DNA of 35,039 bases from Thraustochytrium sp. TN22 (taxonomy: Eukaryota > Sar > Bigyra > Thraustochytrida > Thraustochytriidae): NCBI GenBank assembly GCA_013306675.1, contig JABLUY010000318.1, positions 1-35,039 of the forward strand, written 5' to 3'. The notes below the pieces were generated by a model. The model saw only the letters and a list, made by a program, of their open reading frames with translations, did no database searches and was not told the DNA's origin. This document shows positions 1 to 35,039 of this stretch, in pieces (within the stretch, counting starts at the first letter, position 1; the number at the start of each line of letters is the position of its first letter). The position numbers were made by a program, and so were the translations under genes.

Positions 1-335
1 CGGCGCGGCGCGGCGAGTGAGCGGCGCGCGGCAGGATCGCGCGCGGCGGATCGGGCGCGGCCACGAGCGGCGCGGCGGCGAGGGCGCGCGCGCGGCGACG
101 CGGAGCCGGCCGCGGGCGCGCGGCACGGGCTGGGCGGCGAGGCGCGGCGCGGCGCGGCGCGGCGCGGCGAGGCGCGGCGAGGCGCGGCGAGGCGCGGCGA
201 GGAGGAGCGCCGGGGCGAGCTCGCTGGGCGCTCGCTCGCAAGCTCGCTCGCGGGGCGCTCGCTCGCAAGCTCGCTCGCGGTCGCTCAAGCTATCGCCAAG
301 TCGCTCGCTCGCTCGAGGCGGCGCGTGAGGCAAGC
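1..335. repeat. GC-rich low-complexity leader with two tandem repeats
   Basis: No gene is seen before the bZIP start. Positions about 127-204 are built from a 10-bp unit (ggcgcggcga and close variants). Positions 226-280 hold two copies of a 27-bp unit rich in gctcgctcgc (226-252 and 253-279). The region is probably the promoter and 5' untranslated leader of the bZIP gene. No TATA-like element is visible. Confidence 0.7.
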
Positions 336-3083
336 ATGAGGGCCGGCACGCGCGGCAGCGCGGCGCAGAGCAGGGCCAGGGCCGCGCAGCAGTTCGAGGA
401 TCAAGACGAAGAGCAGCAGCAGCGCGACGTGACGGCGTGGCACAGCCAGGGGTATGCGAGCATGGCGCCGCCGGCCGTGGCGCGCGGCGGCAAGGGCGGC
501 GTGCAGGTCAAGCTGGAGGACAAGGCTGCCGAGGAGCGCGCGCTGACGCAGCGCGAGAAGAACCGCGAGGCCGTGCGCAATTGCCGCAAGCGCAAGAAGG
601 AGCATGCCATGCAGCTCAAGGAGCGCATCGACGAGCTCGTGGAGGAGAACGCCAAGCTGCGACTGGAGCTGCAGCTGGGCACGGACCAGCGCAATGCGGC
701 GGCCGCTGCCGCTGGCGGCGGCGGCGGCGGCGGCGGCGGGCTCGGCGTGGTGGCGCTGGGCGAGGGCGCCAACGCGAACGGCGCCACCGCGAACGGCGAT
801 GAAGCGGGCGGGGGCCGGCGGCGGCGGTCGTCGTCGACGTACCAGCACGGCGGCCCCGGGGCGGCCCCCGCTGGCGTGGGCCTGGGCGAGGAGCAGGAGC
901 TGATCCGCGAGATGCAGGACCTGGTGCGCAAGGCGCAGGAGGAGAGCGGCGGGCAACCGTACGTGGTGACGCCCAAGAGCCGACGCACGGGCACGCCCAA
1001 GTCAGAAAGCGAGGCGGCGCTGCGGCGGCGCGTGCAGGTGTACATGGAGCGGCACCAAGACCACGGGCGCGATCGGCAAAAGGCGATCGGCTTCATTCTG
1101 GGCCGGCTGCAGCGCCTCGTGGAGCCCGAGATCCTCACCAAGCAGTACCTGCAAATGATGACGGCCGAGGCGCGCCCCGGGTCGGAGGAGGACGCCATCA
1201 CCCGCAGCCTCATGGCGGAGCTCAAGCTCACGCAGGAGCAGCAGCAGGAGTTCAACAAGCGCACGCGCTACGCGAAGCGGCTGCGCACGGAGCTGGATTG
1301 CGCCTTTGAGAAGATGGAGAGCATCGTGAAGCGCTGTCGCCGCAACAAGAAGGTGGGCGATTCGCTCAACGAGCTCACGACCATCCTCAAGCCGGAGCAG
1401 TTCGCGCGCTTCGTGGTCTGGGTGCACAGCAACCCGGCGTGCAAGGACATTCTCGACGAGCTATGGGGCAAGCTTCTGGGCAAGTGCGACCTGCAAATCA
1501 ACAGCGAGATCTTCAGCTCGCCGGCGGCGGTGGATCAGATCAAGCGCTTCCAGGAGAACAGTGCGGCGCTGGCCATACACCTCTTCTCGGTTGCCGACCC
1601 GCGCGCGAGAGAGAAAATTGCGCGCCTCTGCGTGCACCCGGAGGTTGTGCTGGTGGACGCCAACAACAACGTGGACAAGCGCGGCGTGCGCGAGGTGACG
1701 CGGTACATGACCTTTGTGACCAAGGCCTTTGACACGCAGTCCTGCGAGAAGACGCGCTCGCTGCGCGCCTTCGATGTCGAGGAGCGCTCCATCATCTCGG
1801 ACCAGCAGGACGACAAGGTCACCGGCACCTGGCGGCTCTCGGGCGTCTACATTGGCCGCCTGCGCCCGCGCCGCAACAACCGCACGTCTGGCCCACTCAG
1901 CGAGTCGCCCGGCACGCCCTTTGGCTTCAACTCCGCCTCCGTGGCCGTGCCGGCCAACGGCTTCGCGCTGCCGTCCGCCGTCATGCCGCCGCCGCTCGGG
2001 CTCGCCTCGTCCGCGTCCTCGCCGCAGCCCACGCCACGCGGCCTGCTGGCCTCGCCACTCCAGACCTCGCCCTCGGTCTCTTCGACGCCCAGCGGCGCGC
2101 CCGAGCCGCTCCTCACCAAGGAGGAGCAAAAGGCGCGCACCGTCTCCTTCAACGTCATCGTCGAGTTCAGCTTTGCGGACCCCACCAAGCCAGAGCTCAT
2201 CACCGAGATGATCATATCCTGGGACGCCATGAGCCTCGTCGGCCAGCTCGGCCTGCTCAAGGAGCCGGTCAAGGGCGTGCTGCCGCCGCCCAACATGCAG
2301 CCGCCAGCACCGCCCCTGGAGCCCGCGCCGGCAGCCGCGTCCGCGCCGGCGGCGGCAGCAGATCCTGCCCAGCCGGCCGAGGCCCTGGTCGACGCGCAGC
2401 TCGGCCAGCCGACTCAGCAGCCGGAGGATGTCGACAAGGCTGCCGAGCCCGCCAACCCGGCTGCGGACGCGGCGCTGCCGCAGGAAGACCCGCTCGCGGA
2501 TCTCGCCCTGGACGATTTGAGCGCCAGCGCGGCCGAAGAAGCCCGTGCCGCGGCGCTGCGGCGGCGCAACGCCACGGCGCTCGCGCGCCTCTTCCAGACG
2601 GAGCTGCCGGCGGAGCGCGAGCGCCTCGCCGAGGACATTCTCGACCCCAAGTGCGTCTTCGATGACATCCACATGGGCGTCAAGTACAAGGGGGTCGCCG
2701 CCTGCCTGACGTACCTGCGGCGGCTTCGCCGCGCCTTTCCCAAGTTCGCCATCAGCGCCACGGTTGTGAGCGAGGAGGCGGCCTTTCCGCCGCGCTCCAG
2801 CCTCGTCGTGCGCACAAGGCGCGCCAGCAGTGCCGAGAGCGACGCTTCCTCGCGCTCCTCGCGCTCCTCGTCCATCCCACTCAACGATAAGGTACTCGAG
2901 GTCAAATGGAACGTCAACGGTTTCTACGGCGGCGCGCTCGTCAAGGAGCCCCAGCCCTGCGAGTTTGAAGGTCGCGTCTTCGTCACCACCAACGCCAATT
3001 CCTCCAAGATCGCCTGCGCCAAGCTCGACATTGTGGCGCAGGACCTCATGTTCCAGCTTGGCGTCCTTCGCAAGCCCATGTAA
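336..3083 (+). CDS. bZIP transcription factor with two C-terminal NTF2/SnoaL-like domains
   Basis: This 915-residue protein should bind DNA as a dimer in the nucleus. The basic region and zipper lie at residues about 73-114. The signature N-x2-A-V-x2-C-R is present (N76, C83, R84), followed by a basic KRKK run, leucines at heptad spacing (L94, L101, L108) and the usual asparagine in an 'a' position (N105). A poly-Ala/poly-Gly run follows (about 121-136). Residues about 226-400 are charged and helical, with an LKPEQFARFVVWV motif seen in algal/stramenopile-type bZIPs (from memory). Residues about 405-645 and 747-915 look like two copies of one alpha+beta fold: both begin L-x-LF...R and end QLG-(L/V)-L-(K/R)-(E/K)-P. 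A Pro/Ser/Ala-rich linker separates them. ATG 336 is the first start in frame; ATG 462 is an alternative just before the bZIP. No intron is apparent. The target genes are unknown. Confidence 0.88.
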   Translation: MRAGTRGSAAQSRARAAQQFEDQDEEQQQRDVTAWHSQGYASMAPPAVARGGKGGVQVKLEDKAAEERALTQREKNREAVRNCRKRKKEHAMQLKERIDELVEENAKLRLELQLGTDQRNAAAAAAGGGGGGGGGLGVVALGEGANANGATANGDEAGGGRRRRSSSTYQHGGPGAAPAGVGLGEEQELIREMQDLVRKAQEESGGQPYVVTPKSRRTGTPKSESEAALRRRVQVYMERHQDHGRDRQKAIGFILGRLQRLVEPEILTKQYLQMMTAEARPGSEEDAITRSLMAELKLTQEQQQEFNKRTRYAKRLRTELDCAFEKMESIVKRCRRNKKVGDSLNELTTILKPEQFARFVVWVHSNPACKDILDELWGKLLGKCDLQINSEIFSSPAAVDQIKRFQENSAALAIHLFSVADPRAREKIARLCVHPEVVLVDANNNVDKRGVREVTRYMTFVTKAFDTQSCEKTRSLRAFDVEERSIISDQQDDKVTGTWRLSGVYIGRLRPRRNNRTSGPLSESPGTPFGFNSASVAVPANGFALPSAVMPPPLGLASSASSPQPTPRGLLASPLQTSPSVSSTPSGAPEPLLTKEEQKARTVSFNVIVEFSFADPTKPELITEMIISWDAMSLVGQLGLLKEPVKGVLPPPNMQPPAPPLEPAPAAASAPAAAADPAQPAEALVDAQLGQPTQQPEDVDKAAEPANPAADAALPQEDPLADLALDDLSASAAEEARAAALRRRNATALARLFQTELPAERERLAEDILDPKCVFDDIHMGVKYKGVAACLTYLRRLRRAFPKFAISATVVSEEAAFPPRSSLVVRTRRASSAESDASSRSSRSSSIPLNDKVLEVKWNVNGFYGGALVKEPQPCEFEGRVFVTTNANSSKIACAKLDIVAQDLMFQLGVLRKPM

Positions 3084-4322
3084 CAGATTTGTGTGTGTGC
3101 TCTTTGATGCAGCGTTGCGTGCTTCTCAGCTTGCAGTCAAGCTTTTCAGCTTGCAGGCAAGCCTTTCAGCTTGCAGTCAAGCTGAGCTTTGGTCCTCCTC
3201 GGCGGCAACAAGTGAAGCGATAGATTGTCGAAGATGATGATGTAACGCGCGCGTGAGCACTGGCACCCAAAGATATATCAATGTTGTTGTTATTCCCGAC
3301 CGCACCGCACTTGCTGACAATCTTCTCGCACGCTGAAACTAGCCTTACGCCTGAGCCGAGGCTCCGGGAAGTCCAAGGTGACGGACGGATGGTGAATACG
3401 TGCCACTGGCTCGGACTGGGACGCCCTTGTAGTAGGGTGGTGAGTACCACCGCCGCCCCGCCCCCCCCCCCGCCCCCGGGCCGCCGCTACCGCCGCTACC
3501 GCCGCCGCGTCCGCCAGCCGCCGCCGCCTATCTACCTCTTGCCCGCCTCCCATAAAAAGAGGAACTAAGCCCGTGCTAGCTCTAGTAGCCAGGCCTAGGA
3601 GCGACTTGGAGAGCGATCGTCCCTCGACCTGCGGTTTCCGAACCACCAGAGATTCGTTGGGACCCCCCAGCACCGTCCATGACGCGCGCGCAGTTCGGCG
3701 TTTCTCCGTATTGACTGATGTGAGCTCCGCCCGTCCGTGACGGTCCGTCTTTCACCTGGCTCTCAGGTTGCTCGCCACGTCCGCCGCTCACGCTGCTTGT
3801 TGACCGCCTGCGGCACCTGGTCATGTCATGATCATGAGCTTTGGAAAGGGTGGGTCGACCAACAAAGAGCTTCCGAAAGTTGGTGGTATTGCGTCCGGAT
3901 TCCAGAGCCGGTTGGTGTGGTGTCGGGCATCCAGCCGCGTGACCGTCCTTCAAGTTGAGATGCCGCCGACTGTTGGCTGCTTCGCGGTTTGTACGTGTAA
4001 CACGCCAAGCGTCTTGGACTGGCGTGCGGCACAACCACGTTCGGTCGGAAGCGATGTGGTTGTCAAGCTGCCGTCGCTGTTCGGGGCGGTTCAAGTCGTC
4101 GGAGCCGCGGACAGGGCCAACGGCTTGCTCTGGGGCAGGTGCACATGGTGGTCACAAGAATCGCTCCGCACCGCACAGCACTGCCTCCGGCCGCGAGTCC
4201 GGCAGAGAGCACGACCAGATTCATGAAGGTGCGCCGCGCCCATCAGGTTGGCGCGGCGCGACGCAGGGCGCGACGCGAGGCGCACTCTCACGAGGCGCGA
4301 GCGCGACAGGCACGGCGAGACA
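3084..4322. other. Spacer between bZIP and channel genes, with short tandem repeats
   Basis: No convincing gene is seen. Just after the bZIP stop, three copies of a 20-bp unit (cagcttgcagtcaagctttt) lie at 3127-3146, 3147-3166 and 3167-3186, presumably in the 3' untranslated region. A C-rich run and a CCGCTA-type triplet repeat occupy about 3455-3530. Reading frames at 3582-4247 on both strands lack recognisable domains and show mixed base composition at third positions, so I treat them as non-coding. The last part should be the channel gene's promoter and leader. Confidence 0.6.
3127..3186. repeat. Three tandem copies of a 20-bp unit
   Basis: The unit cagcttgcagtcaagctttt is repeated three times with one or two changes per copy, 44 bases after the bZIP stop codon. 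The unit contains the near-palindrome agcttgcagtcaagct, so each copy could form a small hairpin in the transcript. Confidence 0.85.
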
Positions 4323-6845
4323 ATGCCAGAGGCAACCGCCTCGCCACCGCTGCCCGGTGCAAGCACTGGGTCTTCAACAACGAGAGGCAGGGAGACAGGA
4401 ATTGAAGGGAGGAGAACAATACGGGAAGTCACGGTGCCGCGTCTTGGACTCAGCCTGCGCGATCGCATCTCGGCCATCAAGCCGCGCATGATGCTGCAGA
4501 ATACTGGCAAGACTCCGATGTCGTTCTCACGAGTCGCCCTGGAGCTCGGCAACCTGACAGTGAATGCGCACGCGAGAAAGGGCACGGAGGATGACGATGC
4601 GAAGCTGTGGAATCAGGTGAAGCGGTCGTCCATCGTCTCGACGTCAGCCATGGTGCCGCGCGTCATGTCACAAAGCTTGCCAGTAGGCAGCCATCGGCAC
4701 AGGTCGGGACATCGGAGCTCGCAGATCACTCCGGTGGCAGGTCTCGCCAACCATGTGCTAGCTGGACCTCGCAAAGACGCAGCGCTCGCGTCGGATGCCG
4801 GGTCTCTCGGCTCACACGGGTCACAGGCCGAGGAGGAGTCGGGGCCCAAGAAGGCGAGCGCCGTGGCGCGCTTCCGCATCGTCACGGAGCGTGATGCGGC
4901 CGAGTACCGCTGGGTGATGGACTGGGACAACCCATTCCGGCGCATGTGGGACGTCGGCGTCGTTCTGGCGGTCATCTACCTGTGTTTCACCGTGCCGCTG
5001 CAGATCGCCTTCACGGAGATGGAGTTCAACAAGACCTTTAGCACCTTCTTGGACGTGCTCTTCTGGATCGACATTTGCTTGAACTTCCGCACGGGCTTCA
5101 TTCACCATGGCGAGCATGTGCGCAATCCGCGCAAGATTGCGGCCCACTACCTGGAGTCCTGGTTCTTTATCGACCTGGTGGCCTCGGTCCCGTTGGAGCT
5201 CTTCTTTTCAGGCGCCTCCAAGACCACACGCAAAAGCCTCAAGATCCTCAAGTGGCTCAAATTCCCCAAGCTGCTCCGCGTGGGCCGCATCCTCAAGTAC
5301 CTCAAGCAGCTCGTCAAGTACTACCAGGTCTTCGTGCTGGTGTCCATCTCGGGCCTTCTCACGCACCTTTTGGGTTGTTTTTGGCTAAGCATCGTGGAGC
5401 CCTGCGTGTTCCTGGACGAGGGGGAAGATTTGCCGGAGACACCGCTGGCCATGTACGACTGCTCGCAGACCACCATGTGGCGGCTTTATCTGCTTTCTCT
5501 GCGGGTCTCGGCGTCCATGATGTTCCTCCTCACGGACCCCTTCATCTTTGTGGCGCACGTGGACCGCGGCATCTGGCTCGAGAGCCAGAGCGCGTCGCGC
5601 AGGCTCGAGGAGGTAGCCCTCAACATGGACTTTGGCTATGGCAGCGAGGCGTGGAGCTCGTGGTCGCTCCTGAGCGGCGAGCGCCGCTCCCAGACGCTCC
5701 TGCTGACCTTCTTCTCCATGGCCGGCATGGTGATTGGGTTTTTGATCTCCGCCAGCTTCCTCGCGGAGCTGGTCGTCTTTGCGACGAACCGGATGTCAAC
5801 CTATTACGCGTTCTACACGCGCGTGGACCGCATCAAGCGCGAGATGAGGTCGCTCCACCTGTCCGAGGACCTGCAGTACCGCGTCTCGCGCTACTACGAC
5901 TACCTGTGGATCAACCAGCGCATGGGGCTCAACGATGAAGCCGAGGGTCTGCTGCGGGACCCGGACCTCTCGCTACCGCTGCGCAAGGAGATTACCCTCA
6001 TGGTGCATGCCCCGCTGCTCACGCAGGTGAGTCTCTTCGAGGGGTGCTCCATGGAATGCATCTTCCGTCTCGCCTCGTGTTTGACGACGCACGTCTTCCT
6101 GCCGGGTGACGTTGTCTTCTCCAAAGGCGATCTGGCGCGCGAGCTCTACCTGATCCGCAAAGGCGTCATCGCAGTGCGCTTCGGTGAAGTCGACAATCGG
6201 AACCTGGAGCGCCTCTCCGAGGTGGATGAGGAGAACATCGCATCACAGCGCTACAAGATCTCCGAGGCCACCAAGGAGGCGATCAATTCCGAGTACTCAG
6301 ACGACGAGACGCTTCAGGAGTCCGCCATGGTACGGCTCATGGGTCCAGGGTCCTTCTTTGGCGAGATCGCTCTGCTCACCTTGCTGCCGCGCTCCTGCAC
6401 CGTGCTGTCCAAGACCGTATCGGAGCTCAACAAGCTGTCCAAGACGAACTTCGAACGCTGCATGCTCGACTTTCCCGAGCTCAGCGACGATATTGCCGAC
6501 GAGGTGCTCCGTCTCTACCCGGGTCTGCGTGAGCACCTCTCGGGTTATTTGGCGAGCGTTGCTGCGCGCCGCGAGACCCCGCAATCGCCTCGCTTCACAG
6601 ATGACGATGCCCCGCGTGCCGTCACGCACGCCGAGGTACAGCACATCGTTGAGGAGGCTGTCGATCGACTCGCGCTTGCCATTGGGGGCGATGACGTCAA
6701 GGCACGCATGCAGCAGTCGCGCCGCCTTCAGCGCGGCAGCGTCGCCGACGTCCTCCTCCCTGTCATGCAGGCTGACCGACGCGCTTCGGAAGTCGAGTCC
6801 TTTCGTAAGCGTCACGGAGAGCCTCCGAGCCCAGCCTCTGGATGA
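4323..6845 (+). CDS. Voltage-gated-type cation channel with cyclic-nucleotide-binding domain
   Basis: This 840-residue membrane protein resembles the EAG/HCN/CNG class. The N-terminus (1-205) is polar. Six segments follow: S1 about 209-231, S2, S3, an S4 with regularly spaced Lys/Arg (about 303-335), S5 about 338-360 and S6 about 458-485. A C-linker comes next, then a cyclic-nucleotide-binding domain at about 565-732. The phosphate-binding cassette keeps F679-G-E681 and R690 (PRSCTV), so ligand binding is plausible. A polar insert sits inside that domain (about 622-660). The pore loop is odd: in YLLSLRVSASMMFLLTDP (389-406) the residues where K+ channels have GYG read TDP (404-406), so ion selectivity cannot be predicted. 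ATG 4323 is the first ATG; upstream in-frame codons have only TTG. The family is certain; potassium conduction is not. Confidence 0.88.
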   Translation: MPEATASPPLPGASTGSSTTRGRETGIEGRRTIREVTVPRLGLSLRDRISAIKPRMMLQNTGKTPMSFSRVALELGNLTVNAHARKGTEDDDAKLWNQVKRSSIVSTSAMVPRVMSQSLPVGSHRHRSGHRSSQITPVAGLANHVLAGPRKDAALASDAGSLGSHGSQAEEESGPKKASAVARFRIVTERDAAEYRWVMDWDNPFRRMWDVGVVLAVIYLCFTVPLQIAFTEMEFNKTFSTFLDVLFWIDICLNFRTGFIHHGEHVRNPRKIAAHYLESWFFIDLVASVPLELFFSGASKTTRKSLKILKWLKFPKLLRVGRILKYLKQLVKYYQVFVLVSISGLLTHLLGCFWLSIVEPCVFLDEGEDLPETPLAMYDCSQTTMWRLYLLSLRVSASMMFLLTDPFIFVAHVDRGIWLESQSASRRLEEVALNMDFGYGSEAWSSWSLLSGERRSQTLLLTFFSMAGMVIGFLISASFLAELVVFATNRMSTYYAFYTRVDRIKREMRSLHLSEDLQYRVSRYYDYLWINQRMGLNDEAEGLLRDPDLSLPLRKEITLMVHAPLLTQVSLFEGCSMECIFRLASCLTTHVFLPGDVVFSKGDLARELYLIRKGVIAVRFGEVDNRNLERLSEVDEENIASQRYKISEATKEAINSEYSDDETLQESAMVRLMGPGSFFGEIALLTLLPRSCTVLSKTVSELNKLSKTNFERCMLDFPELSDDIADEVLRLYPGLREHLSGYLASVAARRETPQSPRFTDDDAPRAVTHAEVQHIVEEAVDRLALAIGGDDVKARMQQSRRLQRGSVADVLLPVMQADRRASEVESFRKRHGEPPSPASG

Positions 6846-7750
6846 CCGTCCCGATCACATGCATGGCATGACATGGCATCGGCTCTCTCGTTCAATCTCC
6901 AACTACCACCTCAAGTTGCTTTTTTTCTTGTGCCCGCCACATGATGTACACAGGCTTTGACGCCAGCTTGAAAGTTCCTTGGCCCTTATGCATCAAGTTT
7001 GCGGCCGCGGCTAGCTTTAGCGACCTCTCGCTCTCCAGCTAGCTAGTAATTACAAGGAGGGGGGCGGGAAGGGTCATGGGGAAGGAGGAGTCGCCGAGGT
7101 ACGAGAAAACCCCACAACGCGACTTGAACGACACTGGCGGCTCGCAAATGCAGGCAGGGTCGAGCTCAGGGCGACTGGACGATGCCTCGCGACGGTGGTG
7201 GCGGCAGCGGCAGCGGCAGCGGCAGCAGCAGCATCGGTGGCGGTCGCTTTGTCGTGGCAACAACCGATGCCGATGAGACCCTGGACCGCAAGAAGCCGCG
7301 ATTTGCTGACACGCTTTACGCGGGGGGGGGGTCGCCGCCTTGAACGCGCTACACAGTGCCGGCTGGCGCGTGAGGCCCAAGAGGAGCAAGTGCCCTCTCG
7401 AGAAGGAGATGAGCGCCTTGCGCGCATTGGTCGGACACTAATCGATGCGAGACAGTCCCGCCTTTGACTTTGCGCGGAGCGCGTGCGACGATGCGCACCC
7501 GGTCCGTGCCACAGTGCATGCGGGAATGCACATCCCTCCCCCCGGCAGCTGGCTCGAATGTCGTAGCCATCTGGGTTACGGACTGTGAGGCACGATCCGA
7601 GTCCAAGTCAATCAAGCATGAGGCTTGTCTTGATGACAGGGACGATGGCTGCGACCCGCAATGAGTGCGTGAGTGGGGCATCGTTCCGATACCTTTGCAT
7701 GCCAGTGTCATGCCAGTTCACTCAGTTTGCCAGTTTCCGATTGCGCATCG

Positions 7751-7890
7751 CCTTGCCTTGCCTTGCCTTGCCTTGCCTTGCCTTGCCTTGCCTTGCCTTG
7801 CCTTGCCTTGCCTTGCCTTGCCTTGCCTTGCCTTGCCTTGCCTTGCCTTGCCTTGCCTTGCCTTGCCTTGCCTTGCCTTGCCTTGCCTTG
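7751..7890. repeat. CCTTG pentanucleotide microsatellite, 28 perfect copies
   Basis: Twenty-eight uninterrupted copies of ccttg, followed to about 7920 by variants (cctcg, gcttg, cgttg). Because five is not a multiple of three, all frames are open, and both strands give artefactual repeat proteins. The array lies about 280 bases before the ATG of the next gene. Confidence 0.97.
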
Positions 7891-8110
7891 CCTCGGCTTG
7901 CGTTGCCTCGGCTTGCGTTGTCTTGCGATTCGCGATGCGTTGCGCAAGGGGACCGCCGCGCGCCGTGGCCACCACCGCAACCGCGGTGGTTGTGCTCGCG
8001 GTCGCCAGGCGCGCCAACTTGAACTCCTCCAAGTCCAAACACGAAACGAACGGAGGCAGGCCCAGCGCCGGCGCGCGGCCCGCGTGGGCAGCGAGACGCG
8101 CCACGGGCAG

Positions 8111-8146
8111 CCCGCAGCGCAGCGCAGCGCAGCGCAGCGCAGCGCG
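8111..8146. repeat. GCAGC short tandem repeat in the leader of the TFIIS-N gene
   Basis: About seven copies of the 5-bp unit gcagc lie 30-60 bases upstream of the ATG at 8174, probably in the 5' untranslated region. Confidence 0.8.
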
Positions 8147-8173
8147 GCGGAGATCTGGCGCGCGAGAGCCATC

Positions 8174-8752
8174 ATGCAGGGCGGCAAGAAACGCGGCGCG
8201 TACGAGCTGGAGGAGCGCGCGCTGGGCAAGCGCAAGCGCGTGGGCGGCAGCGGCGGCGGCGGGCTCAGACAGGGCAAGCTCACGGACTGCCGCAAGGTGG
8301 TGGTGCTGGGCGATGTCATCCGGCTGCGCGACGAGGTGCGCACGCGGTTCCGCGGCTGCTTGCGCGCGTCCGTGACCATGGTGGCGGACGAAAAGAAGGA
8401 GGAGGAGGAGGAGGAGGAGGACCTCCAAGCCGAAGGTGGAGAAAAGGTGCGCGCGCATGACGCCGGCAGCAGCTCGCAGGCCCTCCTCGTGCGCGAGCAG
8501 GCCGCGCTGGTGACTGCCCTGCAGCAGTTGGAGGCTCTCTTCATCGCGCTCGAGACGCTGCGCAGCACCAAGGTGGGCGCAGCCGTGAACAAGGTGGCGC
8601 TCGCCGACGCCAAGGTGGTTGGCGAGGTCGCGCTCGCTCTTGCCTCAGCCCTGGTGAAGACATGGCGCGAGACGGCGCGCGCTGCAACGAAGCGGGTCGC
8701 AGACCAGAAGAAGCAGGGCAAGCTTGCGCCGCTGCGGCGCGTCATGGAGTGA
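8174..8752 (+). CDS. Small protein with TFIIS N-terminal (LW/TND) domain
   Basis: A 192-residue, probably nuclear protein. Residues about 103-171 match the helical TFIIS N-terminal domain shared by TFIIS, Elongin A, Med26 and Iws1/Spn1: note LETLRSTKVGAAVNKV (126-141) followed by a helix ending in LVKTWRETA (160-168), the place of the family's conserved Trp. In known proteins this domain binds short disordered motifs of transcription elongation factors. The N-terminus has a GKRKR nuclear-localisation-like run (18-22) and a Gly-rich stretch; an acidic KKEEEEEEEED-type tract (74-83) precedes the domain. There is no TFIIS central domain or zinc ribbon, so this is not TFIIS itself. ATG 8174 is chosen because upstream frame is the CCTTG/GCAGC repeat. 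It is convergent with the PP2C gene, 330 bases away. Confidence 0.75.
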   Translation: MQGGKKRGAYELEERALGKRKRVGGSGGGGLRQGKLTDCRKVVVLGDVIRLRDEVRTRFRGCLRASVTMVADEKKEEEEEEEDLQAEGGEKVRAHDAGSSSQALLVREQAALVTALQQLEALFIALETLRSTKVGAAVNKVALADAKVVGEVALALASALVKTWRETARAATKRVADQKKQGKLAPLRRVME

Positions 8753-9082
8753 GAAGCTAACACCCCACCCCACCCCCTCGGCCCCACAAAAACGAGAGGA
8801 AACAGGGAGCAGAGCTTGAGGGCAGGAGACGAACCACACGAGCATCAGCTGGTAGCAGCAGCAGCAAACATCTGCAGGCACACGAGCAAGTCAGATCCAG
8901 CCGGCGCCAGCCACAACAAGTCACCCACACTCGTCCACATTTTGTATGTTAATGAACATCTTCGCTGCGATGATGGAGAGATGGAGTGGTCAGAGGATAC
9001 ATGAGAACACGAAGGGGTCGATACGTCGGCGCGCTGGCGGGACGTTTCTGGTTCAAAGAGGATGGCCGCCGGGCTCTAGAGG
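8753..9082. other. Convergent 3' spacer between TFIIS-N and PP2C genes
   Basis: Two stop codons face each other across 330 bases. Apart from a CACCC run (8759-8776), nothing distinctive is seen. It should hold both 3' untranslated regions and polyadenylation signals. Confidence 0.6.
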
Positions 9083-10456
9083 CTACGAAAGGACACACAT
9101 GGAAGAGTTCTTGCGAGTGCCCACCTCGTGGCTTGTCTTTGCCTTCGTGCTGCCTGTGGCCGGGACCGATACCGACATGAGTCCACCTGTATCCAGAGTT
9201 GGCACGGCGTTCTCTGCAGGATCACCAAAGATGATGGACCCGTTTGTGCCGGCGCCAGCGAAGTTAGCGCCCTGGGCAAAATTGGCCTTCATCTGCTCGA
9301 TCTCCTCCTGCTTTTGTTGGCGCACCCTGGCCTCCAGTTCTGCGACCGCCTCGACCCGAGCCTCGTGGCGGGTCGCAAAGGTTGGGTCGCGCATAAGACG
9401 GTCTTCCCTCTCCGCTAGGGACTCGAGCAAAATGACATAGACGCTGACATTGTCGGCTTCCGACTTGGTCTGGCGCGTCAGAGACATGGTGACCAGCGCA
9501 TGCGCGGCGTCGTCCGGGTCGGCGTAATCGCGAACGACCGCCGCCGCCTCGCGCATCGGAACGAATTCCCACAATCCGTCACTGGCCAAGATGATAAATG
9601 TGTCGTGTGGCTCCAGATGCCGCAGCACGACGGACGGCGTGCTGACGACGCCGAGATCATGGCACACACCGTCGCCTAGACTGCGCGACACCATGAGCCC
9701 CGGCGTCTCTACATCGGGTAGCCAGATTCGCAGGGGCCCATTATCATGGCCTCGTCGCACGGCGACGCGACCTCCGCTTGCTTCGATACGCTCACGCTCT
9801 GATGTGATGTGCAGTTGGTGATTCACCGAGAGCATCTCAAAGAATGGGTCCTTGCCCCCGTGCTCGTCGGAGGCCTCTCCTGCGGAGTCCGCCCCGGAGT
9901 CCGCATGGACGCCGTCCGGCTCGCGTCCGAGTATCAGGGTTGAGTCGCCCACATTCACCACGCCTACCAGGCCGTGACCCGCGATGAGGATGGTCACGGT
10001 GGTGCCACTAAAGCGCCCGGGCACGCGCTTGTCGTCCTTGATCTCAAGAAGAAACTCCTGCGCATCCGAAAAGGCCGCCTCCGCAGCCACCCGCAAGGCC
10101 TCCTGGTCGTTGGCCTGCACGGCGGCGACGAATTTGTTGTTGGGCACGGAGAGCAATTCTGAGAACCACTCACGCGCCTTTTGAGCCAGGATGCGGCCGC
10201 CGGACCCGTGGCCGTCCAGCACGGCCAGAATGAGCGCGTCGCCGGTCTCGGCGGTGTCGTCGGGGTGCAGCAGCGAGAGCATCATGTCCTGGTTCTCTTT
10301 GCGCATGCCTTTGTCCATGTCGGACCCGCACAGCGTCTTGCTCCACACGAAGGCGTCGTCGGTCCCGCCATTCTCGCGCTCCGACTGCGCCTCAACCTCG
10401 GCTTCCGCCTCGGCGTCGCCCGGCGACACCGGCGCATCCTCCTCCATGCCTGGCAT
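9083..10456 (-). CDS. PP2C-family (PPM) protein serine/threonine phosphatase with C-terminal CaaX box
   Basis: A 457-residue metal-dependent phosphatase that would remove phosphate from Ser/Thr. The PPM motifs appear in order: KENQD (53-57), VLDGHG with metal-binding D81 and G82, SGTTVTILI then VVNVGDS, VSRSLGD (256-262), ASDGLWEF with D293, and ADNVSVYVILL with D335. All acidic metal ligands appear to be present, so it should be active. An acidic linker (about 180-205) interrupts the core. After the catalytic domain come a Glu/Gln-rich helix (about 370-392) and a flexible tail that ends MCVLS-stop. CVLS is a classical farnesylation-type CaaX box and follows scattered Lys/Arg, suggesting membrane attachment. 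The start is the first ATG in frame; upstream codons are Arg/Ala-rich over a CG dinucleotide run. It is divergent from the SNF2 gene. Confidence 0.93.
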   Translation of the reverse strand: MPGMEEDAPVSPGDAEAEAEVEAQSERENGGTDDAFVWSKTLCGSDMDKGMRKENQDMMLSLLHPDDTAETGDALILAVLDGHGSGGRILAQKAREWFSELLSVPNNKFVAAVQANDQEALRVAAEAAFSDAQEFLLEIKDDKRVPGRFSGTTVTILIAGHGLVGVVNVGDSTLILGREPDGVHADSGADSAGEASDEHGGKDPFFEMLSVNHQLHITSERERIEASGGRVAVRRGHDNGPLRIWLPDVETPGLMVSRSLGDGVCHDLGVVSTPSVVLRHLEPHDTFIILASDGLWEFVPMREAAAVVRDYADPDDAAHALVTMSLTRQTKSEADNVSVYVILLESLAEREDRLMRDPTFATRHEARVEAVAELEARVRQQKQEEIEQMKANFAQGANFAGAGTNGSIIFGDPAENAVPTLDTGGLMSVSVPATGSTKAKTSHEVGTRKNSSMCVLS

Positions 10457-11370
10457 GGAATCCACGTGGGCAAGGACGAGGATGGAAGACGAGCGCCAGA
10501 TCGCACCGCACGTACGCACGCACGCACGCCTTTCGGCTCGCGCGAGAGCCTCTCCGGCCCCGGCTCGGCTTGAGAGTCGCGCGCGGCCCGGCTGCCTCAC
10601 CCAGTACGCGCGCGCGCGCGCGCGCGCTCTCGAGCAAGCAAGTGGGGCGAGCGAGCTCCGGAGACTACCTCGCAAGCGTCGCAGTCAGTGCAGCTGGCAC
10701 GGGCGCCGCGTTCCTCATCTCAGCTTCGTGCTAAGCTTGGTGACTTCGTAACGCATCTTTGCCCAAAGGCGGAGATGCTGTGCCCGGGGACATCATGCCA
10801 AAATGGGGCAATGGGGGCAAGGCAACTCACTGTTCTCGTGCCCTGGCGAACGACGCTCGTAGAAAGGAGCTAGCTAGTCGTTGGAAGCGTGGCGCACTGG
10901 CCGCGTAGTTAAAAGTCGTGGACGCAGGCTCACGCGGACACACAGCGCGGAGCCACGGACGTCCGTCTGGCAGAGGTCTGGCATGCATTTCACTGGACTG
11001 TGTGTGCCAGAAGCTTTCACGCTGCGACCTTCTTCTGGTCACCGCTCCGGCTCAGACGCCAGCGCTTTGCGGTAGGCCGGCCAACTCGAAGACAGAGCGC
11101 TGCTCCGAGTCGACCAACGGCCTCGAGTCACCTCCGTGTCCGACGCGCCGATACGGCGGTGCCAATGGTGGTTCCGCGAAACCAGGGTTGCGCCGTTGCG
11201 CAAGAAGCGGTTTCGCGCTCTCCGACTCCCATCATCATCATCACCAAGCCCGCTCTCGCGGCGCGCCTCGCGCGCGACGGCGCGCGCGTCGCGGGCCTCC
11301 CGCGCGAGGGCTCGGCCTACTCGACGGCGGCGCGGTCGCGCGCTCGCACCGCGGCGTCCGCAGCGTGACC
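10457..11370. promoter_or_regulatory. Shared divergent promoter region of PP2C and SNF2 genes
   Basis: 914 bases separate the two divergent ATGs and should hold both promoters. It contains a perfect alternating CG run (10607-10627), which has Z-DNA potential, and an acgc repeat (about 10510-10529). An agctagctag element occurs at 10868-10877. No TATA box is clear. The promoter assignment is inferred from gene orientation only. Confidence 0.5.
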
Positions 11371-14300
11371 ATGTTCGCCCTGGACTCGGACTCGGACGAA
11401 GATGGCCAGGCCAAGGCGGGGGGGCACCCCGAGCCCGGGCCCGCCGACAAGCGCCAAGTCGCGCCGCCGTCGCCCGCCGCCGTCGAGCAGCGCAGCGCGC
11501 CACGAAGAGCGGCGGCCCTCTTCGAAGCAATGAATTCCGTCGTAGGTGGCTCGCGCCTGGCGGCGCAACGAGACGACCGCATCCACGACGACGACGACCT
11601 GCTCAAGTCCTCGGACGACGACGACGACGACAAGGAGGAGAAGGACCTGGTGGCCAAGCGCAAGCCCAGGCCCAGGATTCAGAGGTCCAGGCCAGCCGAG
11701 TCGGCACAACACGAACGTTGGGTCGCTGGCGACGACCAGGACAGTGATGATGAGGACGGAGCGCTCGCGCTCGCGCGCAGCCAGCTCAAGACCCGCAAGC
11801 GTGGCCGCGACGAGCGCGCTGGAGAGGACGTACTGTCGCGCCCCGCCGCACAGCGCACGAGCCCAACGATGCGCAAGATCTCGTCGCCATCGTCCACGCC
11901 TAAAAGCAGCGGGAGCAGAGGGCTGGACACCTTTAGAGCACACAGCTTCAACGCCCTGGAGAAGCGCCTAAACCTCATCAAGGAGGAGAGACTTGCAAAG
12001 CGCAAGCGCCGCGAGCGGCGGTCCGCGCCGCGCAAGCGGCTTCCGCTTGACCAAGACAAGGACAGCGGCGAACAGAAAGCACGAGACCCGCTCTCCGAGA
12101 CCGCACCCTCATGGCGGGGCCTGGCGCGCGGCAACCAGGAGCGACCCTTCTTTGAGGACCCGCTGGAGCCGGGCGCTCTCAAGGTGCCGCACGTGGTAGG
12201 CTCCTTTTCGCCAGCGATTGCCCCGAGCGAGCTGCGCGATCGCGTCGCGCAAATCGACGTGGAGGCAATTCGTGCCCCCAAGAACCCAAGCGTGACTGGG
12301 GCTGAGGTCAAGATGCTCAAGGCGCTTTGCAAGGAGAACGACGAGCGCTGGCAAGCTTGGCAGGCGAGACGCGTGAAGGTACTGTCACCGGTAACACCAG
12401 GACCGGGAGGGGCAGGAGCTCACGGAGGGGTCATGCCGCTGGTCGATCTCTGCCTGCACGCCATCAGGGACAACGAGGACCTCTTCCAGCGCTGCAAAGC
12501 AGGCGAGCTGCTCCCGGAGGTCATGCTGGACGCGGTCGGGTCGCGACTGGACGCGCTCAAGCCGCGCGCCCTCGTCCCGGCGACGGCGAACCGCTACCTG
12601 ATGGAGTACCAGCGGCGGGGCGTCGAGTTCCTCTTTGACATTTTCACCGGGGTAGCCTCCCCGGGCGTGCCGCACCGCGGAGGCATTTTGAGCGACGAGA
12701 TGGGCCTGGGCAAGACCGTGCAAGTGCTGTGCTTTTTGCTGGCCATCTTCCGCAAGACAGGCTTGCCTCGGGACGTGCAGACGATACGGGCCCGCGCGGC
12801 GGAGGCGGCCGCAGCGAGACGCTTCATGGACGAGGGCGGGCCTGTCCTGGTCGTTGCGCCCGTCTCGCTGCTAGAGAACTGGGAAAGGGAGCTCACAGCG
12901 TGGGGCTATTTTGCCGTGGCCTCGCTGAGCACCGAGGCGTCGAGGCAGGAGGAGGTGGTAGCGCAGGCCGCTGGAGGCACCCTTGACGTTGTCCTGGTCG
13001 GCTACGAGGGAATGCGACGGCTCGTCGAGGATAACCCGACCTTTGCGCAGCTGAGATGGCGGGTGGCTATCTTTGACGAGTGCCATCGGTTCAAGGAGGC
13101 CAAGACGCAGACGGCGAAAGCGGCGGGCCTGCTTCGCGCCAAGTGCAAGTTGGGTCTCACGGGGACGCCGCTGAGCAACAAGTATGAGGAGCTGTGGAGC
13201 ATCTTTTCTGTGCTGGCGCCATACGAGCTCGGGCCGCGAAGCGAATACCTGCGCACGGTTGCCGTGCCTCTTCGCCAGGGTCGACTCCAGTCGGCATCGC
13301 GGCAGGCCCTAGTCCTGGAGCGCGCAGTGCGCGAGAAGTTGCGGCTCACCCTGGCGCGGCTCCTGCTGCGGCGCGACAAGCGAGTCATTGCGCACCTTCT
13401 GACCGGCAAGCAGGACACGATGGTGCTGTGCCCGCTGACGCCAACGCAAGAAATGGTTTATCTTCGCGCTCTCAAGTCGCACGACTTCTTGATGACGATC
13501 CGTGCGGTCCAGCAAGTCAACGGCGTGCAGCGGGTGCTGACAGAGGAGGACGACGCGCTGGAGATCCCAGCCAACATTGCCATTGCACGCGCGTCCCGCG
13601 GCGAGGACCTGGGCCCGCCTCCTGACGTGGACGAATGTTCGCAAGGGACGCTCTGGCGAATGTTGCACAGCGAGCGTCGGCAGCGGGCGCTTGCCATGAA
13701 GAAGAGGAGGAGCCACGCGAGGCGTCCAGCCGCGGTCGAGGCGACGCAGTCTGCGCTGCCGGCCGGCGTTGATGCGGCAGATCTCGAAGATGACGTGGAG
13801 GACGACGACGCTGAGGACATTGACGCGGAAGGCGACGATGCGGTGGCGGAGGCGGTCCCAGAGGCGGACAAAGTCACGAGCTTGCCCAAGCACGAGAGCA
13901 GCGACGAGGAGTCGGGTGACGAGCCCGACGCCCGCGGCATCATCTACCACAGATTCGCCCCGTGTAAAGCGTGCCCTGGCAAGTGCATGATGCTGGCCGC
14001 CGTTGGCCTGCTCAACAAGGTGGCCAGCCATCTGGACCTGGTCCGCGCGGATCCGGCGGAGGAGCGCGAGAAGGTCCGGCGGCAGGCTCTGCGTAAAGCG
14101 CGCTGGCTGCTGGGACCCTACGCGCGGCGGCGTGGCAACGAGCTGTCGCGGGGCGGGGAGGACGAGGACGGCGATTTTGGCGACGAGCACTACCTGCTGT
14201 CGCGGCGGTGGGAGCATCTCTCGGACGAGACACAGTGCGGCAAGATGGAGGTGCTCAAGCAATTGCTGAAGCGCTGGCACACCAAGGGCGGTATCAAGGT

Positions 14301-15144
14301 GCTCGTCTTCAGCAACAGTCTGGTGCTGCTGGACGTGCTGGAGGCGTACTTGAAGAAGCTGGACTATCCGTTTCTGCGCCTGGACGGCAGCACACCGCAG
14401 TCATCGCGGCTGGCGATGTGCACGCAGTTCAACGAGGACTCGGGCCAGTTCGTCTTCCTCATGAGTACGCGCGCAGGCGGCGAGGGTCTCAATCTGACGG
14501 GCGCCAATAAGGTGGTCATCTTCGACCCGGACTGGAGCCCGACGCCAGACCTTCAGGCGCAGGACCGCGCGCACCGCCTCGGGCAGCGTCGCTTCGTGCG
14601 CGTCTACCGCCTCATCTCGCAAGGCACGGTGGAGGAGCTCAAGTACCTGCGCCAGGTCGACAAGCGGCAGATGGCAACCTCCATCTTTGACAACAACATG
14701 GAGAAGCGCCTCTTCAAGGACTTCGAGTTCCGCGGCCTCTTGGAGCTCCTGCGCTACAGTCGTCGCAGCTTCACCGTCGACGTCAACGAGCGCTACGTCG
14801 CGGAGCGCCGCAAGTACGTCAAGTCTGGCACGGCTCTCAGCGATGCGGCTCTCAGCGGCCAGCTGGTCAGGCGCACCGATCGGGAGGACGTCAGGGCCCG
14901 CGACAAGTTCACCATGTACGACTTGGCCGGGGACGCGCCGCCGGTGGCCGCGGCTGCCCAGCCTGTTGGGACTAATGATGCTGCGGACGCCGAGGACGAC
15001 CCAGACGAGGGCGAGCGCGAGCTGGAGGACGACGAGGACCACGATGAGCTGCACCACATCGACGCCGGCCGCCAGGTCCGCTGGACGTCCATGGTGGGCG
15101 ACTCCAGGGAGGAGCGCGCCTTTGCAGAGGCCAGACTTGCCTGA
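11371..15144 (+). CDS. SNF2-family ATPase, ERCC6L2/CSB-like
   Basis: A 1257-residue nuclear ATP-driven DNA translocase. The N-terminus is disordered and acidic (runs of Asp and Ser at 1-12 and 70-95) with several basic KRKRRERR-type nuclear signals. The first helicase lobe starts near 410 (YQRRGVEFLFD): motif I DEMGLGKT (442-449), motif Ia region VLVVAPVSLLENW, motif II DECH (569-572), motif III LTGTPLSN (about 595-602). The second lobe spans about 950-1095, with FSNSLVLLDVLEAYL, the DGST motif, TRAGGEGLNLTGA and motif VI QAQDRAHRLGQ (1062-1072). The stretch RLISQGTVEELKYLRQ after motif VI fits the ERCC6/ERCC6L2 branch. A long acidic insert (about 800-860) separates the lobes. ATG 11371 is the first ATG in frame. 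ERCC6L2 acts in DNA break repair; a repair or chromatin role here is inferred from family only. Confidence 0.9.
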   Translation: MFALDSDSDEDGQAKAGGHPEPGPADKRQVAPPSPAAVEQRSAPRRAAALFEAMNSVVGGSRLAAQRDDRIHDDDDLLKSSDDDDDDKEEKDLVAKRKPRPRIQRSRPAESAQHERWVAGDDQDSDDEDGALALARSQLKTRKRGRDERAGEDVLSRPAAQRTSPTMRKISSPSSTPKSSGSRGLDTFRAHSFNALEKRLNLIKEERLAKRKRRERRSAPRKRLPLDQDKDSGEQKARDPLSETAPSWRGLARGNQERPFFEDPLEPGALKVPHVVGSFSPAIAPSELRDRVAQIDVEAIRAPKNPSVTGAEVKMLKALCKENDERWQAWQARRVKVLSPVTPGPGGAGAHGGVMPLVDLCLHAIRDNEDLFQRCKAGELLPEVMLDAVGSRLDALKPRALVPATANRYLMEYQRRGVEFLFDIFTGVASPGVPHRGGILSDEMGLGKTVQVLCFLLAIFRKTGLPRDVQTIRARAAEAAAARRFMDEGGPVLVVAPVSLLENWERELTAWGYFAVASLSTEASRQEEVVAQAAGGTLDVVLVGYEGMRRLVEDNPTFAQLRWRVAIFDECHRFKEAKTQTAKAAGLLRAKCKLGLTGTPLSNKYEELWSIFSVLAPYELGPRSEYLRTVAVPLRQGRLQSASRQALVLERAVREKLRLTLARLLLRRDKRVIAHLLTGKQDTMVLCPLTPTQEMVYLRALKSHDFLMTIRAVQQVNGVQRVLTEEDDALEIPANIAIARASRGEDLGPPPDVDECSQGTLWRMLHSERRQRALAMKKRRSHARRPAAVEATQSALPAGVDAADLEDDVEDDDAEDIDAEGDDAVAEAVPEADKVTSLPKHESSDEESGDEPDARGIIYHRFAPCKACPGKCMMLAAVGLLNKVASHLDLVRADPAEEREKVRRQALRKARWLLGPYARRRGNELSRGGEDEDGDFGDEHYLLSRRWEHLSDETQCGKMEVLKQLLKRWHTKGGIKVLVFSNSLVLLDVLEAYLKKLDYPFLRLDGSTPQSSRLAMCTQFNEDSGQFVFLMSTRAGGEGLNLTGANKVVIFDPDWSPTPDLQAQDRAHRLGQRRFVRVYRLISQGTVEELKYLRQVDKRQMATSIFDNNMEKRLFKDFEFRGLLELLRYSRRSFTVDVNERYVAERRKYVKSGTALSDAALSGQLVRRTDREDVRARDKFTMYDLAGDAPPVAAAAQPVGTNDAADAEDDPDEGERELEDDEDHDELHHIDAGRQVRWTSMVGDSREERAFAEARLA

Positions 15145-15356
15145 TTCGTTTCAAGGGACACGCGTCGGAGCGCCCTTTTTGGTTGTTGATGTTGTTGGGT
15201 TCGTAAATTAGATAAGAGACGCCGTTGTCAGAAGTGCTATCAGCACGATCTTTAGCTGTTCCCTCTTTTCTCTCTTTCTCTCTCTTTCTTTTTGAGTTTT
15301 GAACATGAGATGAACAGAACGAGGGGAGGGAGGGGGAAGGGATGGGGGCAAGGTAC

Positions 15357-15488
15357 TCTTAGAGGGCTATGCGTTTCGCTTAGCAAGGCTCATGAGAATT
15401 CTGGACTTGCGTCTATCTTAGTCGGGTGCTATGAGTTTCGCATAGCGAGCGAACTCAGTCTTAGTGGGCGTATGCGTTTCGCTTAGCG
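15357..15488. repeat. Three related hairpin-forming repeats
   Basis: Copies start at about 15357, 15416 and 15459. Each has tcttag, a short G-rich link, then gctatgcgtttcgcttagc or a close variant. The second half is itself an imperfect inverted repeat, clearest at 15428-15446, where gctatg pairs with catagc. Function is unknown. Confidence 0.7.
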
Positions 15489-15607
15489 TGCCATGAGGGA
15501 TTTCCCGAGAGGGCAGCTTACGCCTGCAGGAGAAAAATCGTCTCTTGCCAAGTCGGCCAAGCTCACGCGCCGCAGTTTGCTAACTTACGGTAACTTAGTT
15601 AGCTAGG

Positions 15608-16135
15608 TTAGGAGCTCGCCTGCACAAAGATCACCCGCTGCGTCGACTGTGGTGAGCATGCCGGCCACGTTCAGCTCGCCCACCTAGACGTCGCTCGGCA
15701 CATCGACTGTCCCGAGCATGTCGTACAGCATGTGCACCTCTGCCGAGTCGGCCAAGCTCACGCAGAGCTCGCCTAGCTCGCCGGCAAAGAGATCGCCCAC
15801 CGAGTCGACCGTGGCGAGCAGCGGGTAGCATGCCGACCACGAGTTCTGCCGAGTCGGCGATCTCGGGGTAAATACCAACACTCACGAACATTTCGCCGGG
15901 GCTGGAAGCTCCGCGATACCTACTCACGCGCACTTGCGCGGATATCTTGTTGTCCGACCTGGGCGAGTCGTCCAACTCCGTGCTGGTGTGCATCTCGCGC
16001 ACGTACATGGACTCGCCCTAGGCCCAGTTACAGTCAAGATGCAGGTAGATGTCGCCCACCGTGCAGACATCGCTGGGGTGCTTCGAGCCGACGTTGAGCT
16101 GGCCTTGAAAGTGGCCAGCTCATCGCAAGTAGGCT
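15608..16135 (-). pseudogene. Possible decayed coding sequence with internal protein repeats
   Basis: Reading the minus strand across two frames gives fragments that resemble each other: ELVVGML then ATVDSVGDLFAGEL; AEVHMLYDMLGTVD then VGEL; and NVAGMLTTVDAAGDLCAGEL. The shared pattern (ML-x-TVD-x2-GDL-x-AGEL) points to an ancestral repeated beta-rich protein. A frameshift near 15815-15825 (an extra stretch of about 10 bases relative to the other copies) and in-frame stops, one near 15685, break it. The parent family is not recognised; repeats of this kind occur in beta-helix/adhesin-like proteins, but I cannot confirm that. Confidence 0.3.
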
Positions 16136-16351
16136 AGGCTGGTGCTACCTCCTGTCGGCGCGCAGCGGCCTGCTCCGTCAGGCGCCGAAGTTTGCCCGAG
16201 TTTTGGACTCGCGAGTCGCGCAGCAACAGACACTGCAAAACGGACGCGCAAGAGCTTGCTGCAACGAGCAGGCGACTTGCTCTCTCACTGCCTGCGGCAG
16301 CTGCAAATGTTGTCGGATCTCTCGCGTGTGTTTGCAACGCGGGCCAGCAAA

Positions 16352-17060
16352 GTCTGGTAACAATCACAACGTTCGCAACACGGTCCCTGCCCAAGCTAGT
16401 ACTTACGAGTGAGTTTGGACTTTGACCAGCTCTTGACCGCGCGTGGTCGCCGCGCAGCCCGCCACCGCACAAAGTCTCGTAACAACCACAGAAGCCGGGC
16501 GTCGTCCGGACTGGTACGAGTGTCGAGGCTCCGCGCGCCGGGCTATTTGCTCCTCGCCGTAAGTGGTCACGCTGGCTCAGCACAGGCTAGCCGCCGAGCC
16601 AGCGCGCACCAGCCACTCGGGATTGGCTAGCGCTCCGCGTGTCCAGCAGCCTGGCGTCCTCGCTGGGGGGGGGGGACTAAAAGCACGTACGAACGCGAAA
16701 AGTCTGGTAACAAGAACGGTCCTCGCTGCGGCCACGAATCACCACGTTGCGGGGGAGAGCGTTTGCGATGACGAGCGACTCAGCGCCCACGCACTTTCGA
16801 ACCGATGCGAAGGAAATCTACCAGCTCCCGGCCGCGCCTGGTCGCCGTGAGCGCCGCCGTCTTCCATGGCCCGGGCTAATCACAGTGGGCAGTGTTGGGG
16901 CCACATACACACAAAGTCTGGCAACAACTGCAAATCAGGGCCTCGCCCGGACCAGCACGAGCTTCGAAGCGGATCAAATATGTGCGTGTCCTGGCGTCCA
17001 AAACCTCGCAGGAGCCCGGACTAGATCATGCGCAAGAGGTCTGGTTACATGCAATCCTCG
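16352..17060. repeat. Diverged dispersed/tandem repeat marked by gtctggtaacaa
   Basis: The marker gtctggtaacaa (or gtctcgtaacaa, gtctggcaacaa, gtctggttacat) occurs at 16352, 16474, 16702, 16916 and 17039. Intervals are 122, 228, 214 and 123 bases, close to one or two steps of about 110-120. A second shared block (ccgcgcgtggtcgccg and variants) occurs near 16438, 16833 and 17150. This suggests an old, decayed tandem array. Confidence 0.6.
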
Positions 17061-17444
17061 TTGCTTTACGGACCACCTCGGCCCGGGGCCGAGCTGCGGT
17101 GCAAGAGGTAGTTTTGCGATCCGCCGCGAAGATTCGCGACCTCCCAGCCGCGCGTGGCCTCGCTGCGGCCGCGACGCGGCTTGGCAAGTGAGGAGGTGCT
17201 TTGAAAAGCAGCTCGGCTGCGGCTGCGGATCGCAGCTCGGCTGCGGGCCGAGCCGCGACGCAAGAGCATGGTCGCAAGGCGCCGCCGTACATTGCCCGGG
17301 CTGCACCGCCTATGTTGTAGGCCGAGCCGCCTCTGCGCATACTGATCATGGCTTCGCCTGCGGATCAGCTCTAAGTTAGTGCATGAAGTATACGTCCTCG
17401 CTGCGAATGCTTTGATCGTGCGCATTGTGGCCGCGAGTACCTTT

Positions 17445-17619
17445 GTCCCTGGTCTTGACACGGCTGCCTGGGGCGACGATGCACGTTCACAAACTCCCCA
17501 ACCTCCGCGAATGGGCTCTCAGGCCTGCCGCAGGCCATCGCCAAGCTCGGTCATTGCCCTTGATTTTCACACGGCTGTTGGGGTCACGTTGCACCTCCAC
17601 AAGCTCTCTAGCCTCCGCG
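17445..17619. repeat. Direct repeat, two diverged copies about 110 bp apart
   Basis: Positions 17445-17509 and 17554-17619 align: both run ccctggtcttgacacggctg-like, then gatgcacgttcacaaactc-like, then agcctccgcg-like sequence. The spacing of about 110 bases is similar to the 16352-17060 array and may be part of the same decayed family. Confidence 0.55.
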
Positions 17620-18422
17620 CTTTTGGCGAGCTCAAGTTCGTTGCTGCGACACAAGCTGTGGGAGCCCACGGCTCCCACCAAGCGACCTGTTTCAAGCTAG
17701 GAGGATTGCTACGCATCTCCCACCACGTGATTGTGCTCAAGCGAGGCTCCGCCTTGACAAGCTCGCTCAAGTCTCTCACCTCACCTCAGCTTAATCACCA
17801 CCCCTGCGCACCTCAAGGCTCACGTCTGAAATGATGTGCTCGCCTCGGCTAGCGGCGTCGACGCGAGGCCGCTTCATTCCGCGGTGATCAGGTCCAACGT
17901 CGGACATTATACGTATTGGGCCTCGCATGCCATACAAAGCTGTCTTTGTGACAGCTCAGCATCTCTACTTACTCTTGACAGCCTCTCCATCTCCTGCACC
18001 TCACCAGAGTTCCGCTTCAACGAAGTCACTGCGGCTGCGCGACCGTTCGGCTCGCTCCAAAAGGATCTCGTTCAACGTCTGTGCTCTGGAACTCTGCACC
18101 ACGATGGACTCGAGATTGCAACGGCCAGCTAGCTTGTTGAGGTCCACGATGGCAGCTTACATATCAGCTCGACCAGCTCGGCCGAGCGCAACACCGCAGC
18201 ACCTGAGAAAGAACCGCTAATTCTTGACGCCATCTAGTCACTGTTTGATTTCCAAGCACTTCTGAGTATGCGGGCCTTTGCCCGCCCGGCTATTTCCTTA
18301 CTGGATTGACGCTGCTCGGTGGCCGTCGACTCGACTCGAAGAAGCCAAAGCCGCCGAGCAGAGCCACAACAGAGAGCAACCGTGCGCATCCTCGTCGCGT
18401 GGCGCGGCGCGCGCGCGTGACC

Positions 18423-20042
18423 ATGCCGCGCGCGTTCACGGAGCGCGTGCGCGCGAGCGTGGTGCTGGCGGCAGACCGCGAGCAGGCCGCGGTGGTGAAT
18501 GCGCTGCTGGGGCTCGCGGCCGAGGAGACGCCACACGAAGTCGACAAGCTGCGCGAGGACGCGGGCAGCAGCACAGCTGCGGCGACGGCAGCAGCGGCAG
18601 ACGACGAGGCAGGCGAGCAGACGCAGGAGCAGCAGCCGCAGCAGCAGCCGCAGCCGCAGCCGCAGCAGCAGACGGAGAACAAGGAGGATGACCGAGACTG
18701 GAGCGCGGCGCCCATGGAGCGCAACTTTGCCTTCCCTGGCGAGCTAGCAACGTTCTATGTACTGATCGAGGCGCGCGAAGAGGCCAAGGCCGAGGCCGAA
18801 CAGCAGCAAAGCGCGACGCGCGAGCAAGACGAGGAAGATCTGCGGCGCATGTGCCGGTCGTTGGATGTGGTACTCAACATGAGCGATAGCGCGTGCCACC
18901 CCAGCGCCGTGCTGCTGTGCCCGCGACAGCCGTCGTCGCAGCAGGAGGCGACAAACGCCGTGGGCCCGGCGGAAGCGCTGCCGCTGGTGAAGCGTCTGCG
19001 CAAGACATACGCTGTGTACTACTTCCAGATTGACATGCCCACGACGAGCGCGGGCGGTTTGGGTGCGGGCGGCGCTCAGCAGGGCGCTGAGCTGGAGCTG
19101 ACGCTGTACTGCCGGCTGGTGACGGCGAGCTTTGGGGCGCGACTGAATCGTGAGGCCGGGCGCGTGGCGCTCATGAGCCTGCGGCATGCGGACCCGCAGC
19201 AGTTTGTGGCGCTGCTGCCGCGCGCGCAGCGCGTGCTGGAATCGACGCACGCGGCGCGACCCATGGAGCGACAGACGCTGGAGGTGCATCACACGGTGCG
19301 CAAAGAGCGGTGCGTGTTGATCCGGTCTCGGTACAAGCAGGTGAATCGCAAGTGCTTCATCGAGGTGGCATGCGAGAACACGCACCCAAGCGTGCGCGTC
19401 GTGCTCAAAGATCTGACGCTGCACACGTTCACGAACCGGCCCATTAGCATGCGCGTGACGCGGCTGGGCCGCTGGGTGCTGCCTCTGGAGCTGCTGCCGG
19501 GCGAGCGGCAGACGGTGTGTTTCCTGCTCTCGCACTTTGAGGACGTCTCGCCGCAGGCCTACGTGGAGCCGCAGGACGCGGCGTCCGAGGGCATTGGCAG
19601 CCGCTACACGAGCATTGCCACCGTCACCTGGACCTCGGACGTCTCGCTGGCCGAGGTACGCGGCAAGCACCGCGTGGAGTGGGATTTTGCGAGCGGCGTT
19701 TTTGATGCCGTCTCGTTGCACCTGGAGCGCGACGAAGGCTGTGCCAATCTCCGAGCCGGTGACTGCTTCAAGCTGCTTCTGGTCGTGCGCAACCGTGCTG
19801 ATGCCGAGGCAGACCTGCGCGTCCTCCTGCCCACGCCCCAGGACATGTCTACTTCGTGCGTGATCCCACTCGACGCCTCTCTGCATGTGGGCAAGGTCTC
19901 CTCTCGGCCCGTGGAGGTGCCTCTGCGCTTCATGGCGCTGCGCCCTGGCACCACGGACCTTGCACAGCTTGTCCAGGTTCTGGACGCGCTCTCTGGCACG
20001 GTGGTTGCGGTCAAGGAGCCGCACTTTGTCTCCATCTCGTAA
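18423..20042 (+). CDS. TRAPPC14 (MAP11)/TRAPPC13-like trafficking protein
   Basis: A 539-residue protein, probably built of beta-sandwich domains. The resemblance to the human TRAPPII subunits TRAPPC14 and TRAPPC13 is from memory and rests on the order of weak motifs: RNFAFPGELATFYVLIE near the N-terminus; CFIEVACENTHPSVRVVLKD about residues 310-330; the ERQTVCFLL element; an ATVTW segment followed by Leu/Arg-rich strands (about 398-425); FKLLLVVRNRADAEADLRVLLP (about 450-470); and the terminal FMALRPGTTDLAQLVQVLD. A Gln/Glu-rich disordered stretch lies at about 60-85 and another charged loop near 118-140. In animals these subunits serve TRAPPII, which acts on Rab GTPases at the Golgi and in ciliary vesicle traffic. 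ATG 18423 is the first ATG and has a gcgtgacc context identical to that of the SNF2 gene. It is convergent with the kinase gene. Confidence 0.55.
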   Translation: MPRAFTERVRASVVLAADREQAAVVNALLGLAAEETPHEVDKLREDAGSSTAAATAAAADDEAGEQTQEQQPQQQPQPQPQQQTENKEDDRDWSAAPMERNFAFPGELATFYVLIEAREEAKAEAEQQQSATREQDEEDLRRMCRSLDVVLNMSDSACHPSAVLLCPRQPSSQQEATNAVGPAEALPLVKRLRKTYAVYYFQIDMPTTSAGGLGAGGAQQGAELELTLYCRLVTASFGARLNREAGRVALMSLRHADPQQFVALLPRAQRVLESTHAARPMERQTLEVHHTVRKERCVLIRSRYKQVNRKCFIEVACENTHPSVRVVLKDLTLHTFTNRPISMRVTRLGRWVLPLELLPGERQTVCFLLSHFEDVSPQAYVEPQDAASEGIGSRYTSIATVTWTSDVSLAEVRGKHRVEWDFASGVFDAVSLHLERDEGCANLRAGDCFKLLLVVRNRADAEADLRVLLPTPQDMSTSCVIPLDASLHVGKVSSRPVEVPLRFMALRPGTTDLAQLVQVLDALSGTVVAVKEPHFVSIS

Positions 20043-20469
20043 ACTATCAGTGATACACAAATTCGGGCGGCGCTGAGCAAATCTGGCGATGTTGAAAGGA
20101 GAAGAAGAAGAAGAAGGAGGAGGAGGAGGTGATGATATTGTCGGGTGATCGCCTGAGCACCTCGCGCTCCACCACCTGCTGCCGCCCTCCACGCAGTCTC
20201 CTCGCCCCCACCCCCCACCACCACAACCTCTGTCGCCTCCAGCCAGAGCCAGTACCGGTGCCAGTGCCAGTGCAGTGGCTGACAGCCCCGCGCTCCACCC
20301 GTCTGATGAGACGGACCAGCAGAAAAAGGAACTTGTGTGTCTCTCTCATCCATGCCTCTCTCATCCATGCCGGTGCGATGGCCGCGCCGATTTGGTCAAG
20401 TTGTCGCTGGGCAGAACGCGCTGCGTGGAAAGCAACCTGTCAAAAGAGGTCACGAACATTCTTATTGCA
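20043..20469. other. Convergent 3' spacer with a purine-rich run
   Basis: It lies between the stop codons of the TRAPPC14-like and kinase genes. It holds an AGG/AAG purine tract (about 20095-20131) and a 15-bp direct repeat (ctctcatccatgcct type) at about 20343-20371. No gene is seen. Confidence 0.6.
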
Positions 20470-21259
20470 TCAAAGCAGGCTGTCGTCGCTGCGGATCTTA
20501 ACGAGCTTAAAGGCCGGGCGGTCCTCACGATCCGCGTCCAGCTTGCGCTTGGCACCCGAAGGCGAGGTGTTGTCATTATCGTCAGAGGCATTGGGGCGGT
20601 TGCTGCGGTCGTCGAAGGGCCGCGGAGGCGGGCCTGGAAGCGATTCAATCGACTCCTGGCTGGCCGGCTCGTGCGCGGCCGCAGACGCGTCGGCATCCTG
20701 AGGAGCAAGAACTGGCGCAGCGACAGCGGCGCCTGCAGCAGCAGCAGAAGTCGAAGAAGAAGAAGAAGACGACGAGGAGGAGGAAGAGCTGCTCGAGGAC
20801 GAACTGGAAGCGGCAGACTGCTGTCGCGCGGGAGGGGCGGGCACCGGCATGGGGCGCTCCGCCTCGGCGAGCCAGGGATGGCGGAGCGCCTGGTGCACAG
20901 TGAGACGCTTCTTGCCGTCAACTTGGAGCAGGCCAAGGATGAAGTTCTGCAAGACGGGCGACATGGCGCGAAACTCTCGCGCGCGGTGCAACACGGCGAA
21001 CTGCTCGTCGTGGCTGCGCGCGTTCTGCGGGAAGGGCGGCGTGACGGTGAGGATGATGTAGGCCGTGACGCCAAGACTCCACATGTCTGCCTCCTTTCCG
21101 TAGGTGCCAAGGCCAAGCTCAGACTGCTCGCGGCGCAGCACCTCGGGCGCGGCGTAGCCGATGGTGCCGCAGAGCGTGCGGCGACCCTTGTTCTCTTGCT
21201 TGGCAAGGCCAAAGTCCGCGAGCTTAATGTCGACGTCGGAGTCCACCGAGGCGAGCAGA

Positions 21260-21294
<35 letters not shown>

Positions 21295-22336
21295 CTGGTC
21301 GTGCAGGTAGGCGACGGCGCGCAGAATGTTGCGGATGAGGCAGCGCGCAGCTGGCTCCCGGTAGGCACCCTTGTTCATGAGGCGGTCGAAGAGCTCGCCG
21401 CCGCAGACAAACTCCATGACAATGAGCAGCGCGCGGTCGGTGGAGAAGATGTCCTTGAGCTTGATGATGCCCGGATGGTCTAGGTTGCGCATGATGAGCG
21501 CCTCGTTCATGAGGTCCTTGAGCGAGCGCGTGCTCTTGCCGCTAGCCAGATGGCGCTTGTCGATTACCTTGAGCGCAAAAAAGCCGTGCGTGGCGCGCTC
21601 CTGCGCGCGGTACACCGTGGCGTGGCCGCCCTCGCCGAGCTTATTGAGAACATCGTACTTGGCGACGAAGTCCTCGCACTGCATGGCCGCCATCATGCCC
21701 GAGTCGCCGCCGGCCGCCGACGCCAGGTGCGCGTACGCCGCGCCAGCCTGCGGACCGTCGCCGTGGGCGGCGCGCTGCGCGAAACGCATGCGCGCGGCCT
21801 GATCCTCGTGTGCGCGCGAGATGATCTTCTCGAAGCAGAACTCGTACCACTCCTGCACCGAGGAGCTGGGCCGCGAGCGCACGAGCGAGAAGACGTCGCC
21901 GTTTTTGAGCTCCTTGCGCTGACCGCGGCGCAGGCGCTTGCCCAGCACGTAGGTCCCGTTGGAGCTTGAATTGTCCGAGATGAACACCGTGTCGCCCTGG
22001 CGCTCCAGGACGCAGTGCTCCACGCTCACGGACGGATCGTTCAGCCGCAAGTCCATCATGGCACCGCGCCCAATGCGAAACTTTTCCGTGCCCCCGCGGC
22101 CGACCACCTCCACCGCGCCGCGTTCCTGCGCCACTGCGCCTCGCCGCCGTGCCGCGCCGCTCACCGGCAGGGGTGGCTGGTACAGCGCACTGCGCTCCGT
22201 GTGGACGAGCCTGCCCCACGGCCGGCTTGCCAGCTCCTCCAGGTCCTCGTCGTCCTCCTCCTGGCTGTTGGCCAGGGGTTGGGTGCTGTCCACCACCCCG
22301 TGCAGCTGCTCGCTGCCGAGCGGGTCACCCGGCGGC

Positions 22337-22368
<32 letters not shown>

Positions 22369-22485
22369 CTGTTGATCTTGCTGCTGTTGCAGATGCTGGC
22401 CGTGCGTTGGGTGGTGCTCGTCCTCCGCGGACAATCGAGCCGGCATCTGCTCGTCCACGTCCATCATGAGCCCCGAGTTCGTCAT
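20470..22485 (-). CDS. FHA-domain serine/threonine kinase, CHK2/Rad53-like
   Basis: A 671-residue kinase of the CAMK group with an N-terminal phosphothreonine-binding FHA domain, the layout of CHK2/Cds1/Rad53 checkpoint kinases. A poly-Gln run (about 34-50) comes first, then TQ and SQ sites (about 68-75) of the type used by ATM/ATR. The FHA domain (about 128-202) shows GRG, S-V-x-H (154-157) and NGTYV. The kinase domain (about 277-540) is complete: glycine loop LGEGGHATVY, lysine in FALKVID, HRDLKPEN (401-408), DFG (424-426) and APE (446-448). It should be active. The C-terminal tail has a poly-Ser run (about 560-579) and a basic GAKRKLD nuclear signal. It probably acts in the DNA-damage response; this is family-based. 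The start ATG is the first in frame. It is convergent with the TRAPPC14-like gene and follows the MCTP-like gene on the same strand. Confidence 0.9.
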
Positions 22486-23201
22486 GGCGGCGAGCTGTGG
22501 CTTCGCGGCGTACGCCGTGCGGGCCGGCCCTTCGCTCGGCGCCAGGTGGCTGGGCGGCCGGGCGGCCGGGCGAGCGAGGCAGCGAGAGCGACCGGGTGAG
22601 CGAGCTAGCGAGGGCGCCCGCGAGCCCGTTGCTTGGCGCCGGTCGGCCGAGCGAGAGCGGATGGAGCGGCCGCGACCGCTGCTTGGCGCGTGCCCCCCCT
22701 TCCCCCTCCTCCGTCTCTTCCCCTCCTTCTCTTTGCGGGTCGGCCGCGCGCGACCACGACCACGACTCGGTCGGGCGCAACGAGGGGGGGGGGGAGCGCG
22801 GCGAGGCTGCGCCGCGGCCCGCTCCGCCGCGCGCGCCGGCGGCCGGCGCTCGCGGTCTGCTATCTATCTGCCGTGGCCAGCGCGGGTTGTTGTCGTGTGC
22901 TCTCGCTGCTCTATACTAACTGCAGCTGCGAAACGGGCGGTTCGCGTAACCGAAAGAAACGCTTAAGCGCAACTTGAACTTCAAGTTCAAGTGCAAGTTG
23001 AATGCACTGGCACTGGCACTGCACTGCAAAGACCGTGACTCGGACGCACAGTCAGAAGGCCTGCGGGTCGGAACTTCTTCGAAGTTCTTTGAAGCGGACC
23101 GTGACCTTGGAAAACGTTGAAGGTGCCAGGGTCAAGGTTCAAGTGCAACTCGGATCAGCAGCATCAGAAGAATGTAATTGATGATCAGGTCAGAGAGGCA
23201 A
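22486..23201. promoter_or_regulatory. Spacer upstream of the FHA kinase, with palindromes
   Basis: It should hold the kinase promoter and the MCTP-like 3' untranslated region. A perfect inverted repeat acttgaactt-c-aagttcaagt lies at 22972-22992, and related gaacttc/gaagttc palindromes occur around 23069-23095. A G-run sits at 22785-22795. The palindromes might bind a dimeric factor; no known site is matched. No gene is seen. Confidence 0.45.
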
Positions 23202-24755
23202 TCAGGAAAAAAGACCCAGCTCCTGGGTCGATGCGATGCGCAAATGGACGAGGTCCTGGCCGTCAGGCACGCGCGCAACGAGATTCACGAGCATCTGCCG
23301 TAGAATACCCAAGTAGCAGGACGCACCGCGACAGGGCAGCGTGGCCAGAGAGGTCGCCGGTTTCTTCTGGAAGGTCGCGTCCTGCATCGGTGCGACAGCC
23401 GCCGCGTCCCGGCGCGAAGCAAACATGGGAGCAAAGAAGACGAGCGCGCCGAATGCGAGGACCAGGCGCGGCGGCGGCACGCGAAGGAGCTCGGTGAGTA
23501 CCCAAGCCATGGTGCTTGTCAGGAGGCCGGCCATGATGGTGAAGAAAGAGGCCGCCAGGCTCACGAGCGGATCGGCCCAGTTGAAAAGGTTGACGGCGCG
23601 CTCAACGAGCGAGGCGTGGCGGTGCACAATGCCCAGCGCCGCCTCACAGTGTACAATCTCCGTGCCGGACGACTTGGGCACCGCCTCCACCTCGCAATGC
23701 AGCACTCCGGTGGCGTCCTCGCCCGCCACGGGCACCTCCTTGTTGATCTCAAAGTGCATCGGGTCCTCCTCGTCCATCTCGGTCTCCGCCTCGGAAAGGG
23801 GCGGCAGGTGGGCCGCGCTAACATCCTTGAGCGGAGTCTCGCTCTCGGCGCTGTCTTGCGACGACACAGCATCCGCGGTCGGTGGTGCCCAGATAAGCGG
23901 GGGCTCCACCGGCGGCTCGCACGGGCAGGCGGCGCCGATGCCCACCACGAGCATGGCCGCCAAAGCGGGCAACTGCCAAAACGGAGCCATGATGCCCGCG
24001 TAAAGAAACCAGATCAAGCAGAGCACGGCGGGGCCCGGGCGGTCGCCGCTCCGCACAGCGTGCAGCGCGTCCCAAAAGGCGCGCAACGACGCCTCGAGCG
24101 CCGCCAGGCGCAACTCGCTGTAGCGCAGCGGCCCCACCGTCGCTTCGTGCACGGAGGCACCCTGTGCGTCGAGCAGCGGGCGTTGCGCGTACGGCGGGTT
24201 GAGCAGCGCACAGAGCACGAGCGGGTAGCCTGGCCGCACCAAGAGCGTGACCGAGACGTGCATCTCGCCCAGCGACGCCGTAGGCCGCTCCAGGCCGGCC
24301 AGCTGATACCGCGCGTTCTGGGGCAGTGGCGGGTAGAGCGTGAACCAGCCGTCGAGGCGAAACTCACGACGTCGCTGGCTCGCCAGGCTGCGCACCGACT
24401 CGCGCGCGTATAGCCTGCTCAGCGGCAAAACCACCCTGCCCACGCAGACGTCTTCCTGCTCGCCGCCCTGCCGCGCGAGCAGCGAGATCACCACGTCGGC
24501 ACCCACGTCCGTGGCATCGAGCTCCGAGTCCGCCGCGCCCGCCTGGTCGAAGACGAGCGTCCCGTCAACGCCGGCCTGCGGCACACGCCCAGTGGAGCAC
24601 ACGGCCGACTCGAGCCTGACCGTGCAGAAGAACCCGTTGTGCTTGCTGGCCACCAGCCCGCGCACCGCGAGCCCCTCCACGCGCACCTGCGCCAGCACGG
24701 GCCTCCCGTCGCGCTCCAGCTCCAGCGCGGCGTCCATGCTCATGTTGTGCGCCAT
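23202..24755 (-). CDS. MCTP-like protein: C2-like domain plus C-terminal membrane segments
   Basis: A 517-residue membrane protein. Residues about 1-190 form a C2-like beta region (VVISLLARQ...VCVGRVVLPLSRLY fits the last strands of a C2 domain), but the usual calcium-binding Asp loops are not seen. A hydrophobic pair follows at about 241-276. An acidic cytosolic-type loop (about 285-375) separates it from NWADPLVSLAASFF and further hydrophobic stretches (about 390-450). The NW-x-x-PL pattern before a membrane hairpin resembles the C-terminal region of MCTP proteins, which tether the ER to other membranes. Known MCTPs have three or four C2 domains; here only one is evident. ATG 24755 is chosen; ATG 24962 would add 69 Arg/Ala-rich residues that look like leader sequence. 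The role is inferred. Confidence 0.65.
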   Translation of the reverse strand: MAHNMSMDAALELERDGRPVLAQVRVEGLAVRGLVASKHNGFFCTVRLESAVCSTGRVPQAGVDGTLVFDQAGAADSELDATDVGADVVISLLARQGGEQEDVCVGRVVLPLSRLYARESVRSLASQRRREFRLDGWFTLYPPLPQNARYQLAGLERPTASLGEMHVSVTLLVRPGYPLVLCALLNPPYAQRPLLDAQGASVHEATVGPLRYSELRLAALEASLRAFWDALHAVRSGDRPGPAVLCLIWFLYAGIMAPFWQLPALAAMLVVGIGAACPCEPPVEPPLIWAPPTADAVSSQDSAESETPLKDVSAAHLPPLSEAETEMDEEDPMHFEINKEVPVAGEDATGVLHCEVEAVPKSSGTEIVHCEAALGIVHRHASLVERAVNLFNWADPLVSLAASFFTIMAGLLTSTMAWVLTELLRVPPPRLVLAFGALVFFAPMFASRRDAAAVAPMQDATFQKKPATSLATLPCRGASCYLGILRQMLVNLVARVPDGQDLVHLRIASTQELGLFS

Positions 24756-25356
24756 CGTTTCTGCTTTGGTTTGCCTTGCCCACCAGCTTACCGCGCCGTG
24801 AACTGCGCGGCCCCTTCTTCGGGCGCCTGGTTCCGCGGCCAGGGCCAGCCAGGTCGCCGGCGCCGCGCTGCCACGGCTGCGACGCCCTGCGCGCGGGCGC
24901 GCCAACGCTTGCGCCCGGTCAGCGCGCTGTGCCCGGAGCGCGCCCACCGAGGCTGCGGGCATAGCCGCTGTGGCCCGCTGTGTAGTGCGCGCTGTGGGCT
25001 TGAGGCGCGCGCGGTGGCGAGCAGCAGACCTGCGGCGCAACTGCGGAGGCACCTGCGCGCAAAGCCTCGCGCGTGCGCTTCGACCACGCCAGCACGGCGC
25101 CAGCTTGGGCGGCCACAGCTAGAGGCCTACCCAAACCCGGCTTCCGCGCGGCGAGAGAGCCTGCGTGGAAGCGGAGCGGGCCTGCATGGAAGCGGAGCGG
25201 ACAGCGAGCGTAAGAGAACGCGCCTGCTGACCGACCGGCCGGCCGTACCAGTGCACGGCACGGCCGGGCCGGCCGCCGCACGGACTGCACCGTGACGCCT
25301 GTCACTGTGACGCCTTTCAAGCTGTGTCTGCCAAGCTGGCAACAAGCGAGGTTGTT
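24756..25356. other. GC-rich leader and spacer upstream of the MCTP-like gene
   Basis: Probable promoter and leader of the MCTP-like gene. A 20-bp unit (cctgcgtggaagcggagcgg) occurs twice at 25160-25179 and 25181-25200. gtgacgcct repeats occur at about 25291-25315. No gene is supported. Confidence 0.5.
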
Positions 25357-25644
25357 TCACTGAGCGAGGGCACGCTCAGCCAGCACGTCTTCAGTCCCGA
25401 AGACAATAGCACCGCTCCAGCTGATGCCGAAGAGGTCGTCGTGCTCGACATTGGCATCCCGAGGCCGACACTTGTGCTTGGTGAGCTGTTCACTGAGCAC
25501 AGAGGCGTCAAGGCAAGTTTTCTCCGTCCAATACCGCGTCCGCGTGAGCTTGATGCCGATCGTCGACTCGTGCGCGAGGACTACATCCTCCTTGTGGTGT
25601 CCGCGTCCGCAGGCCCAAATTGCGCCCACTCGGATCGACGACAT
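25357..25644 (-). CDS. Hypothetical 95-residue protein (small gene or gene fragment)
   Basis: An ATG-initiated frame of 95 codons with coding-like character: mostly G/C third positions and a globular composition (IGIKLTRTRYWTEKTCLDAS, then EHDDLFGISWSGAIVFGTED near the end). No family is recognised, and no signal peptide or membrane segment is seen. It sits alone between the MCTP-like gene and the 11-bp minisatellite. It could be a real small gene, the last piece of a decayed larger gene, or chance. In-frame codons continue some way upstream of the ATG without an obvious start. Confidence 0.35.
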   Translation of the reverse strand: MSSIRVGAIWACGRGHHKEDVVLAHESTIGIKLTRTRYWTEKTCLDASVLSEQLTKHKCRPRDANVEHDDLFGISWSGAIVFGTEDVLAERALAQ

Positions 25645-26716
25645 CAGCGTGCACCCGGCAGACGTTAATGAAGCAGGCTGGAAAAGGAGCTTGCCGGTGC
25701 GTCAGGGACGCAGAGGCTGTGGTACAATGTCCACTACGCCTCTCGTTGTGGGCGCCGTGCAGCCGATGAACGACCACGACGGCGGCGCTAGCTGGTGTCA
25801 TCGCCATTGACTGCAACATTACCAACAAGGTTTTGAGCTTATCGTCGACACGTGCAGGTCTGGGAAACTTTCGTGGCGCGGCTTGCCAATGGCTTGTCCA
25901 TGGCTTGCCCATGGCTTGCCCATGGCTTGCCCATGGCTTGCCCATGGCTTGCCCATGGCTTGCCCATGGCTTGCCCATGGCTTGCCCATGGCTTGCCCAT
26001 GGCTTGCCCATGGCTTGCCCATGGCTTGCCCATGGCTTGCCCATGGCTTGCCCATGGCTTGCCCATGGCTTGCCCATGGCTTGCCCATGGCTTGCCCATG
26101 GCTTGCCCATGGCTTGCCCATGGCTTGCCCATGGCTTGCCCATGGCTTGCCCATGGCTTGCCCATGGCTTGCCCATGGCTTGCCCATGGCTTGCCCATGG
26201 CTTGCCCATGGCTTGCCCATGGCTTGCCCATGGCTTGCCCATGGCTTGCCCATGGCTTGGCATGACTCGCTTTTTTTTCGACGATTCGTTTGACCCTTTC
26301 GCCAAACAACATCGGCGAACCGGGCATTCCAGCTCTGGCACACATGTGCTCCAGCAGAGTGCGGATCGTGGAACCGGGCTGGCCGACCACCATCGCCTTG
26401 GCACGCTCCCCGCAATGTCATGCCATGTCATGAAACAGATGAAAAGAGGGCGTCCGTTGATCAACTTCAAAAAGGCTCGCCCTCCGAGAGTGTTGCAAGT
26501 AAATACGCCACTCCGGCGTCGTCAACATGCACCGGCCTCTCCCCGGCATCAGCAGAGGTGGAGAAGGACAGCCCGTACCCTTGAGCGACGGTAAAGCCTC
26601 CCCCCAGTTGGAGGATTCTAGCCTGCCAGAGAGGTCGCGCACGCGAGCTAAGCTCGATTTGACGCCTGGAGCTGTAAATGTTCAAATCATCTCGTTGTCG
26701 TAAGAACTGAAATTAG
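25645..26716. other. Spacer containing the 11-bp minisatellite, downstream of the receptor gene
   Basis: Apart from the minisatellite (25881-26260) and a short T-run (26271-26278), nothing is recognised. It includes the receptor gene's 3' untranslated region. The long frames on both strands here are products of the repeat. Confidence 0.6.
25881..26260. repeat. 11-bp minisatellite (atggcttgccc), about 34 copies
   Basis: The unit atggcttgccc repeats almost without change for about 380 bases; the first few copies vary (gccaatggcttgtcc). Each junction creates ccatgg. Since three units make 33 bases with no stop, all six frames are open, which yields artefactual PWASHGQAMGK- or WLAHGLPMACP-type proteins. 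Confidence 0.97.
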
Positions 26717-29700
26717 CTAACGGTCGGCCTCCTCGGCAAAGGAAGCAGCTCCATTCATCTTGAGAACGTGCACCGTGCCTGAGCGGTCAGTAGCAACAAT
26801 GGTGGCGCCCCGACGGACGCAAACGCTGATGGCATGGTCCGTCGTGAAGCCCACCCTGCCATCGCTAGGCAAAACCTGAACTCTGTTTGCGACTTCAACG
26901 GGGAGAGTGCGATGCCCAGCGCCGAGACGCAACGACGCGCTTTGCGCGTCCATTTGCGAGTAGGTGTTCATGTCCCAGTGCAGGAGTTCGCCGCGGACGT
27001 CCTTGCTGATGATGATGCTGCCGGCCAACGCCACGCCGAGGACGGCCGCTGTGTGCCCCTCGAGCACGTGCAGGTGGTCGCCGGTGCGAGCGTCCCACAC
27101 GCGCACCGTGAAGTCTGGCATTGAAGAAGAGAACGGGTTGCCAGCACCAGAGACGATCCGGTCGCCGTCCAAAGCCACACTCATTACCCAGTTCGTATGC
27201 CCCTTGAGCACGTGCAAGTGGTCTCCGGAGTGAGCGTCCCACACGCGCGCCGTGTTGTCTCTCGACCCAGACACGATCCGGTCCCCATGTAAAGCCACGC
27301 TGTTGACGAACGACGTGTGTCCCTCGAGCACGTGCAACGGGTCACCAGTGAGAGCGTCCCACACGCGCACAGTGTTGTCGTGCGACCCAAACACGATCCA
27401 ATTCCCTTCTGAAGCCACGCTGCTGACAGCAGACGTGTGCCCCTCGAGCACGTGCAACAGGTCGCCAGTGAGAGCGTCCCACACGCGGACCGTAGTGTCA
27501 AACGACCCAGACACGATCCGGTCCTCGTTCAACGCCACGCTGGAGACGGCGCCCGTGTGCCCCTCGAGCACGTGCAGCTGGTCGGCCGTGTGGGCGTCCC
27601 ACACGCGCACCGTGTTGTCGTGAGACCCAGACACGATCCGGTCGCTGTCCAAAGCTACGGTTCTGACCCAGTCCGTGTGCCCCTCGAGCGCATGCAGCAG
27701 GTCGCCGATGTGAGCGTCCCACACACGCATCGTCTTGTCGTCAGACCCAGACACGATGCGGTCGCCGTCCAAAGCCACGCTGTTGACGAAGGACGTGTGC
27801 CCCTCAAGCACGCGCCGCTGGTCGCCGGTGTGAGCGTCCCACACGCGCACTGTCTTGTCCAAAGACCCAGACACGATCCGGTCGCCGTCCAAGGCCACGC
27901 TGACAACGTATGATGTGTGCCCCTCGAGCACGTGCAGCTGGTCGCCGGTGAGAGCGTCCCACACGCGCACCATGTTGTCGCCACACCCAGACACGATCCG
28001 GTCGCCGTGCAAAGCCACGCCCATGACGGCAGACGTATGCCCACTGAGCACGTGCAGCTGGTCGCCGGTGAGAGCGTCCCACACGCACGCCGTGTTGTCT
28101 TGAGACCCAGACACGATCCGGTCGCCGTCCAAAGCCACATCGTAGACGAGATCAGTGTGCCCCTCGAGCACGTGCAGCTGGTCGCCGGTGTGAGCGTCCC
28201 ACAGGCGCACCGTGTTGTCGCCAGCACCAGACACGATCCGGTCGCCGTCCAAAGCCACGCTGTGGACGCTATCCGTGTGCCCCTCGAGCACAAGCAGCTG
28301 GTCGCCGGTGCGAGCGTCCCACGCGCGCACCGTATAGTCTTGTGCCCCAGACACGATCCGGTCGCCGTCCAAAGCCACAGTCAAGACGGCAGAGGTGTGT
28401 CCCTCGAGCACGTGCAGCTGCTCGCCGGTGTAAGCGTCCCACACGCGCACCGTCCGGTCTCTCGACCCAGACACGAGCCGGTCGCCGCGCAGCGCCACGT
28501 CTGTGACGGTATCCGTGTGACCCGTGACCACCTGCAGGAGCGCATCGCGCGGCGGAGCGAGACACTGCTTGACTGGGCAGAGCCACGGTCTTTGCGGCGG
28601 ATCGAGGGTGCGTCGCAGGGGGTGCTTGGGGTCGGCAATGCGCGCGAGGACCTGGCTGGCGAGCTGGTCTGGGTCGGTGGTAATGATGAGCATAACTTTG
28701 CTGAGAAGTCGGGGCGTGTCGCTCCTGGTGTCGAGCTTGGCCCGGTGAGCGTCGCGAAGAACGCCGCCGATGAAGGCATGGCGCTCCGGGGGCGACGACT
28801 TGACCGAAACGACATTGTGGACCCAGGCAGAGTTGTCGAGCAGCTCGAGGGCGTCGTCTTGACGCTCGCTCATGCAGAGGTGGTACACCAGGTGGCGAAG
28901 AGCAAAAAAGCCGCTGCGGGACTGCATGAGGATCTCCGCCAAGAGTCCGTGGCCAATCTTCGCGTCCACGAAGAAGTCGGCATCCTCGTTGTGCGTGAGC
29001 CAGTCTGCCATGCTCTTGTGCAGCAGCCCGACCGAGTCGTCCACGCCACGGTACAGGAGGTTGCGGCCCATGTCGATGAGGTCCTCAGTCGCACCAGATG
29101 ACGTAGTCTCGAGCGCGGCTGCAAGGATGGCCTTGGATACAGGTTCGCGGGCAGCGACGATGGGGGCGAGCAGGCGGTCGTAGCGAGCCTTGCCGTGCAG
29201 CACTTCGTCACGGAGCCGAGCAAAGTACTTCCTGAACATGCCGCCGAGGCCCACTGGGACGAAGTCGCCGTCGAGGATGTCTTGACGGCGCAACAGGGCC
29301 CCCGCTTCCAAGTGCAGCTGACGACGGCGCCGCACAAAGGTGTCGTGCAGGAAGCTGGCCCAGAGGAAGAGGCCCTCGGACCGCGTCGCGAGCTCGTCGG
29401 CAACGGCGGCGACATCCTCCGGCACGACGTCACGGGGGAGCGAGCGTCTGAGGTGGATGCGCATGTCCTCCATGTTCTGCTCGTCGTCGACGCGGAGGAC
29501 CTTGGACTTGAAGTTCGGCCCCGTCTCCGGGATGTCCGCCTCGGGCCGCGTGCTGGCCAAAAGGCAGAGCCAGGGCGGCAGCTCCGACCATCTCTGCATG
29601 ATGATCTGCTCGATGAGGTCCTGACGGTCGGTACACTCGTCCAGCGCGTCGAGGACTACCACGAGGCGCGGACGGTCCTTGGCGTCCAGCTTTGTGGACG

Positions 29701-32700
29701 GGCTCAGGAGGACCGCGTCGAAGACGTCGGTCAAGCGGTCCAGCTCGTCGCTGCTCCGGGAGATGAGCTCCTCCTCGAGCAGCGCCGCGTAGCCCGGCAC
29801 GGACTCGCAGAGCTGCCACGCGACGCTCCGGAGAGCGGCGGCCGCCGAGCTGGAGGACGCAAAATCGTGGCGGAAAAAGTGCATCGCGCCGATGGGCACC
29901 GGCGTCCGGTTCTTGTTACTGCGACGCCACATCCGAGACAGCCAGGAGTCGCGGTGCCTCGTCGCAACGGGGCCATCGCCGAAGGCCCCGCCGCGCCGGC
30001 AGATCTCCGCGAGAACGGTGCTCTTGCCGATGCCGCCGTCGCCGCGCAAGACGGCCACGCGCTCCTCGCCCTTGGCGTACCAGTCCGCAACGAAGTCGAG
30101 CATCCACTTGCGCGTGCCGGGCGAGAAGGCCTTCGCCTTGTGCTGCGCCCAGCGCGCAGAGTCCACAGGGCCCAGCCGCGCGCTGATCTCGCGCATGCCG
30201 GCGTGGCGGTCGTCCTCGGCGTCCTTACGCTGCTTGATACGTTCCGCGAGGTCAGCGATGGCGGCCTTTTGCACGCCAGGGTCAGCATCGCGCAAGCTGG
30301 TGAGGTCGACCAGGGGCGTGACCCCAAGATTGTAGCGGTGCGAGTAGCTTGACTTCTTGAGCGTGCTCGGGTCGAGGGCGGCGATGACCATCCGGTTGGC
30401 GCGACGATCGCTCGCGTAGGTCAGCTCCCTGTAGCAGTTGTCCTCGCGCGTGCCCTGGGAGACCTTGTCCAGGTACCTCTCGGTGGCCAGCACGAGAAAG
30501 ACCGCAGAGCGGTCGATGCCCTTGGCCATGGCCTCATTCATGTTGGCGCGCATCTGCTCCTCGTCGAGCCAGACCCTGAGGTCGTGGTCTTTCTCCAGCG
30601 ACGCGGCGAGCGCCTTGGCGTCGTCGTGGACGCCCCACTCGTGGGACAGAAAGACGTCCCAGTCTTGGTCGTCGCTGTGGCCTTGGAGCTTCTTCTTGAC
30701 CGCCGCCGCGACCTCGGCGCCGCCGACCTTGTCTGCTTCGCAGAAATCGAGGTAGAGCTCGTTGGCCAAAAAGAAGCTGAGCTTGCCGGTCCAGGCCTTT
30801 TGCGCCTTCATGCTCGGGTCCACGACAATGGGCATGAGGGCATCCGGTCGAAGCGTGCACGCCGTCTCGAAGGCCTTGTTGATACCCTTTTGAGCCTCCG
30901 CCTGCATGTCTTTGCTCACAAGCACCAGCACCAGCATCGCATCGAAGCCATCTGCGAGCTTGGCCACAACATCTGCCTCGCTCCCGTCTGGAACCTCCAC
31001 GTCGGTCTGGAGGTGGGGCTGCAGCTTTTTCCGCAGCTTCTTCGCGTGGTCGAGGTCTGTCGGTGCGTGCACGATGACGACCGTGAGGTTCGCAGGCAAG
31101 ACGACGAGGATTTCCGGCGCTGGCTCGATGACTGCTCGAGTGCCGCCACCGTCGTCCGTGCGCTTTGGCTTTGCCTCGTCGCGGCCTGGGTCGTCACGGT
31201 GTGAGGCCTCGGCCTGGGCAGCGCCTGCTTGAAGCTCTGGTTCGTTGGGTTCGCCCTGAGGCGGCACAGCCAGCGGCCCGTCGTAGGGGTCCAACGTGAA
31301 GGTCTCCAGATCTTGGAGCCCTGCGTAGCGCGGCTCTGTGCGCGTGGTCAGCACGAGACACAGCCAGGATGGCAGCTCGTACCAGCCCTCTACGATCACC
31401 TTTTGGATAAAGTCCTTGACGTCAGGGCTCCCGCATGCATCCAGCGCGTCGAGGAGGACGATCTGACGCTCGAGCGGCGGGTCCACCATGCTCGCCGGGC
31501 GCGTCACGACCGTGCCAAAGAGGTCTGCGAGGCGGACGTTGGGCTCCTCCAGCGACCGAAGCGTCTGATCGAGCGCGTCGTCGAAGCCGGGCACCGCCTG
31601 GCTCAGCTGCCACGCGATGCTCCGGATCGCGTCCGCTGCGGTGGTCGGCTCGTCGCGCCGGAAAAAGTGCGCCGCCGCGACGGGCAGCCGCTTCCGCAGC
31701 TCCACCAAAACGGTGGTTTTGCCTGCGCCCTCCTCGCCCTGCACCACGAGGACGCGCTCCCCGCTCGCATACCACTCCTCGACGGCATCAAAGAAGTCCT
31801 GCCGCGAGCCCTTGGCGAATGCAGACATTTCGCGCGGCGAGGACGATGAGCCCACAGGCGGCCGAAGCCGCGCAAAGAGCTCACGATTGCCCTGTGTGAG
31901 GCCGCCCTCGTCGTTGCTTGCCACGAGGCGCTGCAGGATGGCATCAGCGAGCCTTTTCACGGCGGCCTCGTTGACGACGGTCAGGTCGACGACGGGGGTC
32001 GTCATGCTGACGCTAAACTCGAAGATGCCCCCGCCGTGGGCCGCGATGTGGAGCATGGCAGGCTCGAGGGCGGCGACCACCATGGCATCGGCCCGGTGCT
32101 CGGCGCCGTACCGAAGCTCCATGCCGGTGATGCCGGACGAAGCTCCAGCGTCCATGTAGCTCGCGGTCGCCAGGATGAGGAAGACCTTGGACCTGTCCAC
32201 GCCCTCCGTCTTGGGGTTGCCGTCGGGAAGCGCTTCGTCGAGCCAGACGCGGAGACCGTGTTCGCGCTCGAGCTGGATTGCCAGAGCTTTGGCCTTTTTC
32301 GTGTCGTCGGCGGCGTAGGAGACGAAGACGTCCCAGTCAGAGCCGGACACGCCGTTCCGCATCCGCAGCACCGCCTCGACGACCTCTGCGGCGTCGACCT
32401 GGGCAGGGCGGCAAAAGTTCAGGTAGGCTTCGTTGCCCATGGCGACGCTGAGAGGCCCGGTCCACGCGCGTTGCACCAGCATGCGGTCCTCGACCACAAC
32501 GGGCAGCAGCGCCATGGGCACCGTCTCACGCGCTCTCGCAAAGGCCGCGTGCTGCGAGGCCTCCGCCAGCATGGCCGCGCTCACCACGACCGGCACCACG
32601 AGCTTGCTCGCTGAAGTCTCGATGGCGCTCGCGAGCACGCCCTCGGGTCCGCTCGTCGTGGTGATCTTGGCGCGCACATGCGGCTGCAGCTTCTTGCGAA

Positions 32701-32809
32701 GCTGCAGCGCCACCTTGCGGTCGCTGGCCGCGTGCACGATGACGACCACGAGGTCGGCGTCGCCCTGGACAGCGCGACCCGCAGCCGGCCGCGACGCCTT
32801 GGTCCCCAT
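26717..32809 (-). CDS. Giant NLR-type receptor: (TIR-like, TIR, NACHT) twice, then WD40 repeats
   Basis: A 2030-residue STAND-type signalling receptor. Module 1: TIR-like region about 19-150, TIR about 159-300 (WDVFVSY at 159; RVWLDE; candidate catalytic Glu231 in GMELRYG), NACHT with Walker A GEEGAGKTT (358-366) and Walker B IVLLDALDAC (450-459). After a Glu/Pro-rich linker (about 515-570), module 2 repeats the order: TIR-like about 574-712, TIR about 717-860 (WDVFLSH; WLDEEQ; candidate Glu795 in NCYREL), NACHT with Walker A GDGGIGKST (923-931) and Walker B VVVLDALDEC. A helical/winged-helix type region (about 1100-1425, with LLHKSMADWL) follows only module 2. Twelve WD40 repeats start at 1430, then a degenerate blade and a conserved tail. 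ATG 32809 gives MGTKAS, a myristoylation-type start; upstream there is only GTG. By family logic, ligand binding by WD40 would trigger NACHT oligomerisation and TIR signalling. Ligand and outcome are unknown. Confidence 0.92.
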   Translation of the reverse strand: MGTKASRPAAGRAVQGDADLVVVIVHAASDRKVALQLRKKLQPHVRAKITTTSGPEGVLASAIETSASKLVVPVVVSAAMLAEASQHAAFARARETVPMALLPVVVEDRMLVQRAWTGPLSVAMGNEAYLNFCRPAQVDAAEVVEAVLRMRNGVSGSDWDVFVSYAADDTKKAKALAIQLEREHGLRVWLDEALPDGNPKTEGVDRSKVFLILATASYMDAGASSGITGMELRYGAEHRADAMVVAALEPAMLHIAAHGGGIFEFSVSMTTPVVDLTVVNEAAVKRLADAILQRLVASNDEGGLTQGNRELFARLRPPVGSSSSPREMSAFAKGSRQDFFDAVEEWYASGERVLVVQGEEGAGKTTVLVELRKRLPVAAAHFFRRDEPTTAADAIRSIAWQLSQAVPGFDDALDQTLRSLEEPNVRLADLFGTVVTRPASMVDPPLERQIVLLDALDACGSPDVKDFIQKVIVEGWYELPSWLCLVLTTRTEPRYAGLQDLETFTLDPYDGPLAVPPQGEPNEPELQAGAAQAEASHRDDPGRDEAKPKRTDDGGGTRAVIEPAPEILVVLPANLTVVIVHAPTDLDHAKKLRKKLQPHLQTDVEVPDGSEADVVAKLADGFDAMLVLVLVSKDMQAEAQKGINKAFETACTLRPDALMPIVVDPSMKAQKAWTGKLSFFLANELYLDFCEADKVGGAEVAAAVKKKLQGHSDDQDWDVFLSHEWGVHDDAKALAASLEKDHDLRVWLDEEQMRANMNEAMAKGIDRSAVFLVLATERYLDKVSQGTREDNCYRELTYASDRRANRMVIAALDPSTLKKSSYSHRYNLGVTPLVDLTSLRDADPGVQKAAIADLAERIKQRKDAEDDRHAGMREISARLGPVDSARWAQHKAKAFSPGTRKWMLDFVADWYAKGEERVAVLRGDGGIGKSTVLAEICRRGGAFGDGPVATRHRDSWLSRMWRRSNKNRTPVPIGAMHFFRHDFASSSSAAAALRSVAWQLCESVPGYAALLEEELISRSSDELDRLTDVFDAVLLSPSTKLDAKDRPRLVVVLDALDECTDRQDLIEQIIMQRWSELPPWLCLLASTRPEADIPETGPNFKSKVLRVDDEQNMEDMRIHLRRSLPRDVVPEDVAAVADELATRSEGLFLWASFLHDTFVRRRRQLHLEAGALLRRQDILDGDFVPVGLGGMFRKYFARLRDEVLHGKARYDRLLAPIVAAREPVSKAILAAALETTSSGATEDLIDMGRNLLYRGVDDSVGLLHKSMADWLTHNEDADFFVDAKIGHGLLAEILMQSRSGFFALRHLVYHLCMSERQDDALELLDNSAWVHNVVSVKSSPPERHAFIGGVLRDAHRAKLDTRSDTPRLLSKVMLIITTDPDQLASQVLARIADPKHPLRRTLDPPQRPWLCPVKQCLAPPRDALLQVVTGHTDTVTDVALRGDRLVSGSRDRTVRVWDAYTGEQLHVLEGHTSAVLTVALDGDRIVSGAQDYTVRAWDARTGDQLLVLEGHTDSVHSVALDGDRIVSGAGDNTVRLWDAHTGDQLHVLEGHTDLVYDVALDGDRIVSGSQDNTACVWDALTGDQLHVLSGHTSAVMGVALHGDRIVSGCGDNMVRVWDALTGDQLHVLEGHTSYVVSVALDGDRIVSGSLDKTVRVWDAHTGDQRRVLEGHTSFVNSVALDGDRIVSGSDDKTMRVWDAHIGDLLHALEGHTDWVRTVALDSDRIVSGSHDNTVRVWDAHTADQLHVLEGHTGAVSSVALNEDRIVSGSFDTTVRVWDALTGDLLHVLEGHTSAVSSVASEGNWIVFGSHDNTVRVWDALTGDPLHVLEGHTSFVNSVALHGDRIVSGSRDNTARVWDAHSGDHLHVLKGHTNWVMSVALDGDRIVSGAGNPFSSSMPDFTVRVWDARTGDHLHVLEGHTAAVLGVALAGSIIISKDVRGELLHWDMNTYSQMDAQSASLRLGAGHRTLPVEVANRVQVLPSDGRVGFTTDHAISVCVRRGATIVATDRSGTVHVLKMNGAASFAEEADR
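27059..28522 (-). repeat. Twelve coding tandem repeats of 120 bp (WD40 array)
   Basis: Within the receptor gene, 1464 bases consist of twelve 40-codon repeats, the twelfth with an 8-codon insertion (GNPFSSSMPD region). Each encodes GHT-x2-V-x2-VAL-x-GDRIVSG-x2-D-x-TVRVWDA-x-TGDQLHVLE with few changes. DNA identity between units is very high, so this is a coding minisatellite able to gain, lose or exchange units. A degenerate thirteenth repeat starts at 27058. Confidence 0.95.
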
Positions 32810-34766
32810 CTCCTTGCGCACGCCGCCGCGCCTGCGCGCGAGCCTCGGCGCGGATGAGCGCCGCTAGTGGGCGCGTACCGCCGGAGCGCGAGAGCGCGAC
32901 CACGGCCAGGGCGAGCGTCTCACCGGCAACCCCCCGCGCGCGCGAGCGAGCCCGAGGGTCGAGCCTGGTCGCGCGCGTGAATGCCGCGTGGCGATCTGTT
33001 TCCTCTCTGCCGGAGTCTCCGGGCTTGAACTCGAGGGCCCGCTCTGGAGTAGCAATGAGAGCAGGCCCGCCGCCGAGGGAAGCAGCGCACACACGGGCGA
33101 CTTGCCATTGCAGTCCTGCCGCGCCGGTGAATGTACGGGTCGTACCAAGGGCAGGCCCGCAAGCGTTAGGACTTCACAGCGGTCGCTCTCTCGATGCCAC
33201 GGCAAGATCCTGCGTGGCAAGATTGGCGCCGCGAGAGCTTTGTGAGAGAGGTCGGGCACGGGCCACGGCGCGGAAAGCCGCGAGGGAAAGCTCAAGGACC
33301 ACAAGCCAGTGCTGAAGTGCACACGTTCAAGGCCGAGCCGAGCGAGACACTTGCAGCGTTGCGTGCAGTGGACACGATCCGAGTGGTGGCATCGAAATCG
33401 ACGCGCGCAGAGAGTCTTCAAGAGCCACACCTACAGTAGGTTAGCTAACAGCGCAGCACCGCACCGCGAATTGGCTCCCGGCCGGGTGAAGATCGCCTTG
33501 TGCGCGAGGAGGCGTGAGGCGATCGACTGCTACTCGCGCCGGCGCAAAGTTTTTCTGCACACAGCCGCACTGAGCTCCGGCTGGGCCAGCATGAGCTCGA
33601 CCGCACCCTAGAGCTAGGCGGCCACGGTGGGCTTTTTTTTTTCAGATCATGAGGCGAGCGCTCTCTTTGGCCGGCAGAGCTCCCTCGCACGGCGCAAGCA
33701 ATCCCTTCTCCACATGAGTTTGCACCGCTCCAGCCTGCACAAGTCACGGTGGCAAACGCGACATGTACCTGAAAGGGGGTCCTCGGATTCAGGGAGTTTT
33801 TACGGCTGCATGGAGTTGGGCACCAGGAGGGGCAACAGTCGAGACCACCCGAGGCGCGCAGAATTGAGTGGACGTACCCGAGTCGTCGTTGCAAGGATAG
33901 ACGGCCGGCGCGCCGTGCTCGGCGTGGTGCGCTCGAATGAGCAAATGCTGCACGGCTCGGACGTATCGTCGCAGGCGACTCTGCATCACGGAGACTTCTA
34001 GCCCGCAGGCGCCACCACCAACGGCAGGCGCGTTCGCCGTCCGCTGATCGGCGGGCCGCGCGGAAACGCGGCAGCGTCAAACGCCCAACGCCGTGCTCCT
34101 CGTCGTCAATGCGTTGCGCGATTCGGGCGGCTTCCGCTGTCTCCGCTACGAGGTCCTTGGCGCCAACTCTTGCGCCACCGCAGCCACGCTTGAGCCTTCT
34201 CGGGAGCTCTCTCACTGCCGCGTCCAGGGCCGGCCATGCAGATGACTGCCGAGGTCGCCGAGATCATCTCGGTCGAGGCCAGGTGTAATGGCGAGCTCGC
34301 TGGCAGCAACTGCAAGGGACTACGCGCCGCCATGCACGGCGCCGCAGCTTTGAGAGGCCATGGCGATGTCACCCGGCCCTGCAGCTTGTCCTCGTCAAAG
34401 ATGTACCTGATGTCGAACTGCGCGAGGGAGTGCGCAGCACGCGGGGGTGGTGGTCGCGCTCGTCGTGACGAGAAGAGCGTCGCCAGTGCGTACCCGTCCT
34501 GGGCGACCGGCTCGGCGACGGTCCGAAGGCGAGCACTCCCGACGCCAGCGCGGTAGCGGCGCCTAGCTGGGGCGCGTGAGCGTGGAAATGGCCAGGAACA
34601 GCGCAGCAGCGGCAGGCTCGCGGCAGGCTGCGCCTAGCGCTCGCAAATGTGCCCCCAAAAGACAAGACTCCTCTTAGCTGGGCGATTGCCTACGCATGCA
34701 CGACGCTTGCCTGCATGCCAGAGTTCGATTCGCGCCTGCAGCTCCACATTTCCAAATGCTTACAAA
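32810..34766. other. Spacer between two receptor paralogues
   Basis: No intact gene is supported. It should contain the promoter of the receptor gene (32810 upward) and the 3' untranslated region of the upstream paralogue. A T-run lies at 33632-33642, and ttagctaa occurs at 33440-33447. A possible decayed coding stretch is annotated at 34100-34560. Confidence 0.5.
34100..34560 (-). pseudogene. Possible remnant of a decayed gene (low support)
   Basis: Minus-strand fragments in different frames look protein-like: VAQDGYALATLFSSR and LAQFDIRYIFDEDKLQG at about 34400-34530, then LDAAVRELPRRLKR and AKDLVAETAEAARIAQRIDD at about 34100-34230. Stops and frame changes separate them. No family is recognised and chance is a real alternative. 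If genuine, it would be a broken gene between the two receptors. Confidence 0.2.
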
Positions 34767-35039
34767 TCACTTTGGCAAAGGAGGAATTGTCTTTGCGTCA
34801 CTCATCGTGAGAATGTGCACCATGCCGGACACATCACCAGCAACGACGGTGGCGCCCCAACACATGCAACTGGAGACGGCATGATCCGTCGTGAAGCCCA
34901 CCCGACCATCGCCAGGGAGGATCTGGACTCCATTTGTCACCTTGACCGGAAGGGCGAGGTGCCCTCCGTCCGGACGCGTCGCCCCGGCTTGAGCGTCCAC
35001 TCGCGCACCGGTCTGCAGATCCCAGTGCAGCACGGTGCC
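34767..35039 (-). CDS. C-terminal end of a second TIR/NACHT/WD40-type receptor (partial at window edge)
   Basis: The last 90 codons of a gene that continues beyond the window. They match the tail of the receptor at 26717-32809 after its WD40 array: LHWD at the start, then the shared LPV-x-V-x-N-x-VQ-x-LP-x-DGRVGFTTDHA block, a GAT-x-VA-x-D-x-SG-x-VH-x-L blade and a stop at 34767. The DNA is also visibly similar (for example gatccgtcgtgaagcccacc in both). The very end differs (SDAKTIPPLPK against NGAASFAEEADR). Same strand and head-to-tail order, with 1957 bases between its stop and the next receptor's ATG, point to tandem duplication. Whether it has TIR and NACHT domains cannot be seen here. 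Confidence 0.88.
   Translation of the reverse strand, partial: GTVLHWDLQTGARVDAQAGATRPDGGHLALPVKVTNGVQILPGDGRVGFTTDHAVSSCMCWGATVVAGDVSGMVHILTMSDAKTIPPLPK

Follow-up and report, generated by a model that had tools for sequence, protein, structure and literature searches.

A probable NACHT/WD40 counterpart of plant TIR-NBS-TIR-NBS-LRR receptors in Thraustochytrium sp. TN22

Gene layout and the four TIR domains

Does a single gene of Thraustochytrium sp. TN22 place two TIR-TIR-NACHT modules under one WD40 sensor, and are the two modules of equal standing? The window, that is, the whole stretch of DNA analyzed (35,039 nucleotides), is one contig of a genome assembly of 37,891,866 bases in 453 contigs. 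Its neighboring genes, including those for an FHA kinase, a bZIP protein, and a cyclic-nucleotide-type channel, are eukaryotic, as are the Cpn60/TCP1 and proteasome families of the genome. An open reading frame on the minus strand (26717-32821) runs uninterrupted across 2034 codons from a GTG; the earliest ATG of this frame is codon 5, at position 32809, and the stop lies at 26717. The features are listed below in coding order.

26717..32809, minus strand: whole gene, ATG to stop (2030 codons, four below the GTG count; coding score along the frame)
32357..32764, minus strand: TIRa1, divergent TIR fold, catalytic column without the conserved Glu (Pfam, profile comparison, AlphaFold2)
31892..32344, minus strand: TIRb1, SARM1-type TIR, Glu kept (TGMELRYG), BB-loop/helix B part short
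31292..31864, minus strand: NBD1, NACHT/NPHP3_N, P-loop GEEGAGKT intact, Walker B LLDALDA (Glu to Ala)
31109..31291, minus strand: linker, 61 residues, predicted disordered, sense strand without ATG (AlphaFold2 pLDDT under 50; coding score)
30680..31108, minus strand: TIRa2, divergent TIR fold (Pfam 4e-4 alone, profile comparison, predicted model)
30167..30679, minus strand: TIRb2, SARM1-type TIR, Glu present (CYRELTYAS)
29492..30154, minus strand: NBD2, NACHT/NPHP3_N, full motifs (GDGGIGKS, VLDALDE; Pfam 8.9e-19)
28532..29491, minus strand: winged helix and helical region
26939..28522, minus strand: WD40 array, 13 repeat starts, 12 strong and the last degenerate (Pfam WD40, 12 stretches)

The encoded order is TIR-TIR-NBD, the linker, TIR-TIR-NBD-winged helix/helical region, and 12-13 WD40 repeats. 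The original prediction had read a TIR-like, a TIR, and a NACHT domain twice in the same frame, and this held: Pfam domains were matched in both modules, and both sets of landmarks were located (residues in modules 1 and 2, respectively: LRKKLQPH, 41 and 596; DWDVF, 162 and 720; RVWLDE, 191 and 749; P-loops, 362 and 927; Walker B, 456 and 1056; LPxWLCL, 483 and 1081). Alignment of the two modules, also proposed there, gave 41-42% identity. The open frame and the Pfam matches likewise bore out the prediction that four TIR-fold regions and a single WD40 sensor sit on one long polypeptide, for which we infer a single transcript.

Pfam TIR_2 matched all four TIR segments (E values of 4.7e-4 for TIRa1, 6.7e-9 for TIRb1, 4e-4 for TIRa2, and 2.5e-13 for TIRb2), with the TIRa1 and TIRa2 matches falling under Pfam's cut-off when each was scanned alone. 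At E<=1, the segments matched TIR_2 only and not DUF4062, itself a TIR-like domain. The TIRa profile matched the TIRb profile at 98% (E 1.8e-13), and TIRa1 was modeled by AlphaFold2 with a pLDDT of about 87-97 per ten-residue block. The predicted models and the TIR_2 matches support a TIR fold in all four regions, as had been predicted. Comparison of TIRa with PDB sequences returned no match under E 0.99, and structural re-ranking of the matches covered regions other than TIRa. TIRb aligned to the tir-1/SARM1 NADase (E 2.9e-6), with the helix C Glu of HKELKCAFEH, which we take to be the catalytic Glu, lying over the TIRb Glu, which 10 of the 11 TIRb rows keep. A TIR fold with a helix C Glu, the mark of a SARM1-type TIR NADase, was present in both TIRb1 and TIRb2. 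Because TIRb1 retains this Glu, module 1 may be catalytically live.

Two nucleotide-binding domains of unequal standing

Both NBDs were matched by Pfam NPHP3_N (1e-11 for NBD1 and 8.9e-19 for NBD2). Only NBD2 is followed by a TANC1-like winged helix and by WD40 repeats, so that the Pfam layout confirmed the placement of the helical/winged-helix region after the second NACHT alone. The marks of a STAND receptor, namely an NBD with Walker A and B motifs followed by a winged helix and helices, were therefore complete at NBD2, whereas at NBD1 the final Walker B residue was altered. Module 1 has Ala here, whereas each of the other 19 rows in the alignment has Glu. Module 1 kept 28 of the 33 columns that are invariant in the 19 other rows, a loss of five compared with zero to three in the ten other rows listed, and partial decay of module 1 is possible on account of these lost columns. 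Plain Foldseek searches with module 1 returned mostly weak matches to multi-domain AAA+ proteins.

Two NTPases of equal standing, as originally proposed, are unlikely because NBD1 is without the winged-helix/helical part and carries Ala for the Walker B Glu. NBD1 probably still binds ATP and hydrolyzes it poorly, as judged from its motifs. From the domain content, we infer that it is no independent switch, being incapable of switching alone because the winged helix is absent. Sequence and models show a complete Apaf-1-like unit (TIR-TIR-NBD-winged helix/helices-WD40) that follows, in the same frame, an incomplete TIR-TIR-NBD head. The reading that we favor, at a rough probability of 0.55, is an Apaf-1-like receptor with module 2 as its driver, in which module 1 would be a fused, hydrolysis-deficient TIR-TIR-NBD head acting as a built-in partner.

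The original prediction had also raised a receptor in which both switches are live and the outputs are two: both NBDs would cycle nucleotide and both TIR pairs would signal separately under one WD40 sensor. The P-loops intact in both NBDs, the Glu kept in TIRb1, and the purifying selection on NBD1 described below are consistent with such a receptor; it nevertheless appears unlikely given an NBD1 that has no winged helix or helices and whose Walker B motif ends without its Glu in every one of the three tandem copies, the two damaged copies (contigs C379 and C432) likewise carrying Ala at this position.

Tandem copies, the linker, and the origin of module 1

The NBD1-linker-TIRa2 junction was common to three loci, of which the window copy was the sole intact one seen. 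C379 covers NBD1 from the middle onward and continues through the linker and module 2 until the contig ends (87% DNA identity over 2783 columns); its only frame change is a four-base insertion where the linker starts, and two in-frame gaps, of 18 and of 33 bases, lie in its TIRb2, the latter deleting the Glu. C432 extends from TIRb1 to the start of TIRb2 (78% DNA identity over 1917 columns); its frame changes several times, and its P-loop is damaged. Since parts of the tandem order persist at these two further loci (87% and 78% identity), both of them truncated and frameshifted, the arrangement is neither an assembly artifact nor recent. A chimera of two paralogues might be suspected in a 453-contig assembly with a large, repeat-bearing family; already disfavored, it is rejected here as very improbable, with the same junction recurring on two other contigs.

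The linker bears on whether the frame encodes one protein or two. It was the fastest-changing part of the gene between the window and C379 (dN/dS 0.51, dS 1.06, 55 codons), and the reading frame shifts in the linker region in both C379 and C432. These observations would suit two genes or transcripts, one for a TIR-TIR-NBD protein and the other for a full receptor, between which an in-frame linker was left open by chance. An intron in the linker would equally explain the frame changes in both copies, and the modules could still be joined even then; the genome is intron-poor rather than intron-free, as a single frame spans almost the whole match at 7 of 12 Cpn60/TCP1 loci and at 13 of 15 proteasome loci. 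A second start that would yield two genes was sought in the linker, and no ATG was found in any sense frame of the window or C379, where 2.7 were expected (C432 has one); the next ATG downstream would cut into TIRa2. The linker in the window is also free of in-frame stops, and its codon-measure score (0.147) was matched by scores as low in 9 of 70 coding stretches and as high in 2 of 122 overlapping intergenic stretches. Because the linker scores as coding and is without an ATG, two separate genes are quite unlikely. Gap phase in the linker was not used as evidence because BLAST and MAFFT alignments disagree on whether gap lengths there are divisible by three.

If one protein is made, module 1 might still be a passenger, a decaying and roleless remnant of a neighboring paralogue that became fused. 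Its branch length (1.05 compared with 0.094 for module 2), the conserved columns it lost in excess of the other rows listed, and the breakage of the two further tandem copies would fit this. Set against it, the frame of module 1 is open throughout and the module is well folded in the AlphaFold2 model, and NBD1 shows a dN/dS of 0.18 (133 codons), equal to module 2 (0.19 for TIRa2, 0.19 for TIRb2, 0.20 for NBD2, and 0.22 for part of the helical region), though these values span the time since the split between the window and C379 rather than present-day selection. Such a level, on a par with module 2, shows that NBD1 evolved as a protein under purifying selection, and a passenger is rather unlikely.

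The original prediction of an old duplication was upheld in part: the arrangement is old, as indicated by the copies at 87% and 78%, but the best trees never joined module 1 to module 2 and do not bear out an internal duplication. Module 1 was placed beside L016, a paralogue, or its placement varied without resolution, which left a recent internal duplication unsupported. Constraining both modules together cost 1.02 log units and was not rejected by the AU test (p-AU 0.24), and constraining module 1 with L016 gave a p-AU of 0.36. A fusion of two family members would fit as well as an internal duplication, and the trees do not decide between the two.

A variable WD40 family and comparison with known systems

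Genes of the TIR-TIR-NACHT-WD40 plan form an ordinary class in this genome. A protein search of the genome gave at least 40 further matches, with 23 of 313 first-look candidates scored; NPHP3_N gave at least 49 matches at E<=0.01 with the best candidates scored, and TIR_2 gave 126 at the same threshold. Apart from the damaged C379 and C432 copies, no other double-module gene was present among the 49 NPHP3_N matches listed, in which the gene described here was the only open frame with two. The long frames of L006, L015, L020, and L007 were considered as double-module genes and rejected, as each holds one module. Among single-module paralogues with an NBD, 5 of 18 had both TIRa and TIRb and the others had one TIR in the same frame; L006 and L015 are near-identical, and the second TIR of L022 sits in an overlapping frame. 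In another collection of genome contigs, 4 distant bacterial loci were found among 480 pattern matches, and viral contigs yielded zero relatives among 600.

As a tandem repeat, the WD40 array of the window has a period of 120 and 11.6 copies, and repeat identity inside genes ranged from 0.59 to 0.98 across 12 genes (97-98% in two paralogues). Columns 4, 5, 7, and 21 were among the eight most variable in all 9 usable paralogues, and column 23 in 8 of 9; L004 and L013, with nearly identical repeats, were left out, their variable columns being only 5, 7, and 23 (L004) or 7 and 40 (L013). When variable columns were defined from the paralogues alone, the window showed 313 nonsynonymous and 20 synonymous pair differences in them, compared with 318 and 297 in the WD40 framework columns. 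Despite this nonsynonymous excess, dN (0.82) was below dS (1.28) in the variable columns, and these values do not demonstrate positive selection. The variable positions of the repeats are few and recur from paralogue to paralogue, a pattern also known from fungal NWD receptors.

Under the favored reading, a receptor driven by module 2, WD40 propellers with these fast-changing positions would bind a ligand, leading to nucleotide exchange at NBD2 and oligomerization. The SARM1-type TIRb1 and TIRb2 would then be gathered to cleave NAD+, with cell death or a signal as the outcome. Module 1 would serve as a covalently attached structural half-subunit that raises the local TIR number rather than as a second sensor-driven switch, and it could have arisen by fusion or tandem duplication inside an already large TIR-NACHT-WD40 family. 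A more specific proposal, put forward tentatively and itself doubtful, is an obligate cis-fused pseudo-ATPase partner, in which the module 1 NBD would hold ATP without hydrolysis while its TIR pair stays live, placing two TIR heads per sensor in a ring. If true, a driver NLR and a hydrolysis-dead helper would have come together as a built-in heterodimer in a non-plant eukaryote, as part of a repertoire in which WD40 sensors diversify in the manner of the fungal ones. The family, with its at least 49 NPHP3_N and 126 TIR_2 matches in 37.9 Mb and its variable WD40 repeats, is a candidate innate recognition repertoire of a microbial eukaryote.

Several known systems share parts of this plan. The TIR-TIR-NACHT-WD40 and TIR-NACHT-WD40 paralogues of this genome have the same domains, helical region, and WD40 type but one module and a Walker B Glu. 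A bacterial TIR-STAND-WD40 protein of Oligosphaera ethanolica (L024; TIR_2 and WD40 by Pfam), matched at 26% in tblastn from TIRb2 to the helical region, is distant and has a single module in a 1476-aa frame. TEP1 and NWD1 are described as single-headed DUF4062-NACHT-WD40 proteins, TEP1 being an active NADase (PMC13174449); TEP1, NWD1, and NWD2, all of the DUF4062-NACHT-WD40 type, and Apaf-1 have a single head, unlike this gene. Fungal NWD receptors are described as having very similar WD40 repeats that are variable at a few positions (PMC4986451). The fungal NWD/HNWD proteins (HET-E type) thus share with our gene the NACHT-WD40 arrangement and alike repeats varying at few columns, but they have a HET or other effector and one NACHT, and positive selection has been shown for them.

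The original suggestion that the architecture had not been described was too strong, since plant TIR-NBS-TIR-NBS-LRR (TNTNL) and TIR-TIR-NBS-LRR (TTNL) receptors are described in PMC3782705 and PMC2175511. In the open-licence literature on two-NACHT, TIR-NACHT-WD40, and protist, stramenopile, or labyrinthulomycete cases, the doubled NACHT/WD40 plan was not found. RPP2A, a TNTNL, is functional, and such tandems are said in one review (PMC3782705) to recall dimerization; the dimer idea had thus already been raised for plants (PMC3782705; PMC2175511). Our gene and the plant TNTNLs share two TIR-NBD heads in tandem before one repeat sensor, whereas the plant proteins have NB-ARC and LRR and the gene here, from a non-plant, has NPHP3_N and WD40 with two TIRs per head; it resembles the TNTNLs in plan without being a member, and RPP2A is likened to it by description. 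Tandem NLR heads have so far been known as oddities of plant genomes, and the same plan is met here with NACHT and WD40 parts. Its recurrence in another eukaryote, with an NBD1 that is conserved despite a changed catalytic residue, suggests the fusion of a hydrolysis-poor helper to a receptor as a repeatable solution, and the gene offers a single-gene system for testing how many TIRs and switching ATPases are needed per NLR assembly. Collectively, the arrangement is real and old, and the gene most likely encodes a single receptor to which a second, hydrolysis-poor head is fused, a NACHT/WD40 counterpart of the plant TNTNL receptors.

Repeat tract beside the gene

25880-26259: tandem tract of the 11-base repeat GGCTTGCCCAT (34.5 copies, 99% matches)
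26717..32809, minus strand: the gene with two TIR-TIR-NBD units and WD40 repeats

The GGCTTGCCCAT tract lies directly downstream of the gene. Several reading frames are open across it, and the ORFs at that place are therefore probably spurious.

Repeat likeness and tandem copies in the family

Within single genes of two TIR/NACHT-WD40 paralogues, the WD40 repeats were 98% alike in L013 (variable solely at repeat positions 7 and 40) and 97% alike in L004 (solely at 5, 7, and 23), a likeness that points to recent repeat amplification or homogenisation. Two similar family members on another contig (C397:36543-39668 and 45563-48694) were located on the same strand, about 9 kb apart; local tandem pairs like this one could supply the raw material for fused genes.

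Other TIR arrangements in the genome

On contig C160 (~1247-4627), four matches to the Pfam profile TIR_2, with identical scores and a spacing of 1043 bases, each contained one TGA and made up a tandem array of TIR units. Ahead of the single NBD-WD40 frame of the paralogue L022 (contig C61), two TIR matches occupied different, overlapping frames, suggesting a frameshift or an intron. A single frame at another locus, L030 (C288:26000-30400, minus strand), carried one TIR close to either end; its middle part, judged by eye, looks like a Roc-COR GTPase, making this a possible TIR-Roc-COR-TIR protein.
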